From positions 62,001 to 126,000 of the forward strand of contig NZ_SRSO01000008.1 of assembly GCF_004791695.1 (NCBI RefSeq): a DNA stretch of 64,000 nt, read 5' to 3'. Under the pieces are notes generated by a model. The model worked only from the letters and a program-made list of their open reading frames with translations. It was not told the origin of the DNA and did no database searches. The position numbers were made by a program, and so were the translations under genes. The DNA is from Flavivirga rizhaonensis. Lineage in GTDB: Bacteria; Bacteroidota; Bacteroidia; Flavobacteriales; Flavobacteriaceae. Shown one piece after another: positions 1 to 64,000 of this stretch (positions are counted from its first letter, which is position 1; each line of letters begins with the position of its first letter).

Positions 1-133
1 TAAAAAATGGCTGAAATTCACCCATATTTTGTTACTTTTCTTATGCGTAGCTCTGCTATACCTTGCAAAAAGTGCCTCATCTGAATAAATTTCATCTCAT
101 TTTCGGTTAAAAACAAAAAGTTTAAACGAGTTC
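1..133. repeat. Partial copy of a long palindromic intergenic element
   Basis: This stretch matches the complete element at 26098-26256 almost end to end. Both contain GCT(G/A)AAATTC, a CAAAAAGTGC core and the block TTTTCGGTTAAAAACAAAAAG, and both end in GAGTTC. The centre of symmetry lies near position 54, so the missing left arm should lie just outside the window. No coding sequence overlaps it. It is a non-autonomous dispersed repeat and its mode of spread is unknown. Confidence 0.75.
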
Positions 134-167
134 AAAATATAAATGCCTTAAACAAGTAAATAGAAAT

Positions 168-201
168 AAAAAACGAACCCCCGGTAATCAGCCGAGGGTT
201 C
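168..201 (-). terminator. Second rho-independent terminator downstream of rpoD
   Basis: On the minus strand a GAACCC/GGGTTC stem closes an imperfect C/G-rich hairpin and is followed by six T. It lies just beyond the first rpoD terminator and would act as a back-up. Confidence 0.6.
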
Positions 202-212
202 TTTCATCAATC

Positions 213-240
213 AAAAAACGAACAGTTATGTGTAACTGTT
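213..240 (-). terminator. rho-independent terminator of rpoD
   Basis: A perfect 8-bp stem, AACAGTTA/TAACTGTT, with a four-base loop at 221-240 is followed on the minus strand by CG and six T (213-218). It begins about 30 bases after the rpoD stop codon. Confidence 0.8.
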
Positions 241-270
241 TGTTGTCGTAATTTAGTCGTAAAAAAATTA

Positions 271-1134
271 CTAACCTAAATATGTTTTTAATATTTTACT
301 TCTGGAAGTATGCTTAAGTCTTCTAATCGCTTTTTCTTTTATTTGTCTCACACGCTCACGTGTTAAATCAAATGTTTCACCAATTTCTTCTAAAGTCATT
401 GGATGTTGGTTTCCTAAACCAAAGTATAAACGAATGACGTCTGCTTCACGAGGTGTAAGAGTTTCTAAAGCACGCTCAATCTCAGTACGTAAAGACTCAT
501 GTAATAGTTCTCTATCTGGATTTGGTGATTCACCACTATTAAGTACATCGTATAGATTTGAATCTTCACCTTCAACTAAAGGGGCATCCATACTTACGTG
601 GCGACCAGAGTTTTTCATAGACTCTTTAACATCATTAATAGTCATGTCTAATTCCTTAGCAATTTCTTCTGCACTAGGCGGACGTTCATGACTTTGCTCA
701 AGAAAAGCAAATGTTTTATTAATTTTATTAATAGATCCAATTTTGTTTAATGGTAAACGTACAATACGAGATTGTTCAGCCAATGCTTGTAAAATCGATT
801 GACGAATCCACCAAACAGCGTATGATATAAATTTAAAACCACGTGTTTCATCAAAACGTTGTGCTGCTTTAATTAAACCTAAATTACCTTCATTAATTAA
901 ATCTGGTAATGTTAAACCTTGGTTTTGATATTGTTTTGCTACCGATACAACGAAACGTAAATTAGCTTTTGTCAACTTCTCTAAAGCTATTTGATCTCCA
1001 GCTTTAATGCGTTGTGCTAATTCTACTTCCTCGTCAGCTGTAATTAAATCAACCTTTCCTATTTCCTGTAGATATTTATCTAACGAAGCGGTTTCTCTAT
1101 TAGTAACCTGCTTCGTAATTTTAAGTTGTCTCAT
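271..1134 (-). CDS. rpoD: Primary RNA polymerase sigma factor RpoD (sigma-70)
   Basis: This is the housekeeping sigma factor that directs RNA polymerase to promoters. The 287-residue protein has region 1.2 (about residues 17-50), region 2 with the core-binding and -10 recognition helices ([18 protein letters not shown], then the [10 protein letters not shown] segment), region 3, and region 4 with the -35-binding helix-turn-helix ([17 protein letters not shown]). It lacks region 1.1 and the large non-conserved insert of E. coli RpoD. This short form is the norm in Bacteroidota, whose promoters have a TTG and a TAnnTTTG element; several such promoters occur in this window. It appears monocistronic, with 220 bases of upstream non-coding DNA and two terminators downstream. 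Confidence 0.97.
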
Positions 1135-1354
1135 CTAAAGTTCTCCTGTGATTTTTAATTGAATATTTGGGCATTCATTAGTTATACGTATATGTGTCGT
1201 ATAATGTTACAAAAATTTTCAAATTATTTTTTGGATTCATTATTTAGACCCCAAAAGTTTAAAAAGGTCACATTGGCTCCTTATATATTATTAATAAGAG
1301 CGACAACACGTTATATTTTTTTTAAATAAATGAAAAAAGGATAGTATTGCTATT

Positions 1355-2323
1355 TCACTCAAAATCTAAAAGTTTAGCAGCCTCAATTAAATTATGCAAA
1401 GCATCAATTTTTGAATAGATTTTATTAAAAAAAGTATTTCGCTCTTTTTCACCAGTTGTATTTAGCAGCTTAGAATTTTGTAATTGTTTATTTAAAAAAA
1501 TATCAGCTTCATTACAAGTATGTTTATCTGCTGTTTTATAATAAGATAATAAGGTAAATGGAACATAAAGCATTTGAGCTTCTGGAGTGCTAACTAAAAC
1601 ATTATTATTCATTAAATGCAGCTCATTATAATACAGTTTAAACTCTAGGTTTTTATTAATTAGTTTAATGGATATATCTTTAATTAGTTGTTTTAATAGT
1701 TTACAGAATTGTAAAGCAGTTTCTGTTTTTACCTGGCCAGCCTGGTGATAAAAGTGAATTTGTTTTAGTGTACTATTAACAGAAGTAATATCCCATATCT
1801 CAATAGTATTCAAATTATAATATAGGCTGCCTAATCTTTTTCCAGCTTCTATTAAAGAAGTGTTTGGTGCAAAGTTTTCAAAGCTTTTAGTGGCTAGTTT
1901 TGGATTTAATAATTTAAGCCAAACATAATATTTAAACTGACTTAGTTTATCTCCATTTAAATTATAAAATAAAGGAATGTCTTTTGCCGAATATAAAATA
2001 CGACTCTCCTTTTGTTTTAACAGTGGGTAAAGAGAATCGTAAGAGTCATTAAAGTATTGTTGAAGCTGAGTTTCTGTTTCAATATGTTTTGTCTTTTCAA
2101 TAGCCACAAACTCTGTGTTTGTGATTTCAAACAGCCGGTCTAAGGATATGTTATAATACTTGGCTAAAACAATAGTTTCCTCAATAGAGAATTTACTTTT
2201 TAAACTCACACGTCTATGTGCCGCATCATAGCTAATATCTAAAGCTGTAGAAATAGCTTCAATGGTCGAGGTATTTTTTGGTAATTCCTGTTTTAAATTT
2301 TGGAGAAAGACTGATTGATACAT
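1355..2323 (-). CDS. Helix-turn-helix regulator, uncharacterised flavobacterial type
   Basis: The N-terminal 60 residues resemble a HTH region (SIEAISTALDISYDAAHRR followed by IVLAKYYNISLDRLFEI), as in XRE/BetR-like regulators. The remaining 260 residues are an unrecognised helical domain, perhaps ligand sensing. I start at the ATG at 2323; a longer reading would need a TTG two codons upstream. A TACATTTG -7 element ends four bases before this ATG, so a leaderless transcript is possible. The gene is divergent from the secreted repeat protein at 2441, with a perfect 9-1-9 palindrome between them, which suggests autoregulation and control of that neighbour. The function is inferred from the HTH and context only. 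Confidence 0.6.
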   Translation of the reverse strand: MYQSVFLQNLKQELPKNTSTIEAISTALDISYDAAHRRVSLKSKFSIEETIVLAKYYNISLDRLFEITNTEFVAIEKTKHIETETQLQQYFNDSYDSLYPLLKQKESRILYSAKDIPLFYNLNGDKLSQFKYYVWLKLLNPKLATKSFENFAPNTSLIEAGKRLGSLYYNLNTIEIWDITSVNSTLKQIHFYHQAGQVKTETALQFCKLLKQLIKDISIKLINKNLEFKLYYNELHLMNNNVLVSTPEAQMLYVPFTLLSYYKTADKHTCNEADIFLNKQLQNSKLLNTTGEKERNTFFNKIYSKIDALHNLIEAAKLLDFE

Positions 2324-2341
2324 GTTCAAATGTATTCATTA

Positions 2342-2360
2342 ATTTGTGATAATCACAAAT
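2342..2360. promoter_or_regulatory. Operator-like perfect palindrome
   Basis: ATTTGTGAT-A-ATCACAAAT is a perfect 9-1-9 inverted repeat between divergent start codons. A further TGTGAT half-site lies at 2397-2402, inside the spacer of the plus-strand promoter. The palindrome also overlaps the likely -33 region of the minus-strand gene. The neighbouring HTH protein is the obvious candidate binder. The TGTGA/TCACA half-sites resemble a CRP site, but the spacer is three bases, not six. Confidence 0.55.
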
Positions 2361-2390
2361 AACAATACGAAGTTTTGCATTTTAAGTGAT

Positions 2391-2418
2391 TTGATATGTG
2401 ATTATAACAATAATTTTG
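2391..2418 (+). promoter_or_regulatory. Bacteroidota-type promoter of the repeat protein gene
   Basis: TTG (2391-2393), a 17-base spacer, then TAATTTTG (2411-2418) match the TTG/TAnnTTTG consensus. The start codon follows 22 bases downstream. Confidence 0.7.
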
Positions 2419-2440
2419 AATTGAATTTAAAACTACAATT

Positions 2441-3151
2441 ATGAAAAAATTAGTATGCATTATTACTATATTATTAGTTAATTTAAATGTTACAGGTCAA
2501 AACGATTCAATTGTAAATCGAAAATTAAGATTTCCCATTTGGACCACTCATAGTAAGAACACTGATATAGTAGGGGTGTCTTTTGGTGCTTTTCCAACGG
2601 ATTATAATGATAAAGACAAGCTCACTAGAACATTTGGGGTTCGAATTGAAGCCTTTCCATTATCTCCCTTTTATTTTCTTGCTCCAAGAACGCCTCTCTC
2701 TACAAATGAAATTGCTTATAAAAAATATATGGAGGGCACTGGTATAACACAACAAATTTATGGTTTGAATATTTCGACTGGAACTTTTGAAGGTATTGAC
2801 TCCTATGGTATTTCTTTAACAGGTTTTATGCATTATAGTAGAAAGAATAATGGTATTGCTATGGCAGGACTGACTAATTCTATAGAAAGAGCAAATGGAA
2901 TTATAGCTAGTTTTGGAGGAAATGAAGTTTATCAAGGTAATGGCCTTATGATTACAACGGTTTGGGGTAATGCCGCAAAACATTTTAGTGGCATTCAAAT
3001 TTCGGCAGAGAATTATATATTGGAAAAGGGTAGAGGTTTACAAATAGGTGTTTTTAACAAAGCAAAAAACTTTAGAGGCCTTCAATTGGGGTTATGGAAT
3101 AAAAATGACAAACGTTCTTTTCCAATAATTAATTGGCAATTTAAAAGCTGA
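2441..3151 (+). CDS. Secreted repeat protein (LA_2272-like surface repeats)
   Basis: The 236-residue product starts with a signal peptide (MKKLVCIITILLVNLNVTGQ). The second half is made of short degenerate repeats of the form NGI-x-x-(A/S)-x-x-N and RGLQ(I/L)G(V/L)(F/W)NKA, ending in a Trp/Phe-rich segment. This pattern resembles the LA_2272-type surface repeat proteins, which have no known enzymatic role. An envelope or periplasmic location is likely. A strong promoter and an operator palindrome lie upstream, shared with the divergent HTH gene, so expression is probably switched by that regulator. I cannot assign a precise function. Confidence 0.65.
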   Translation: MKKLVCIITILLVNLNVTGQNDSIVNRKLRFPIWTTHSKNTDIVGVSFGAFPTDYNDKDKLTRTFGVRIEAFPLSPFYFLAPRTPLSTNEIAYKKYMEGTGITQQIYGLNISTGTFEGIDSYGISLTGFMHYSRKNNGIAMAGLTNSIERANGIIASFGGNEVYQGNGLMITTVWGNAAKHFSGIQISAENYILEKGRGLQIGVFNKAKNFRGLQLGLWNKNDKRSFPIINWQFKS

Positions 3152-3299
3152 AAAACAACACCCTGGGAGCGGTTTTTAAAATGCCTGATACTTTGTTTGA
3201 AATAACAGATATTAATTAATCTAGAAATTACATATAACATTAAGATTACTTTTTTAGAGCGTCTCTTAATAACTAATTATCAAATCGAAACCTAGATTT

Positions 3300-4700
3300 T
3301 TAATTATTTTTTTCTGATAAACCACGTGTTAACCAACCTCTTTTGTTAGCAGTTACAATGGCATAAGGTGTAATCCAAAACAAACCAAATGTGTATAAAA
3401 TACTGTATGTGTATGCCCAAAAAGACTCTTTTATTTTATATCTATTCGCATAAAATATTACTGGAAATGTAGATAATACCAGTATGCTTAGAAATGTTGA
3501 GCTTAAAAATAATATGGGGTGTGTAATCACGAAAAATAACATGAATATTAAGAAAGGATAAGCCATTATTATTTTTAATGATTGGCTTAAAAATAGAAAG
3601 CGTGTACCAATTTTAGAGCCTTCCCTAAAATTTTTAAATACGTATTTATACATTTCTATATTCTCACGAACATTACTTCTTCCCCATCTAATAAACATTT
3701 TGTATAAGCCACGATATTTTTCTGGTACGTTGGTAAATGCATAAGCATTTCTTTGGAATAGTACACTGTAGCCTTGTTTCAAGATCATGTTTGTCATGGC
3801 TCTATCTTCACCAATATCTGAAGGTTGCCCCATAAAAGTTTGGTTAATCCATTCAGGAAGGCAGGCAAAAACGGCTTCACTTCTATAAGCAGCCAAAGCC
3901 CCAGGAGTACACAATACAGAGTTTAAACTACTTTCTGCTGAGCGTACAAACTCAAAACTCAAAACAAAACTTACATCTAACATTTTAGGCAATAGAGATG
4001 TTTCTTTATTCAATACACGAATATTACCAGCGACTGCTCCACATTTTTTATTGGTAATAAATGGGCTAACTAAATTCCTTAGCGTATCTGGTTTTACAAT
4101 AGAATCGCTGTCTACGGTTACAAAAATGTCCCCTGTTCCTTGATTAAAGCCTCTATAAAGAGCATGGCGTTTTCCCTTGTTTTTTGGTTGTTGATAAATT
4201 TCCAACCGGTCACCTAACTGTTTTTTGGCCTCTAACATCCATTCCCAGGTATCGTCTAAACTCCCATCATCAATTGCCAGTAATTGTAATTTTTCTTCAG
4301 GATAATCGCTCTCTGTTAAGCTCATTAAAGTATCCCAAACTTGTTTACCCTCGTTATAGGCTGGTACAATTACAGTACATGTTGGTAATTGGTCGTTGGA
4401 TACGGATGTAATATGCTTATATTTAAAATAATGATATAAGCTATAGAAGAAGAAACTGCCTTTAAATAAAAATAGTAAAGCTGAGACTATCATAAATGAA
4501 AACCCTAATGCAGAACGCATACGTCCTGCATTGAACTGGATGTAATCTTCCTTTAAGACAAAGCCTAAATACACGGCATCAATCATAAGTAAAAAAGTGC
4601 ATGTTAAAACCAAAATACCCCAAATGTCTGATTTTTTAAGAGATAAAATATAATTTTTCAATGTTCTTAATAGTTCAGAAGCTATCTTTTTGGTTTTCAT
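3300..4700 (-). CDS. Membrane-bound family 2 glycosyltransferase (processive, HAS/NodC-like)
   Basis: The 466-residue protein has two N-terminal membrane segments (about 28-50 and 70-92), a cytoplasmic GT-A domain and three or more C-terminal membrane segments (about 365-455). Visible motifs are DDGSLDDTW (nucleotide-sugar binding), DSDS at 197-200 (metal), GEDRAMTN (catalytic region) and FIRWGRSN at 336-343. This layout is that of hyaluronan/chitin/cellulose synthase-like enzymes that polymerise and extrude a beta-linked polysaccharide. The usual QxxRW motif reads MFIRW at 335-339, so the Gln is replaced. The polymer cannot be deduced. The gene stands alone, without a bcsB or pgaB-like partner nearby. 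Confidence 0.85.
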   Translation of the reverse strand: MKTKKIASELLRTLKNYILSLKKSDIWGILVLTCTFLLMIDAVYLGFVLKEDYIQFNAGRMRSALGFSFMIVSALLFLFKGSFFFYSLYHYFKYKHITSVSNDQLPTCTVIVPAYNEGKQVWDTLMSLTESDYPEEKLQLLAIDDGSLDDTWEWMLEAKKQLGDRLEIYQQPKNKGKRHALYRGFNQGTGDIFVTVDSDSIVKPDTLRNLVSPFITNKKCGAVAGNIRVLNKETSLLPKMLDVSFVLSFEFVRSAESSLNSVLCTPGALAAYRSEAVFACLPEWINQTFMGQPSDIGEDRAMTNMILKQGYSVLFQRNAYAFTNVPEKYRGLYKMFIRWGRSNVRENIEMYKYVFKNFREGSKIGTRFLFLSQSLKIIMAYPFLIFMLFFVITHPILFLSSTFLSILVLSTFPVIFYANRYKIKESFWAYTYSILYTFGLFWITPYAIVTANKRGWLTRGLSEKNN

Positions 4701-4996
4701 AAATTTTTATTTTTGATTATGGCATTACTCTTTTTACGTAGTAAAAATGATTTCAGATTCTTTTTAATATTTATTTAATAAATTGAATGGAATTATTATT
4801 TAATACAGGGTGAATCTTAAAATCTTGTTAATAAGAAAAAGTCTTTAGATACCTATTAAAATAGCCCCAACCGATTATAATCGATTGAGGGATTTTAGTA
4901 ATAGCTTGAGAAATTAATTCTACTTTCTTGTCTTCTAAAAGTTATTATTTCGAAAGTGAAATAGGTGAGCTTTAAGGTTAATTCGTGTTTTAGTTA
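4701..4996. other. Non-coding gap with a symmetrical hairpin
   Basis: No supportable gene lies here. A nearly perfect hairpin at 4865-4891 (CCCC-AACCGATTA / TAATCGATT-GAGGG, one bulge) is followed by GATTTT on the plus strand and CTATTTT on the minus strand. It probably ends transcription of the GH2 gene that stops at 4997. The rest is AT-rich and holds the promoter region of the glycosyltransferase; I could not place a consensus box. Confidence 0.45.
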
Positions 4997-7900
4997 CTAA
5001 TCATTTATAGGATGAATTTCATAGATAACTTCAGTTCCTTTAAGTCCTTCAGATTGCGCCTTAACTTTAATAGTATCTGCTTCGAAATTAGATTTAATTG
5101 CTACTCGAATTAAACCGCCCTCTGCTTGTAATTCTAAATCACCAGGCGTATGATAATGTAGCAATTTTTCTGGGGTTACATAAAAATTATAAGATCCTCT
5201 ATAAGTTGCTGAGCCCTCTACACTAAATTGAATATTATTAGTTGAATTAACACACAGATTTTCGTTTTGGTCAAGAATACGTGCTGTAATAATTGCAGTA
5301 TCGGTACCATTTGCTTTTATAGTAAAAGTGCCTCCGTTGGGTTTGGTTAAGTTTGGTTCTACAATAAGTTCTATACGATGTGGTTTACCTGCTGTGGTTC
5401 GTATATCAGAACAAACCTCTTTACCATTAGCGTCTAACCCTACTGCTTTTAAAGTACCAGCTGCCCATTTAATATTTTCCCATGTACATTTTTTTGAATC
5501 TTTTTCGGGATGACGTTTATCCAAGCTTTGTCCATTTAAAAATAATTCTACTTCATTACAATTGCTCCATGCACTAACGGTTTGAATTCCGGATAAATTC
5601 CAACTGGTTTGTAGTGCGACTCCCGGTTGAGTCTCAAAAGGTATCCAAAGTGCTTTTTTATATACATTGTATTTTAATTTAGGAATGCGGTTGCCATCCA
5701 TGGCAGACGATCCTAATGATTTTTGTTTGCTCATACCATTAAGATAGGTTGTATAGCCTTCCCCTTGAGTTTCTGCAAGCATCCAATCTATCCAACCACA
5801 TGCACGATCATTTTTATCTCTTAAATAATTGTTTACAAAATAATCAGTGAATGTGACTTCATTTTCAAAATCATGTCGTGCTATATTCCAGCTTATACCA
5901 CCCCAATTGGCGCCATACACTTCTGTATTTAAAGTAGGTGACCCTTCTATTTTTCTATATCTGTTTGTGTAGCCTACCATAACTCTAAGCGAATCTGGCC
6001 AATTGGAAGGATACCCATCACGGTTATGTATAATTCGAGAATTTAACGAATCTAATTTTTGAGCTATTTTATAAGTATTGTATGCATGATATACGTCCCC
6101 TTTTTTAGGTAATCCATTATTAGACTCCCACACAGCAATTGAAGGATGATTTCTAAAAGCTGTTATCATCTCTTGATCGTATTCTGCTTTATAAGTTTTA
6201 GCAGGTTCACCTTTCAATACCCATTCATTATCGCCACTATTTTGGAAAATCATGATTCCATAAACATCACAAGCATCCACCATTGTTTTTGTAGCAGGTA
6301 CATGTCCTACACGTAATGTATTTCCTCCACTAGCTGCAATTAACTGTATGTCTTTCCATTGTAATTCATCAGGAATGGCAGAGCCCAGAGCTGGATAAAT
6401 ATTGCGATGCCCGAAGCCTTGCATAAAATGTTTTTTATTATTTACATAGCAATAATTTTCATCCCAGGTTATGGTACGAATACCAACTTTGTCTTCACGT
6501 TTATCAATAAGGTTTTTTCCTTTATATATTTTAGTCTGTAAAGTATATAAATAGGGGGTGCCATGCGGACTATTATTAGGAAACCATAAAGTAGGGTTGG
6601 TAATAGTTTGTTTGAAATCAAATACTGCCGTGTTATTAGCCAATATGTCTTTTTCTGCACTGTCTTCTTTTACTAATTCATTTTTGGAATTATAAAGTTC
6701 TGTTACCAGGGTAATAGACTCATTTATAGAACTATTATTTTCGACATTGGTTATAATTCTGATGTCTGCAGACTCACTTGATACGTTAGTCGTTGCTATA
6801 TAATTACCCCAATTATGGCCTGGAGCACTAGCATTAACGGGAATATGGACAGGGTTAACTTCATGAAGAAATACAGGGCTTACAATACCGCCCCAACCCA
6901 TACCAAAGCCTTCGTAAATACCAAATCCCGGATTGGTAAAGAAACCATCTGTTTCATTTGAAACTCTTACAGCAATGATATTTTCAGCTCCAAATACTAA
7001 TTTTGACGTAATATTTAAGGCAAAGGGAAGAAACCCGCCTACATGAGTCACTTCATCTGTTTGCTTAACAGCTGTATTGCCTTTTATAAACTGACCATTT
7101 ACATAAATTGCGGCTCCTACATTTACGCCTTGAAATTCAAGTATGAAATTTTTATCTTTTTGTGCTTCTGATAAAAAAAGATGTTTGCGATACCATACTT
7201 CTCCTCTCCACATATACGAATCGGTAGAATTGAGATAAGTGTCATTATCGTTAAAACAATGTGGAATACCTACTGATTGCCAATTGGAGTCATCAAAGTC
7301 TGCAGTAGCAAAATTTTTGGTTGTGGATGTTGTTTTTAATAGCTCAATTTGAGGTTCTTCAATAATAATTTTATTGGCCCAACGGTTTTTTGTTACTAAA
7401 TGACTAATTCGGATAGCTTGAAAATTATTACCGATTTTGGTATTGAAGTAAACACCTTTTTGCTTGTTGATTAAACCAACTGTATCGCCAGTCTCATCTA
7501 CCGTTGCAAATGACTTAGGGGTTGCAATTTTACTATTAATTAAGTGATCACTAATAACCTCCCAGCTTCCGTCTGTTTTTTGTCCTTCTAATAAGTAAAA
7601 TATTTGAACTATTTTATTATTCGTAAAACTCACTTTTAAATTAGATTCACTCATTTCTTCTTTTAAATTGAAATGAACCTTATAGCCCTCTTCGTCTTCT
7701 TTTTTTAGATCAATATTGAGGTCTGATGTGAAATTTTTGATATTTAAACTATCAACTTTATGGTATTTCCAAGGTGTTTCACCCAGATTAGTTGTTTTGT
7801 TTGGAGTGTCACTGTTAGTATTTTGACATCGTACAAAAAGAAAGTTTATCAATAATAAAAAGGCTATTGAGCTTAGTGTTTTTTTAGGTAATAAGGACAT
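4997..7900 (-). CDS. Glycoside hydrolase family 2 lipoprotein (beta-galactosidase-like)
   Basis: The 967-residue protein has a lipoprotein signal with Cys25 (FLFVRC), so it is likely anchored in the envelope. In order it shows an N-terminal discoidin-like or jelly-roll part, the GH2 sugar-binding domain (about 225-370), an immunoglobulin-like domain, a TIM barrel (about 480-740) and C-terminal GH2 domains of the DUF4982 type (AWSNCNEVELFLNGQSL). The TIM barrel has the nucleophile region TEVYGANWGG with Glu660. The acid/base region reads WESNNG at 591-596 where canonical GH2 enzymes have NE, so the usual catalytic Glu is Gly596. It could be a divergent GH2 enzyme that uses another acid, or an inactive relative. 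The substrate is unknown; there is no adjacent SusC/SusD pair. Confidence 0.85.
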   Translation of the reverse strand: MSLLPKKTLSSIAFLLLINFLFVRCQNTNSDTPNKTTNLGETPWKYHKVDSLNIKNFTSDLNIDLKKEDEEGYKVHFNLKEEMSESNLKVSFTNNKIVQIFYLLEGQKTDGSWEVISDHLINSKIATPKSFATVDETGDTVGLINKQKGVYFNTKIGNNFQAIRISHLVTKNRWANKIIIEEPQIELLKTTSTTKNFATADFDDSNWQSVGIPHCFNDNDTYLNSTDSYMWRGEVWYRKHLFLSEAQKDKNFILEFQGVNVGAAIYVNGQFIKGNTAVKQTDEVTHVGGFLPFALNITSKLVFGAENIIAVRVSNETDGFFTNPGFGIYEGFGMGWGGIVSPVFLHEVNPVHIPVNASAPGHNWGNYIATTNVSSESADIRIITNVENNSSINESITLVTELYNSKNELVKEDSAEKDILANNTAVFDFKQTITNPTLWFPNNSPHGTPYLYTLQTKIYKGKNLIDKREDKVGIRTITWDENYCYVNNKKHFMQGFGHRNIYPALGSAIPDELQWKDIQLIAASGGNTLRVGHVPATKTMVDACDVYGIMIFQNSGDNEWVLKGEPAKTYKAEYDQEMITAFRNHPSIAVWESNNGLPKKGDVYHAYNTYKIAQKLDSLNSRIIHNRDGYPSNWPDSLRVMVGYTNRYRKIEGSPTLNTEVYGANWGGISWNIARHDFENEVTFTDYFVNNYLRDKNDRACGWIDWMLAETQGEGYTTYLNGMSKQKSLGSSAMDGNRIPKLKYNVYKKALWIPFETQPGVALQTSWNLSGIQTVSAWSNCNEVELFLNGQSLDKRHPEKDSKKCTWENIKWAAGTLKAVGLDANGKEVCSDIRTTAGKPHRIELIVEPNLTKPNGGTFTIKANGTDTAIITARILDQNENLCVNSTNNIQFSVEGSATYRGSYNFYVTPEKLLHYHTPGDLELQAEGGLIRVAIKSNFEADTIKVKAQSEGLKGTEVIYEIHPIND

Positions 7901-7935
7901 TTTATATATTAAAAAATAGTAGGCTTAAATATAAT

Positions 7936-7970
7936 AAAAAAACCCTCTCAAATTTACATTAAGAGGGTTT
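7936..7970 (-). terminator. rho-independent terminator of pnp
   Basis: An AAACCCTCT/AGAGGGTTT stem (7940-7970) is followed on the minus strand by a run of seven T. It lies just downstream of the pnp stop codon. Confidence 0.85.
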
Positions 7971-7992
7971 GAATTTATAGATTTAAAAGATA

Positions 7993-10248
7993 TTAATCTT
8001 CTTTCTTATCTTCTCTAGGTTTTCTGTCGTCACGACGATTATCACGTCCGCGATTATCTCTACCTCTATTATCACGTCTGTTATCTCGACCATTATTTTC
8101 TCTTGGTGGTCTTGCTACATAACCTTCTGGTTTTGGTAAAATAGCTTTACGAGATACTTTTTCTTTACGTGTTCTGGAATCAATTCCAAAGTATTTCACA
8201 TCAAAAACATCTCCCATGTTTACAACATCAGATACATTTTCTGTACGTTCCCAAGCTAATTCACTTACGTGTAATAATACTTCATTTCCTGGTGCATCCA
8301 TATATTCTACAACAGCACCAAAATCAAGCATTTTAATAACTTTTACTTCGTAAACACTACCAACTTCCGGTTTAAACATTAAAGAATCTATTTTTGCTAA
8401 TACAGCATCAATACCTTCTTGCCCAGTTCCAAGGATTTCAACAATACCCTCTTCTGTTACAGGATCTTCGTTTATAACGATAGTTGTATTGGTTTCTTTT
8501 TGCAATTCTTGAATTACTTTTCCACCAGGTCCAATTAAAGCGCCGATAAATTCATTTGGAATTGTACGAGTTACCATTTTAGGAGCATGAGATTTCACAT
8601 CATCATTAGGTGCCGAAATGGTATCTGTTAACTTTTCTAGGATATGCAAACGTCCATCACGTGCTTGTTTTAGTGCGTTTACAAGAATCTCATAAGATAA
8701 TCCTTTTACTTTAATATCCATTTGGCAAGCTGTAATACCATCTGCAGTACCTGTAACTTTAAAATCCATATCTCCTAAGTGATCTTCATCCCCTAAGATG
8801 TCAGATAAAACGGCATACTTTCCAGAATCTGCATCAGAAATTAACCCCATAGCAATACCGGAAACAGGTTTCTTTAATTGTACACCTGCATCCATAAGTG
8901 CCATAGTTCCAGAACAAACGGTTGCCATAGAAGACGAGCCGTTACTTTCTAATACTTCAGACACCACACGAACCGTGTAAGGACAATCTTCAGGAACCAT
9001 ACCTTTTAAAGCACGTTGTGCTAAGTTACCATGTCCAACCTCTCTACGTGATGTTCCACGAATAGGTCTTGCTTCACCCGTTGAGAAAGGAGGGAAGTTA
9101 TAGTGTAAATAGAAACGCTCTTCACCTTCAAAAGATGGCATATCTATTTGGTTGGCTTCTCTGGAAGTTCCTAAAGTAACTGTAGCCAGCGCTTGAGTTT
9201 CTCCACGTGTAAAGATGGCTGAACCATGTGTTGATGGTAAATAATCTACCTCGCACCAAATTGGTCTAATTTCATCAGTCTTACGACCATCTAAACGTAA
9301 ACCTTCGTTTAATGTTAAATCACGAACAGCTGCTTTTTCTGCTTTACTATAATATTTAGAGACTAAACCTCCAATATCTTCTAATTCTTCTTCAGAGAAG
9401 GTTGCTTTTATTTCTTCTTTAATTTCTGCAAAGGCAGCACCTCTTTCATGTTTAGAAGATCCTGCTTTTGCTACGGCATATACTTTATCGTATGCCATAT
9501 CGTGAATTTTTTGAGCTAAATCTGCATCTTCACGTTCTGGTTCGTACTCACGAGTTTCTTTTTTACCAAACGCTTCAGCTAATTTTAACTGGGCAGCACA
9601 CTGTATTTTAATAGCTTCATGAGCAAACTTGATAGCTTCAGTCATTTCTTCTTCAGAAATTTCATCCATCTCACCTTCAACCATCATTACTGAGTCCGCA
9701 GAAGCACCAATCATCATATCGATGTCAGATTCTTCTAATTGAGCTCTAGTTGGGTTGATGATAAATTCACCGTTTACACGACCAACTCTAGCCTCAGAAA
9801 TAGCACACTCAAAAGGAAAGTCAGATAACATGATTGCAGCCGAAGCAGCTAATCCTGCCATAGCATCAGGCATAACTTCATCGTCATGAGACATTAACTG
9901 AATCATCACTTGTGTTTCACTGTGATAATCTTTTGGGAATAACGGACGTAAAACACGGTCTACAAGACGCATTGTTAATACTTCTCCATCACTTGGTCTT
10001 GCTTCTCTTTTAAAGAAACCTCCTGGATAACGTCCAGCCGCAGCAAATTTTTCTCTATAATCAACTGTTAACGGTAAGAAATCTACATCTGCTTGTTTGT
10101 AGTTGGAAACAACTGTACACAAAAGCATACATTTTCCGGATTGCACCACAACGCTACCATGCGCTTGTTTTGCTAATTTTCCAGTTTCGATAGAAATTTC
10201 TCTACCCTCACCTAGGTCTATGACCTCTTTAAAAACTTTTGGAATCAT
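7993..10248 (-). CDS. pnp: Polyribonucleotide nucleotidyltransferase (PNPase)
   Basis: PNPase degrades RNA 3' to 5' by phosphorolysis and takes part in mRNA turnover. The 751-residue protein has two RNase PH domains (about 1-230 and 320-550) with the helical linker between them, a KH domain with its GPGGK loop ([15 protein letters not shown]), an S1 domain (about 630-700), and a basic Arg/Asp/Asn-rich tail with RDNRGRDNR repeats. Such RGG-like tails are common in flavobacterial PNPase and probably help RNA binding. It lies downstream of rpsO in the same direction, as in many bacteria. The intergenic region has the rpsO terminator and a perfect hairpin at 10321-10340. Confidence 0.97.
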
Positions 10249-10320
10249 AAATTTTTTTAATTCTAATTAAACAATGGTCGTTGTGTTGTTGTAGTGTTGT
10301 GGACCAATGAAAAACTATAT

Positions 10321-10340
10321 ATCCTGAATTCTTTCAGGAT
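10321..10340 (-). promoter_or_regulatory. Perfect hairpin in the pnp leader
   Basis: ATCCTGAA-TTCT-TTCAGGAT is a perfect 8-bp stem with a four-base loop between the rpsO terminator and the pnp start. It has no T-run, so it is not a terminator. In E. coli the pnp leader hairpin is cut by RNase III for autoregulation; a similar role here is inference. Confidence 0.4.
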
Positions 10341-10425
10341 CTGCTTAATCATAAAATGCGTAATTTATACTCTTACGTTTGAGTTATATTATTTGCCAAT
10401 TTTATCTTAATAGTGGCATAAAAAC

Positions 10426-10450
10426 AAAAAAGAGGCTGATAAGCCTCTTT
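10426..10450 (-). terminator. rho-independent terminator of rpsO
   Basis: An AAAGAGGCT/AGCCTCTTT stem with loop GATA is followed on the minus strand by six T. It begins four bases after the rpsO stop codon, so pnp probably needs read-through or its own promoter. Confidence 0.85.
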
Positions 10451-10453
10451 TAA

Positions 10454-10723
10454 TTATTTTCTTAATCCTAATTCTTTTACTATCGCACGATATCTTAAGA
10501 TATCCTTCTTAGTTAAGTAATCTAGTAAAGCACGACGCTTTCCTACTAGTTTTACTAATGAACGCTCTGTGTTAAAATCTTTACGATTATTTTTTAAGTG
10601 TTCTGTTAAGTGATTAATTCTGTAAGTAAACAATGCAATTTGCCCTTCTGCAGAACCTGTGTCTTTTGCACCTTTACCGTGTTTTTTAAAGATGGCTTCT
10701 TTTTCTTTTTGATCTAAGTACAT
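10454..10723 (-). CDS. rpsO: 30S ribosomal protein S15
   Basis: S15 binds 16S rRNA early in assembly of the small subunit platform. The 89-residue reading from the ATG at 10723 (MYLDQKEKEAIFKKHG) has the standard length and the conserved segments GSAEGQIALFTYRINHLTEHL and LVGKRRALLDYL. An upstream in-frame start at 10780 would add 19 unconserved residues and would lie inside the promoter, so I reject it. A TTG-N18-TATATTTG promoter (10778-10806) gives a leader of about 50 bases with a small hairpin, a possible site for S15 autoregulation. Confidence 0.96.
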   Translation of the reverse strand: MYLDQKEKEAIFKKHGKGAKDTGSAEGQIALFTYRINHLTEHLKNNRKDFNTERSLVKLVGKRRALLDYLTKKDILRYRAIVKELGLRK

Positions 10724-10755
10724 GCTAATATTATTGTAAATAATTGTTATGTAAA

Positions 10756-10772
10756 CGAAAGTTTCTCTTTCG
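10756..10772 (-). promoter_or_regulatory. Small hairpin in the rpsO leader
   Basis: CGAAAG-TTTCT-CTTTCG forms a 6-bp stem in the predicted 5' leader of rpsO. S15 represses its own mRNA in several bacteria through leader structures; this element is a candidate only. Confidence 0.3.
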
Positions 10773-10777
10773 ATCGG

Positions 10778-10806
10778 CAAATATAGTAATTTTAAATGAT
10801 TTACAA
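10778..10806 (-). promoter_or_regulatory. Promoter of rpsO
   Basis: On the minus strand TTG (10804-10806), an 18-base spacer and TATATTTG (10778-10785) match the Bacteroidota consensus. Transcription would begin near 10772. Confidence 0.75.
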
Positions 10807-10903
10807 GATTTTCTATTGTAAAGAAAAAGATTAAGTAACAAATATGTTTTTAACTGGTATATACTATTTGATTTCCTAAAATTAAGAAAAGGAAAATAAA
10901 ACT

Positions 10904-10937
10904 AAAAAGCCCATCAAATAACAAGTTGATGGGCTTT
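10904..10937 (-). terminator. rho-independent terminator of the SbtA operon
   Basis: An AAAGCCCATCAA/TTGATGGGCTTT stem with a short loop is followed on the minus strand by five T. It lies beyond a CTAA tandem repeat that follows the last gene of the operon. Confidence 0.8.
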
Positions 10938-10963
10938 CTAACTAACTAACTAACTAACTAACT
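10938..10963. repeat. Tetranucleotide tandem repeat (CTAA)6
   Basis: Six perfect CTAA units plus CT, with further imperfect units up to the stop codon at 10988. It separates the stop codon from the operon terminator. Copy number could vary by slippage, without effect on any protein. Confidence 0.9.
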
Positions 10964-10987
10964 CAAAAAAACTAACTATTAACTAAC

Positions 10988-11299
10988 TCATTCTTTTACT
11001 TTTATTGTTACGGTGCTTTCTATTTCCAACTTTTTACCATTTAATCTGGCATCGGTTAAAAATGATTTAGTATCATGCTTTGAATCAATAAGTTCAACTA
11101 TTCTACTGCTATCATATTCGCATGCGTCATTTACATTTCCTTCTGTTCGAGATAACCTTTGTATTTTGTGAAAGTTAATTTTCACGTCTAGAATGTTGTT
11201 TATTATATCTGCTGCTTCTGATGGTGTGAAGTTGCCATCAATAAGTTTAATTTTCTGTTCTAATTTTGAATCGATTGGAGTTTTTAATGATGTTTCCAT
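10988..11299 (-). CDS. Conserved hypothetical protein, last gene of the SbtA operon
   Basis: This 103-residue soluble protein has no signal peptide or membrane segment. I see a helical middle (FTPSEAADIINNILDVKINF, then KIQRLSRTEG) and a short beta-like C-terminus (LEIESTVTIKVK). I do not recognise a characterised family. Its place 21 bases after sbtA invites comparison with SbtB, the PII-like partner of cyanobacterial SbtA, but I see no PII-like sequence. Similar short proteins occur elsewhere in flavobacteria, so linkage to the carrier may be incidental. Confidence 0.7.
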   Translation of the reverse strand: METSLKTPIDSKLEQKIKLIDGNFTPSEAADIINNILDVKINFHKIQRLSRTEGNVNDACEYDSSRIVELIDSKHDTKSFLTDARLNGKKLEIESTVTIKVKE

Positions 11300-11320
11300 A
11301 ATGTAGTTTTAAATTTATTT

Positions 11321-12289
11321 TTAATTAAAATTTTGAATTATATATAAGTAAAAAGGCATTCCCAAGGTTATGTTGAAAGGGAATGTGATCGCTAATGCCA
11401 TAGGTATATATAGGCTGGGGCTCGCTTTAGGTGCTGCTATTTTCATCGCTGCTGGTACCGCAATATATGAGGCACTAGCCGCGAGAATTGCAAATAATAA
11501 TCTGTTACCGATATCAGAAATAAATGCGCCGCTTATAATGGCAACTAGTAAGCCATTTATAATTGGTATAACGATGGCGAATAGTAAGGCAAACTTTCCT
11601 TTTTTTATGAATTCTGAAAGTTTTTTTCCGCTAGTTATTCCCATATCTAGTAAAAAAACAGCCAGAAATCCTTTGAAAATATCTGTGGTAAATGGCTTGA
11701 TACCTTGTGCTTGAACATCACTGGCTAAAAAACCAACCATTAAACTTCCAACTATGAGTAAGACACTACCGTTAAATAAGGCATGACGTAGCGTTGTTTT
11801 TAAAGGGATATCGGATTTTCTTTTATTACCTTTAAAAATCATAATTAAAAAAAGGCCTACCATAATAGAAGGGGCTTCCATTAGGGCCATGACAGCAACC
11901 ATGTGACCGCTGAAGGGGATGTGCTCTATTTCTAAGAAAGATATAGCGGTCACGAAAGTTACTGCGCTAACCGATCCGTATGATGCAGCTATCGCACCAG
12001 CATTTTCAATGCTAAATTTTTTTCTAAGGATAAAATATGTGTAAACTGGAACGGCAACTGCCAAAAAAATGCCAAATAATAAAGACCAAATAATTTCCAT
12101 GCTAAAATCGCTATGAGATAGTTCTTGCCCTCCTTTAAAACCTATCGCTAGTAATAAATAGAGAGATATGAACTTCGACGAATTTTCCGGTATTTTGAGA
12201 TCGCTCTTTAATTGGACCGCAATAATACCTAGAAAAAAGAAAAGTAATGCAGGATTAGTAAGGTTGTCTATAAGTAAATGTAAATCCAT
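11321..12289 (-). CDS. sbtA: SbtA-family sodium-dependent bicarbonate transporter
   Basis: The 322-residue protein is almost entirely membrane segments (about ten), arranged as two repeats joined near residue 155 by a short basic loop (KGNKRKS). The start (LIDNLTNPALLFFFLGI) and the GFKGGQELS motif are typical of the DUF897/SbtA family, which takes up bicarbonate with Na+ in cyanobacteria. In a heterotroph it would supply bicarbonate to carboxylases; specificity here is inferred from family only. It is the middle gene of a compact minus-strand operon with 20-21-base gaps and is divergent from a LysR regulator. Confidence 0.88.
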   Translation of the reverse strand: MDLHLLIDNLTNPALLFFFLGIIAVQLKSDLKIPENSSKFISLYLLLAIGFKGGQELSHSDFSMEIIWSLLFGIFLAVAVPVYTYFILRKKFSIENAGAIAASYGSVSAVTFVTAISFLEIEHIPFSGHMVAVMALMEAPSIMVGLFLIMIFKGNKRKSDIPLKTTLRHALFNGSVLLIVGSLMVGFLASDVQAQGIKPFTTDIFKGFLAVFLLDMGITSGKKLSEFIKKGKFALLFAIVIPIINGLLVAIISGAFISDIGNRLLFAILAASASYIAVPAAMKIAAPKASPSLYIPMALAITFPFNITLGMPFYLYIIQNFN

Positions 12290-12309
12290 AAAAGATTTTA
12301 TTGTAATTG

Positions 12310-12513
12310 TTATTTGTTAATATTTTTGTTTTTTGCACTTAGTAGCGTCATTCCAATAATCAAACCGCATAACAATATCTCTTCTAAAAATAAATTGTTA
12401 TTTATTATGGACAGAGAAACGACGGTTGCATAAATTAATGCAATGATAACGTCATTAATAGTTGCTGATTTTTGATGTAATCTTTTAAAGCTGTTTAATA
12501 GTTTTTCTTTCAT
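12310..12513 (-). CDS. Small two-helix membrane protein, first gene of the SbtA operon
   Basis: The 67-residue product has a basic N-terminus (MKEKLLNSFKRLHQK) and two closely spaced hydrophobic segments (about 21-38 and 41-60), ending in a lysine-rich tail. It lies 20 bases before sbtA in the same direction and 83 bases from the divergent LysR gene. I do not recognise a family. A role as accessory subunit or regulator of the carrier is inference. Confidence 0.65.
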   Translation of the reverse strand: MKEKLLNSFKRLHQKSATINDVIIALIYATVVSLSIINNNLFLEEILLCGLIIGMTLLSAKNKNINK

Positions 12514-12596
12514 GGTTTTTATATTTAGTGCAAAGTTTAATTATTTTATTCATATATTTTTATTTATATTTATTATAAAATATATAATATTTATTT
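12514..12596. promoter_or_regulatory. Divergent control region between the SbtA operon and LysR gene
   Basis: These 83 bases are nearly pure A/T and contain dyads such as AAATATTATATATTTTAT near 12570-12590. LysR proteins bind T-N11-A dyads between divergent genes, so the binding site is expected here, but AT-richness makes any exact site call unsafe. Confidence 0.4.
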
Positions 12597-13520
12597 ATGA
12601 ATTATACATTGCATCAATTAGAGGTTTTTCTTAAAACATATGAATTGCAGAGTGTTACAAAGGCTTCTGAAGCACTTTATCTTACCCAGCCAGCTGTTTC
12701 AATTCAGTTAAAAAAGTTTCAAGAACAGTTTAAAATTCCTCTTTTTGAGGTTGTTGGAAGAAAAATATATATTACTGAGTTTGGAGTTGAAGTTGCACAA
12801 GCTGTAAAAAAAATAATGGAAGAGGTAAAGGCTATAGATTACAAGGCATTATCATTTCAAGGGGAGTTAGCGGGCAAATTAAAAATAGCCATTGTGTCTA
12901 CTGCCAAATATGTGATGCCTTATTTTATATCAGATTTTATTAATGAAAATAGGGGCGTGGATTTGATCATGGATGTTACTAATAAAGCTAATGTTGTTAG
13001 GGCTTTGGAGAATAATGAAGTTGATTTTGCTATGATTTCAACGATTCCTAAAAAACTTAAAATAGATAGAATTGAGCTTATGAAAAATGAATTGTTTATG
13101 GTAGGAGGAAAGAATTATAAGCATAAGGGGAAATATTTATCTAAAACTGAGTTTCAAAAATTACCGCTGATATATAGAGAACAAGGGTCTGCCACTCGAT
13201 TGGCAATGGAAAACTTTATAGATTCTAGAAAAATATCTACGTATAAAAAAATGGAATTAACCTCGAATGAAGCATTAAAACAAGCTGTTATTTCTGGTTT
13301 GGGATACTCCATTATGCCCTTAATTGGTATAAAGAATGCTATTAGTATGGGGGAATTACAGATTATCCCAGTAAAAGGGCTTCCAATTGTTACTAATTGG
13401 AATTTGGTTTGGCTGAGTTCAAAAAATATGTCAAACATCTCCAAAAAACTTATAGAACATATTAACACAAATAAACAGGTGCTAATTGATAAGCACTTTG
13501 GATGGTTGGATAAGTATTAA
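12597..13520 (+). CDS. LysR-family regulator (CbbR/CmpR-like)
   Basis: The 307-residue protein has an N-terminal winged HTH (residues 1-60; TKASEALYLTQPAVSIQLKK) and a LysR substrate-binding domain (about 90-300; GSATRLAMENF, SNEALKQAVISGLGYSIMP). The overall pattern resembles CbbR/CmpR/CcmR regulators that control CO2 fixation and bicarbonate uptake. It is divergent from the sbtA operon across 83 bases, the classic arrangement for a LysR protein and its target. The effector is unknown. Confidence 0.88.
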   Translation: MNYTLHQLEVFLKTYELQSVTKASEALYLTQPAVSIQLKKFQEQFKIPLFEVVGRKIYITEFGVEVAQAVKKIMEEVKAIDYKALSFQGELAGKLKIAIVSTAKYVMPYFISDFINENRGVDLIMDVTNKANVVRALENNEVDFAMISTIPKKLKIDRIELMKNELFMVGGKNYKHKGKYLSKTEFQKLPLIYREQGSATRLAMENFIDSRKISTYKKMELTSNEALKQAVISGLGYSIMPLIGIKNAISMGELQIIPVKGLPIVTNWNLVWLSSKNMSNISKKLIEHINTNKQVLIDKHFGWLDKY

Positions 13521-13588
13521 TCGTATTTAACATAGAAACTGACGTTATTTAAAGTAAACATAGGATGTTATACAGGACTCACGAAATT

Positions 13589-13627
13589 AAAAAAGCCTTA
13601 TCGAAATAATTCTGATAAGGCTTTTTT
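13589..13627. terminator. Bidirectional terminator between the LysR gene and accD
   Basis: An AAAAAAGCCTTATC/GATAAGGCTTTTTT stem lies between two convergent genes. Both strands have a T-run after the hairpin, so it can serve both. Confidence 0.9.
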
Positions 13628-13670
13628 TGTATTATAACAAAATAGGGGTATTTTTCTCCCTTCTTTTCTT

Positions 13671-14528
13671 CTATGCTCTTAAAGGCTGATTTGTTATTAA
13701 ATCGAGGTATTTATTAACCTGGTTTTTCAGCTCTTTTCTTACTGTGATAAAATCTAAGAAACCGTGTTCTAATAAAAATTCAGCTGTTTGAAAACCTTCT
13801 GGTAATTCTTTTCCTGTAGTATCTCTTACAATTCGAGGTCCTGCAAACCCAATTAAAGCACCAGGTTCACTGATGTTAATATCGCCTAGCATAGCAAACG
13901 AAGCTGTAGTGCCTCCTGTAGTTGGATCTGTACATAAAGAAATATACGGAATTTGAGCATCGGCTAATTGTGCTAGTTTTACAGACGTTTTAGCTAATTG
14001 CATTAAAGATAAAGCGGCTTCCATCATTCGTGCTCCTCCAGATTTAGATATCACCATTAAAGGGATTTTTTTCTTTAATGCATAATCTGCGGCACGTGCA
14101 ATTTTTTCACCTACAACGCTTCCCATAGAACCACCAATAAAAGCAAAATCCATACAGGCAACGACTAAATCTTTTCCTTTAGATTTTCCAACACCCGTGC
14201 GAACAGCATCTTTTAAATTGGTTTTATCTTGAGCAGCTTTTAAACGTTCTGGATATTTTTTTGTATCAACGAATTTAAGTGGGTCTTTAGATTCTAAATT
14301 AGCATCTAACTCTTTAAATTTATTATCGTCGAATAATATTTCGAAATATTCTTTACTCCCTATGCGTACATGGTAGCCATCTTCTGGGCTTACATAGAAG
14401 TTTTTTTCCAATTCTTCTGCATCAACAACTTTACCGGTAGGAGATTTATACCAAAGCCCTTTAGGAGTATCTTTTTTCTCCTCGGTTGTTGTTGTGATTC
14501 CTTTTGTTTTTCTTTTAAACCAAGACAT
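13671..14528 (-). CDS. accD: Acetyl-CoA carboxylase carboxyltransferase subunit beta
   Basis: AccD with AccA moves the carboxyl group from biotin to acetyl-CoA, giving malonyl-CoA for fatty acid synthesis. The 285-residue protein has the carboxyltransferase core with [37 protein letters not shown] and [17 protein letters not shown]. The N-terminal zinc ribbon has lost its four Cys: the positions equivalent to CxxC and CxxC read S29, G32, S47 and D50. The fold context ([18 protein letters not shown]) is otherwise kept. No accA lies in the window. About 315 bases separate it from fbaA upstream. Confidence 0.96.
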
Positions 14529-14845
14529 AGTGATTTACGATTTTAGATTTTTAATCTTAGCAAACGTTATTCGTGTTAAGGATTATTTGTCCTTTTAGTT
14601 TTATTAAATATGAAATCATTAATATTTCATATATGAAGCGTTTATTAAAGTCTTTCTAATTTTATTAAGAAGCGACTACCAAAAGCCAGATTACAAAATT
14701 AAGCCTTTTTTTAATTTTGAGGTAATACCCTAATGTTTTTTTAATTCAATACCTGTAATGCGTTGTTTAATAGGTGTGTAAATGAAAAAGACCCTGTTTT
14801 ATACAGAGTCTTTAATACATATTGTTGTAGTAAATTTACCTATAA
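14529..14845. other. Non-coding gap between fbaA and accD
   Basis: It holds the fbaA terminator (14787-14813) and the accD upstream region. A minus-strand TAATTTTG box occurs at 14694-14701 but lacks a good -33 partner. A TATGAAA/TTTCATA dyad lies near 14610-14636. I see no gene. Confidence 0.5.
14787..14813 (-). terminator. Terminator of fbaA
   Basis: An AAAGAC-CCTGT/ACAGA-GTCTTT stem with an AT-rich loop lies about 30 bases after the fbaA stop codon. On the minus strand it is followed by TTTTCA. Confidence 0.7.
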
Positions 14846-15913
14846 TTATAAGGTGTTTACATTGTTTAAATCTTCGAAAGCCTTTTTTAGACGTTCAACA
14901 AAAGTAACTTCTCCTGCGCGTAACCATACACGTGGGTCGTAGTACTTTTTATTTGGAACATCATCTCCATCAGGATTTCCTATTTGGGCTTTTAAGTATG
15001 CTGCTTTATCACCCATATAATCACGAATACCACTCATGAAAGCATACTGTAAATCGGTATCGATATTCATTTTTATAACACCGTAGCTGATACCTTCGCG
15101 AATTTCTTCAACTGTAGAACCAGAACCACCATGGAAAACAAAATCGATATGATTTTCTCCAACACCATATTTTTTACTAATATATTCTTGAGAATTTTTT
15201 AAGATTTTTGGAGTTAATTTTACATTTCCTGGTTTGTAAACACCATGAACATTACCAAAGGCAGCAGCAATAGTGAATTGATCACTTACTTTACTTAATT
15301 CTTCGTAAGCATAAGCTACTTCTTCTGGTTGTGTGTATAATTTTGAATCATCTACATCAGTGTTATCTACACCATCTTCTTCACCGCCTGTAATTCCAAG
15401 CTCTATTTCTAATGTCATCCCCATTTTGCTCATGCGCTCTAAATAGGTTTTACATATTTCAATATTCTCTTCGATTGGTTCTTCAGAAAGATCAATCATA
15501 TGAGAACTAAAAAGCGATTTTCCAGTTTCTGCGTAATGTTTTTCACTAGCATCTAATAAACCATCAATCCAAGGTAATAGTTTTTTAGCACAGTGATCTG
15601 TATGTAAGATTACGGGAACACCATAAGCTTCAGCCATAGTGTGTACATGTTTTGCACCTGCAATGGCACCGGCAATAGCAGATTTTTGACCGTCGTTACT
15701 TAAGCCTTTACCTGCGTTAAATTGAGCACCGCCATTAGAAAATTGTATAATTACGGGAGCATTTAAAGCTGCAGCAGTCTCTAATACACCATTAATTGTG
15801 TCTGAACCTATTACATTAACAGCTGGTAAAGCAAACCCTTTTTCTTTTGCAAGTTTAAAAATTGCTTGTACTTCATGACCTGTAGCAACTCCTGGTTTAA
15901 TATTGTGTCCCAT
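14846..15913 (-). CDS. fbaA: Class II fructose-bisphosphate aldolase
   Basis: This zinc enzyme interconverts fructose 1,6-bisphosphate with dihydroxyacetone phosphate and glyceraldehyde 3-phosphate in glycolysis and gluconeogenesis. The 355-residue length and sequence fit the class IIA (FbaA) group. Visible are the HTDHC metal/catalytic segment, ELGITGGEEDGVDN, the zinc-ligand region AFGNVHGVYKPG and FVFHGGSGSTVEEI followed by MNIDTDLQYAF. A minus-strand TACTTTTG box at 15946-15953 is a likely -7 element. It is a single-gene unit with its own terminator. Confidence 0.97.
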   Translation of the reverse strand: MGHNIKPGVATGHEVQAIFKLAKEKGFALPAVNVIGSDTINGVLETAAALNAPVIIQFSNGGAQFNAGKGLSNDGQKSAIAGAIAGAKHVHTMAEAYGVPVILHTDHCAKKLLPWIDGLLDASEKHYAETGKSLFSSHMIDLSEEPIEENIEICKTYLERMSKMGMTLEIELGITGGEEDGVDNTDVDDSKLYTQPEEVAYAYEELSKVSDQFTIAAAFGNVHGVYKPGNVKLTPKILKNSQEYISKKYGVGENHIDFVFHGGSGSTVEEIREGISYGVIKMNIDTDLQYAFMSGIRDYMGDKAAYLKAQIGNPDGDDVPNKKYYDPRVWLRAGEVTFVERLKKAFEDLNNVNTL

Positions 15914-16043
15914 TTTAAATAATTTGATTAGTTATTAATTGATGCCAAAAGTAATCATTTTTTGAATAAATAGACATGATTTAGTAGAGCGAAAACACTA
16001 AAAAATGACTAAAACGTTATAGTATATATAATTAAAATTAAAA

Positions 16044-18572
16044 CTAAAAAGGATAGTTAATACCTATATTATAAACAGCATTTGAGAAGTTATAATCATT
16101 AAACCATCTGTTTTTCTCTCTGTAAAAAGGATCGTAGGTTTTAAAGCCTATATCGAAACGAAATACAAAAAAGCTAAAATCATAGCGTAGTCCAAAACCA
16201 GAGCCAATGGCAATATCTTTCAGCGAATCAAAGTCTGTAAATGTAGCACTATCGTCTTCTACATTATCTAATACATTCCAGATATTTCCTGTATCAATAA
16301 AGATGGCTCCATTTAAATCTTCGAAAATATTAAAGCGCTGCTCTACATTTAGGGCTATTTTTAAATTGGCTTCATTAAACTCATTAATAGTTTCTGAACT
16401 ACCAGGACCTAAACTATAAGCTGTCCAAGCACGATTGTCGTTGGGCCCACCTGCAAAGAAACTTTTTGAAAACGGTATACTGGTAGAATTTCCGTAAGGG
16501 ATGGCAATACCTAAAAAGCTTCTCATGGCCAATACATTCTTTTTTCCTAAGTCCCAATGCTTAGTATAATCGAATTCAGTTTTAATATATTGAGAATATG
16601 CAACATTAAAAATTTCATAACGATCATTACTATTTCTCTTTAAACCCAATAATCTTGATGCACTTGTTAATAAATTACCAGCAGACTCTAGCTTGAAACG
16701 AAAGATAGAAAAGTCATCATCAAATAAGTTAGTACGTTCGTCATTAATAAAACTAAAACTGGAAGAAAGAATTAAGTTGTCTTCTGTTAATCTATTTTTG
16801 CGTTCGTCAATGCTATTTATTATTGCTAATTGGCTATTAGAAATTTCGTTAGGGGTTATTGGATTTAAAGCGTAAGCTATAAACGCATCTGTTTGATTAT
16901 TAGGAATACTTAAATCACTATTTGAATCTATATAATTAACATCTTTTGCAATTTGATTCAAAGAGTTATAGGAGCTTTGATAGATTCCAAAATAGTTATT
17001 AACATTAAGGTTTTTAACGTATTGTGCATTAAATAAATCTAATCTGTTACTTACTTTTTTATTTGGATACCAATTATAATTAAATGTACCGCTAAAGGTT
17101 TGTTTGTCTAATCCAATATTAGTCTGGCTAGTTGCAGATAAACTCATACGTGTAGATGGAGACATATATTTAGGGATTATTTTCTCTGTATTAAATGGTG
17201 AAAATAATCTGGGAATAGTTAGTTTAAAATCAATACCAATTTCATTGATGTCGAAAAAGGGATCGTCTAAATTATTTTTGTCTTTTGAAGCACCAATAGA
17301 TCCAATTGCAGAAATTTCAAGTGTTTCTGCACCTCTAAAAATATTTCTAATTAAAAGGCTAGGGTTTAATGAAAACCCGAATGTTTGAATATTACTCTGG
17401 GACACATCGCCATTAAATCCTAAACTAAACTTTTTTAAAGGTGTTAATCTAATAGTATCTGTAAGTGTATTGTCAGGGTTTTCTATGTATTCAATATTTG
17501 GATATTTAAAGGAACGTAATTCATTTAGATGTCTATAGGTTCGTGTTCTGTCTAGATCTTTAAAAACCGAACCAGGGTTTATGAATACAGCATCCGTGAG
17601 TGCTTCTGGTCTATAACGCATTTTGTTATAACTATAAAGTTTATAACCATCGTAATTTATTGAATCCTGGAATGGTTTCCCTCTATTTTCAAATGTATAA
17701 TCTGTAATAATATTAACCTCTCTAATTTTGAAAATCTTAAAGGGCTCACGTCTTATAGAGTCTTGATTTCTAATGGCTCTATCTTGAATTTGAATTCCGA
17801 CATTCACTTTTTTATTGGTGCCTACTGTGTCTATTTCAAAAGTGATATAATCCTGATCAAAATGAAATACACCAGAATTACGTAATTCATTAGAAATTCT
17901 ATCACGCTCTTGTTCAAAATTGGTGGTTTTGTATTGTTCTTTTGGTTTAATCAACGCATTTTTTTTAATTTTTTGGTATAAAGAATCTACCACGGGAGAT
18001 TTTATTTTTTCTGAAATAGAATCGAGAATAAAAGGGTCGCCAGTTTTTACGTGATATTTAATACTGGCACGTTTGTCTTCATTCTTTTTTGTATCATAAG
18101 TTGTTTTAACATTAAACCAACCATTGTTTATATAATAATCTTGAAGGCGTTTTACAGATTTTTTAGTCTTTTCTTCATCAAGAATAATAGGAATTTCGCC
18201 AGTTTTTCGTAACCAATTATTAAACCCTACAGAAGAGTTCTTTAATCGGTCTAATTGTTTTTTTGATAGTCTTTTGGTTAGTCGAGCTCTGCGTTTGGGA
18301 TTTTTATCTAACCATTCTTCAAATAAAGAATCTCTATTATTACGTGCTAAATTGTAAATATGTAAGCGTAAAGGGATGCCTGCAATTTTTCTATTTGGCT
18401 TTTGGTATAATAAATTATTTATGGTTTCTGTATTATCTTTTCTTTCATTTACATATACAGTTGTATTAGTTAGTAAATATTCATTTTCGGCAACTCTTTT
18501 TACGCTGTCGCAAGACAAAATGTATCCTGTTAATACAATGAAGATTAATATTTTTGAGAGCTGTTTTTTCAA
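16044..18572 (-). CDS. tamL: TamL, BamA-family outer membrane lipoprotein
   Basis: The 842-residue protein has a lipoprotein signal with Cys21 (GYILSC), POTRA-like domains in the first 400 residues, and a C-terminal 16-strand Omp85 barrel (surface antigen D15) ending in an aromatic residue (YNIGINYPF). A BamA/TamA-like protein that carries a lipid anchor is the Bacteroidota form named TamL, thought to work with TamB in envelope assembly or lipid transport. No tamB is adjacent. It is divergent from the RNA methyltransferase gene. A minus-strand TACTTTTG at 18647-18654 is a possible -7 element. Confidence 0.9.
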   Translation of the reverse strand: MKKQLSKILIFIVLTGYILSCDSVKRVAENEYLLTNTTVYVNERKDNTETINNLLYQKPNRKIAGIPLRLHIYNLARNNRDSLFEEWLDKNPKRRARLTKRLSKKQLDRLKNSSVGFNNWLRKTGEIPIILDEEKTKKSVKRLQDYYINNGWFNVKTTYDTKKNEDKRASIKYHVKTGDPFILDSISEKIKSPVVDSLYQKIKKNALIKPKEQYKTTNFEQERDRISNELRNSGVFHFDQDYITFEIDTVGTNKKVNVGIQIQDRAIRNQDSIRREPFKIFKIREVNIITDYTFENRGKPFQDSINYDGYKLYSYNKMRYRPEALTDAVFINPGSVFKDLDRTRTYRHLNELRSFKYPNIEYIENPDNTLTDTIRLTPLKKFSLGFNGDVSQSNIQTFGFSLNPSLLIRNIFRGAETLEISAIGSIGASKDKNNLDDPFFDINEIGIDFKLTIPRLFSPFNTEKIIPKYMSPSTRMSLSATSQTNIGLDKQTFSGTFNYNWYPNKKVSNRLDLFNAQYVKNLNVNNYFGIYQSSYNSLNQIAKDVNYIDSNSDLSIPNNQTDAFIAYALNPITPNEISNSQLAIINSIDERKNRLTEDNLILSSSFSFINDERTNLFDDDFSIFRFKLESAGNLLTSASRLLGLKRNSNDRYEIFNVAYSQYIKTEFDYTKHWDLGKKNVLAMRSFLGIAIPYGNSTSIPFSKSFFAGGPNDNRAWTAYSLGPGSSETINEFNEANLKIALNVEQRFNIFEDLNGAIFIDTGNIWNVLDNVEDDSATFTDFDSLKDIAIGSGFGLRYDFSFFVFRFDIGFKTYDPFYREKNRWFNDYNFSNAVYNIGINYPF

Positions 18573-18819
18573 ATGAAATTAATTCAAATTATAATTTTGA
18601 CCAATAGACTTTAATTAAAGAAATATAATACTGTTTATTACGGACTCAAAAGTACATTTTTTCAAGTGTTTATTTGTATTTTTTTTCAAAGGTCAAATAC
18701 AACATCCTAAAATTTTGGTCTTTAGTGTTTGCTTAAAAAAATATTTAGACATTTTTGGTCTTGAACAGCGGTATTTTTCATTTCTTTATAAAATAAAATA
18801 TCACGTTAATGTAGATTAC

Positions 18820-19539
18820 ATGCTCTCTAAAAGTCATATAAAATTAATAACGAGTTTAAAGCAAAAAAAATATAGACTACAACATGGTTTTTTTGTTGTT
18901 GAAGGTGTTAAAACAATAAAAGAACTATTACAATCTAAATTAATACTTTATGCCTTATATACGACTGAGTCTTTCAATATTGATGCCAAAGATGAAATTT
19001 TAATTACTGAGGCAGAATTAAAACGAATAAGCTTTTTAACCACCCCGAATAAAGCACTGGCCATTTTTAAAATTCCAGAAGTAAAACCAATTGAACAAAA
19101 CGGACTTGTTTTAGCATTAGATGCCGTTAGAGATCCAGGAAACTTAGGAACCATTATTAGGCTTTGCGATTGGTTTGGGATTAAAGATTTGATTTGTAGT
19201 AAAGAAACGGTAGATTGTTTTAACCCTAAAGTAATACAAGCAACAATGGGGTCTATTATCAGAGTGAATATTAGTTATGTAGATTTAGAACTTTTTTTAA
19301 AAGAAATAAACGTACCGGTTTATGGTGCTTTTATGGAGGGAGAAACAGTTTATAATATGCATTTGCCAAATAAAGGGATTTTAGTAATGGGTAATGAAGC
19401 TAATGGTGTTTCGAAAGACATTGAAGCGCTTATAAGGAAAAAGGTCTCTATTCCCAGATTTGGTGATTTGCAGGCTACGGAAAGTTTAAATGTGGCTACA
19501 GCGACCGCTATTTTGTTGAGTGAGTTTAGGAGGTTTTAG
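18820..19539 (+). CDS. TrmH/SpoU-family RNA 2'-O-methyltransferase
   Basis: The 239-residue protein has an N-terminal substrate-binding domain (KKYRLQHGFFVVEGVKTIKELL) and the knotted SPOUT domain with motif 1 (DAVRDPGNLGTIIRLCDWFG), motif 2 (LVMGNEANGVS) and motif 3 (IPRFGDLQATESLNVATATA). It would methylate a ribose 2'-OH in rRNA or tRNA; the target is unclear. I start at 18820 because an upstream extension to 18715 adds 35 residues that look non-coding. The stop codon TAG is the first part of a tandem AGTGTTC repeat. Confidence 0.92.
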   Translation: MLSKSHIKLITSLKQKKYRLQHGFFVVEGVKTIKELLQSKLILYALYTTESFNIDAKDEILITEAELKRISFLTTPNKALAIFKIPEVKPIEQNGLVLALDAVRDPGNLGTIIRLCDWFGIKDLICSKETVDCFNPKVIQATMGSIIRVNISYVDLELFLKEINVPVYGAFMEGETVYNMHLPNKGILVMGNEANGVSKDIEALIRKKVSIPRFGDLQATESLNVATATAILLSEFRRF

Positions 19540-19575
19540 TGTTCAGTGTTCAGTGTTTAGTGTTTAGTGTTCAGT
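19538..19575. repeat. 7-bp tandem repeat, AGTGTT(C/T) x5
   Basis: Five units of AGTGTTC or AGTGTTT plus AGT follow directly from the stop codon of the methyltransferase gene, the first unit overlapping TAG. The CAGT-rich sequence belongs to the same family as those at 20230-20264 and 52575-52638. Confidence 0.85.
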
Positions 19576-19591
19576 CTGCCCAATACAAGTA

Positions 19592-20158
19592 TTAAGTTTT
19601 GTCTTGATATGTATTAATTATAAAATCGTCCCAGACTTGTGCTTCGATATATCTGTCATATGTCATGTTTTCTTGAGATTTCCATTTTTCCTCGGTCGGA
19701 AGCCCATATTTGTCTAATAGATCTTTCAATTCGTTTAGTAAGTATACTTGCCCGTTATATGCTTTTCTATATTTTGCAAGTTTAGGTTCATCGTAAAATT
19801 GAAATGACACCATGCTATCTGGGTATGTGAAGCTTATATGCTCTGGTTTTATATCTGTCAAAGGAATTTTTACAACATCAGGGTTTTCATAGCAAGATTT
19901 TACCCATTCACATTCGCCTAAGGTAAAATAAAATGGGTCATTTCTATTTGGTTTACCTCCTTTGACTATGAATGCTTTTTTCAATCTTTTTCTAAGGCAA
20001 ATCGTAATTCGATATAACTAGGTGGTCTTTTACTATTAAAACCGATTGATATATTGTTTTGAATTTTTATTGCTTCTTCAAATTTATTTTGAGTAATATT
20101 TAGAAATGGACCTTGTTCAATTTCATAGTAGTGGTACAAAAAAATCAGGAATTTTCAT
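19592..20158 (-). pseudogene. Hypothetical gene split by two compensating frameshifts
   Basis: The first clean segment, from 19984 down to 19592, has only a TTG start. Upstream, the minus strand encodes a coding-like segment in another frame (HYYEIEQGPFLNITQ ... YIELRFALEKD, then a stop at 19981). Above that, the ATG at 20158 (MKIPDFF) is in the same frame as the 3' segment. One base too many in the A7 run at 20138-20144 and one too few in the T5 run at 19987-19991 would explain both shifts. Repaired, it gives one protein of about 188 residues containing FIVKGGKPNRNDPFYFTLGE and RYIEAQVWDDF. I do not recognise a function. It may be a real pseudogene or carry two homopolymer errors. Confidence 0.65.
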
Positions 20159-20229
20159 TAAGTGTTTATAGTTGATTGAAGCTTAGCCAAAGTTATTAAG
20201 AAAACATATAAATGACAAACAAGTTTGTT

Positions 20230-20264
20230 AACTGCTCACTGAATACCGAACACTGCTTACTGAA
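20230..20264. repeat. CAGT-rich dispersed repeat at the 3' end of porT
   Basis: Read along porT (minus strand), CAGTAAGCAGTGTTCGG and then TATTCAGTGAGCAGT start within the last codons: the final CAG (Gln) and the TAA stop are part of the repeat. It aligns with the copy after nqrD (CAGTAAGCAGTATACGG). Confidence 0.7.
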
Positions 20265-20985
20265 ACGTAAAATTAACAAACAAACCTCTGGTTTTCATAC
20301 TGGCAATATTGCTGGTCCAAGGGCTATTAGGGTCTTTATCTCTAACAAGTTCGTCTCCTATACCAAAAAGTCCACGAATAGAAGGAGTAAACTTAAAGTT
20401 ATATAGATATAAATCTATACCAAACCCAAGTTCATAAAACAAGGAGCTTTTTTTGGTTCTAAATTGTCCATTGCTATTGTCTTCAGGGTTATTCTCGTTG
20501 CTAGATAGGTTTAAAGCCGTTGAAAATCCGCCTACAATAAAAGGTTTAAAATTGTTGACGCGTTTGGTGGATATTTTTACTAAAAGTGGTAAATGCACAT
20601 AGGTTGATTTAACCTCTCTAATTAAATCCGAACTCTTAAAGCTTGTACCGTTGAAATGTGTTTGACTATAATGTAACTCTCGAGTTGTAATTAATAAACC
20701 AGGTTCAAAACGTAAATCAATAAAACTATTAATACGCAAATTCCCAATTAAACCAACACTAAAACCCGGGCTCTTTTTTACATAAATATCACGTAAATCT
20801 TCTTTATAATCAAAATTAAAATCATAGCTATTGATTCCTAAAAAATAGCCCCAGCGTAATAATCGATTATCAGTAGAGCCTCTTCCTTGGTTTGCATCAT
20901 ATGTTACTTTTTCTTTGCTAAAAAGTTGTGCATTAGATGCTTGTATGATGAATAAAAATGATATTAATACAAAAAACCGCTTCAT
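20257..20985 (-). CDS. porT: PorT-family type IX secretion protein
   Basis: The 242-residue protein has a signal peptide ending NAQ and then a beta-rich outer-membrane barrel of the PorT/DUF3575-like type (LRFEPGLLITTRELHYSQ, PLLVKISTKRVNNFKPFIVGG, GFGIDLYLYNFKFTPSIRG). PorT is needed for T9SS secretion in Porphyromonas and flavobacteria. It lies five bases after ubiE, the conserved flavobacterial ubiE-porT pair. The last codon and stop come from a CAGT-rich repeat. Confidence 0.88.
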   Translation of the reverse strand: MKRFFVLISFLFIIQASNAQLFSKEKVTYDANQGRGSTDNRLLRWGYFLGINSYDFNFDYKEDLRDIYVKKSPGFSVGLIGNLRINSFIDLRFEPGLLITTRELHYSQTHFNGTSFKSSDLIREVKSTYVHLPLLVKISTKRVNNFKPFIVGGFSTALNLSSNENNPEDNSNGQFRTKKSSLFYELGFGIDLYLYNFKFTPSIRGLFGIGDELVRDKDPNSPWTSNIASMKTRGLFVNFTFQ

Positions 20986-20990
20986 ACTTA

Positions 20991-21716
20991 TTACTTAGAT
21001 GATTTATAAATTGTTGCCACACCAAAAGTTTGTGGAAAATCCTCAACATTAATAAACCCAATTTTACGTAAAATATTGTTCAAAGCTTCACCGTAAGGAA
21101 AAACAGAAGCAGATTCACATAAATATTTATAAGCACTTCTGTCTTTTGAAAATAGCTTTCCAATAAGTGGTAAAATATTTTTTGTGTAAAATTTATAACC
21201 TTGTTTGTATGGCATTTTAGAAGGAATAGATGTTTCTAATATTACGAATGTACCATTAGGTTTTAACACTCTAAAGATTTCTTTTAAGCCATTTTCCAAG
21301 GTTTCAAAATTCCTTACACCAAAGGCTACTGTAATAGCATCAAAAGAATTATCTTCAAAAGGCATATTTTCACTATCACCTAAAACCATATCTATTTTAG
21401 ACTCTAAAGATTTTTTCTTTATTTTTTCTTTACCAATTTCTAGCATACCACTACTAATATCTAAGCCAACAATTTTTGAGGCATTAGTTTCAGCTAGATT
21501 AATGGCTAAATCTCCAGTACCTGTAGCAATATCTAAAATAGTTTCAGGAGTACTTTCTTTAACAATTTTCACTACTTTTTTTCGCCATTTAATATCTATT
21601 CCAAAAGAAATAACACGGTTTAAGCCGTCATAATCTTCAGAGATAGTATCAAACATTTTAGTGACTTGTTCTTTTTTGCCTAAATCACTGTTTTTGTAGG
21701 GTTTAATTTTTGACAA
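20991..21716 (-). CDS. ubiE: Demethylmenaquinone methyltransferase
   Basis: This SAM-dependent enzyme (UbiE/MenG) does the last methylation of menaquinone synthesis. The 241-residue protein has the SAM site [17 protein letters not shown], the [15 protein letters not shown] segment, and the family signature [20 protein letters not shown]. As Bacteroidota use menaquinone, MenG activity is the likely one. It is co-directional with porT (five-base gap). A minus-strand TAGGTTTG at 21733-21740 is a likely -7 element. Confidence 0.95.
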
Positions 21717-21921
21717 TGCTGTTATTTTTTGGCAAACCTACATAATTTATTTTTACTTTAATATAATAATTTAAGGCAAAATAAATTATGAAGGGCATCC
21801 CAGTCAAAATTATAGAGACAAATATTGTTTGGAAGAATATAAGCTTTTAGAAAAGCAATAACCAAAGAGATAACAAATATTAATATTTATAATATCTCAT
21901 GTGGCAATATGTATTTTATAG

Positions 21922-21929
21922 TATATTTG
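21922..21929 (+). promoter_or_regulatory. -7 element of the trkAH operon
   Basis: TATATTTG matches TAnnTTTG and lies 25 bases before the trkA start. No clear TTG lies at the usual distance upstream. Confidence 0.5.
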
Positions 21930-21954
21930 CTCTACTTTATATGATAATTGAATA

Positions 21955-23304
21955 ATGAAAATAATCATAGCTGGTGCTGGTGAAGTTGGATTTCATTTGG
22001 CAAAATTGTTGTCTTACGAGTCTCAAGAAATAACATTAATAGATATAGACAAAGAGAGTTTAGCTTATGCTGATACCCATTTGGATATCAAAGTTATTAG
22101 AGGAGATACTACTTCAATCTCTATTTTAAAAGAAGCTCGCATAAATAATTGTGATCTGTTTATTGCTGTTACAGCTATTGAGACAACTAATATCACTGTA
22201 TGTGTATTAGCAAAGCAATTGGGAGCTAAACGAACCATTGCTAGAATCTCTAATACTGAATTTATAACTTACAAAGATGAAGTAGGTTTTACTAAGTTTG
22301 GTATTGATGAGTTAATTTCTCCTGAAGCTTTAGCTGCTGCAGAAATAAAAGTGTCTTTAAAACAATCGTCTTTTAATGATACTTACGAGTTTGAAGGAGG
22401 TGCCCTTACTATGGTTGGTTTAACATTGTCCAGATCGGCTTCATTTGTTGGCAAGACTGTTAAAGAAGCTGCAAAAATTTTCCCGGAAATCCATTTTGTT
22501 CCTATTGCAATTCAACGATTTGGAACCCAATATACAATCATACCGAGGGGAAGCACAGAGTTTAAAAGAGGTGATAATGTTGTATTTGTAACATCAGAAG
22601 GAGGCGGTGAAGAACTTTGTAGACTAACAGGAAAATCGAACAGAGAGATAAAGAATGTGATGATTTTGGGAGGTAGTCAAATTGGTTATAAATCGGCAAG
22701 AGATTTAAGTGACAAAGGATTTAAAGTAAAACTATTTGAAGAAGATAAAGAGCGTGCATTTGAAATTGCTGATGACTTACCAAATGTTTTAGTGATTCAT
22801 AGTGATGGTCGTAATGTAGATTTGCTTGATGAAGAGAATATTGGTGAAATGGATGCTTTTATAGCTGTAGCAGGTAATTCTGAAACGAACATTATGTCTT
22901 GTTTGGTAGCGAAATCCAAGGGCGTTAAAAAAACGGTTGCTTTGGTTGAAAACATGGATTATTTTGAATTATCTCATTCCATTGGTATTGAAACACTAAT
23001 AAATAAAAAATTATTAGCTGCAAACAATATATTTAGATATATAAGAAAAGGAGAGGTTGTTGCTATGACAAAACTTAGCAATATGAATGCTGAATTACTA
23101 GAGTTTGAAGTAAAGCCTACTTCGGCTATTTGCAATAAGTATATCAAGGATGTCGATTTTCCAAGGTCAGCCATTATTGGAGGAGTTATTAGAAACGGTT
23201 TAGGCGTTATAGCTCTTGGAGATTTTAAAATTCGAGAAGGCGATAGGGTGGTAGTTTGTAGTCTCCTTAAATCGATAAAAGGTGTCGAAAAATTATTTCG
23301 CTAA
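21955..23304 (+). CDS. trkA: Trk potassium uptake regulator TrkA
   Basis: TrkA is the cytoplasmic NAD(H)-binding ring that gates the TrkH channel. The 449-residue protein has two RCK modules, each an N domain with a glycine-rich nucleotide site (AGAGEVGFHLAKLL at about 5-18; ILGGSQIGYKSARDL at about 239) plus a TrkA_C domain. This is the full two-module length. trkH follows after 14 bases, forming an operon. Confidence 0.96.
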   Translation: MKIIIAGAGEVGFHLAKLLSYESQEITLIDIDKESLAYADTHLDIKVIRGDTTSISILKEARINNCDLFIAVTAIETTNITVCVLAKQLGAKRTIARISNTEFITYKDEVGFTKFGIDELISPEALAAAEIKVSLKQSSFNDTYEFEGGALTMVGLTLSRSASFVGKTVKEAAKIFPEIHFVPIAIQRFGTQYTIIPRGSTEFKRGDNVVFVTSEGGGEELCRLTGKSNREIKNVMILGGSQIGYKSARDLSDKGFKVKLFEEDKERAFEIADDLPNVLVIHSDGRNVDLLDEENIGEMDAFIAVAGNSETNIMSCLVAKSKGVKKTVALVENMDYFELSHSIGIETLINKKLLAANNIFRYIRKGEVVAMTKLSNMNAELLEFEVKPTSAICNKYIKDVDFPRSAIIGGVIRNGLGVIALGDFKIREGDRVVVCSLLKSIKGVEKLFR

Positions 23305-23318
23305 GATGTGCTTATAAG

Positions 23319-24812
23319 ATGAAGTTAAATTATAAAATAATTTTCCATTTCTTAGGATTACTACTGCTATTTAATGGTGGTTTTATGCTGGTATCTGCTC
23401 TTGTTAGCTTTTTTTACAAAGATGGGGTTACATTTCAATTATTCTTATCGGGTATATTTACATTAATAGCAGGTCTTTTAGCAATGGTGTTTACAAGACA
23501 TCATAAAAAAGAAATGAATAAGCGTGAAGGCTACATTGTGGTTTCTTTTGGTTGGATAATTATGGCCCTTTCAGGTACTTTACCTTATGTGTTAACGCAG
23601 AGTATTCCAAGCTTTACAAACGCTTTTTTTGAAACTATGTCTGGTTTTACTACTACAGGAGCTTCTATTTTAAACGATATTGAAGCTGTACCTAAAGGTG
23701 TTTTATTTTGGCGTAGTTTAACGCATTGGATAGGAGGTATGGGAATTATTGTTTTAGCGATTGCTATACTGCCTTTATTAGGAATTGGTGGTATGCAGCT
23801 ATTCGCAGCAGAAGCACCAGGTCCTAGTGCCGATAAACTACACCCTAGAATTACAGATACAGCCAAGCGTTTATGGCTTATTTATTTTGGATATACAGCC
23901 GCAGAAACATTGCTGTTAAGTGTGGCGGGCATGTCTTTTTTTGATGCTATAAATCATTCGCTGTGTACTTTGTCTACAGGTGGTTTTTCAACTAAAAATG
24001 CTAGTGTAGCTTATTGGAATGGAGAGCCCGTAATTCAATATATTATTATATTATTCATGTTTTTGGCCGGTACTAATTTTGTTTTAAGTTATTTTGCTTT
24101 TAAGGGAAAAATTCAGAAAATAATTAAAGATGAAGAGTTTAAATTGTACTTCAAATTCGTAGGGGTTTTTACAATAATAGCAGCTATAATTATATATTTT
24201 AGAGCAGATATATCTGTATCTTCTATTGCACACCCTATGGTTTGGGGTGAAGCTGAAAGTGCATTTAGACATTCCTTGTTTCAAGTATTAGCTATTATTA
24301 CTACTACAGGTTTTGTAACTGCAGATTATACCATGTGGACGCCATTCTTAATGGTTTTCTTTTTTGGTCTTATGTTTTTAGGAGGATCGGCAGGAAGTAC
24401 TTCGGGAGGGGTAAAGGTCGTGCGTCATTTAATATTGATAAAAAATGGTTTTTTAGAATTTAAGCGGACACTACATCCAAATGCTATTTTGCCGGTACGT
24501 TATAATAAAAGAGCCATTTCTGGGGATATTGTATTTAATATTTTAGGATTTTTTATTCTTTATATGCTATCGTTTATTATTGGATCCTTAGGGTTTTCCA
24601 TGTTTGAAATAGATTTTAAATCGGCAATAGGTTTAGCGGCTTCCAGTTTAGGAAACGTAGGGCCTGCACTTGGAGAATTTGGACCAGTAAATAACTATTC
24701 TGCATTACCTCTTCTGGCACAATGGTGGGCTTCTTTTTTAATGCTTATTGGCCGTTTGGAACTTTTTACAGTACTTATTTTGCTTACACCTTTCTTTTGG
24801 CGTAACAGGTAG
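23319..24812 (+). CDS. trkH: Trk potassium uptake channel protein TrkH
   Basis: The 497-residue integral membrane protein has four pore-loop repeats with the filter sequences SGFTTTGAS, CTLSTGGFST, ITTTGFVTAD and SSLGNVGPALG, as expected for TrkH. With TrkA it imports K+. It ends six bases before the convergent response regulator gene; I see no hairpin terminator between them. Confidence 0.96.
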   Translation: MKLNYKIIFHFLGLLLLFNGGFMLVSALVSFFYKDGVTFQLFLSGIFTLIAGLLAMVFTRHHKKEMNKREGYIVVSFGWIIMALSGTLPYVLTQSIPSFTNAFFETMSGFTTTGASILNDIEAVPKGVLFWRSLTHWIGGMGIIVLAIAILPLLGIGGMQLFAAEAPGPSADKLHPRITDTAKRLWLIYFGYTAAETLLLSVAGMSFFDAINHSLCTLSTGGFSTKNASVAYWNGEPVIQYIIILFMFLAGTNFVLSYFAFKGKIQKIIKDEEFKLYFKFVGVFTIIAAIIIYFRADISVSSIAHPMVWGEAESAFRHSLFQVLAIITTTGFVTADYTMWTPFLMVFFFGLMFLGGSAGSTSGGVKVVRHLILIKNGFLEFKRTLHPNAILPVRYNKRAISGDIVFNILGFFILYMLSFIIGSLGFSMFEIDFKSAIGLAASSLGNVGPALGEFGPVNNYSALPLLAQWWASFLMLIGRLELFTVLILLTPFFWRNR

Positions 24813-24818
24813 GGGAAT

Positions 24819-25475
24819 TTAGATAAAACCTAATTTTTTAGCTTCTTTTACTAAATTGAAGTTTTCTTTGTTTTTAGTATCTAATAAGGTTTTTAATTTC
24901 GTTTTTCTTACCTCAATAGCTCGAGTTGATAACGGAATAAAATTTGACAAATCTTTAGTTTTTTCTCCCATGGATAAATGATACAATATCTGTCTGTCAA
25001 AATCATCAATCGTTATTCTGTTAGCATATGTTTTGCGAGTATACCCCTCAATAGTTTTACTATAATATACTCTACCTTTTAAAGTATATATAATCGCATT
25101 TTTTAAATCAATACCATCAATATCAGATTTAATCATAAAACCTTCTGGATGAATTTCATTGATAACGTTTTGAATTCTAGTCTGATCTGTAATCGATGTT
25201 AAAACTAATATTTTGGTGTCAGGAGATTCTTTTCTTATTAAGAGGCCTAAGTCTTCCCCGCAAATAAAACGTTCGTTTTTTGAAATAGGAAGTTGGAGAT
25301 CTAGAAGTACTGTTTGTGTTTTTATTCGTTGAATTTTATGTATGGCCTCATCGCAATTCTTAGCGAAAGAGACATTAAAGGTAACGTTTTCAATTTCATT
25401 AAGTATATTTTTATAAGCATTTGCTATGATAGCAGAATCTTCTATAATAAGTAGGTTAATGCTTATCTTATTCAT
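24819..25475 (-). CDS. Orphan response regulator with LuxR-like output
   Basis: The 218-residue protein has a receiver domain (residues 5-130) with the acidic pair E12-D13, phosphoacceptor D59 in LLDLQLP, and a conserved Thr/Lys region (LVLTSITD, MIKSD). The C-terminal 65 residues (FDRQILYHLSMGEKTKDLS, PLSTRAIEVRKTKLKTLL) resemble a LuxR/FixJ HTH. No histidine kinase is adjacent, so the partner is elsewhere. A conspicuous stem-loop lies about 65-140 bases upstream. Confidence 0.85.
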   Translation of the reverse strand: MNKISINLLIIEDSAIIANAYKNILNEIENVTFNVSFAKNCDEAIHKIQRIKTQTVLLDLQLPISKNERFICGEDLGLLIRKESPDTKILVLTSITDQTRIQNVINEIHPEGFMIKSDIDGIDLKNAIIYTLKGRVYYSKTIEGYTRKTYANRITIDDFDRQILYHLSMGEKTKDLSNFIPLSTRAIEVRKTKLKTLLDTKNKENFNLVKEAKKLGFI

Positions 25476-25539
25476 GTTAGAGGGTATTTCTTTTTAATTC
25501 AATATTCAAAAATATAGATTGTTTTCACTAGTATTATTA

Positions 25540-25615
25540 ATGTAATAAAAATTTGTGGAAAAACCGCAATGAATTTATAAATAAAAAACATTCATTTGTG
25601 GTTTGCTTATTACAT
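25540..25615. other. Two-part stem-loop, candidate structured RNA or operator
   Basis: Outer arms ATGTAATAA (25540-25548) and TTATTACAT (25607-25615) pair perfectly. Inner arms AAACCGCAATGAAT (25561-25574) and ATTCATTTGTGGTTT (25590-25604) pair with one bulge and few mismatches. No gene covers it. It could be part of a small plus-strand RNA ending at the terminator at 25669, or belong to the control region of the response regulator. Confidence 0.45.
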
Positions 25616-25668
25616 GGCAATAAGGGCTATTATATTGATTTCCATAATTTAAGCAAAAGTTTTTATGT

Positions 25669-25696
25669 AAGCCACTAATGTACATTAGTGGCTTTT
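25669..25696 (+). terminator. Orphan rho-independent terminator
   Basis: AAGCCACTAATG-TA-CATTAGTGGCTT is a perfect 26-base palindrome followed by TT on the plus strand. The nearest plus-strand gene upstream ends at 24812 and the gene between is on the minus strand, so no known transcript needs it. Confidence 0.6.
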
Positions 25697-25831
25697 CGTG
25701 CTAAAGGGCTTCACTAGATTGTAATTTAAGCGTTTTTAATAAATACTTGTAGTTGAGGGGTATTAGTAATACGATGTAACAATTTTGAGCTTCAGACGTC
25801 GTCTTTGTATAACCAATTAAATAAAAGTATT

Positions 25832-26089
25832 ATGGAATTATTATTAACTGAACAAGATTTAGAGCCATTACCTGAACCCAAAGAGTTTGTACAACACGCT
25901 AAGCCAGAAGGCATATTAAATTCTAACTATAAGAAACTAGTAAAAAAGAATTTAAGTAATATAACTTCACAATCTCTTTTTGGGGTTAAACAACGTTTAA
26001 AAAGTAGTCGATATAGATTTACTTCAGGTGCAGAAACTATTTTAGTAGTATCTGTTTATATGGCTATTATCATTGTTATCTTTTCCTAG
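25832..26089 (+). CDS. Small C-terminally anchored membrane protein
   Basis: From the ATG at 25832 the product has 85 residues: an acidic, proline-containing N-terminus (EQDLEPLPEPKEF), a lysine-rich middle, and one C-terminal membrane segment (ILVVSVYMAIIIVIF). I prefer this start to a TTG at 25805. The family is unknown to me. It lies between the orphan terminator and a palindromic repeat, and no operon partner is evident. Confidence 0.6.
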   Translation: MELLLTEQDLEPLPEPKEFVQHAKPEGILNSNYKKLVKKNLSNITSQSLFGVKQRLKSSRYRFTSGAETILVVSVYMAIIIVIFS

Positions 26090-26097
26090 GTAAATAA

Positions 26098-26256
26098 GAA
26101 CTTATCTTGACTTTTTCTATTTCCTAAAAAACGGCTAAAATTCGCTCATATTTCATTATTTTTTTATACATAGTGATACTATGCCTTTCAAAAAGTGCTT
26201 AATTTGAGCAAATTTCAACTCATTTTCGGTTAAAAACAAAAAGTCAAGATGAGTTC
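26098..26256. repeat. Complete 159-bp palindromic intergenic element
   Basis: The ends GAACTTATCTTGACTTTTT and AAAAAGTCAAGATGAGTTC are near-perfect inverted copies, and symmetry continues inward to the centre CATAGTGATACTATG at 26169-26183. The whole element is an imperfect palindrome. A second copy, cut by the window edge, is at 1-133. It has no coding capacity and starts nine bases after a stop codon. It is MITE-like in size and symmetry; I could not identify flanking target duplications. Confidence 0.85.
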
Positions 26257-26487
26257 ATGATGTTTTTATAAAAGTTGTAACATTTTCACAAAAAATACTA
26301 CATATATTAAAGCCGCTTTTTTACGATTGTTAACTGATGATCTTTTGAGCTAATCTCAAAATAATCTTTTATATTTTTTTGAATTGAATTTCGATAGACT
26401 TGTTTTATTGAACAGTCAATTTATTGCAAAAACTTTAAAATGTGTTGAATGTATTTCAATACAATGTTATTATAAATACTAGAAACC

Positions 26488-26748
26488 ATGGGGGGAGAAG
26501 GATCAATGCTGGCAGCTATTAATTCTTTAAAAAATAATAGAAGCCTTTTATCAAAAAGAAAAGAAAGAAGTGCTTTAGGAGGTAGTTACAGCAATGTTAA
26601 ATTAGCAAAGTTTCCAAAAGCAACTCCAGAACAATTAAAAGAAATTAGAAATAGAACCATAAAAGAGAACAGAAAAACTAGAACTAAAATTATGTTATGC
26701 TTTGTATTATTTCTAGTTCTAACATCAATTTTTCTATACTTGATATAG
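26488..26748 (+). CDS. Small conserved flavobacterial membrane protein (MGGEGSM type)
   Basis: The 86-residue protein begins MGGEGSMLAAINSLKNNRSL, has a basic central part, and one C-terminal membrane segment (IMLCFVLFLVLTSIFLYLI). I recall this N-terminus as conserved among small flavobacterial proteins of unknown function, which suggests a constrained role despite the small size. It has its own strong terminator and appears monocistronic, with 230 bases of AT-rich upstream DNA. Confidence 0.75.
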   Translation: MGGEGSMLAAINSLKNNRSLLSKRKERSALGGSYSNVKLAKFPKATPEQLKEIRNRTIKENRKTRTKIMLCFVLFLVLTSIFLYLI

Positions 26749-26780
26749 CAAAAAAGCAGCTCATAAGCTGCTTTTTTGCT
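26747..26780 (+). terminator. rho-independent terminator of the MGGEGSM gene
   Basis: AGCAAAAAAGCAGCT and AGCTGCTTTTTTGCT form a perfect 15-bp stem with loop CATA that starts inside the stop codon. Confidence 0.9.
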
Positions 26781-26825
26781 ACCTGTATAAGATTGATTAT
26801 TATAGCCTAAATTTTTACATTCTAG

Positions 26826-27275
26826 TTACTCTTTCAACAAACATTCTTGTATTTTATGAAATATTTCTGTTTGAATAATAATATTTCCTTTTTTAGAAAC
26901 CTCCATTCTTTTTGGAGCTTCATCAAATTTTAAGTTTTGAAATTTATTATTTCCAATGTATTTGCTCACATTACCCCCACGAGTGAAAATCCATATAAAA
27001 CCTGCGTTGTCCCTTTCTAATTTAACTATATAGTTGCCAGGGATTGAAGTGTTATCGTTAACGTCATGTTTATAAATTGTAAATTCGTAGCCATCATAAT
27101 AGTTTAAACCGTCCCAAGTGGCAATCCAAAGCCCTCCATCTAGGTCGTTTTCAATATCTATTACCGAATTATTGGACAGCCCAGAACTCGTTTCAAAACT
27201 TTCAAACTTAATATGTTGCGACCACCCGAATACACATGAAATGGATATAATGAATGAAATGACGTTTTTTAGCAT
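26826..27275 (-). pseudogene. N-terminal remnant of a propeller-type sensor protein
   Basis: The 149-residue product has a signal peptide ending WSQ and two Reg_prop-like propeller blades (FETSSGLSNNSVIDIENDLD, GGLWIATWDGLNYYDG; AGFIWIFTRGGNVSKY). Such blades normally begin proteins of about 1000 or more residues: hybrid two-component regulators or ligand-binding sensors. Here the reading stops after about two blades (IQECLLKE), with no further propeller, Y_Y_Y, kinase or HTH parts downstream. It looks like a deletion remnant; a secreted minimal protein is less likely. Confidence 0.7.
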
Positions 27276-27375
27276 CTAGACTATTTTAACCTACAATAGT
27301 ATAATTCTTGTTTTAACTTAATATGACTATAGGATTAAATTATAAGTAAGAAATAATATGCTCAATTTTTAGCAT

Positions 27376-27402
27376 AAAAAAAACCATGAATTTAATTCAT
27401 GG
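27376..27402 (-). terminator. Terminator of the aminotransferase gene
   Basis: A CCATGAATT/AATTCATGG stem (27384-27402) is followed on the minus strand by eight T. It lies about 30 bases after the stop codon at 27434. Confidence 0.8.
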
Positions 27403-27433
27403 CTTTAATAATATTTTTGAAATTGTAGGCTAT

Positions 27434-28618
27434 TTAACTCACAACTTCTTCAACACGTTTTATAGCTTCAATAATCTGTTCTTGAGATGCCGCATAAGAA
27501 ATACGAATACAATTCGGATTACCAAAAGCGTCACCAGTTACAGTAGCAACTAATGCTTCTTCTAATAAATATAAAGAAAAATCTGTTGCGTTATTTATTG
27601 TTTTGCCACGTAATGTTTTTCCAAAGTAATAAGAAATATCTGGGAATACATAAAAGGCACCTTCAGGAGTGTTTGAATTAAACCCTTTAATGTCACCTAA
27701 AAGACCAAGTACTAAATCACGACGAATTTTAAATTCATCAATCATATACTTTACTTTACTTGGAGATGCATTAAGCGCAGTAATTACAGCTTGTTGCGCA
27801 ATACAGTTAGCACCACTAGTAGTTTGACCTTGCATTTTATTACAAGCACGTGCTATTTTTTCTGGAGCACCAATAAACCCAATACGCCACCCCGTCATAG
27901 CAAATGCTTTTGAGACACCGTTTACGGTAATAGTGCGATCGTACATATCGTCAAATTCAGCCATACTTGCATGTCCTTTTCCGTAGTTTATATGCTCATA
28001 TATTTCATCGGAAACAACATAAATATTTGGATATTTAACCAGTACATCGGCTAATGCTCTTAATTCATCTTTGCTATATACAGATCCACTTGGATTACAA
28101 GGCGAGCTAAACCACATCATTTTAGTGTTTGGGGTTATGGCTGCTTCAAGCTGCTCGGGTGTCATTTTAAAATCGGTTTCAATAGATGTTTTAACCTCTA
28201 CAGGAACCCCATCATTTAATTTTACAATATCAGAATAACTAACCCAATAAGGACAAGGTAAAAGAACTTCATCACCTTTATTTAACATCACGGCAGCTAT
28301 ATTTGCTAAACATTGTTTAGCACCTGTAGAAACAACTATTTGAGGTAAGGTATATGTTAAGTTATTATCACGTTTAAATTTTGTAATAATAGCTTGTTTT
28401 AATTCTACATATCCATCAACGGGAGAGTATGAATTGTAATTGTCGTTTATAGCTTGAATAGCAGCATCTTTAATAAAATCTGGAGTATTAAAGTCTGGTT
28501 CTCCAAGGCTTAAGCCAATTATATCTTTTCCTTCACCTCTAAGTTCTCTTGCCTTTGCGGCCATAGCTAGAGTGGCAGATGTAGACATGTTTAAAATTCT
28601 ATCTGATAATAAGTTCAT
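27434..28618 (-). CDS. PLP-dependent class I aminotransferase (aspartate aminotransferase-like)
   Basis: The 394-residue protein has the fold-type I aminotransferase layout. Visible are SLGEPDFNTPDFI near the N-terminus, the cofactor region STGAKQCLANIAAVML, SPCNPSGSVYS, VVSDEIYEHINY and the PLP lysine in NGVSKAFAMTGWRIGFIG. This is the Ibeta aspartate aminotransferase type (AspC/AatA-like), moving an amino group between aspartate and 2-oxoglutarate; related substrates are possible. The desaturase gene lies 34 bases upstream in the same direction, so they may be co-transcribed. Confidence 0.92.
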   Translation of the reverse strand: MNLLSDRILNMSTSATLAMAAKARELRGEGKDIIGLSLGEPDFNTPDFIKDAAIQAINDNYNSYSPVDGYVELKQAIITKFKRDNNLTYTLPQIVVSTGAKQCLANIAAVMLNKGDEVLLPCPYWVSYSDIVKLNDGVPVEVKTSIETDFKMTPEQLEAAITPNTKMMWFSSPCNPSGSVYSKDELRALADVLVKYPNIYVVSDEIYEHINYGKGHASMAEFDDMYDRTITVNGVSKAFAMTGWRIGFIGAPEKIARACNKMQGQTTSGANCIAQQAVITALNASPSKVKYMIDEFKIRRDLVLGLLGDIKGFNSNTPEGAFYVFPDISYYFGKTLRGKTINNATDFSLYLLEEALVATVTGDAFGNPNCIRISYAASQEQIIEAIKRVEEVVS

Positions 28619-28652
28619 TTTTTTATGTGTTGTTGTATGTAAAATGTGAATT

Positions 28653-29747
28653 TTAGGCTAAACTAGGTTTTCTTCCTAATACTTTTAATTGGTTGTAATG
28701 TTCAGAAATAGCTTTCCAAATAGTATCATATTCATTGTAAGGTAAGCTAAACTCTTTAGCTGTTTCTTTAACTATTTTCGCTATTCTGTTATAATGAATG
28801 TGACTAATTTGAGCAAATAAGTGATGCTCAACTTGTCGGTTTAACCCACCAGTATAGAATTCTACCAACCAACTTTTTGGTGAAAAATTTGATGTTGTAA
28901 ATAATTGATGAATAGCCCAGGTGTTTTTCATGTTGCCGTTTTCGTCTGGTAAGGGCATGTCTGTATTAGGCATAACATGTGCTAATTGGAAAATAACACT
29001 TAAAATAATTCCAGCAGTATAATGCATAATAAAGAATCCTATTAGAACTTGCCACCAGGCAAAACCTAATGCTAATGGTAAAACAACCCAAATGGCATAA
29101 TATATAATTTTACCAACGATTAATTTAGTCCACTGCGTTGCAGGGTTAGGAAATTTGCCGTAAGATAATTTCCTTTTTAAATATACAAATGTCTGTTTGA
29201 AATCTGTTGTGATGGCCCAATTTACAGTCAGTAAACCGTATAAAAAAAAGGCATAATACTTTTGGTATTTATGAATTTTAAGCCATTTTGTATGTTTAGA
29301 AAAGCGTATAATTCTACCAGCATCTATGTCCTCATCATGACCTTGAATGTTTGTGTAAGTATGATGCAAAACGTTGTGCTGTACTTTCCAGTTATAATCA
29401 TTTCCGGCTAAAATGTAGATGCTACTTCCCATTAATTTATTAACCCATTTCTTACTTGAAAAAGAGCCGTGATTTGCATCGTGCATAACATTCATGCCAA
29501 CGCCAGCCATACCTACTCCTACAACCATCATACAAATAACTTGAACCCAGCCTGGTAAATCAACTGTGAAAATCAATACCACAGGTACTATAAGTAATGA
29601 AAACATCACTATGGCCTTCGTGTATAATTTCCAATTTCCTGTGCGTTTTATATTATTCTCTTTAAAGTAATTGTTAACACGTTTATTAAGTGTTTTAAAA
29701 AACTTAGCAGAATCATTTCTTGAGAAAGTTAATGCTTGTTTGCTCAT
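28653..29747 (-). CDS. Membrane fatty acid desaturase
   Basis: The 364-residue di-iron enzyme would introduce a double bond into acyl chains. It has three histidine boxes: HDANH (H89, H93), HNVLHH (H124, H128, H129) and QVEHH near residue 310. The Gln-starting third box and the Linoleoyl-CoA/delta-6-like pattern put it among front-end-type acyl desaturases, here without a cytochrome b5 domain. Four hydrophobic stretches fit a membrane enzyme. A TATCTTTG box at 29800-29807 on the minus strand is a likely -7 element. A role in membrane fluidity is inferred. Confidence 0.9.
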   Translation of the reverse strand: MSKQALTFSRNDSAKFFKTLNKRVNNYFKENNIKRTGNWKLYTKAIVMFSLLIVPVVLIFTVDLPGWVQVICMMVVGVGMAGVGMNVMHDANHGSFSSKKWVNKLMGSSIYILAGNDYNWKVQHNVLHHTYTNIQGHDEDIDAGRIIRFSKHTKWLKIHKYQKYYAFFLYGLLTVNWAITTDFKQTFVYLKRKLSYGKFPNPATQWTKLIVGKIIYYAIWVVLPLALGFAWWQVLIGFFIMHYTAGIILSVIFQLAHVMPNTDMPLPDENGNMKNTWAIHQLFTTSNFSPKSWLVEFYTGGLNRQVEHHLFAQISHIHYNRIAKIVKETAKEFSLPYNEYDTIWKAISEHYNQLKVLGRKPSLA

Positions 29748-29838
29748 GCTACTAATTTAAAATATAAGAAGGAATAAATTCCAATTGTTATATACCGTAC
29801 AAAGATAAGTATAAACCAACTTAAGTAATAACGTTTTT

Positions 29839-29872
29839 TTGTAAAAATATGCACAGAAAAAGTATATTTTTG
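29839..29872 (+). promoter_or_regulatory. Promoter of rsmG
   Basis: TTG (29839-29841), a 23-base spacer and TATTTTTG (29865-29872) fit the Bacteroidota consensus. The start codon follows 17 bases later. Confidence 0.6.
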
Positions 29873-29889
29873 TTGAAAATTTAACACCA

Positions 29890-30519
29890 ATGGAGCTAAT
29901 TTTAAAATATTTCCCAGAGCTTACAGGCGATCAGATTTCAAAGTTTAAAAAGTTAGAAACGCTTTATCAGGATTGGAATTTAAAGATTAATGTGGTGTCT
30001 CGTAAAGATATTGATGAGCTTTATTTGCGCCATGTATTACATGCTTTGGCTATAGCAAAGGTTTTAAAGTTTAAAACAGGGAGTAAAATCCTTGATGTTG
30101 GTACTGGCGGTGGGTTTCCAGGTGTGCCTTTGGCTATTTTGTTTCCTGAATGTTCTTTTCATTTGGTAGATAGTATTGCTAAAAAATTGAAAGTGGTTAA
30201 TGAGGTTGTTGAAGGTTTGGGATTGACTAATATAAAAACCACACACAGTCGTGTAGAAGATATTAAAGATACCTATGATTTTATTGTAAGTCGTGCAGTG
30301 GCAGCCATGCCAACTTTTGTACATTGGGTTAAAGGGAAAATTACGAAACCACAAAATCACGACCTAAAAAACGGTATTTTATACTTAAAAGGTGGCGATT
30401 TAAGAGAAGAACTTCAGGATTATAAAACAGCAACTATTTATAATATAAGTGATTTTTATACTGAGGATTTTTTTGAAACTAAGAAAGTGGTACACCTGCC
30501 ACTAAAATACAGAGGATAG
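29890..30519 (+). CDS. rsmG: 16S rRNA (guanine527-N7)-methyltransferase
   Basis: RsmG (GidB) methylates G527 in the 530 loop of 16S rRNA. The 209-residue protein has the SAM-binding motif KILDVGTGGGFPGVPLAI, the N-terminal NVVSRKDIDELYLRHVLHAL segment and VSRAVAAMPTFVHWV, and matches the normal family length. It ends seven bases before the convergent TPR gene. Confidence 0.96.
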   Translation: MELILKYFPELTGDQISKFKKLETLYQDWNLKINVVSRKDIDELYLRHVLHALAIAKVLKFKTGSKILDVGTGGGFPGVPLAILFPECSFHLVDSIAKKLKVVNEVVEGLGLTNIKTTHSRVEDIKDTYDFIVSRAVAAMPTFVHWVKGKITKPQNHDLKNGILYLKGGDLREELQDYKTATIYNISDFYTEDFFETKKVVHLPLKYRG

Positions 30520-30526
30520 CCCTGAA

Positions 30527-31483
30527 CTATAATTTTAATATGGGGTTGATATTATTATTAAAATAAAAATACTGATTTTGATACCAATAGGTATTAGCAA
30601 ATAAATCTATAGAGTCTATACTTTTTTCTGGAGATAGTATAGATTTTGCCTTTTGTAAATTTAATTTAGCATTAGGAATGTCTCCAATTTTGTAATAAGC
30701 TAATGACAGTCCAAGGAGTGCATCAAAATCTGTAGCATCAAATTTCAACGCTGTAGAAAAATCTGAAATAGCATTATTAAATTTACCTAACAATAAATAA
30801 GATACCCCTCTATAAAAGTATGCATATGTATTATTTTTATTGATTCTTAATGCAGTAGACAGATCGGTGTTAGCTTTTTGGTAATAATTAATCTCCATAT
30901 AAAATACACCTCTGTTATAGAAGTTATGAGAACTTGGTTCTGCTATAATAGCTAAAGAATAATCTTTTAATGCTTTTTTGTACGCTTTCAAAGCTTTATG
31001 TGCAGCAGCTCTTAATGTGTATGTCTTTGGCTGATTAGGAACAGCTTTTATAACCTTGCTAAAATCTTTTATAGCGTCTTTATATTCTCCTAAATCGTAT
31101 TTTACACAGCCAAGGCTATACAAGGCATCAATAAAAGTAGAGTCCATTTCGAAAGATTTACTATAATCATTTTTGGCACCAACAAAATCTTTTAAACTGT
31201 ATCTGGAATTTCCTCTATTATAATAAGTATCAGCATCAGGTTTCAGTACAATGATCTTAGAATAATCAACGATGGCGCCATGATAATCCCCTAAATCGTT
31301 TTTTGCAATGCCACGATAGAAATAAGCATCCAAATTTTTGGAATCCAATTCTAAAGCTTTGGTAAAGAGGTTTATCTTTTTGTTTAAATCGGTTTCTCTT
31401 ATAGCTTTTCTGTAAAACTTATTGGCCTGAGAATATGTGAGTAACGGAATTAAACTTAAAATTAAAATAATGTATTTTTTCAT
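30527..31483 (-). CDS. Secreted tetratricopeptide repeat protein
   Basis: From the ATG at 31483 the 318-residue product begins with a signal peptide (MKKYIILILSLIPLLTYSQ). I reject the longer start at 31546 because it precedes this signal. The mature part is seven to eight TPR units, recognisable by repeats such as AYFYRGIAKNDLGDYHGAI, TYYNRGNSRYSLKDFVGA and AYFYRGVSYLLLGKFNNAI. It is probably a periplasmic scaffold for protein contacts. No partner is indicated. Confidence 0.85.
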   Translation of the reverse strand: MKKYIILILSLIPLLTYSQANKFYRKAIRETDLNKKINLFTKALELDSKNLDAYFYRGIAKNDLGDYHGAIVDYSKIIVLKPDADTYYNRGNSRYSLKDFVGAKNDYSKSFEMDSTFIDALYSLGCVKYDLGEYKDAIKDFSKVIKAVPNQPKTYTLRAAAHKALKAYKKALKDYSLAIIAEPSSHNFYNRGVFYMEINYYQKANTDLSTALRINKNNTYAYFYRGVSYLLLGKFNNAISDFSTALKFDATDFDALLGLSLAYYKIGDIPNAKLNLQKAKSILSPEKSIDSIDLFANTYWYQNQYFYFNNNINPILKL

Positions 31484-31627
31484 GTTCAATTTAGTCAACA
31501 AATAATATGCCGCTTTTTTTAAGAATAAATGTAATATAATTTTCAATGAAAAGAGAATCTTTTTCTAAACCATCGCAATTTTTGGGTACAAAAAAAATGA
31601 CAAAAATCAGTTTATGTAAGATTTTAT

Positions 31628-31657
31628 TTGTTTTTAAATGATAAAACATTACATTTG
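31628..31657 (+). promoter_or_regulatory. Promoter of the large T9SS cargo gene
   Basis: TTG (31628-31630), a 19-base spacer and TACATTTG (31650-31657) match the consensus. The predicted leader is about 45 bases. Confidence 0.7.
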
Positions 31658-31709
31658 TCGGGTAAATATGTCATTTCATCGATAAAACCTCGGGCTTAAA
31701 TTTTAAGAA

Positions 31710-34700
31710 ATGAAAAATATTCAAACTTGTAACTTGGCTACTATAAAGCTTAAACTTGTTATGTTGTTTTGCTTACTAAGTTTTATTAGTAATGCTCAAG
31801 TCATACAAGTTGAAATTATTGGTGGTTCTGCGGTATCAGACGGATCTACTGTTACCATTAATGCAGGAAATAGCCTTGATTTCAGAATTACGAATATTGA
31901 AGGAGGGAATTGTGATAATTTAAAAATCAATGGTGTAGATATAGCAAATACCACAGATTTTAGCATAAATCCTGGAGATCCTAAAAATAATATTAAACCG
32001 GCAGGCTGTCCAGGAGGGAAAAAGGAGTTGGACTTTGAAATAGAGAACATAAGCCCTAATTGTACTACAACAAGTACATTGATTACTATTGAAATTAAAA
32101 ACCAATCTGATTTTACATTTACATTACAGGTAAATTCTGCTCCAGAAATATTTGTTTTGGGAGGGACGCCTTATGCCGATATTTATCATGGAGATACAAT
32201 AACCTCAGACACTAATGGTACTTATTTTGGTGTTGTAGATGAAGGGGCAACTATAACCAGAAGATATGCTATTTCAAATATTGGTAGTTGTGATTTAAAT
32301 ATAAGCTCACTTACTAGTTCTAATGTAGATTTTGTGACGTCTTCACCATTTCCAATACCTTATGATATAGGACCTTACGGGGGCATTGTTTTTGATGTTA
32401 CTTTTACGGCTCCAGTTGGTGGGACTGGTATTCAAAGTGCAACGATTAGCATTGGCAATAGTGATAATACAGTATTTACTTTTGTGGTTGATTCAGAAAT
32501 GTTTAATGAGAATATTCCTGGTCCTGGAGGTATCACTGCAGATTTTAGGCTGTGGTTAAAATCAACGAGAGGAATCGTTGAATCAAGTTCCAAAGTTTCA
32601 GAATGGCATGATTTAGGAACCAATGGGAAAGATGCTATTCAACCAGTTGCAGTAAACCAACCTACTTATTTAGATACAGAAGCAGACAATATAAATTTTA
32701 ATCCGGTTATTGAGTTTGAAAATAACGGAACTACTATTGAACAATATTTGTACAATACTACGAATGGTTTTTACAGCCAGGATATTTTTATTGTTATGAT
32801 TCCTGATGCGACTATGACAAGTGCATCGACAAGAAATACCATCTTTGCAGGAACATCATCAGGAAATGCAGGGGATATGACCGGTGTTGGATTTGGTGAT
32901 TATTCAACCGAATTTACCAATGAAACTTTATCATATAATCAAGATATTCCAGGAGGAGGAAGTTATAATGGAGAGGCAGAAATAAGTGCTTCGTATTCTA
33001 ACGCAGGGATTATAAATGTAAGAAATAATGCGGCTGTTTCTCCAACAGGACAGGATATTTTATATAATTCTAATTTATTAACAACATCTTCTGTAAATGA
33101 TATTGCTTTTGCAAATGTAGGAGCACCAGGACCTCCAATATTAGGTACAGAGTATTGGATTGGTAGAAATTTTGATGTACAAGGAAGTTTAAATGGTAGG
33201 ATTGCAGAAATTTTTACGTTTGCAGAACGTGTAACGGATGCCGATAGACAAAAAATAGAATCGTATTTAGCTATAAAATATGGTATTACTCTGGGAGCAG
33301 CAACCGAAGCTCAGAAAGATTATATTAATTCATTTGATACTAAAGTATGGGATATCGTAGCGAATGCTGGTTATAATTATGATGTAGCTGGTATTGGTCG
33401 AGATTCTATATCCGATTTAAATCAAAAACAATCAAAAACATTAAATACCTTAAATGAGGTATGTATAGGTTTAGGAGGTCTTTTTTCAACTAACAGTGCA
33501 AATAATAATGAGTTTAAAGAAGATGGCGATTTTTTGGTATGGGGAAATAATAATGGTCCATTTACAGGAACTAGCACAAATACTGTAACTATTGCTTCTG
33601 GAATTACAACATCTCTAACACGAATAGATAGAAAATGGAAAATTATAGAATCGAATGAAGATGTTAACGGAGATGTAGAAACCGTATATGTATCTATTCC
33701 GATTGCAGCGTTTAGTGGTTTTTCTAAAACAGCAACCGAAGAATATGCTTTAATTGTTGCCGATGATCCGAATTTTGCAAATACAGATATTATTGATGTG
33801 ATTCCTTTAAGATCGGACGGAGGTTCTAATCTTGAAACTTGGTACGATTTTGATGGAACCAAGTATTTTACTTTTGGAAAGGTGCCTAATTTGGCAGAAA
33901 ATCACTCAGTGAATATTGGGTCGGGCGATTATTTAGTAGGTGAATTTAGTCTTAATTTAAGTGTGGATTCTTTTTCAATTTCGGCATGGATTAAATGTGC
34001 TGCAAATGCCAGTAACAGAACGGTTATGGCAAAAGGAGAAAAATTGCAAATACGTCTTAATACTTCTGGAAATATAGAAGTTTATATTGATGATGCAGTC
34101 ACTCCAAAGTTTACTTCTAATATGGATGTTGATGATGGGAAATGGCACCATACGGCTTTTATATATGATAGTGGAACTGTTTTGATGTATATAGATGGTG
34201 TTTTAGATAAATCGGTACAAGATGTAGTACACCCATCTCCAAACTTTAACAATTATGCTATAGGAGCTGTTTATATTGATAAAGATAATGTGGTCAATCC
34301 GCTTTTAGGGGATATTGATGAGGTATATGTGTGGGATTTGGCACTTTCTCAAGATCAAGTACGTTACTTGATGAATCAAGAGTTAGAACGATTTGACATT
34401 AGTGGTACGGATTATACCAGTGGCAAAATAGTGCCTCATGCAGCAGCGAGTAATGAGGTTGTATCCATATCATGGAGTCATTTAAGGGTCTATTATGATT
34501 TTAATTCATTTTATGGATCGACTGTTGAAGGGTTAACGGATGATCGTTTCTTTTTACGCTTAAAATATTTAAACAAAAGTAAATCCATCGTTGGTACACA
34601 AAGCGCACCATTACCATATATTTCTGCTGCAGATGGCGCATGGGATACACCAGGAACTTGGAGTAATAATGCAGATCAAGTCATTCCAAATTCTTTAAGC

Positions 34701-36623
34701 TTGAATGGTTCAACAGTGATAGATTGGAATATTGTTGAAACGTCTCATGATATTACTTCGGGCAATAGAGATATTTCTCTTTTAGGGTTGATACAAACTG
34801 CGGGAACTATAACTATTGCAGATCCCGGTGAAGCCCAAAATGAAACAAATTCAGGACAAGGATTAACTATTTCTCATTATTTAGAATTAGATGGTGTTAT
34901 AGATTTGGTAGGAGAGTCTCAATTAGTACAAACAGAAGGTAGTATTATTGATGCAGATAGCGGTGGCTATATAGAACGAGATCAACAAGGAACAGCCAAT
35001 GGGTTTAATTATAATTATTGGTCATCCTCAGTAGGTCCTATTGCCGGTAATACAGTAACAAGAGGGACAGGTGTATCTAGTACCAATAGTAATTATACTA
35101 TCTCAGGTGTTTTAAATGATGGAACAAATTCTGGAATTTATCAAAATCTTTTATATACTTCGTCACCTAATGGAAGTGGTACTATACCGCCACCAGGTTC
35201 TCCAAGAACCATCAGTAATTATTGGTTATATAAATTTTATGGACCCGAGGACGATTATGATGCTTGGGCAAAAATAGACGAAACATCATCCTTGCTTCCA
35301 GGAGAAGGATATACAATGAAAGGAACCTCGGGTGCAGTTTCACTTTCATTACAACAAAATTATGTGTTTGAAGGCTTGCCTAATAATGGGGACATCACTT
35401 TAGAATTGAATAAAATATCAGGAACAGGTGATGTAGAACGTTTAATAGGAAACCCGTATCCATCTGCTATAGACGCTACTGAATTTATTTTGGATAATTT
35501 AAGTGTTGCAGATGGCGGTAATAATGCTACGGGAACTGTTATTAATGGCGCATTGTATTTTTGGGATCATTTTGGAGAAGAAAACTCACATAATTTGAGA
35601 GATTATGTTGGTGGTTACGCTACACGAAATTTAACAGGAGGGGCTGCAGCTATTTCTAATGATGCCCGAATCAATAATAATTTATCTACAGGTACTAAAG
35701 TTCCGGGACAATACATTCCAGTAAATCAAGGCTTCTTTGTTTCAACTAAGATTGATGGGTTTAATAATGATAATGACCCAGCCATACCAATAGCCACTGT
35801 AGACGGAGGTGATATTGTATTTAAGAATAGTCAACGTGTATTTGTTACAGAAGCTTTGAGTAGCAACTCGGTATTTTTAAAATCCTCTTCAAAAAGTAAA
35901 GGAATTGTCAGTCGTACAGAAAATAATGTAGATACCACACCTACTATTCGATTAATGTACGATTCTCCTTTAGGCTATCACAGGCAAATAGTTTTAGGTT
36001 TTAATATTGATGCTTCCTATGGTTTTGATTTTGGATACGATGCCTTTATGGTTGATGTCAATGAAGAGGATATGTATTGGGATTTCAATAACAATAAATT
36101 TGTAATACAGGGTGTCAATAATTTTGATGTAACAAAAGAATTTCCATTAGGTTTAATTGTTAAAGAATCAGGATTGGTAAATATTAAGGTGGATGCTATT
36201 GAAAATTTAGATTCAGATATTTCCATTTATATTAATGATAAGCTAACAAGTGAGATTTATAAAATTAATAATTCACCATTTGAAATTTATTTGGAAGCTG
36301 GAGAATATAAAGATAGGTTCCAATTAGTTTTTCAAGAAAACGATTCAAATCAGTTATTGTCTACAGACGATATTCCAGAGAATACATATGGACTGATTGT
36401 TTATCATGATTCGAAAACTTCTGAAATAAAAATAGTTAATAAAGATAACGTATATGTCTCAAGTATATCATTGTATAACATGCTTGGTCAGAACATAAAA
36501 ACTTTAAATCTGAAAACAAATAAAAAATATCTATCCATACCAGTGATTGGAAATCACGGAACATATATTATTAGGTTGAATACGGAAAAAGGTACTACCA
36601 ACAAAAAGGTTGTGCTGGAATAG
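31710..36623 (+). CDS. Large secreted LamG protein with T9SS sorting domain
   Basis: The 1637-residue protein has a signal peptide ending SNAQ. An ASH-like choice-of-anchor domain follows (about 155-265), then a DUF8202-like region starting at DFRLWLKSTRGIV (about 278-590) and a LamG/concanavalin-like domain (about 735-890; FSISAWIKC, GKWHHTAFIYDSG, GDIDEVYVWDLALS). A long beta-rich region leads to a C-terminal type A sorting domain (about 1560-1637; SLYNMLGQNIKTL to NKKVVLE). It should be exported by the T9SS and fixed or released at the surface. LamG suggests carbohydrate or protein binding, perhaps adhesion. No catalytic domain is evident. Confidence 0.88.
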   Translation: MKNIQTCNLATIKLKLVMLFCLLSFISNAQVIQVEIIGGSAVSDGSTVTINAGNSLDFRITNIEGGNCDNLKINGVDIANTTDFSINPGDPKNNIKPAGCPGGKKELDFEIENISPNCTTTSTLITIEIKNQSDFTFTLQVNSAPEIFVLGGTPYADIYHGDTITSDTNGTYFGVVDEGATITRRYAISNIGSCDLNISSLTSSNVDFVTSSPFPIPYDIGPYGGIVFDVTFTAPVGGTGIQSATISIGNSDNTVFTFVVDSEMFNENIPGPGGITADFRLWLKSTRGIVESSSKVSEWHDLGTNGKDAIQPVAVNQPTYLDTEADNINFNPVIEFENNGTTIEQYLYNTTNGFYSQDIFIVMIPDATMTSASTRNTIFAGTSSGNAGDMTGVGFGDYSTEFTNETLSYNQDIPGGGSYNGEAEISASYSNAGIINVRNNAAVSPTGQDILYNSNLLTTSSVNDIAFANVGAPGPPILGTEYWIGRNFDVQGSLNGRIAEIFTFAERVTDADRQKIESYLAIKYGITLGAATEAQKDYINSFDTKVWDIVANAGYNYDVAGIGRDSISDLNQKQSKTLNTLNEVCIGLGGLFSTNSANNNEFKEDGDFLVWGNNNGPFTGTSTNTVTIASGITTSLTRIDRKWKIIESNEDVNGDVETVYVSIPIAAFSGFSKTATEEYALIVADDPNFANTDIIDVIPLRSDGGSNLETWYDFDGTKYFTFGKVPNLAENHSVNIGSGDYLVGEFSLNLSVDSFSISAWIKCAANASNRTVMAKGEKLQIRLNTSGNIEVYIDDAVTPKFTSNMDVDDGKWHHTAFIYDSGTVLMYIDGVLDKSVQDVVHPSPNFNNYAIGAVYIDKDNVVNPLLGDIDEVYVWDLALSQDQVRYLMNQELERFDISGTDYTSGKIVPHAAASNEVVSISWSHLRVYYDFNSFYGSTVEGLTDDRFFLRLKYLNKSKSIVGTQSAPLPYISAADGAWDTPGTWSNNADQVIPNSLSLNGSTVIDWNIVETSHDITSGNRDISLLGLIQTAGTITIADPGEAQNETNSGQGLTISHYLELDGVIDLVGESQLVQTEGSIIDADSGGYIERDQQGTANGFNYNYWSSSVGPIAGNTVTRGTGVSSTNSNYTISGVLNDGTNSGIYQNLLYTSSPNGSGTIPPPGSPRTISNYWLYKFYGPEDDYDAWAKIDETSSLLPGEGYTMKGTSGAVSLSLQQNYVFEGLPNNGDITLELNKISGTGDVERLIGNPYPSAIDATEFILDNLSVADGGNNATGTVINGALYFWDHFGEENSHNLRDYVGGYATRNLTGGAAAISNDARINNNLSTGTKVPGQYIPVNQGFFVSTKIDGFNNDNDPAIPIATVDGGDIVFKNSQRVFVTEALSSNSVFLKSSSKSKGIVSRTENNVDTTPTIRLMYDSPLGYHRQIVLGFNIDASYGFDFGYDAFMVDVNEEDMYWDFNNNKFVIQGVNNFDVTKEFPLGLIVKESGLVNIKVDAIENLDSDISIYINDKLTSEIYKINNSPFEIYLEAGEYKDRFQLVFQENDSNQLLSTDDIPENTYGLIVYHDSKTSEIKIVNKDNVYVSSISLYNMLGQNIKTLNLKTNKKYLSIPVIGNHGTYIIRLNTEKGTTNKKVVLE

Positions 36624-36653
36624 TATTGTATTAATTTGTTAAGTATAGATAGG

Positions 36654-37901
36654 TTAGTTTTTGGAAAATAATAAATCCGATTTCTTTTTCTGTAAATAAT
36701 TTTTTTCAAATTTATTAGTGACCATATTTATAGCATAATCAATATGTTTAATGGCTTTTTCAAGATTGTTTGTTGCGTAATAGTAATCAGATAAAGTGCC
36801 ATGATATAAGTAAGCTCTTTGAACAAAATCTTTAGGTTTAATTTGGTCAAGATATTTTTTAGACGCTTTGTAGTCTTTATTTTGTAGGCAAACAACTGCC
36901 ATCGTTAGCAGATGAATTGGCATAGGTTGAATAGCATGAAGACATTCGTACCAATGAAGTATTTTGCTCCAGTTAGTATCTTCAAAACGGCGTGCACGTA
37001 TATGCTCGGCAGCAATAGCAGCTTCGTAGTGATAGCAAGAGAATGTTGATGTATTAACAGCTTTATTCATCATAGTATTGCCTAATGTGACTAAAGGAAA
37101 ATGCCACTGACTTCTATCTTGGGTTTTTAAATCAAGAAGTTCATCATCAGCATTGGTTTTGGTTTCAATACGAGCTGAATGAAAACACATTAAAGCAAAC
37201 AAGGCATAAACCTCGGGAGTACGTGTGTGTTTATTTTTGAGAAGCATTTTACTCAAGCGCATAGCTTCTCCGCATAATTCTTTACGTATAAGTGTATCTT
37301 TTCTATTAGAATGAAATCCCTCATTAAAAATGAGATATAGCACTTCCATAACACTTTCTAATCGTTGAGGTAATGAAGTTCCTTGTGGGATTTGGAATTT
37401 TAATTGAGATTGTAATATGGCCTTACGAGCACGAGTAAGCCTTTTTTTAACACTATCTTCTTTAGTTAATAAGGCAGAAGATATTTCTTTAATACTGAAT
37501 CCAGAAACAGTTTTTAATGCAAAAGAAATACGGTCTCTGGGATCTAATTTGGGATGACAAGCTGTAAAGATCATACGGAGCTGTGAGTCTTCAATCTCGG
37601 TGTCTAAGAAAAGCTCGTTTATAGCAATGGCATTGGTGCCATGAATAATGTTGGGAAGGTGTTTTTTTTCAGTATTTAGTTTCCTGAAAATATCTAAAAT
37701 TCTATTTTTTGCGGCTTGAGTTAACCATGCTTCAGGGTTGTCAGGCTGTTTGGTGCGCCAAGAAATACTTGCTTTTATAAACGTATCCTGAACCGCATCT
37801 TCAATTATTTCAAGATTTGAAAGTCCAAAAACCCGAGTTAAAACAGAAACCATTTTTCCGCTATGGTAGCGGAATAAATGGTCTATAAGTTTTTTTCCCA
37901 T
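36654..37901 (-). CDS. ECF-type sigma factor with C-terminal helical extension (ECF42-like)
   Basis: The 415-residue protein has sigma-70 region 2 (LFRYHSGKMVSVLTRVFG, DAVQDTFIKASISWRTKQPD), region 4 (ISFALKTVSGFSIKEISSAL, KKRLTRARKAI), and then about 230 residues of helical TPR-like extension (DUF6596). This layout, with a DGPF/YCII protein immediately upstream, is the hallmark of the ECF42 group, which has no classical anti-sigma factor. The start overlaps the YCII stop by one base, so translation is coupled. Its target promoters are unknown. Confidence 0.9.
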   Translation of the reverse strand: MGKKLIDHLFRYHSGKMVSVLTRVFGLSNLEIIEDAVQDTFIKASISWRTKQPDNPEAWLTQAAKNRILDIFRKLNTEKKHLPNIIHGTNAIAINELFLDTEIEDSQLRMIFTACHPKLDPRDRISFALKTVSGFSIKEISSALLTKEDSVKKRLTRARKAILQSQLKFQIPQGTSLPQRLESVMEVLYLIFNEGFHSNRKDTLIRKELCGEAMRLSKMLLKNKHTRTPEVYALFALMCFHSARIETKTNADDELLDLKTQDRSQWHFPLVTLGNTMMNKAVNTSTFSCYHYEAAIAAEHIRARRFEDTNWSKILHWYECLHAIQPMPIHLLTMAVVCLQNKDYKASKKYLDQIKPKDFVQRAYLYHGTLSDYYYATNNLEKAIKHIDYAINMVTNKFEKNYLQKKKSDLLFSKN

Positions 37902-38248
37902 TAACGATCAAATACCATGATTTCACGAATTTCAACAGTACCACCAAGATCATAATCAGGATAATCTTCAGCAATTTTTTGAACGGCATCAAAATCGGTA
38001 GTCTCAACAATATAATAACCACCAACAATTTCTTTAACTTCAGCTGAAGTAAGATCTGTTACCGTTCTATTTGCGCCAACAACACGACGGATAGCAGGAG
38101 TTAAAGCATTCCCGCCTCGAAGAATACCAGCCTTTTCCATTTTGTCATTCCACGCAAACCATTTGCCCATTCTGTTTTGAAGTTCCTCTGGAGATAAACC
38201 AAGATCCGTGTAATCAGCTCCAATGAAAATCATCATAAATTCTTTCAT
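37901..38248 (-). CDS. YCII/DGPF-domain protein partner of the ECF sigma factor
   Basis: The 115-residue protein is a dimeric alpha-beta barrel of the YCII-related (DGPF) family: MMIFIGADYTDLGLSPEEL, KMEKAGILRGGNALTPA and a C-terminal GGTVEIREIM strand. DGPF proteins are standard partners of ECF42 sigma genes; their role in signalling is not known. It overlaps the sigma gene by one base and is first in the operon. Confidence 0.9.
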   Translation of the reverse strand: MKEFMMIFIGADYTDLGLSPEELQNRMGKWFAWNDKMEKAGILRGGNALTPAIRRVVGANRTVTDLTSAEVKEIVGGYYIVETTDFDAVQKIAEDYPDYDLGGTVEIREIMVFDR

Positions 38249-38350
38249 AATTATAATATTTTATATTGTTTATATATAGTTAAGACGTTTACTAAATTAG
38301 AAAGGGGACACTATTTACAAATTTATAATGATTTTTTTGAATCTATTTAT

Positions 38351-39517
38351 TTAGCATACATTACTTTTAGAAATCCCAAGCGCCAAACCCCTTAATTCTG
38401 CTAAACCTTTTAATCTCCCAATAGCAGAATAACCTGGATAACTATTATTGGTGTTTAAATCATCAAGCATTTGGTGCCCATGATCTGGTCGCATAGGTAA
38501 AGACCTATTAAGTTCCTTTTCGATTTTTAAAACAGTTTTTACAATTTCATACATGTCGGAAGAGCCATCTAAATGATTGTCTTCAAAAAAACTACCATCA
38601 TCTTCACGTTTTACGTTGCGTAAATGAAGAAAATGAATTCTATTTTTAAATTTTTCAATCATTTTAGGAAGGTCATTATCAGGATTTGCACCTAATGATC
38701 CTGTACAAAAAGTGATACCGTTTGAAGGGCTGTCTATAAAACTCACTAAATCTTCTAAATCTTTTTCAGATTTTATAATCCTTGGAAGCCCCATAATATC
38801 GAAGGGAGGGTCGTCTGGATGTATGGCCATTTTAATACCGAGTTCTTCAGCAACAGGAATGATTTCATTTAAAAAATATGAAAGATTTGATTTTAAATCT
38901 GCATGTGTTATATTTCTATATTGGGCGATCATTTCTTTAAAAACAGGTATTGTTAGGTCGTCTACGGTCCCAGGTAAACCTTTTAAAATAGTGTCTTCTA
39001 ATTGTTGTTTGTCTTCGATAGACATTTTTGAAAACCGCATGGCAGCCTTTTCTAATATATCTTTTGTATAGGCATTTTCAATAGCTTCTCGCTGTATAAA
39101 ATACTTTTCAAAAATAGCCATGTCTATTTTGTCAAATCGTAAAGCTGTTTTGCCATTATCTAATTTCCAGAACAGATGTGTACGTGTCCAATCTAATACA
39201 GGCATAAAATTGTAACATACATTTTTAATACCGCATTGGGCAATGTTTTTCAAGCTCTGTTTGTAATTTTCAATGCGATATTGGTAATCATCAATACGTA
39301 GTTTGATGTTTTCATGAATGGGAATGCTCTCAATAAAAGACCATTTTAAGCCAGCTGCTTCAATACTGTTTTTAACTTTTTGTATCTCAGCTATTTCCCA
39401 AACTTCGCCATTTGCTATATTGTGTAAGGCTGTTACAACGCCTGTAGCACCTGTTTGTTTGATATCTGATAATGTTACAGGGTCGTTTACTCCAAACCAT
39501 CTAAATGTTTCTTGCAT
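38351..39517 (-). CDS. uxuA: Mannonate dehydratase
   Basis: UxuA converts D-mannonate to 2-keto-3-deoxygluconate in glucuronate use. The 388-residue protein matches the family length and start (TFRWFGVNDPVTLSDIKQTG). It shows the TIM-barrel metal-site regions MAIHPDDPPFDIMGLPRI, GITFCTGSLGANPDND, FLHLRNVKREDDGSFFE and MRPDHGHQMLDD. No uxuB, uxaC or kdgK is adjacent, so the pathway genes are scattered. Almost 900 bases of non-coding DNA lie upstream. Confidence 0.95.
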   Translation of the reverse strand: MQETFRWFGVNDPVTLSDIKQTGATGVVTALHNIANGEVWEIAEIQKVKNSIEAAGLKWSFIESIPIHENIKLRIDDYQYRIENYKQSLKNIAQCGIKNVCYNFMPVLDWTRTHLFWKLDNGKTALRFDKIDMAIFEKYFIQREAIENAYTKDILEKAAMRFSKMSIEDKQQLEDTILKGLPGTVDDLTIPVFKEMIAQYRNITHADLKSNLSYFLNEIIPVAEELGIKMAIHPDDPPFDIMGLPRIIKSEKDLEDLVSFIDSPSNGITFCTGSLGANPDNDLPKMIEKFKNRIHFLHLRNVKREDDGSFFEDNHLDGSSDMYEIVKTVLKIEKELNRSLPMRPDHGHQMLDDLNTNNSYPGYSAIGRLKGLAELRGLALGISKSNVC

Positions 39518-40406
39518 TTTATATTGTTAGTATTATGTTTGTTATATTATATTAGAAAAAGGGATATTATTTTCAAATTTAATGAATTCTTGGCTTTCGA
39601 GTCTCTTTCAAGATAAACTTTGGTAGGGGGATGTTTAGCCTTAACATAACCGATACAAGTTGAAGAATCCTCTTTCTTAAATACAGAAAAAGTAATGCTA
39701 GATGATTTTGGGTAGAAAATAATTTTTTATTTGTTTTTTAACTCAGTCTCAAGATAAGGATTAACTAATTCTTAATAAATTAACGTCAGTTCGATATATT
39801 ATAAATTGATAATCAAATACTTAAAAGGTTTTAAAGAAGAAATCATGTCATTCAGGACAAGGAACGAGGAGGAATCTCATCATGATGAGATATCTCGTCA
39901 CTCATGCTTCGCTCCGTCGACATGACAAACAGCTGTATTTCATTGGATTATATAAGATGTTTTTAATAAAGTTTACGTCTCAGGTTAAATTAAAATTAAT
40001 TCGTAAAAGAATAATTGGCAAATTAGGGAAACATAATTAATTTAAAAGAATAAAATGAGTAGACATAGAGTCAGGTATTTAAAAATCTGATAGATACGAT
40101 TTGCAAAATAAAATTGAATTTATAGGTAGGAAAAATTATAATAGAACACAGTGGAAAATAACTGTAGAAAGAGCAATTTTATTAGTGAGATTCTTTCAGA
40201 TACCGAATTACTTTTGAATGATAAGTTTGCTATCGGGGTTAGTTTATGGTCAGAATTAAAAACCGAATTAGCTGGAATAGTAAGATTTGACAAGTTTGGA
40301 ATTATTGATGTTAGATGACAACCTGATAATCTAGCACTACTTATTAATAAGCAACTTAAATATTTCTCGAATAACAATGACATTGGGCTAGAACTAGCAA
40401 CAGTTT
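39518..40406. other. Long gap with a dispersed repeat and a decayed reading frame
   Basis: Between uxuA and the DUF4377 gene there is no intact gene. The gap holds the uxuA upstream region (39518 to about 39830), a palindromic dispersed repeat (39846-39927), about 200 AT-rich bases with nothing I recognise, and a broken plus-strand frame (40145-40414). Confidence 0.6.
39846..39927. repeat. Dispersed palindromic repeat (TGTCATTC...GAATCTC...CATGACA type)
   Basis: The ends are TGTCA and TGACA, and the centre TCTCATCATGATGAGA is a perfect palindrome. GAGGAATCTC, GCTTCGCTCCG and CATGACA are the usual parts of a repeat common between genes in flavobacteria. It has no coding function. Confidence 0.75.
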
Positions 40407-40414
40407 TTATTTAA
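40145..40414 (+). pseudogene. Decayed reading frame of unknown origin
   Basis: One plus-strand frame stays open for 90 codons except for a single TGA at 40316-40318. It reads as plausible protein (SEILSDTELLLNDKFAIGVS, ELAGIVRFDKFGIIDVR, then QPDNLALLINKQLKYF). No convincing start codon exists, as a TAG at 40142 precedes it. A Trp-to-stop change would explain the TGA. It looks like the tail of a lost gene, with its end overlapping the convergent DUF4377 stop. I cannot name a family. Confidence 0.4.
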
Positions 40415-40949
40415 GTTCAATCAATTGTATTTCATTATTAGGAAGTCGTTTAAAAGTTCCTACTACAAAGTCTTGATTTTGTATTGTTACATCCAGTTCA
40501 TCACAAAGAGTATTACAATTAATCTCAATTTGGTTTAGAAGTTCGTAACCTGAATTTGTGGTAACAAAACTTTGACCATTTATTTTTAAATCTATATCGA
40601 ATAGAGTTTCATTATCTACTGCTTGAGTTGATTTTATTTCCTTCAGAATATATTTTAATGAACTACCATCAGCAAGAGGATTGTCTGTCGATTCTATTAT
40701 TACAGAAAGATTATATATGTTTCCTGGTTCATAATTAAATCCTTCAATTTCCCCATAAAGTTTAGTCCAATTATTTGTTCCAATATTATTCCCTTCCTGT
40801 ACAAGAAAAGTCAAAAACAGACCTTCTCCTATACCTGTATTCTGATAATGGTTAATTCGCATGTCAATAGTTTGAGTTTGATTCTCATTATCGCTGGAAC
40901 ACGAGAATAGAATCACAATAATCATTAAAAATAAAATTTTCATTTTCAT
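40407..40949 (-). CDS. DUF4377-type lipoprotein
   Basis: The 180-residue product has a lipoprotein signal with Cys17 (ILFSCSSD). The region MRINHYQNTGIGEGLFLTFL to WTKLYGEIEGFNYEPGNIY followed by PLADGSSLKYILKEIKS is typical of DUF4377, a small beta-rich domain of unknown function found in Bacteroidota lipoproteins. It would sit in the cell envelope. It stands alone, next to a decayed frame. Confidence 0.8.
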   Translation of the reverse strand: MKMKILFLMIIVILFSCSSDNENQTQTIDMRINHYQNTGIGEGLFLTFLVQEGNNIGTNNWTKLYGEIEGFNYEPGNIYNLSVIIESTDNPLADGSSLKYILKEIKSTQAVDNETLFDIDLKINGQSFVTTNSGYELLNQIEINCNTLCDELDVTIQNQDFVVGTFKRLPNNEIQLIELK

Positions 40950-41125
40950 ATTTTTTTAGATTTATGTTGTTAATTTTTAGATGCTTAATTATGTAAATGG
41001 TTGCGTCAAATTGTTGCCAACGACATGATATGAAGTTGTTTTAATGTTTTATATCTAAATAGTAAACAAAATGCACTAATTTTTCTGACAAAGCCAACAA
41101 CCTCAAATACAAAAGTTTACAAAAC

Positions 41126-41165
41126 AAAAAAGAGGCTATCTTAACTTTTAGATAGCCTCTTTTTT
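41126..41165 (-). terminator. rho-independent terminator of pruA
   Basis: An AAAAAGAGGCTATCT/AGATAGCCTCTTTTT stem is followed by T on the minus strand. Its GAGGCT/AGCCTC core resembles that of the rpsO terminator. Confidence 0.9.
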
Positions 41166-41186
41166 ATATAAGTTTCCGATTATAAG

Positions 41187-41206
41187 ATTCCTGCCTCCGC
41201 AGGAAT
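41187..41206. repeat. Short dispersed palindrome ATTCCTGCCTCCGCAGGAAT
   Basis: ATTCCTGC/GCAGGAAT arms pair perfectly around CTCC. The sequence resembles the ATTCCTGC-CTTC-GCAGGAAT repeat common in Bacteroidota intergenic DNA. It sits between the pruA stop codon and its terminator. Confidence 0.65.
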
Positions 41207-41207
41207 T

Positions 41208-42836
41208 TTATTTCCCTAAAAAAGGATAACGATAATCCGTAGGAGTTACAAACGTTTCTTTTATCATTCTAGGAGATACCCAACGTAATAAGTTTTGTGC
41301 ACTTCCTGCTTTATCGTTTGTTCCAGAAGCTCTGGCACCACCAAAAGGTTGTTGTCCAACAACAGCACCTGTTGGTTTATCATTAATATAGAAGTTTCCA
41401 GCAGCATTTTGTAAGGCTTCGGTAGCTTGAGTTACTGCATATCTATCGGTAGATAATATAGCACCGGTTAAAGCATATTCACTGGTTTCATCTACTAATT
41501 TTAAAGTTTCCGCGTAAGCGTCATCTTCGTATACATAAATAGTAATCACAGGACCAAATAACTCAGTACACATGGTGGTGTATTTAGGGTCTTTAGTCAC
41601 AATAACGGTAGGTTCTATAAAATATCCTTTGCTTTTGTCGTAATTTCCACCAACAATAATTTCAGCATCAGTGTCAGCTTTCGCTTGATCAATATATTTC
41701 GCTAGCTTATCAAAAGAACCTTCATGTATCACAGCGGTGATAAAGTTACTCATATCTTCCGGAGATCCCATTTTAAAAGACTTCACATCTTCTATAACCA
41801 TGTTTTTTACATCGCCCCATAAGCTTTGTGGAATGTAGGCTCTTGAAGCAGCGCTACATTTTTGTCCTTGAAATTCAAAAGCACCACGTACAATAGCTGT
41901 AGCCACTTGTTTTGCTTTCGCTGATTTATGAGCAACAATAAAATCTTTACCACCTGTTTCTCCAACAATTCTAGGGTACGTTTTATAGTTATGTATATTA
42001 TTTCCTATTTGTTTCCAAAGTTCTTTAAAAATAAAGGTAGAACCCGTAAAGTGTAGACCGGAAAAATCAGGACTAGCCATAACGGTATTCGTTATCATTA
42101 CAGGATCACCAAAAACAACATTGATAACACCTGGAGGTACACCAGCTTCTTCAAAAACATCCATAATCACTTTAGCAGAATATACTTGGCTATCACTAGG
42201 TTTCCAAACAACAACGTTACCCATTAAAGCCATACAAGCAGGTAAATTTCCAGCAATAGCTGTAAAGTTAAAAGGAGTCACAGCATAGGTAAATCCTTCA
42301 AGTGGTCTGTATTCAATTCTATTCCAAGCGTCGCTTGTGCTTTCTGGTTGTTCCATATAAATGTCAGTCATAAACTGTACATTAAAACGTAAGAAATCTA
42401 TAAACTCACAAGCTGCGTCAATTTCTGCCTGATGAATCGTTTTAGATTGTGCAATCATAGTTGCAGCATTGATTTTCGCTCTGTAAGGACCGGCAATTAA
42501 TTCAGCAGCCTTTAAGAAAATCCCGGCACGTTGTTCCCATGGCATTTGAGACCAGTTCTTTCTTGCTTCTAAGGCTGTAGAAATAGCGGCATCTATATGT
42601 GATTTCTCAGCTAGATGATACGTCCCAACAGCATGTTTATGGTCATGCGGAGGAGACATGGTTCTGGTATTACCAGTTTCTATGTCTTTTCCGTTTATAT
42701 ATAATGGAACGTCAATTTGACTATTAAACATTTCTTTGTATGCTTTTAGTACTGCTTCTCGTTCTGGAGACCCAGGAGCATAACTTTTTACAGGTTCGTT
42801 AATAGCTACAGGTACGTTAAAAAAGCCTTTCCCCAT
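41208..42836 (-). CDS. pruA: L-glutamate gamma-semialdehyde dehydrogenase
   Basis: PruA oxidises glutamate semialdehyde (from proline via P5C) to glutamate with NAD+. The 542-residue protein is a group of aldehyde dehydrogenases typical of the P5CDH type. It has the catalytic Glu region RIVGETGGKDFIV, the nucleophile Cys in FQGQKCSAASRAY, YAVTPFNFTAIAGNLP and the C-terminal GQQPFGGARASGTNDKAG. No putA is adjacent, so proline dehydrogenase is a separate gene. It has a consensus promoter and a strong terminator. Confidence 0.96.
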   Translation of the reverse strand: MGKGFFNVPVAINEPVKSYAPGSPEREAVLKAYKEMFNSQIDVPLYINGKDIETGNTRTMSPPHDHKHAVGTYHLAEKSHIDAAISTALEARKNWSQMPWEQRAGIFLKAAELIAGPYRAKINAATMIAQSKTIHQAEIDAACEFIDFLRFNVQFMTDIYMEQPESTSDAWNRIEYRPLEGFTYAVTPFNFTAIAGNLPACMALMGNVVVWKPSDSQVYSAKVIMDVFEEAGVPPGVINVVFGDPVMITNTVMASPDFSGLHFTGSTFIFKELWKQIGNNIHNYKTYPRIVGETGGKDFIVAHKSAKAKQVATAIVRGAFEFQGQKCSAASRAYIPQSLWGDVKNMVIEDVKSFKMGSPEDMSNFITAVIHEGSFDKLAKYIDQAKADTDAEIIVGGNYDKSKGYFIEPTVIVTKDPKYTTMCTELFGPVITIYVYEDDAYAETLKLVDETSEYALTGAILSTDRYAVTQATEALQNAAGNFYINDKPTGAVVGQQPFGGARASGTNDKAGSAQNLLRWVSPRMIKETFVTPTDYRYPFLGK

Positions 42837-42878
42837 GATTTTTATATTTTTATTATTAAATTTTCATTAAATGCGGTG

Positions 42879-42907
42879 CAAATTTACGAATTATTTAATG
42901 ACTACAA
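42879..42907 (-). promoter_or_regulatory. Promoter of pruA
   Basis: On the minus strand TTG (42905-42907), an 18-base spacer and TAAATTTG (42879-42886) match the consensus; the start codon is 42 bases downstream. Confidence 0.7.
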
Positions 42908-42987
42908 TTACTAACAGTGTTTAAAAACAAGTTAAAATTTATTTATTTTTTTGTAAGTTGCCTAACCGTATTTAGACTACAAATTTT

Positions 42988-43713
42988 ATGTGTACAGTTA
43001 CAATTATTCCGAAGGCTGGTAATGGATTTGTTTTAACTTCTAATAGAGATGAAGCACCAGATAGAATATCTATCGAGCCAGATTTTTATATGACTTATGG
43101 TGTTAAAACGTTATTTCCTAAAGATAAAGTGGCTGGAGGTACATGGATTGGTTTGAGCGAAAAAAACAGAGTGGTTTGTGTATTAAACGGTGGGTTTAAA
43201 TTACACGAACGTAAATCGAGTTATAGGAAGAGTAGGGGCGTAGTTGCAAAAGACTTTATGATCTCTGATGATATAGAAGCTACAATTGAAACTTATGACC
43301 TTCGAAATATAGAACCATTTACCATAATTATTGTAGATTGGAGTACTACTTTGAAATTTTATGAATTGGTTTGGGATGGAGAAAATAAGTATTTTAAGCA
43401 ATTACCAAACGCTCCAAAGATTTGGTCTTCTTCCACATTGTATACTGATGAGATGAAGAGAGAAAGGTTAAGCTGGTTTGAGTCATTTATAAATGATAAT
43501 GAATTAGATGAAGTTTCTTTATTGAAATTTCATAAAACTGCAGGGGGAGATAATGAAGATTTTGGAGTTATAATGAATCGTGGGTTTGTTAAGACAACTA
43601 GTGTTACACAGGTAGTAAAAGAAATCGATTCCGTAACGATGCAATATGAAAGCCTTCATAATAAAACAATTACAACTAAAACATTGAATCTTCCAGAAGT
43701 TGTAAATGGATAG
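42988..43713 (+). CDS. NRDE (TANGO2-like) family protein
   Basis: The 241-residue protein starts MCTVTIIPKAGNGFVLTSNRDE. Cys2 and the NRDE motif (residues 19-22) define the NRDE/TANGO2 family, related to N-terminal-nucleophile hydrolases. GGTWIGLSEKNRVVCVLNGG is also typical. The bacterial function is unknown; eukaryotic TANGO2 affects lipid or haem handling. It overlaps the next gene by eight bases, so the two are translationally linked. Confidence 0.9.
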   Translation: MCTVTIIPKAGNGFVLTSNRDEAPDRISIEPDFYMTYGVKTLFPKDKVAGGTWIGLSEKNRVVCVLNGGFKLHERKSSYRKSRGVVAKDFMISDDIEATIETYDLRNIEPFTIIIVDWSTTLKFYELVWDGENKYFKQLPNAPKIWSSSTLYTDEMKRERLSWFESFINDNELDEVSLLKFHKTAGGDNEDFGVIMNRGFVKTTSVTQVVKEIDSVTMQYESLHNKTITTKTLNLPEVVNG

Positions 43714-44701
43714 CACAGGTATTATTTTAACGTTAGCGTATCCAGATACTATTGTTATGGTTTCTGAAGAATGGTTTTCTCCTTACTTAAGGTTTCTGGG
43801 TGTTGGTAAAAAGAATTATTTGAGGGCAGGTCATGCTGCTTTAGTATTGATTGATAAAAAAACAGGTGTTTTAGAATATCATGATTTTGGGCGATATATT
43901 ACATCAGAACCTAATGGGCGAGTAAGAGGAAAAGATACGGACAATGAATTAAATTTTCCTATAAGAGCAAAGATTGAAAATGATAGTATTAAAAACTTAA
44001 ATGAGATTTTAGAGTTTTTAGGAACACATCCTAAATTAACACATGGGGATGGAAAACTTGTGGCTTCTGTTTGTAATGCGGTTGATTATAAAAAAGCGAG
44101 AACACATATTACCAGAATGCAAAAACGGGAATTTATCTATTATGCTGCTTTTAAAAAAAATACATGTAATTGTGCTCGTTTTGTAACAGATAGCTTAATA
44201 GCTTCAGTTACCGATCTGGATATTAAAAAGAAGTTGGAGAACTCCAAATGGTTTACGCCTAGTACTGTTGGTAATGTCCTTTTGGCAAATACAGAAAACC
44301 ATGCTTTTGAAGTGTCTGAAACAGGTAATATTTCAGAGTTTAGAGGCTCTCAAATGAGTGAAAATATTCGTTGCTTTTTAGATAAATTAAAAGATCATGA
44401 ACCGTCTTTTATTGGGACTTTAGAGCCTAGATTTGTTGATAGGGTGCATGAAAAAGCGCAATGGTTGTCCGGGATTGCTGCTGGCGCTTGGTTTGAATTG
44501 CATCCAACAGAGAGTGACATTGAATACAGGTTTAGACGTATTTCTCCTTATGGGAACATTGATGTTGATGCTGTTTTTGTAGTTGATGATGCGACTTTTA
44601 ATTATAATTTAGAGTATGCGTTTGTGCATTATTCTAATTGTAGATTCTTTAATGTGAAGCAGGGCGAGGTGGTTTTTAGGTTTGAGAAATTGAAGCGTTA
44701 G
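43706..44701 (+). CDS. DUF6695-like protein with permuted papain-type motifs
   Basis: The 331-residue protein has no signal peptide. GHAALVLIDKKTGVLEYHDF (His43) followed much later by NTCNCARFVTDSL (Asn155-Cys156) recalls the His-then-Cys order of LRAT-like, circularly permuted NlpC/P60 enzymes, whose Cys motif is NCEHF. The C-terminal part (WFELHPTESDIEYRFRRISP) is unlike these and probably a separate domain. It resembles flavobacterial DUF6695 proteins. A cysteine hydrolase or acyltransferase role is inference. The eight-base overlap with the NRDE gene suggests joint function. Confidence 0.7.
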   Translation: MDSTGIILTLAYPDTIVMVSEEWFSPYLRFLGVGKKNYLRAGHAALVLIDKKTGVLEYHDFGRYITSEPNGRVRGKDTDNELNFPIRAKIENDSIKNLNEILEFLGTHPKLTHGDGKLVASVCNAVDYKKARTHITRMQKREFIYYAAFKKNTCNCARFVTDSLIASVTDLDIKKKLENSKWFTPSTVGNVLLANTENHAFEVSETGNISEFRGSQMSENIRCFLDKLKDHEPSFIGTLEPRFVDRVHEKAQWLSGIAAGAWFELHPTESDIEYRFRRISPYGNIDVDAVFVVDDATFNYNLEYAFVHYSNCRFFNVKQGEVVFRFEKLKR

Positions 44702-44729
44702 CGTATTGGTTAAATATATCACAGATTTA

Positions 44730-46406
44730 TTACTTTACTATTAATTTGTAATAATTATTATTTAAAGTTATAATGTAATTTCCTTGTTGTAGTGTTTCTA
44801 TGTTTATAGAATGGCTCTTTAATTCACCTTTTTTGACTAATTGTCCTAAAAAATTATGTATTGCATATTTTTTGTTTGCTAAGTTTTTTTTGTACTTAAT
44901 GTTGATCTTATTGGTTGCTGGATTTGGATATAATATTGATTTCGTTGAATCAATATGGTTAAGAGATAATGTTTGGAAGTAATTATCAAGGTAAGAAAGT
45001 CTATTTTGAATCCAAGTTTTCATGTATAGTAAATCAACTTCATTAAAGTCATAATTTGGATATATTAAAGACTCCCTTTCGTATATCTTATTTTCAGAAA
45101 GGAATAGGTATTGCTTATCAATACTATCAATAAGGACATTAGTTTTTAGATTATTATTTCTATGATTAAGCCATTTATTGGATACATCGGTTAAGTAGTT
45201 TTGTGGGTTTAATTCAATAACTCTGTTATGAAAACCATTTATTAATATGTCTCCTGTTATATTCTGGTTTGTTCCATTCCATATGGTTCCAAAGCAGCCA
45301 TCAAGATCCCACGGAACATAGAAGTAAGGTTCATTCGTATTGTATTTTGCAATGTAAATATTTTTACCAGTGTTATCCGTTGCTCGTAAAACGTTAAGGA
45401 ATAAGAAATAATCTAGATAGTTATCGTAATTAAATTTGCTCCAGATATTATTTACAAAGTCTGAGTCTGTCGAATTGATTACAAAATCAGTGAAATCATA
45501 AAGGTTATTCCAGTCTGTTACATCATCTTCTTTAGGGTATTTCATTTCATGTCCGCCCCAAATTCTACTGTTATTATCAAAGTCTGGTAAGCTAGCAAAG
45601 ACAGCTGGCCCCCATGCTATTCCTTTGTAGAGTTCTCCTCTAATGTCATCTTTATAGCTTTTTAGTTTTAACTGTTTCTTATCTACTTGCTCAGACAGAT
45701 TGTAAATGCCATTATATTCTCCATTTAAAAATATCTCAGTGTAGTCTACATTAGCTCCAGCTTTTGCTTCGGGTTCTACAGGTAAATAATAAGGTGTGTG
45801 CAATTTTAACCACAATTTATTAGCAATGTAACTCCTTAATCTTAAGGGTTCGTTGTAGAGGGCATCTAAAATCCAGTCATCATCAGACCTTAAAGATCCA
45901 AATTCAACATTATGTGTGTCTTCTCCATTGTTATCTTCCCAAAATTCAAGGTCATAAGTTTTTTTAGGATAACTTTGAGAAGAGCCTCCTCTTATTTCTA
46001 TTCCAATTTTAGAAGTTACGATTTGTTCGCTATCAGCGTAAACAAAATTGGCTAATACTTTTGGTTCATCTACAATAGTGTTAGCTGTTTCTATAGAAAT
46101 AATAGGTAAAGATGTGAAGTATAATGTAAATTGATTAGAGTTATTACTTATGGTGTAAGATTGTTTGTAAGTTACGCTATCGGGGAGCGTGTTAAAAGAA
46201 TATGCAACTTGATCTAAAAATAGGATTACTTCAGTGTAACTTGTTAAATCTGCAAAAGATTCTATGTTCTCTATGTGTGATATAATTAATGAACGCGTCT
46301 GATCAATTTTAAAATGATCTTTAGAAATATTAATGTTTAAAGTTTGAGAGACACAAAACAAGGTGCTAATTAAAAACGAAACTGTAAATAAATTCTTTTT
46401 CATCAA
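44730..46406 (-). CDS. Secreted CotH-kinase-family protein with T9SS sorting domain
   Basis: The 558-residue protein has a signal peptide ending VSQ and a CotH-type protein kinase-like domain (about 130-440). Visible are IEIRGGSSQSYPKKTYDLEF, DDWILDALYNEPLRLRSYIA, GEYNGIYNLSEQVDKKQLKL and the metal-site segment FYVPWDLDGCFG. A type A T9SS sorting domain ends it (about 485-558; ILYPNPATNKINIKYK). CotH proteins are atypical kinases that phosphorylate surface proteins in spore formers; here it would act outside the cell. Substrate is unknown. Confidence 0.9.
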   Translation of the reverse strand: MMKKNLFTVSFLISTLFCVSQTLNINISKDHFKIDQTRSLIISHIENIESFADLTSYTEVILFLDQVAYSFNTLPDSVTYKQSYTISNNSNQFTLYFTSLPIISIETANTIVDEPKVLANFVYADSEQIVTSKIGIEIRGGSSQSYPKKTYDLEFWEDNNGEDTHNVEFGSLRSDDDWILDALYNEPLRLRSYIANKLWLKLHTPYYLPVEPEAKAGANVDYTEIFLNGEYNGIYNLSEQVDKKQLKLKSYKDDIRGELYKGIAWGPAVFASLPDFDNNSRIWGGHEMKYPKEDDVTDWNNLYDFTDFVINSTDSDFVNNIWSKFNYDNYLDYFLFLNVLRATDNTGKNIYIAKYNTNEPYFYVPWDLDGCFGTIWNGTNQNITGDILINGFHNRVIELNPQNYLTDVSNKWLNHRNNNLKTNVLIDSIDKQYLFLSENKIYERESLIYPNYDFNEVDLLYMKTWIQNRLSYLDNYFQTLSLNHIDSTKSILYPNPATNKINIKYKKNLANKKYAIHNFLGQLVKKGELKSHSINIETLQQGNYIITLNNNYYKLIVK

Positions 46407-46579
46407 AAGTAGGTGTGATATGCTGTTGCGAGCATTAGTAGTTTATAACTAATCTAGTATTAGGTTTGGCTATAAATGTAGTAAAAAAAGGTTTGTCTGT
46501 TATTTTATTTTTAGCTTTAACAAGCTAAAGTCGATTGAAGGAAGTTGTAAAAAATGATATGTTTTTTTGTTGATGAGCC

Positions 46580-46966
46580 TTAATTTATAGCAAAAGGAGC
46601 ACTTAGCTTAAAAGTAGGGATGGTTACCTGAAACTTTTTTGTAGTTGTAAAGTTTACCATACTATAATGCCCTTGCATGGCACCAAAAGGAGAGGTTAGC
46701 AAACATCCAGAAGTATAAGTATGAGACTCGCCAGGTTTCAATACTGGTTTTTTACCTATAACACCCTCGCCAGAAACTATTTCAATATTATTTAAAGCAT
46801 CTAAAATTTCCCAATGGCGAGCGTTAAGCTGCACAGAATCTTTACTCTGGTTTTCAATAGTTATGGTATATCCAAAAGCATACTGCATTTTATAATTTTT
46901 ATAAAATGAGCCTTCAAAAGTGGTGACCACCGATATTTTTATGCCTCTTGTTATTTGTTGAACCAT
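46580..46966 (-). CDS. apaG: ApaG domain protein
   Basis: The 128-residue protein is a single ApaG (DUF525) fold: TRGIKISVVTTFEGSFY, YTITIENQSKDSVQLNARHW, GEGVIGKKPVLKPGESHTY and GAMQGHYSMVN. This is the full family length. ApaG is linked to Co2+ resistance and Mg2+ efflux in enterics; the biochemical role is not settled. It is a single gene. Confidence 0.93.
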   Translation of the reverse strand: MVQQITRGIKISVVTTFEGSFYKNYKMQYAFGYTITIENQSKDSVQLNARHWEILDALNNIEIVSGEGVIGKKPVLKPGESHTYTSGCLLTSPFGAMQGHYSMVNFTTTKKFQVTIPTFKLSAPFAIN

Positions 46967-47077
46967 GCTAACTATTAGTATACAAAGTGTTTAATGGGCG
47001 CTAAAATAGTAAATATTAAGTGGTTAGTAGTAATTTTTAATGCCTTTGGTTAAAAAACTAGTTAAAAAGCACAATTA

Positions 47078-48328
47078 TTAGTTCGAAATGTTGACTGAGC
47101 TTCCTTCCCCAAGGCCAATAATTTTATCGTATCGCCCTCCTAAATCTCTATAATATACAATGACTTTATAATTGTTTTCTGTTTGATAAAAGTTCCCGCT
47201 AATAGCTCCTTCATCAATACTATTGTCACTATTTGCAACAATATATTTGTAATTATAAAAGCCTTGTTTTAAAAGTATGGCATTTGTGTAAACGTTGTGA
47301 GATTCATCAAAAATCATTTTAGTACTTTCGTCGATAACATAGTTGTTAAAATTACCATAAACATGAATGTCTTTGTTTTTTAAAGACTCTATAGGAAGTA
47401 ATGAAAAATGTATCCACACGTAATCTGCCTCGATACTGGGGTTTTCTGCATCAATATTTAGAATCACATAATTACCATTAATATCAGGATTGTAGGTATA
47501 TGGTCTGGTTGCTCTCTCAAAGTTTGTAAATAAATAATTGTGATACAAATCTTTTAAATCGATACTTTGTATACCTGTATTTGCCGCTCTAACATCCTTG
47601 TTTTCAAAAAACAAATACTCATTACCACCCCAAAAACTGGTTTCTGTATCGTATTTGTAAATTAACTGATTGCCAACGGTGTATTGCGGTTTTATGTTTG
47701 AAATAGCAGTATTCAGATTGTTATTTTGAACAATAACAGCTTTTACATTTTGGGTAGGATTATTAAATTGCATGGTGTTAGAATCAATTATGATTTCTAT
47801 GCGTTGTTTTTCTTCAATAAACTGTACATCGCGTGAACGTTTAACGTTAACACCAACAGTAGCAGTGTTTTCATAAATCATGAATTTCCTTGAAAAAACA
47901 AGCTCGTCATCATTATTAAAAACGGAAAGCATATAATTGCCAGAAACTCTTAAGCCTCTGGTTTGTGCGTTAGGAATAGTAAGGGTGTAATGTGAATAAA
48001 TTTGATAAGAGTTAAATGAGTTTTCGTAGTTTCTAATACGTTGGTTGTCAAAACCATCCATGTATTCCGATTTTACCAAAACAGATGGTGTCCAATCAAA
48101 ATTAAAATGTTCAACTTTATAATAATAATCATCTTCCTCACCGTTTAAAACATCAAATTCTAAAATGACATACTCACCAAGCCTTAAAATTGGTAATTGT
48201 GTTTCAGGTGTATTGCCTTTAAAATTGATTGTTTTAATGTAATCTGGAGGTGCAACTTCTTCAACTTGGCTAAAAGCAATATAAGATACTAGAAGAATAG
48301 ACAATAAAGCGGTAAATTTTAACGGCAT
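47078..48328 (-). CDS. Type IX secretion Plug protein (DUF5103)
   Basis: The 416-residue secreted protein has a signal peptide (LLVSYIAFSQ) and the DUF5103 layout: EVAPPDYIKTINFKGNTPET, HFNFDWTPSVLVKSEYMDGF and a C-terminal carbohydrate-binding-like fold (IHVYGNFNNYVIDESTKMIF). In Flavobacterium johnsoniae a DUF5103 protein plugs the periplasmic side of the SprA translocon. So it is likely a T9SS part. It is divergent from nqrA across 153 bases. Confidence 0.87.
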   Translation of the reverse strand: MPLKFTALLSILLVSYIAFSQVEEVAPPDYIKTINFKGNTPETQLPILRLGEYVILEFDVLNGEEDDYYYKVEHFNFDWTPSVLVKSEYMDGFDNQRIRNYENSFNSYQIYSHYTLTIPNAQTRGLRVSGNYMLSVFNNDDELVFSRKFMIYENTATVGVNVKRSRDVQFIEEKQRIEIIIDSNTMQFNNPTQNVKAVIVQNNNLNTAISNIKPQYTVGNQLIYKYDTETSFWGGNEYLFFENKDVRAANTGIQSIDLKDLYHNYLFTNFERATRPYTYNPDINGNYVILNIDAENPSIEADYVWIHFSLLPIESLKNKDIHVYGNFNNYVIDESTKMIFDESHNVYTNAILLKQGFYNYKYIVANSDNSIDEGAISGNFYQTENNYKVIVYYRDLGGRYDKIIGLGEGSSVNISN

Positions 48329-48437
48329 TGTAGGACAATTTTTGTAAATATAAACAAATTTAATGCCGAAAATAAAACTTATTCCAAATGGGTTAAAATT
48401 CTATTCAATTTATTATGAAAACTGTATTTTAAATTTG

Positions 48438-48445
48438 TATTTTTG
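48438..48445 (+). promoter_or_regulatory. -7 element of the nqr operon
   Basis: TATTTTTG matches TAnnTTTG and lies 36 bases before nqrA. No TTG is found at the standard spacing. Confidence 0.5.
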
Positions 48446-48481
48446 CACCGATTTTTAGACAACTAATTACAATAAAAAAAT

Positions 48482-49837
48482 ATGTCAAACGACATTCGCA
48501 TTAAAAAAGGTCTAGACATTAAACTTAAGGGTGAAGCTGAAAAAACCTCTGAAAAGGCAATAGTAAGCAACTTTTATACTTTAAGACCTGAGGACTTCCA
48601 CGGCGTTATACCTAAATTAATTTCTAAAGTTGGAACTAAAGTAAAAGCAGGTGAAACTGTTTTTTTCGATAAATCTAACGAAGCTATCAAATTTGCTTCT
48701 CCAGTTTCTGGTGAAGTTTTAGAAATTTCTCGTGGTGAAAAACGTAAAATATTAGCAATTAAAATCCAAGCGGATAAAGAGCAAGCCTATCAGGATTATG
48801 GTAAGTTTGATGTAGATGCTGCAGATTCTGAAGCTATCAAATCGCATTTACTAGCATCTGGTTGTTGGCCGTTTGTAAAACAACGCCCATATGATGTTAT
48901 TGCAAATCCTGATAAAGCGCCAAAAGCTATTTTTATATCAGGGTATGCTAGTGCACCATTAGCAGCAGATTTGGATTTTACATTACAAGGAAAAGAAGCC
49001 GAATTACAAGCAGCTGTTACAGCTTTAGGAAAACTTACCGAAGGTAAAGTACATGTTTCTGTAGGTAAAAATGGAAACTCTCCATTAGTAGGATTAACGG
49101 GTATTACATTGCACCATGTTTCTGGACCACACCCATCGGGGAATGTAGGAACACAAATAAATAAAATAGACCCGATAAACAAAGGAGAAGTTGTTTGGAC
49201 TGTTAATGCTCAAGACTTGATTATTATAGGTGAGTTGTTATTAACAGGAAAGTTTAATGCTGAGCGTATTGTAGCTTTAGTTGGTTCTTCAGTTGAGAAA
49301 CCAAGATACTTTGTTACTAAGATAGGAAGCGAAGTAGCGACTATGGTTTATGATAAAGGCATTACTAAAGATTCTCATGATCGTATTATTTCGGGGAATG
49401 TTTTAAGTGGGAAACAAGTAAAACCAGATGGATATTTAGATTATTACAGTAATGTAATTTCTATAATTCCTGAAGGCGATGATTACGAGTTTTTTGGATG
49501 GAATAAACCTATTTTTAATAAAATATCAACATCCAGAGCATTTACCTTTTCATGGTTAAGCCCTAAGAAGTCATACGACTTAAATACAAATACAAATGGG
49601 GAGCATCGTGCTTTTGTAACTACTGGAACTTACGAAGAAGTATTTCCTTTAGATATATATCCAATGCAAATATTAAAGGCATGTATGTATAAGGATTTAG
49701 ATGAAATGGAAGCTTTAGGAATGTATGAAGTAGCTCCTGAAGATTTTGCATTAACTGAATTTGTTTGTGTGTCTAAACAACCACATCAAAAAATTATAAG
49801 AGAAGGTTTAGACTTAATGCTTAAAGAAATTGGATAA
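48482..49837 (+). CDS. nqrA: Na+-translocating NADH:quinone reductase subunit A
   Basis: NqrA is the cytoplasmic, quinone-associated subunit of the Na+-pumping respiratory complex. The 451-residue protein starts with the NqrA barrel-sandwich region (IRIKKGLDIKLKGEAEK) and has VHVSVGKNGNSPLVGL, GPHPSGNVGTQINKIDP and the C-terminal KACMYKDLDEMEALGMYEV segment typical of the family. It is the first gene of nqrABCDEF, followed after about 107 bases by nqrB. Confidence 0.97.
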   Translation: MSNDIRIKKGLDIKLKGEAEKTSEKAIVSNFYTLRPEDFHGVIPKLISKVGTKVKAGETVFFDKSNEAIKFASPVSGEVLEISRGEKRKILAIKIQADKEQAYQDYGKFDVDAADSEAIKSHLLASGCWPFVKQRPYDVIANPDKAPKAIFISGYASAPLAADLDFTLQGKEAELQAAVTALGKLTEGKVHVSVGKNGNSPLVGLTGITLHHVSGPHPSGNVGTQINKIDPINKGEVVWTVNAQDLIIIGELLLTGKFNAERIVALVGSSVEKPRYFVTKIGSEVATMVYDKGITKDSHDRIISGNVLSGKQVKPDGYLDYYSNVISIIPEGDDYEFFGWNKPIFNKISTSRAFTFSWLSPKKSYDLNTNTNGEHRAFVTTGTYEEVFPLDIYPMQILKACMYKDLDEMEALGMYEVAPEDFALTEFVCVSKQPHQKIIREGLDLMLKEIG

Positions 49838-49944
49838 TTATTCATTTCGCTAAGTGAAATTTAAATATAATGAATGACTCAAAAAACAGTGATGACTCAA
49901 AATAATAATCACGTTTTATATATAGACGAAATGAAAAATATAAC

Positions 49945-51171
49945 ATGGGTTTAAAAGAAAGTTTACATAATTTTAAGGAAAAGAACAAAGACAAGAAGTG
50001 GCTACCTGCATTTTCTGCAATCCATACGTTTTTATACTTACCAAACGAGACCACACATAATGGGACTCATATAAAAGTTGCCGACGATTTAAAACGTACC
50101 ATGAATACTGTTATTATGGCTATGGTACCATGTTTAATTTTCGGAATGTTTAATGCCGGTTACCAACATAATTTACAAGTTGGAGAGGTGCAAGCCGTTG
50201 CAGGAAGTTTCTTTAGTTCAGAATTTTGGACTATGGCTAACTTTATGATTGGTTTCTGGAAAATTATACCATTAGTTATTGTGTCTTATGGTGTTGGTTT
50301 AGGAATTGAATTCATATTTGCTATTATTAAAGGACACGAAGTTGAAGAAGGGTACTTAGTAACAGGAATGTTAGTACCGTTAATTGTCCCAGTAGATATT
50401 CCACTTTGGATGCTGGCTGTTGCAGTTGTGTTTGGTGTTGTTATAGGTAAAGAAGTTTTTGGGGGTACAGGAATGAATATCCTTAATCCTGCATTAACTA
50501 TTCGTGCATTCCTATTCTTCGCTTATCCTACTTGGATGTCTGGAGATAAAGTTTGGGTTGAAGGTGCTGTTGAAAGAACTAAAGAGATTGCAGCAGGAGC
50601 AAATCTAGATGCTATTTCTGGTGAAACCATATTAGGAAGTTTAGCACAAGGAAAAGAAGCAGGGTATGAAGTGATGGATATGTTCTTAGGATTTATTCCT
50701 GGTTCGGTTGGTGAAACATCTGCTTTATTAATATTACTGGGAGGTTTGTTCTTAATCTTCGCAAAAATAGGGAGTTGGAGAATCATGTTATCTTCAGTTA
50801 TTGGAGCTTTAGTCATGGGATTGATCTTTAATCAAGTAGTTGATTCTGGATGGATAACAGAAAGCAGTAAGTTTTACGGATTAATGAGTACAACTTGGTG
50901 GCACCACTTACTTATTGGAGGTTTTGCTTTTGGTACCGTATTTATGGCTACAGATCCTGTAACAGCTTCTCAAACCAATAAAGGGAAATGGATTTATGGT
51001 TTCTTTGTAGGGTTTATTTCTATTATGATTCGTGTATTTAACCCTGCATATCCTGAAGGTGTAATGTTAGCCATTTTATTAATGAATGTATTTGCACCAA
51101 CTATCGATCATTATGTTGTTCAAGGTAATGTTAAGAAAAGAAAGAAACGTTTAAACGCAAAAGTTGCATAA
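49945..51171 (+). CDS. nqrB: Na+-translocating NADH:quinone reductase subunit B
   Basis: NqrB is a membrane subunit with about ten helices, carries a covalent FMN, and forms much of the Na+ path. The 408-residue protein shows GKEVFGGTGMNILNPALTIR, GGFAFGTVFMATDPVTAS and NPAYPEGVMLAILLMN. The flavin-attachment segment reads LDAISGETIL at about 223-232 with Thr228, where Vibrio has DGYSGATAL. Thr is kept but the preceding Ala is Glu. An ApbE flavin transferase is encoded in this window. Confidence 0.97.
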   Translation: MGLKESLHNFKEKNKDKKWLPAFSAIHTFLYLPNETTHNGTHIKVADDLKRTMNTVIMAMVPCLIFGMFNAGYQHNLQVGEVQAVAGSFFSSEFWTMANFMIGFWKIIPLVIVSYGVGLGIEFIFAIIKGHEVEEGYLVTGMLVPLIVPVDIPLWMLAVAVVFGVVIGKEVFGGTGMNILNPALTIRAFLFFAYPTWMSGDKVWVEGAVERTKEIAAGANLDAISGETILGSLAQGKEAGYEVMDMFLGFIPGSVGETSALLILLGGLFLIFAKIGSWRIMLSSVIGALVMGLIFNQVVDSGWITESSKFYGLMSTTWWHHLLIGGFAFGTVFMATDPVTASQTNKGKWIYGFFVGFISIMIRVFNPAYPEGVMLAILLMNVFAPTIDHYVVQGNVKKRKKRLNAKVA

Positions 51172-51173
51172 CG

Positions 51174-51923
51174 ATGGAAAATAGAACAGATAAAAATTCA
51201 TATACTATCCTATTCGCCATAGGAATGGTATTGATTGTTGGAGCATTATTAGCCTTTGTTGCTTCATCATTAAAACCAAACATAACAGAGAACAAGCGTA
51301 TCGAAAAGCAACAAAATATCTTGTATGCTATGGGCGTAAATGAAAATGAAGAAGGTAGCGCTAATTTTATTTCTACAGATAAAGTAGCTGATGAGTTTAC
51401 AAAATATATCACTAAACAGATAGTAATCACTAACGGAACTCAAGCTGAAGAAAATAGTGAAGCTTATTTAATCGATGTTAAAAAAGAGCAATCTAAAGCT
51501 AAAAGCGGAGGAGAAAGACGTTTACCATTGTTTATTGGAGAAAAAGAAGGCAAAACCTATTATATAGCGCCTATTAGAGGAAAAGGACTTTGGGATGCCG
51601 TTTGGGCTTATGTTGCTATGGATAAAAATATGGTTGTACAAGGGGCGTATTTTGATCACCAAGGAGAAACAGCTGGTCTTGGAGCAAATATTAAAGAACG
51701 TTTTTTCATGGATGATTTTATAGGAGAACATTTATTAGATGCTTCAGGAAATTTTGTTGGGATTAACATTTCAAAAAGTAATGCAGATCCTCTAAATAAA
51801 GATAAAACTGATAATGAGGTTGATGCTATTGCAGGTGCTACTATTACAGGGGATGGTGTATCAGCAATGTTGAGAAGCGACTTGAAGTTGTATGTGCCTT
51901 ATTTTAAAACTTTAAAAAACTAG
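51174..51923 (+). CDS. nqrC: Na+-translocating NADH:quinone reductase subunit C
   Basis: The 249-residue protein has one N-terminal membrane helix (YTILFAIGMVLIVGALLAFV) and a periplasmic FMN-binding domain. RGKGLWDAVWAYVAMD and GAYFDHQGETAGLGA are typical, and DAIAGATITGDGVSAML contains the FMN-ester Thr223. It starts two bases after nqrB ends. Confidence 0.96.
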   Translation: MENRTDKNSYTILFAIGMVLIVGALLAFVASSLKPNITENKRIEKQQNILYAMGVNENEEGSANFISTDKVADEFTKYITKQIVITNGTQAEENSEAYLIDVKKEQSKAKSGGERRLPLFIGEKEGKTYYIAPIRGKGLWDAVWAYVAMDKNMVVQGAYFDHQGETAGLGANIKERFFMDDFIGEHLLDASGNFVGINISKSNADPLNKDKTDNEVDAIAGATITGDGVSAMLRSDLKLYVPYFKTLKN

Positions 51924-51928
51924 TATTT

Positions 51929-52573
51929 ATGGGACTTTTATCAAGAAAAGACAGCAAACTAATATTAGACCCTTTAGCAGACGATAATCCAATTACAATT
52001 CAAGTTCTTGGAATTTGTTCAGCTTTAGCGATTACTGCTCAATTGAAGGCTTCCATAGTTATGGCCATTTCGGTATTGTTTGTTTTAGGTGCAGGTAATG
52101 TAGTGATCTCATTAATTAGAAATATTATTCCGTCTAAAATTAGAATTATAGTACAGCTTACTGTTGTAGCTGCTTTGGTTATTATTGTAGATCAAGTATT
52201 AAAAGCATTCTCTTATCAATTAAGTAAGGAGCTAGGTGCTTTTATTGGACTTATAATTACGAACTGTATTATTATGGGGCGTTTTGAAGCTTTTGCTTTA
52301 GGAAATGGTCCATGGCGTTCATTCCTTGATGGAATTGGTAATGCACTTGGATACGGTGTTATTCTAATAATAGTTGGTTTCTTTAGAGAATTGTTAGGCT
52401 CTGGAACATTATTAGGTTTTAAAGTACTAGGAGACCCTATTGCAAAAACAGGATTGTATAGTATTGGTTATGAGAATAACGGTTTTATGTTATTAGCACC
52501 AATGGCTTTAATAGTTGTAGGCGTTATTATTTGGGTACAAAGAACTAGAAACAAAGCATTAATCGAAGACTAA
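51929..52573 (+). CDS. nqrD: Na+-translocating NADH:quinone reductase subunit D
   Basis: The 214-residue integral membrane protein (six helices) has the NqrD/RnfE pattern: DNPITIQVLGICSALAIT, IGLIITNCIIMGRFEAFALG and GFFRELLGSGTLLGF. NqrD and NqrE form an inverted-topology pair carrying an iron centre. A CAGT-rich inverted repeat starts right at its stop codon. Confidence 0.96.
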   Translation: MGLLSRKDSKLILDPLADDNPITIQVLGICSALAITAQLKASIVMAISVLFVLGAGNVVISLIRNIIPSKIRIIVQLTVVAALVIIVDQVLKAFSYQLSKELGAFIGLIITNCIIMGRFEAFALGNGPWRSFLDGIGNALGYGVILIIVGFFRELLGSGTLLGFKVLGDPIAKTGLYSIGYENNGFMLLAPMALIVVGVIIWVQRTRNKALIED

Positions 52574-52574
52574 T

Positions 52575-52638
52575 CAGTAAGCAGTATACGGTCACAGTAA
52601 ACAGCAAAAACTGCAAACTGAGACTGATACTGAAAACT
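52575..52638. repeat. CAGT-rich inverted repeat between nqrD and nqrE
   Basis: A left arm with CAGTAAGCAGTATACGGTCA and CAGTAAACAG faces a right arm CTGCAAACTGAGACTGATACTG, which can pair imperfectly into a hairpin. The left arm aligns with the repeat at the end of porT (20230-20264). It begins two bases after the nqrD stop and accounts for the only long gap in nqrBCDEF. Confidence 0.75.
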
Positions 52639-52646
52639 AAAAGAAT

Positions 52647-53414
52647 ATGGAACATATAGAATTATTTTTCAAATCAATATTTATAGATAACATGGTATTT
52701 GCTACATTCTTAGGGATGTGTTCTTACCTGGCTGTATCTAAAAAAGTAAGTACAGCTGTTGGTCTTGGTGCCGCAGTAATATTTGTATTAGCTATTACAG
52801 TACCATTAAACTGGTTATTAGATCAGTATATTCTACAAGAAGGCGCTTTATCTTGGTTAGGTGAAGAATATGCATCTTACGATTTAAGTTTCTTATCATT
52901 CATCATGTTTATTGCAACTATTGCGACCATGGTACAATTAGTAGAAATTGTTGTAGAAAAGTTTTCACCATCATTATATAACTCATTAGGAATCTTTTTA
53001 CCGCTAATAGCAGTAAACTGTGCCATTTTAGGAGGTTCTTTATTTATGCAATCTCGTGAAATTCCCACATTAGGATTAGCAACAACTTATGGTGTTGGTT
53101 CTGGTATTGGATGGTTTTTAGCGATTTTAGCAATTGCAGCTATTCGTGAAAAAATTAGATATTCAAATGTACCACCAGCATTAAGAGGTTTAGGAATCAC
53201 ATTTATTATAACAGGTTTAATGGCAATTGGTTTTATGAGTTTTGGAGGTATGCTAACTGGAGGAGATGAAGCTTCTAAAGAAGAAAAAACAGCTTCTATA
53301 GAGAAACATGAAGATAATGAAAATGTCGCGTTGAGCACTTCGACTACGCTCAGTATAAACTCTGTCGAAACGTCTGAAGATAAAGTGATAGCTAACAACA
53401 TAAAAAGTAAATAA
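52647..53414 (+). CDS. nqrE: Na+-translocating NADH:quinone reductase subunit E, with repeat-derived tail
   Basis: The first 200 residues form the six-helix NqrE/RnfA core ([58 protein letters not shown]). The protein continues to 255 residues with a hydrophilic tail, against about 200 in Vibrio. Codons about 226-243 ([18 protein letters not shown]) are encoded by a dispersed intergenic-type repeat at 53324-53376. The reading frame stays open to a normal stop five bases before nqrF. The tail is probably tolerated rather than functional. Confidence 0.95.
53324..53376. repeat. Dispersed repeat translated inside nqrE
   Basis: TGTCGCGTTGAGCACTTCG followed by ACTACGCTCAG and TGTCGAAACGTCT matches the pattern of a flavobacterial repeat built from GAGC...TTCGACT...GCTC palindromes. 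On the opposite strand it encodes the telltale peptide TERSRS. Here it lies wholly within the 3' coding part of nqrE. Confidence 0.75.
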
Positions 53415-53419
53415 GTAAG

Positions 53420-54727
53420 ATGATATTAGCAGCAGGTACATTAGGAACCATAGTAGCAACAGTAACAGCATTTTTAATCATTACGTTGTTGTTAGTCGCT
53501 TTACTACTATTTGTAAAACAAAAACTATCACCATCTGGTCCAGTAAAAATTACCATTAATGGTGAACGTGAAGTTGAAGTCGCTTCTGGAGATAGTTTAT
53601 TAACAACATTAGGAGCCCAAAAAATATTTTTACCATCTGCATGTGGTGGTGGTGGAACATGCATTCAATGTGAGTGTCACGTATTAGAAGGAGGAGGAGA
53701 AGCTTTACCAACAGAAACGCCACACTTTACACGTAAAGAATTACAACATGGTGCACGTTTAGCTTGTCAGGTTAAAGTAAAGCAAGACATGAATATTACC
53801 ATTCCAGAAGAAGTGTTTGGTATTAAAAAATGGGAAGCAACAGTTGTACGTAACTATAACGTAGCATCTTTTATTAAAGAGTTTGTTGTTGAAATTCCTG
53901 AAGATATGGGATATAAAGCAGGAGGGTATATTCAAATTGAAATCCCTGAATGCGAAATTAAGTATTCAGATATAGATATTACTGCGCACCCTGAAGAACA
54001 TGAAACGCCAGATAAGTTTCAAGCCGAGTGGGATAAATTTGGTCTTTGGCCGTTAGTAATGAAGAATACTGAAATAGTAGAAAGAGCTTATTCTATGGCC
54101 TCTTTCCCTGCTGAAGGACGTGAGATTATGTTGAATGTACGTATTGCTACACCACCATGGGATCGTGCTAAAAATGGATGGATGGATGTTAATCCTGGAG
54201 TAGCATCTTCTTATATATTTGCTCAAAAACCAGGTGATAAAGTAACCATTTCAGGACCTTACGGTGAATTCTTTATTAATGAATCTGAAAGTGAAATGCT
54301 TTACGTAGGAGGGGGTGCTGGTATGGCACCAATGCGTTCGCATTTATATCACTTATTCAAAACGTTAAGGACTGGAAGAAAAGTAACGTATTGGTATGGT
54401 GGACGATCTAAGCGTGAATTATTCTATTTAGAGCATTTCTATGAGTTAGAAAAAGAGTTCCCTAACTTTAGATTTTTCTTGGCATTATCTGAACCTTTAC
54501 CAGAAGATAACTGGAAAGTGAAAGAAAATATTGATGCACCAGGTGACGGTTTTGTCGGATTTATTCACAACTGTGTAATTGATAACTATTTAAGTTTACA
54601 CGAATCACCAGAAGATATCGAACTTTATTTCTGTGGACCACCATTAATGAATAAGGCGGTTCAAAAAATGGGAGAAGATTTTGGTATCCCAGATGAGCAT
54701 ATCAGATTTGATGACTTTGGAGGCTAG
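53420..54727 (+). CDS. nqrF: Na+-translocating NADH:quinone reductase subunit F
   Basis: NqrF takes electrons from NADH. The 435-residue protein has one N-terminal membrane helix, a 2Fe-2S ferredoxin domain (CGGGGTCIQCECHV ... ARLACQ), an FAD domain (ERAYSMASFPAEG) and an NADH domain (LYVGGGAGMAPMRSHLYHL). It ends with ELYFCGPPLMNKAVQKM. It is the last gene of the operon and is followed by a terminator. Confidence 0.97.
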   Translation: MILAAGTLGTIVATVTAFLIITLLLVALLLFVKQKLSPSGPVKITINGEREVEVASGDSLLTTLGAQKIFLPSACGGGGTCIQCECHVLEGGGEALPTETPHFTRKELQHGARLACQVKVKQDMNITIPEEVFGIKKWEATVVRNYNVASFIKEFVVEIPEDMGYKAGGYIQIEIPECEIKYSDIDITAHPEEHETPDKFQAEWDKFGLWPLVMKNTEIVERAYSMASFPAEGREIMLNVRIATPPWDRAKNGWMDVNPGVASSYIFAQKPGDKVTISGPYGEFFINESESEMLYVGGGAGMAPMRSHLYHLFKTLRTGRKVTYWYGGRSKRELFYLEHFYELEKEFPNFRFFLALSEPLPEDNWKVKENIDAPGDGFVGFIHNCVIDNYLSLHESPEDIELYFCGPPLMNKAVQKMGEDFGIPDEHIRFDDFGG

Positions 54728-54754
54728 AAAATAGTTGCCATTTAAATATAAAAT

Positions 54755-54784
54755 AAAACCCGACAGTCTGTTGGGTTTTTTCAT
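54755..54784 (+). terminator. rho-independent terminator of the nqr operon
   Basis: AAAACCC-G-ACA / TGT-T-GGGTTTT forms the hairpin, followed by T-rich sequence, 28 bases after the nqrF stop. Confidence 0.8.
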
Positions 54785-54808
54785 TTAAAAATATGAATGT
54801 AGGTCCCT

Positions 54809-55267
54809 CTAATTGAAAAAATCTAAGTCGTATTTCGGTTCTTCATTTTCAAACTCAAACAGTTTTGTATAATCCATGGCATTAGAAATATTGTCTAAAT
54901 GGCATAAAAACCTCACGACTTCGTTTAAACCATTAAATAAAATATCTTTATCAGTAGGGTTGTTAGGCTTCTTATTTTTATGATGTAGAGGTAAGGTATA
55001 ACCACAGGCTTTTAAAAAAATATTTTCAATTTTTAATAATTCTAAAGGCGTATAACCATTAAATCGTCTTTCAAGTGTTTCATGCACTTTGCCGATATAA
55101 TTCAATTTTAATGACCCATGTACATCGGAAAGGTATTTCCAACTATCAGTGTTGTCTAAAATATTGCCAACGGCACACTGCTTACAGCATTCCGGGTTTA
55201 ATTCATTATTATGAAATGCAGTATATAACTTTTTTAAGGCCTGTTCCAAACGTTCTGAAGTCTTCAT
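54809..55267 (-). CDS. Conserved Cys-containing hypothetical protein, convergent with nqrF
   Basis: From the ATG at 55267 (MKTSERLEQALKKLYTAF) the soluble product has 152 residues. An in-frame ATG at 55273 is possible too. The segment NPECCKQCAVGNILDN has three closely spaced Cys and looks like a metal or redox site, followed by ERRFNGYTPLELLKIENIFL and LPLHHKNKKPNNPTDKDILF, then another His/Cys pair. The sequence looks well constrained but I do not recognise a characterised family. It is convergent with the nqr operon, so a link to NQR is positional only. Confidence 0.75.
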   Translation of the reverse strand: MKTSERLEQALKKLYTAFHNNELNPECCKQCAVGNILDNTDSWKYLSDVHGSLKLNYIGKVHETLERRFNGYTPLELLKIENIFLKACGYTLPLHHKNKKPNNPTDKDILFNGLNEVVRFLCHLDNISNAMDYTKLFEFENEEPKYDLDFFN

Positions 55268-55379
55268 AAGCATGATTTTTAGATTAAATTACTAAAAAAT
55301 ATAAATTTAAACTGTTAAAATTACTCTTAAACTTTTATTAATAAGATACCAAGCCTTAATCATTAACGTTTAATGAAGC

Positions 55380-56255
55380 ATGAAAAGACTTTTAATTTCT
55401 ATTTTGACTCTAGCTGTAGTAGGCATTATCATTCTCCAACTAAGACGAGTTAAAAGTGCAGCTAAGAGTTTTGTGACTACATTAGAGACATCTGGCTTTA
55501 GTTTATTAAATAAAGATAGTCTCACAATAAGATCCAGAGTTAATGCTCCCGATGGTTATAAACGCGTACAGTACCCAGAAGGTTCTTTTCAAGACTATTT
55601 ACGTAACTATAAATTAAAAACGTTTGGAGCTAAGGTTATTAATTATAATGGCTCTGAATATTATTGGCAAGGTGGTCATGTTGGTATATTAAATATTCAG
55701 GTGCCTAAAAATGGATTACAACAATGTGCTGATGCTTTAATTAGAGTAAGAAGCGAGTTTCTATGGGATAATAATAGAAAAAAGGACATTGGGTTTAATT
55801 TTACGAGTGGTCATTACTGTTCTTGGCTAAAATATGCAGAAGGCTACAGACCGAAAATTAATGGTAACCGAGTAACATTTCATAAATCGGCTTCAAAAAA
55901 TCATTCTAAAGAGAATTTTTATAAGTATTTAAATTTAATTTACATGTATTCTGGTACACTTTCATTGTATAACGAATTGCCAAAAATTGAGGATACTAAA
56001 GACCTAAAAATTGGAGACATGCTCATTAGAGGAGGCTCACCAGGGCATATTGTTATGATATGTGATGAAGTTATAAACAGTAAAGGAGAGAAATTGTATT
56101 TATTATTTCAAGGAAATACCCCGGCACAAAGTGTTCATTTGGTTAAGAATTTAGAGGATTCAGATATCTCACCCTGGTATGAGCTTAAAAAAGATGCAGT
56201 GATTCCTGTTTCAAATTATACATTTATGAGTTCTAAATTTGTTCGGTTTAAATAA
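55380..56255 (+). CDS. DUF4846-type envelope protein
   Basis: The 291-residue protein has an N-terminal membrane segment (LISILTLAVVGIIILQL), then a DUF4846 domain: TIRSRVNAPDGYKRVQYPEG, FQDYLRNYKLKTFG, NIQVPKNGLQQCADALIRVR and IGDMLIRGGSPGHIVMICDE with LLFQGNTPAQSVHLV. The last segments suggest a compact enzyme-like fold with a conserved His. The role is unknown; an envelope location is likely. It is monocistronic with a bidirectional terminator. Confidence 0.85.
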   Translation: MKRLLISILTLAVVGIIILQLRRVKSAAKSFVTTLETSGFSLLNKDSLTIRSRVNAPDGYKRVQYPEGSFQDYLRNYKLKTFGAKVINYNGSEYYWQGGHVGILNIQVPKNGLQQCADALIRVRSEFLWDNNRKKDIGFNFTSGHYCSWLKYAEGYRPKINGNRVTFHKSASKNHSKENFYKYLNLIYMYSGTLSLYNELPKIEDTKDLKIGDMLIRGGSPGHIVMICDEVINSKGEKLYLLFQGNTPAQSVHLVKNLEDSDISPWYELKKDAVIPVSNYTFMSSKFVRFK

Positions 56256-56289
56256 TTTCACTTTTAAGAAATCTGATTATTAAAAGCAC

Positions 56290-56325
56290 AAAAAAGCTTT
56301 ACTGGGTTAGAGTAAAGCTTTTTTT
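56290..56325. terminator. Bidirectional terminator between DUF4846 and lipoprotein genes
   Basis: An AAAAAGCTTTACT/AGTAAAGCTTTTT stem with a short loop has T-runs on both strands and lies between convergent genes. Confidence 0.85.
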
Positions 56326-56368
56326 ATATATTAAATACCTAATTAAAAAGTATTAAGCATTATAATGA

Positions 56369-57115
56369 TTAATCATCTAAATCAGATTTGTTATAAACCC
56401 AACCAGGTAATGCAGAACTATCAAAGTTAGGCTTTCTTGTAGTATTTACATTTTCAAAACAAGAAGCATAAACTAATGATTTTACACTTAAAATATCATA
56501 CACTTTATCATGTTGTTCTTTTGTGAAAGTTCCAAATACAAGATTAGGGTCAACAAATTTATATGCACCGTCTTCAAGAATAAAAGCAAACATAGTTTTT
56601 ACATCGCTTTCATAAAAATCAGTGTTTTTATCGTAGTCAGATTCATTATCAATGTAACTTTTTCCAGCTACTAAAAGATATTCATTTCCTGATTTTACAT
56701 TCTTAACGGCAACGGTACCTCTAAACAATAGATGGTAATCATCGTTGTATAAGCCTGGCTTTCCTTTTAAATTGTATTTGTTTCCATTATACACTTTTTC
56801 AAAATAAGGAGTACTAAGACGCTCTAATTTACTAGAATGTACATGTTTTAAAAATTCTTCTTTTGTTTTAAAGTAAGAAGGTAAATTTTCGGCACAGTAG
56901 CCAGGGTACCATTTTGGAGTGTATTCAGTATGTAACAACTCATGGCTTCCTTTTTTAAAGATTACTGGACGTTCATAAACTCTTGGATTATAAAAGTTAT
57001 AATTTCCAATTTGAAACAGTTCACAGTTATCTGTATTGGCATTTTCTTTTACACTTGTTTTACAAGAAATAATAAAACAAAAAAGCATTAGGGTTTTTAA
57101 TATTGTTTTATTCAT
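56369..57115 (-). CDS. Uncharacterised lipoprotein
   Basis: The 248-residue product has a lipoprotein signal with Cys18 (FCFIISCKTS). The mature part is rich in Tyr and Asn and includes FYNPRVYERPVIFKKGSHEL, LKGKPGLYNDDYHLLFRGT and DVKTMFAFILEDGAYKFVDP. I recognise no domain. It would lie in the envelope. It is a single gene with a 396-base AT-rich gap upstream. Confidence 0.7.
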   Translation of the reverse strand: MNKTILKTLMLFCFIISCKTSVKENANTDNCELFQIGNYNFYNPRVYERPVIFKKGSHELLHTEYTPKWYPGYCAENLPSYFKTKEEFLKHVHSSKLERLSTPYFEKVYNGNKYNLKGKPGLYNDDYHLLFRGTVAVKNVKSGNEYLLVAGKSYIDNESDYDKNTDFYESDVKTMFAFILEDGAYKFVDPNLVFGTFTKEQHDKVYDILSVKSLVYASCFENVNTTRKPNFDSSALPGWVYNKSDLDD

Positions 57116-57511
57116 AATTAAAAGTATTGTTGTAAAACTTAAAATTGGTGATTTTAGGTTTTACATGGTTAAATTCATTAAAAGAATAAACTCAACATTT
57201 ATTCTATTTTGGGTTCGTTAGTGTGCTATTAAAGTCTATAAATTAAAGTCGATTTAACTGTCCCCTAATTCATTTTTTTCAATAACGGGGTAAATATAAA
57301 TTTATTTTTAAATAAAGCAGATAAAAAGCATAAATAATCGACAAAATGCTTATTTTTTGTTGAAAAATCTTAAATTTATTTTAATTTGTATGTTTAATAT
57401 TACCTATTTTTTTATTTTTTTGAAAGGAAAGTATGGTTTATTGATAACAGAGGTTAAGATTAATTGCAATATATTTTATAAGAAGTTTCAATTTGGCATA
57501 GGTGTTTTTTA
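57116..57511. other. AT-rich non-coding gap
   Basis: I see no supportable gene, repeat or RNA here. It includes the upstream region of the lipoprotein and the downstream region of the DASS carrier, without a clear hairpin terminator for the latter. Confidence 0.5.
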
Positions 57512-58951
57512 TTAAAATACTAAAGGTAAAAGAAACTTGAATAATAAAATAAGCAATATTATAGCAATGATATTAATTACTATACCTACACGAGCCATTT
57601 GATTAACCTTTATGAAACCGCTAGCAAAAACTATAGCATTGGGAGGTGTTGCCATAGGAAGCATAAAAGCACAGCTACTAGCTATGGTTACAGGAATTAG
57701 TAAGTACAGTAGAGGAATTTCTAAACCAATAGCTATACCAGCTACAACAGGAGCTAAAACCGCTACAAGAGCTACATTACTCATTAGTTCTGTCATAAAA
57801 AGCATTAATATAATTAATAAGGAAGTCATGAGTAGAATACTAATATTACTGCTTGAAATAGCTGTAGCGACCAGATTAACTATACCACTAGAAGACATAC
57901 CTTTAGCCAAAGCCAAACCGCCGCCGAATAAAATTAGAATACCCCACGCTAGTTTTTGAGTATCGCTCCATACTAAAATAAAATCACCAGTCCTTAAATT
58001 GAAGGGAATAGCAAAAAGAGCTATGGCTCCAAAAACACTAATCATGGTATCTGATAAGGCTAGCCCAGGAATTAATGAATTGATAAGGCTCCTGAATATC
58101 CAAAGAAAAACAACGATTGCAAAAATAATAAGTACATGTTTTTCTTTAGACGATGTTTTACCTAGTTTTTGAAGTTCTGTATTTATGACTTCTTTTGAGG
58201 CATTGAATACAAGACCTGTATTTGGAAACATCCATTTTACAAGTGTAAAGTAGATAATGGTAATTAAGATAATTGAAAAGGGAAAGCCAATAAGCATCCA
58301 TTTGAAAAAGGAAATTTCGATGTTATATTCATTTTCCAATAAACCTATTAAAACTGAATTAGGAGGCGTACCGATGATTGTTGCAATACCTCCAGCGTTT
58401 GCCGAAAAAGCAATCCCCAGCATAATACTAAGAGCAAAATTCTGATCTTTTTTGGTGAAACCATCAGTATCATCAATTAATAGTTTTATAACAGACATTG
58501 CAATTGGTAACATCACTACAGTACTGGCTGTATTACTTATCCACATACTCATAAAAGCAGTAGCGATCATAAAACCAAGAATAACTTTATTAGGTGTTGT
58601 TCCTGTTTTTTTTATAATACTTAAAGCTATTCTTTTATGTAGATTTACTTTCTCTAATGCTAATGCCAGCACAAAACCGCCAAAAAACAAAAAGACTATA
58701 GGACTTCCATAGTTAGAACCAACCTCTCCCATAGGCATTACTTTAAATAAAGGAAATAGTAATAAGGGTATAAGCGAAGTCACGGAAATAGAAACAGCTT
58801 CGGTTATCCACCAGCATACCATCCACAAAGCGGTGGCAATTACAATATCTGCCTTTTCAGAAACAATCTCAAAAGGTAAAACTTGCAAAATAATGAAAAA
58901 AACAGGGCCTAATATTAATCCGATTTTTTTAGAAACAGGGTGTTTACTCAT
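57512..58951 (-). CDS. DASS/SLC13-family sodium:anion symporter
   Basis: The 479-residue protein has about eleven to twelve membrane segments. It has the DASS signatures MVCWWITEAVSISVTSLIPL, the SNT motif MWISNTASTVVMLPI and, in the second repeat, TELMSNVALVAVLAPVVAG with CAFMLPMATPPNAIVFASG. It imports a di- or tricarboxylate (succinate, citrate-like) or sulfate with Na+; the substrate cannot be fixed from sequence. It fits the Na+-based economy set by NQR. Confidence 0.92.
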   Translation of the reverse strand: MSKHPVSKKIGLILGPVFFIILQVLPFEIVSEKADIVIATALWMVCWWITEAVSISVTSLIPLLLFPLFKVMPMGEVGSNYGSPIVFLFFGGFVLALALEKVNLHKRIALSIIKKTGTTPNKVILGFMIATAFMSMWISNTASTVVMLPIAMSVIKLLIDDTDGFTKKDQNFALSIMLGIAFSANAGGIATIIGTPPNSVLIGLLENEYNIEISFFKWMLIGFPFSIILITIIYFTLVKWMFPNTGLVFNASKEVINTELQKLGKTSSKEKHVLIIFAIVVFLWIFRSLINSLIPGLALSDTMISVFGAIALFAIPFNLRTGDFILVWSDTQKLAWGILILFGGGLALAKGMSSSGIVNLVATAISSSNISILLMTSLLIILMLFMTELMSNVALVAVLAPVVAGIAIGLEIPLLYLLIPVTIASSCAFMLPMATPPNAIVFASGFIKVNQMARVGIVINIIAIILLILLFKFLLPLVF

Positions 58952-59020
58952 CTAGAATATTATGTGTATAAAACTAATTTATAATTTTTAAATTTAAACA
59001 TTTTTTAAATCTGGTGTTAG

Positions 59021-59049
59021 TTGAATATGAATATTAAATATTAATTTTG
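59021..59049 (+). promoter_or_regulatory. Promoter giving a leaderless transcript for the apbE operon
   Basis: TTG (59021-59023), an 18-base spacer and TAATTTTG (59042-59049) match the consensus. The ATG at 59054 is four bases after the -7 box, so transcription should start at or near the start codon. Confidence 0.6.
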
Positions 59050-59053
59050 TATT

Positions 59054-59431
59054 ATGAGTAAACCACTTACAGAACAAGAACTACATAATTTAGCTATGAA
59101 TTATGTTGGGAAAGATTTAGAAGAACGAGGTTTCGAATTCATAGCTGTAAATAGTAAACTTAAAAAGCATCCGCAGTTTGTTTGTATCGATAAGAATAAG
59201 CAATACTATTTTGTAATTGTAAGAGCAGTAATATTGCCGGACAACCCTAATAATTATGATGTTGTTTGGATGGAATCATTTAAAAAACATGCTCGGGAAA
59301 AGGATGCAAAGGTTCTATATGCTGGTGTTGGGTTAGGTAATATGGATAAAAAAACAGGACCTATTTTTTTAAATGAGGAATACCTTTTAGAATATAACGG
59401 GATACAGGTTTTAGAAACGAATTTTAACTAA
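59054..59431 (+). CDS. Conserved hypothetical protein in an operon with apbE
   Basis: The 125-residue soluble protein has no signal peptide. LTEQELHNLAMNYVGKDLEE and VNSKLKKHPQFVCIDKNKQY lead into YYFVIVRAVILPDNPNNYD and VLYAGVGLGNMDKK. The alternation of strands and helices suggests a small alpha/beta, perhaps restriction-endonuclease-like, fold, but I see no complete catalytic set. apbE starts at the next base after its stop, so the two are coupled. A link to flavinylation is inferred from position. Confidence 0.75.
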   Translation: MSKPLTEQELHNLAMNYVGKDLEERGFEFIAVNSKLKKHPQFVCIDKNKQYYFVIVRAVILPDNPNNYDVVWMESFKKHAREKDAKVLYAGVGLGNMDKKTGPIFLNEEYLLEYNGIQVLETNFN

Positions 59432-60406
59432 ATGAAGCAGGTTACATTACTATTAGCCCTTTTATTATTGATTTCTTGTAAAAAAGAACTAAAAAACACG
59501 AAGCTTTCCGGAACCGTTTTTGGAACATTTTATGAAGTAACATATAGCTCAGAAGTAAATTATGAAAAACAAATTGATAGTTTATTTTATGTGATTAATA
59601 AATCAATGTCAACCTACCAAACGAATTCAGATATCTCTAAGTTGAATAGAAACGAAACAGTTAAAATTGATACACATTTTAGAAAAGTATACGAAGTTTC
59701 AAAAATAATTTATAAAGAAACAAAAGGGGCTTTCGATCCTACCATTGGTGCCATTGTAAATGCCTGGGACTTTGGACCTGAAGGTAAAATTGTAAACTTA
59801 GATAGTTTAAAAATTGATAGTTTGATGTTAACTGTGGGTTTCAATAAGGTTCTCAGAACTGATAATACTATTACAAAGCCAAAAGGGACCTTTTTAGATT
59901 TTAACGCCATAGCAAAAGGGTATGCAGTAGATGTTATAGCAGAATTTTTAGATAAGAAAGGCGCTCATAATTACATCATTAATATAGGAGGAGAGCTGCA
60001 TGCTAAAGGCATTAATATAGAAAAAAATAGTGGTTGGAGGGTTGGTGTCGAGAATCCTAATTTTGATGGTACTCAATCGCTTTCCAGAGTTCTTGTTTTA
60101 ACTAATGAAGCGATGGCAACTTCGGGAACCTACAGGAAATTCAAAATAGATAAAGACGGCAATCGGTATGCTCATATTATTGATACAAAAACAGGGTATC
60201 CAAGTAAAACAAATTTACTAAGCATTTCTGTAATTGCTGAGGATTGTATGATTGCTGATGCCTATGCAACGGCGTTTAAAACCATGGGGATTGAAAAAGT
60301 GAAAGTTTTTTTAAAATCACACCCCGAACTTAAGGTTTTTTTGATTTTTGAAAATGATAAAAAAGAACTGGAAACTTTGTCTTTGAATGGGTTTACTGAA
60401 CAGTAA
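59432..60406 (+). CDS. apbE: FAD:protein FMN transferase (ApbE), lipoprotein
   Basis: ApbE transfers FMN from FAD to a Thr of target proteins, such as NqrB and NqrC, with Mg2+. The 324-residue protein has a lipoprotein signal with Cys16 (LLISCKK), fitting action outside the cytoplasm. It has MSTYQTNSDISKLNR, GAFDPTIGAIVNAWDFGP, FNAIAKGYAVDVIAEFL, NIGGELHAKG, the metal-ligand region RYAHIIDTKTGYPS and IADAYATAFKTMG. The nqr operon ends about 4.7 kb upstream. It is the second gene of a two-gene operon. Confidence 0.96.
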   Translation: MKQVTLLLALLLLISCKKELKNTKLSGTVFGTFYEVTYSSEVNYEKQIDSLFYVINKSMSTYQTNSDISKLNRNETVKIDTHFRKVYEVSKIIYKETKGAFDPTIGAIVNAWDFGPEGKIVNLDSLKIDSLMLTVGFNKVLRTDNTITKPKGTFLDFNAIAKGYAVDVIAEFLDKKGAHNYIINIGGELHAKGINIEKNSGWRVGVENPNFDGTQSLSRVLVLTNEAMATSGTYRKFKIDKDGNRYAHIIDTKTGYPSKTNLLSISVIAEDCMIADAYATAFKTMGIEKVKVFLKSHPELKVFLIFENDKKELETLSLNGFTEQ

Positions 60407-60425
60407 CTTATAAAGTAAGTGTGTT

Positions 60426-60794
60426 TTATAAAACGTTAATTAGTAAAAGCAACCAGCCAATGGCTAAAAGTAAGCCTCCTATTGGAGTAATAGGACCTAA
60501 AAACCGAAACTTTTCCCCTTTAGCATCTGATAATGCTAACCCATAAATACTAAAAGAGAATAATATAACCCCTAAGGTAAAGCACCAATAGGCTGCAGAG
60601 GTTATGTTGTTAGAATTTAGACCTATAGTTAATAATACAATAGCATGATACATTTGGTATTTTACACCAACTTCAAAACTATGTAACTGTTCGGCAGATA
60701 AAATTTTCTTTAATGCATGAGCTCCAAAAGCTCCAAAAATCACAGATAACATACCAAATAAAGCACCTGTAGCAATTATAATTTGTTGTGTCAT
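60426..60794 (-). CDS. DUF423 (YgdD-like) membrane protein
   Basis: The 122-residue protein has four membrane segments and the DUF423 signatures GALFGMLSVIFGAFGAHALK, FEVGVKYQMYHAIVLL and FSFSIYGLALSDAKGEKF, with GPITPIGGLLLAIGWLLL. The function of the family is unknown. It lies 25 bases downstream of the methyltransferase gene in the same direction, so they may form an operon. Confidence 0.92.
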   Translation of the reverse strand: MTQQIIIATGALFGMLSVIFGAFGAHALKKILSAEQLHSFEVGVKYQMYHAIVLLTIGLNSNNITSAAYWCFTLGVILFSFSIYGLALSDAKGEKFRFLGPITPIGGLLLAIGWLLLLINVL

Positions 60795-60819
60795 GAAGAA
60801 TAGATTTAATAAATTATTT

Positions 60820-61653
60820 TTATTTATAAACTACGGGAATAATTTCACCTTTTGCTAAGCAATACTTTTCAATAGCTTTTTTTGAAAGGTTAGCTGTGTA
60901 ATCCACTTCATCGACTTTAAAACCAATACTACGGAGTTTATCAAAATAATCACGTCCATAAACGCGTACATGGTCATATTGTCCAAATATTTTGGCACGC
61001 TCTTTTTTATCCGTTATAGTATTATCTTCAAAAGTTTGTTCTCTTGCTAAGTCTTGCGGGATTTGAAAAATACCCATCCCCCCAACCTTTAAAACCCGAT
61101 ACAGTTCTTGCATGGCTTTGGTATCGTCTGGAATATGTTCTAAAACGTGATTGCAAAAAATAATGTCAAATGCATCATCTTTAAATGGGAGGTTACAAAT
61201 GTCGGCTTTTACATCGGCTAAAGGAGAACTCAAATCGGTTGTCACGTAATCAAGATTTTTCATCTTTCTAAAGCGTTTGTAAAATGCTTGTTCTGGGGCA
61301 AAATGCAATACCTTTAATGCCGAACTTGTTTCAGTAGCTCTTAAAATAATTCTTTTCGATTCTTTTTTTGAAGAACCTGAAATAGGTTCAGGTTGAAAGA
61401 AATCAGTTTCGTTTTTTAAATATAACCATAGCAATCTATGACGTTCTAAAGAAAGCGTAGAAGGGGAGAGTACATTGTTACGTTGCTTGCCATAACCATA
61501 TGGTAAAAAACTTTTAAAGCTTCTGCCATCTATAGGATCGGTATAGGTATCACCTTTTAGTAAGAATGCCAAAACAGGACGCACCAAATAACTTAACCTG
61601 ATAAGTAAAGGTCTTGGGGTAAAATTTAGTATGAATTTAAAGAGTTTTTTCAA
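60820..61653 (-). CDS. Class I SAM-dependent methyltransferase
   Basis: The 277-residue protein has a basic N-terminal part (FKFILNFTPRPLLIRLSYLV) and then a Methyltransf_11 domain. Visible are LKVLHFAPEQAFYKRFRKM (motif I region), YVTTDLSSPLADVKADICNL, FDIIFCNHVLEHIPDDTKAM and LYRVLKVGGMGIFQIP. The substrate is unknown; relatives modify sugars or small molecules. A GxxExxY cassette lies directly upstream. Confidence 0.87.
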   Translation of the reverse strand: MKKLFKFILNFTPRPLLIRLSYLVRPVLAFLLKGDTYTDPIDGRSFKSFLPYGYGKQRNNVLSPSTLSLERHRLLWLYLKNETDFFQPEPISGSSKKESKRIILRATETSSALKVLHFAPEQAFYKRFRKMKNLDYVTTDLSSPLADVKADICNLPFKDDAFDIIFCNHVLEHIPDDTKAMQELYRVLKVGGMGIFQIPQDLAREQTFEDNTITDKKERAKIFGQYDHVRVYGRDYFDKLRSIGFKVDEVDYTANLSKKAIEKYCLAKGEIIPVVYK

Positions 61654-61673
61654 GTTGTTACGCCGAGTTATTT

Positions 61674-61702
61674 GACACGAATCTCACTAATTTTCACGAA
61701 TC
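61674..61702. repeat. Left inverted repeat of the GxxExxY cassette
   Basis: GACACGAATCTCACTAATTT and then TCACGAATC. It matches the reverse complement of 62118-62144 at about 25 of 29 positions and ends two bases before the GxxExxY stop codon. Confidence 0.75.
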
Positions 61703-61703
61703 A

Positions 61704-62078
61704 TTATAATACAATTCGTTTGTATTTTAAGCTATCTTCTCCAAAGTTAATTAATAAACCAAGTTTCAATTTTGACACTGCAAGATAGTTTAACGTCTGT
61801 TTTATGTTAGAAGTAGTTAAACAGTTAATTGCTTTTAGTTCCAATACTATTTTATCATTTATAATAAAATCAGCTTTATATTTATGTGGTAGTAAATTTC
61901 CTTTGTAAGTAATACCAAATTTCCTTTCTCTGGAATACGGTATTCCATTATCCATTAATTCTATTTCTAAAGCATCTGCATAAACAACTTCATTAAAGCC
62001 TTTTCCTAATTGATTATGTACTTCCATACAAATACCAATAATTTTATAGGCTTCTTCTTTATAAATTAAATCAGACAT
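61704..62078 (-). CDS. GxxExxY protein
   Basis: The 124-residue protein has the naming motif as GKGFNEVVYADAL and the downstream core YKGNLLPHKYKADFIINDKI, VLELKAINCL and NYLAVSKLKLGLLINFG. The D-x(n)-ELK pattern points to the PD-(D/E)XK nuclease-like superfamily. The cellular role is unknown. Such genes occur in many copies and positions in Bacteroidota. Here the gene lies between inverted repeats in a 471-base cassette, which suggests mobility. Confidence 0.9.
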   Translation of the reverse strand: MSDLIYKEEAYKIIGICMEVHNQLGKGFNEVVYADALEIELMDNGIPYSRERKFGITYKGNLLPHKYKADFIINDKIVLELKAINCLTTSNIKQTLNYLAVSKLKLGLLINFGEDSLKYKRIVL

Positions 62079-62117
62079 ATAGTATTAAGCAAATAGAAAA
62101 AAGATATTGAGTAAGTA

Positions 62118-62144
62118 TTAGTGCAAATTAGTGAAATTCGTGTC
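62118..62144. repeat. Right inverted repeat of the GxxExxY cassette
   Basis: TTAGTGCAAATTAGTGAAAT then TCGTGTC is the inverted partner of 61674-61702. It lies 40 bases upstream of the GxxExxY start codon and just after the map stop codon. Confidence 0.75.
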
Positions 62145-62152
62145 TAAAAAAA

Positions 62153-62971
62153 TTAAAGGACTAAAGCCTTTTGTCTAAATTCATCTTCTTCAGTGCTCAC
62201 AATTCCTAAAGCTTCATGTACATAAGCAAACGTTGACAATATTTCAGGTTTTCCATCTACAAGTGCCACGTCATGTTCAAAATGAACACTAGGCTTACCA
62301 TCTTGAGTAACAATAGTCCAACCGTCTTTTAATTGCCTTACTTTATGAGTGCCTCCATTTATCATTGGCTCAATGGCGACTACCATACCTTCAACAAATT
62401 TCTTACCACGACCACGCTTACCGTAATTTGGCATTTCTGGATCTTCATGCATCTTTTTACCCAAGCCATGACCAACTAATTCCCGAACAACACCATAACC
62501 ATGAGATTCACAGTGTTGTTGAATAGCATAACCAACATCACCCACGCGATTATTGATTTTAAATTCCCTAATACCAATATAAAGTGATTCTTTAGTGACC
62601 TGTATAAGCTTTTTTGTTTCAGGGTCTACCTCTCCAATTTCGAAAGTATAGGCATGATCTCCGTAAAACTCGTTCATTAATGCACCGCAGTCAATAGAAA
62701 CAATATCACCATCTTTTAAAGGTGTTTGTGTTGGTAAACCATGTACTACAGCCTCGTTTACGCTACAAAGTAAAGTTGATGGACAGTCGTACAACCCTAA
62801 AAACCCTGGTAAAGCCCCTTGATCTCTTATAAATTCTTCAGCAAGTTTATCTAGTTGCATGGTGGAAACCCCTTCCTTAACTTCTTTGGCAAGCATACCA
62901 AGCGTTTTTGAAACTATTAATGCACTTTGACGCATTAACTCTATTTCTTCTTTTGTTTTTACTACAATCAT
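62153..62971 (-). CDS. map: Type I methionine aminopeptidase
   Basis: Map removes the initiator Met from new proteins. The 272-residue enzyme has the pita-bread fold and metal ligands visible in SIDCGALMNEFYGDHAYTF (two Asp), ELVGHGLGKKMHEDPEMPNY (His), VVAIEPMINGG (Glu) and HFEHDVALVDGKPE (Glu). The start MIVVKTKEEIELMRQSALIV is typical. A TATCTTTG box at 62989-62996 on the minus strand is a likely -7 element. Confidence 0.96.
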   Translation of the reverse strand: MIVVKTKEEIELMRQSALIVSKTLGMLAKEVKEGVSTMQLDKLAEEFIRDQGALPGFLGLYDCPSTLLCSVNEAVVHGLPTQTPLKDGDIVSIDCGALMNEFYGDHAYTFEIGEVDPETKKLIQVTKESLYIGIREFKINNRVGDVGYAIQQHCESHGYGVVRELVGHGLGKKMHEDPEMPNYGKRGRGKKFVEGMVVAIEPMINGGTHKVRQLKDGWTIVTQDGKPSVHFEHDVALVDGKPEILSTFAYVHEALGIVSTEEDEFRQKALVL

Positions 62972-63093
62972 GTCTAAAAAAATAATGGCAAAGATACTTA
63001 AAATTAAGTATTAATATTTTTAATGATAACATGACTTTTGACATTTTTTAAAAGGATAGAAATGAATAAATTTATGTACTAAATTAAATTAAG

Positions 63094-64000
63094 ATGTATA
63101 AGATTGTTAGCGCTGAAGATGCCGTAAAAGTAATTAAAAGTAACGATAGGGTTTATGTACAAGCAGCAGCAGCAGCTCCACAATTGTTAATGAATGCCAT
63201 GACGGAGCGCCATGAGGAATTAAGAAATGTTGAGGTTTGTCATTTACATGTAGAAGGAGATACAGGTTATGCTAATCCGAAACTTAGTGATAGTTTTCAT
63301 GTGAATTCGTTTTTTATTGGAAATAATGTGCGGCATACATTAACTGCTGGTAACGGATCTTATACTCCTGTTTTTTTAAGTGAATTACCATTATTGTTTA
63401 AAAGAAATATTTTACCGTTAGATGTCGCGTTAATTCATGTATCTGTTCCAGATAAGCATGGGTATTGTTCGTTAGGTGTTTCGGTTGAAGCCAGTTTGGC
63501 TGCTATAGATAATTCAAAAATTGTCATTGCTCAAGTAAATGAACAGATGCCAAGAACCCATGGAGATGGCATTATTCATATTACTGAGATAGATTTATTC
63601 GTTGAATGTAACGAACCTATACCCACCCATACGTATGGAAATCCATCGGCTATTGAAAATAAAATAGGCGACTATGTAGCTAGTTTAATTGAAGATAAAA
63701 GCACATTGCAAATGGGAATAGGAACGATTCCTAACGCTGTATTATCACGTTTAACAAATCATAAAGACTTAGGATTACATACAGAAATGTTTTCTGATGG
63801 GGTCATTGATTTAATTTTGAAAGATGTAATTAATGGAAACTTTAAAGGCGTTAATCCTGGACGTGCATTAGCAACATTTTTAATTGGTTCTAAAAAATTG
63901 TATAACTATGTAGATGACAACCCTTTTGTTGAAATGCGTGCTTCAGACTATGTGAATGATGTGTCTGTTATTAAACAAAACCCTAAGATGGTTGCCATTA
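63094..64000 (+). CDS. Acetyl-CoA hydrolase/CoA-transferase (partial, runs off the window)
   Basis: The frame is open from the ATG at 63094 to the window edge (302 codons). The translation (MYKIVSAEDAVKVIKSNDRV, then EVCHLHVEGDTGYANPKLSD, DVALIHVSVPDKHGYCSLGV, LQMGIGTIPNAVLSRL, LHTEMFSDGVIDLI) fits the acetyl-CoA hydrolase/4-hydroxybutyrate CoA-transferase family (Cat1/Ach1-like). The Glu in TEMFSDG is the likely CoA-thioester nucleophile. It would exchange CoA between acetyl- or succinyl-CoA and a carboxylate. About 120 residues are missing at the C-terminus. Confidence 0.9.
   Translation, partial: MYKIVSAEDAVKVIKSNDRVYVQAAAAAPQLLMNAMTERHEELRNVEVCHLHVEGDTGYANPKLSDSFHVNSFFIGNNVRHTLTAGNGSYTPVFLSELPLLFKRNILPLDVALIHVSVPDKHGYCSLGVSVEASLAAIDNSKIVIAQVNEQMPRTHGDGIIHITEIDLFVECNEPIPTHTYGNPSAIENKIGDYVASLIEDKSTLQMGIGTIPNAVLSRLTNHKDLGLHTEMFSDGVIDLILKDVINGNFKGVNPGRALATFLIGSKKLYNYVDDNPFVEMRASDYVNDVSVIKQNPKMVAI

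Follow-up and report, generated by a model that had tools for sequence, protein, structure and literature searches.

We asked what kind of unit is formed by a small GxxExxY gene that lies between map and a methyltransferase gene in Flavivirga rizhaonensis. The DNA analyzed is a 64,000-nt stretch of contig NZ_SRSO01000008.1, referred to here as the window. The initial annotation of this stretch had described a complete gene within matching inverted repeats of about 27-29 bases and had suggested a self-contained mobile cassette. The features of the locus are as follows.

61674..61701, plus strand: left terminal array of three inward CACnAAT units (CACGAAT, CACTAAT, CACGAAT), from the top-scoring inverted repeat and oriented unit counts
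62117..62144, minus strand: right terminal array of three inward CACnAAT units (CACGAAT, CACTAAT, CACTAAT), from the same two lines of evidence
61704..62078, minus strand: GxxExxY gene, 124 aa, PD-(D/E)XK nuclease family, from profile matches and conserved residues
61661..61667, plus strand: single CGCCGAG unit of the GG (CACAGAG-like) type, outside the left arm and beside the methyltransferase start, where the outermost GG unit of congeners also lies
62153..62971, minus strand: map (methionine aminopeptidase; Peptidase_M24), upstream neighbor in the direction of transcription, from open reading frame and profile
60820..61653, minus strand: methyltransferase gene, downstream neighbor, from open reading frame and profile

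The three genes are co-directional. We scanned the whole window and 60 Markov control windows for inverted repeats, using 9-nt seeds and arms no more than 700 nt apart. The left arm GACACGAATCTCACTAATTTTCACGAAT (61674-61701, plus strand) and the right arm GACACGAATTTCACTAATTTGCACTAAT (62144-62117, minus strand) match over 28 nt with 3 mismatches. Their ungapped score of 19 (+1/-2) is the highest in the window (the runner-up scores 16), and the best inverted repeat of each Markov window reaches at most 18, in agreement with the matched repeats that had been reported around the gene. The longest stretch of exact identity in the pair is 10 nt, too short for seeds of 11 nt. The arms lie 2 nt from the stop codon and 38 nt ahead of the ATG, which confirms their reported placement. 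Within each arm we find a substructure that the initial annotation does not mention: three 7-nt CACnAAT units at steps of 9 and 10 nt, with both arrays facing inward. The Markov controls, together with the control open reading frames described below, rule out that the arms are chance repeats. The cassette thus has inverted terminal repeats, as insertion sequences do. No transposase family is found among the Pfam or NCBIfam matches of the cassette protein at E ≤ 0.01, and by eye we see no clear target-site duplication on comparing empty and filled junctions, where the ends drift between lineages.

The product is a clear member of the GxxExxY family by profile, as had been assumed (TIGR04256: E = 2e-41, 140.8 bits, cut-off 35; PF13366: E = 5e-37, 127.4 bits, cut-off 22). 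It contains Glu-30 and Tyr-33 of the GxxExxY motif, Asp-70, Glu-80-x-Lys-82, and Gln-94-xxx-Tyr-98. Asp-70 is invariant among 18 diverse sequences, in which Glu-80 and Lys-82 are kept in at least 90%, and all three residues are invariant among 30 nearer sequences. The protein therefore has the D...E-x-K active site of the PDDEXK_3 family, and Gln-94 and Tyr-98 are likewise conserved in GxxExxY alignments. Its predicted structure (pLDDT 68.8) is without a clear fold match, since BglII, BstYI, and Cas4-type chains appear only amid unrelated entries with similar or better scores, and a sequence-profile search returned no solved structural relative. We calculated dN/dS for 11 pairs and dropped 5 that were out of register; the 6 remaining pairs give values of 0.01-0.085. 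The cassette gene is under purifying selection and its active site is conserved. A phage origin was rejected (with this one protein as query, there is no match in phages and none confirmed in viral contigs), as was a known RNA family (the single match is far below its gathering score), and no PADLOC defense model matches the protein at E = 0.1. GxxExxY proteins are common: of 296 genomes sampled across the phylum, 152 have matches, with up to 12 in a single genome. The portions of PMC papers covered by our literature search hold no account of GxxExxY function, of the arrays or of a cassette architecture.

Similar arrays flank GxxExxY genes elsewhere. Among 80 relatives (the best 80 of 170 found, one genome per species), 75 are flanked by CACnAAT-like arrays, the upstream one lying on the plus strand and the downstream one on the minus strand, compared with 5 matches in 420 kb of shuffled control. 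Remoter GxxExxY genes carry arrays of other sequence (CACAGAG, CGCAAAG, CGCAGAT, CACGGAT, and others). Most fit a 7-nt core, CRCNRAK, repeated with a period of 8-11 nt; one clade with TGAACTATGATTTT-type ends does not. We name the unit types by their bases 5 and 7 (AT, CACnAAT; GG, CACAGAG-like; AG, CGCAAAG-like; GT, CGCAGAT-like). We counted the core in 300 nt of flank on either side of the gene at 140 loci. Upstream, the plus strand has 459 copies and the minus strand 92; downstream, the minus strand has 470 and the plus strand 111. This set leaves out fragments and stop-broken copies (L126, L127, L134, L147, L234, L235, L242-L249) and duplicates (L001, L002, L241).

At least two correctly oriented units per side are found at 125 of the 140 loci, and units in the reversed orientation at 8. 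Split by origin, the numbers are 79 correct and 1 reversed among 81 loci (the window and its 80 relatives, mostly at one site) and 46 correct and 7 reversed among the 59 others. The failures are loci with few units, mostly of the TGAACTATGATTTT-type clade. In 45 control open reading frames from the same loci, with flanks that avoid the cassette, we count none in either orientation. We also tested a second set of 30 loci, obtained from the top-scoring matches in the 296 genomes of the phylum, and count 27 correct and 3 reversed. Plain inverted-repeat scores reach at least 13 at 26 of 47 family-level loci and at none of 141 shuffles; the oriented-unit count is the stronger test. The architecture is thus no oddity of the window, and the proposed check, whether repeats bound other GxxExxY genes, has a positive answer in both sets.

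The second GxxExxY gene of the window genome bears its own AG-type array. A Sphingomonas plasmid has a cassette of this design in the gap from fabD to fabG, where CGCGAAG-like units make up a 25-nt inverted repeat, and clear inverted arrays are present in only 1 of the 6 plasmid-borne relatives that we fetched (from 8 plasmid matches). In other phyla and plasmids we see one unit per side (Treponema) or units in direct rather than inverted order (a Fusobacteria plasmid), and GxxExxY loci of Gemmatirosa, Persicobacter, and Prevotella returned no arrays. Five loci (L049, L051, L052, L060, L081) have several arrays on one or both sides, in steps of ∼33 to 160 nt, with an orientation that mostly flips at the gene. 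Outside the family, S23/IVS four-helix-bundle genes of the window genome (L148-L155, 8 of its 11 PF05635 matches) are also found between inverted arrays, with 7-8-nt units such as AGACTGA or TTCAGTG; 3 of the 8 have an inverted-repeat score of at least 13.

The unit type follows the protein. On a tree of 89 proteins, in which the 19 rows without a clear unit type form a fifth group, unit type requires 23 changes compared with 52.2 in shuffles, and none of 200 shuffles is as low; the 70 labeled rows alone require 11. The deepest split (midpoint root) separates AG, GG, and 4 GT rows from AT and 15 GT rows, with rows of unclear type on both sides. Within protein clades most loci have the same neighbors, and some of the association reflects descent at one common site. 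Where it extends over different clades, sites, and genera, it is best explained by protein and array traveling or evolving together. Since the cores are clade-specific, they suggest that the core is recognized by the protein.

How stable is the cassette at its site? The gene lies between map and the methyltransferase gene, as in the window, in 67 of the 80 best relatives, and we therefore rejected a fresh insertion unique to the window genome. In a family-wide sample of 149 genomes (148 genera), 32 have a TIGR04256 match, and in 14 of these the gene is within ∼230 nt of map (by coordinates, broken copies included). We surveyed the junction in the 30 genomes whose map genes are most similar to that of the window (29 genera, with the window genome and one congener included). 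The gap between map and the methyltransferase gene is only 2-11 nt in 10 genomes and 86 nt in 1. Four genomes, including that of the window, have an AT cassette and 4 a GG cassette (one broken), 5 have a DUF3050-like gene (one verified) and 5 a cupin-like gene (by eye), and in 1 there is no methyltransferase within reach. AT and GG proteins at this junction are 35-42% identical. In the ends that we inspected, the non-GxxExxY genes have no such arrays. Orthologous junctions lacking the cassette, which the initial annotation had proposed to look for, are thus found, the gap being nearly empty in 11 of 30 genomes and holding another cassette or gene in others. These empty and alternative states rule out a fixed host gene at the map site; a nuclease gene lies between conserved genes and is missing in relatives, as expected for a homing endonuclease.

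At many AT loci, one cassette end seems to supply the map stop codon (T(A)GACACGAAT) and the other the GTG start of the methyltransferase (ATTCGTGTCA), as judged by eye with putative start sites. Ends that carry stop and start codons would explain how a cassette fits inside a tight gene pair. One otherwise empty junction (L255) contains a solo array of the S23 type (CAGTTTACAGTAAACAGTTAACAGTTTTCAGT), which seemingly alters the map end. Two records titled as Rhizobium and Bifidobacterium metagenome-assembled genomes (L053, L068) carry the map-GxxExxY-methyltransferase block; their bins or labels look wrong, because the block is flavobacterial.

The state of the junction changes even within the genus. 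Among 12 congeners (the named members of this clade are Flavivirga), 5 have an intact and 1 a broken AT cassette, 5 have a GG cassette, and 1 has another gene. On a tree of map plus methyltransferase DNA the AT and GG states interleave: AT needs 4 changes, 2 of which are forced by well supported branches. G149 (GG) is sister to G151 (AT) with support 100/99, and the window genome (AT) adjoins both, again with 100/99. In the window and in G151 (L018), a single GG unit is located between the AT array and the methyltransferase start (with one mismatch also in G150, L023), at the position of the outermost unit of the congeners' GG cassettes. We read this lone unit as the remnant of a GG cassette that was replaced by an AT cassette. 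Alternatively, both cassettes may once have stood in tandem in an ancestor, one of them being lost later, although by eye we find no AT unit beside GG cassettes. The cassette behaves as a discrete, replaceable unit.

Much of its history is vertical, as distances between AT proteins at the map site track map distances (Spearman 0.64, 75 loci). There are exceptions, in which close relatives diverge much more in the gene than in its surroundings. The flanks of the window cassette are 85-90% identical in DNA to those of G019 and the genes 76%; for two Lacinutrix genomes the values are 86-90% and 73%. When we tested on trees whether AT cassettes had moved from genus to genus, the results were weak and mixed: monophyly of Bizionia is rejected with protein (p = 0.0003) but not with DNA (p = 0.057), and it is not rejected for the window's own genus (p = 0.16 and 0.55) or for Lacinutrix (p = 0.09 and 0.16). 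Decayed copies are common: in 4 of the 32 genomes all listed copies are fragmentary or interrupted by stop codons, and four congeners have a broken or partial AG copy at the second site. None of 34 within-genome GxxExxY pairs reaches 60% identity (p = 0.027, indicative only, as the pairs are non-independent). Neighboring GxxExxY copies occur at two places (G248, G350). The combination of intact, selected copies with frequent decay and a patchy distribution is more in keeping with a selfish gene maintained through recurrent spread than with a gene needed by the host.

Arrays also occur without a gene. When up to 3 mismatches are allowed, the 24-mer of the arm matches the window genome at 15 sites, both cassette arms included, and the reversed pattern at none. 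The 12 congeners have 2-109 triple arrays each (up to 1 mismatch), with control counts of 0 and once 1. With own arms counted, triple AT-type arrays number 7, 20, 27, 74, and 109 in species with a GG cassette, 2, 2, 8, 12, and 39 in those with an intact AT cassette, and 2 each in the species with the broken AT cassette and the one with neither. Arrays are no fewer where the AT gene is missing, and within this genus they are therefore independent of a resident AT gene. Family-wide, exact triple AT-type arrays are found in 12 of 149 genomes (control 0 in all), and 9 of these 12 have a GxxExxY gene compared with 23 of the 137 others (Fisher 5e-5, the cassette's own arms being counted). The corresponding GG-type pattern, which is too strict, matches 2 of 149 genomes, both with a GxxExxY gene. 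We excluded that the dispersed arrays are dead GxxExxY genes, as a search of 53 such loci at E = 1e-3 yields no trace of one.

The best preserved dispersed family that we saw is a miniature element of the congener G153 (L206-L225), ∼300 nt long and present in many similar copies. Its CACnAAT arrays are spaced ∼220 nt apart and are enclosed by outer inverted repeats of 19 nt (CAGCTACGGTGTACCCACA), which suggest that another transposase may move it; by eye, copies are often centered in palindromes such as CCTGCCTGCCGG. Some dispersed arrays lie beside IS200-like ends, and in several gene-less array pairs the left end differs from the right. At least some of the dispersed arrays are thus carried as passengers by other elements. 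An IS200-like open frame (Y1_Tnp) is located at L005:1802-2014, and in the flanks of L005, L011, and L017 solo CACnAAT arrays adjoin hairpin-containing sequence like that preceding this frame. Elsewhere, five GG-type triple arrays follow each other in direct order, 212-220 nt apart (G069:C1:131657-132547), and in G084 (L166-L170, by eye) arrays of several unit types stand next to or inside one another at a single place.

Several explanations may be considered for these observations. The arrays could be binding sites of the transposase type at which the GxxExxY protein, by itself or together with a second enzyme, cuts the cassette ends for excision and insertion, in the manner of RAYT/REPIN or the TnsA part of Tn7, with gene-less pairs as miniature non-autonomous copies. 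The inverted, repeated, and clade-matched ends would suit this model, as would the gene-less array pairs in many genomes, several with distinct ends, and the excess of GxxExxY genes in array-bearing genomes. We nevertheless consider it unlikely: the G153 family may be moved by another transposase, array copy number does not track the AT gene in the genus, closely similar copies within a genome and visible target-site duplications are lacking in our comparisons, and the same sites recur. That the gene instead serves the host, as a DNA- or RNA-processing or defense protein with the arrays as its own operators and movement only by recombination in neighboring genes, would be in line with purifying selection, conserved catalytic residues, partly vertical descent, and clade-matched sites of a binding protein just upstream and downstream of the gene. 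An operator leaves the mirror-image array after the stop codon unexplained, however, and with a patchy distribution (32 of 149 family genomes), the broken or partial copies noted above, and the negative PADLOC result, we regard this account as rather improbable.

Pairing at the RNA level offers a further explanation, in which the arms form a terminal stem that isolates the cassette in a polycistronic mRNA, as an RNase III target, and renders the insertion harmless, similar to a 23S intervening sequence (IVS). The fold calculated for the cassette RNA spans it from one end to the other (z = -3.67 compared with 100 shuffles), and its size and repeat length resemble those of a 428-nt IVS with a 28-bp terminal stem in the available text of PMC4990558. 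IVS-family genes in the same genome have inverted arrays as well (3 of 8 tested score at least 13, compared with 0 of 24 shuffles), and the variable fourth base of facing units agrees in 41, 32, and 40 of 75 cases, compared with 26.9, 22.7, and 27.3 in shuffles. Yet this base still differs in about half of the cases, and pairing is thus not strictly kept; a stem has no need of an 8-11-nt period, and the clade-specific cores point to recognition by a protein. We judge an RNA-level element very unlikely.

The reading that we prefer, and to which we assign a little less than an even chance, is that of a selfish, homing-like intergenic nuclease cassette that would act at such arrays. The unit comprises a single PD-(D/E)XK nuclease gene with inverted arrays of about three 7-nt cores (CRCNRAK), matched to the nuclease clade, as its ends, and it fills the gap from the stop codon of one gene to the start codon of the next co-directional gene. 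The nuclease would bind its clade-matched arrays and cut the DNA at or beside them; break repair would copy or swap the cassette at the same junction, resulting in homing-like spread, and cassettes would replace each other where an array is already present. Array recognition is proposed because unit type matches protein clade, and replacement because of the junction states and their interleaving within the genus. Self-cutting is the main difficulty. Ordinary homing enzymes avoid cutting their own cassette; an array-recognizing nuclease would threaten its own, and some protection or another cut site must be assumed. The mobile cassette of the initial annotation is partly supported: the unit behaves as a discrete one that is gained, replaced, and lost at the junction, but its recurrence at a few fixed sites (67 of 80 relatives with the same two neighbors) and the absence of within-genome pairs of at least 60% identity (0 of 34) are not what a simple self-transposing element would give.

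Gain, swap, and loss at one gap between ordinary genes suggest a poorly known kind of selfish DNA cassette. It is also possible, at distinctly less than an even chance, that GxxExxY cassettes form a separate class of mobile elements, which would have co-evolving inverted arrays as ends, settle between stop and start codons, invade and replace each other where arrays are already present, and leave behind gene-less arrays that travel with other elements; the S23 (PF05635) genes with 7-nt inverted arrays would then be a second, parallel line. Clade-matched arrays give each GxxExxY protein a predicted DNA target that is testable in vitro, and the map-methyltransferase junction offers natural donors and recipients in which spread could be assayed. 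Some of the short intergenic repeats in these genomes may likewise be due to the arrays.

Three known systems invite comparison. RAYT/REPIN repeats are GTAG-type palindromes, from which the GxxExxY units, 7-nt cores in arrays, differ. RAYT is a Y1 HUH transposase, whereas the cassette protein is a PF13366 member without a Y1_Tnp match. The two systems are alike in that cassette-type inverted repeats also occur dispersed without the gene, RAYT/REPIN combining one gene copy with dispersed, gene-less inverted repeats in the part of PMC8049555 that we could consult. An excess of repeats in gene-bearing genomes in the RAYT/REPIN style is found at the family level (9 of 12 compared with 23 of 137) and not within the genus. 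Unlike RAYT/REPIN, GxxExxY cassettes replace each other at a site, and their dispersed arrays do not track the gene in the genus; with arrays as passengers of other elements, the analogy is only partial.

A second parallel is found in the free-standing homing endonucleases of T4-like phages (seg, mob). According to the available sections of PMC2988022, these are single nuclease genes in gaps between conserved genes, several of them promoter-less cassettes in operons, and a title cited there reports different endonuclease genes replacing one another in related phages. The likeness lies in a nuclease gene that occupies an intergenic gap and is replaced by alternatives. The phage enzymes are of the GIY-YIG or HNH type, whereas GxxExxY proteins belong to PD-(D/E)XK; the former cleave DNA at a distance of hundreds of bases or more from where they are inserted, and in the same sections terminal arrays are not described for them, in contrast to the clade-matched inverted arrays at GxxExxY ends. 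Finally, the 23S rRNA IVS with an S23 (PF05635) gene appears in the accessible text of PMC4990558 as a selfish unit of 400-500 nt with one small open reading frame and terminal inverted repeats of ∼28 nt. The cassette shares with it a similar size, a single small reading frame, ∼28-nt terminal repeats, and a placement tolerated by the host. The IVS encodes an S23 protein within rRNA, whereas the cassette encodes a PF13366 protein between protein genes and has oriented unit arrays as its ends.
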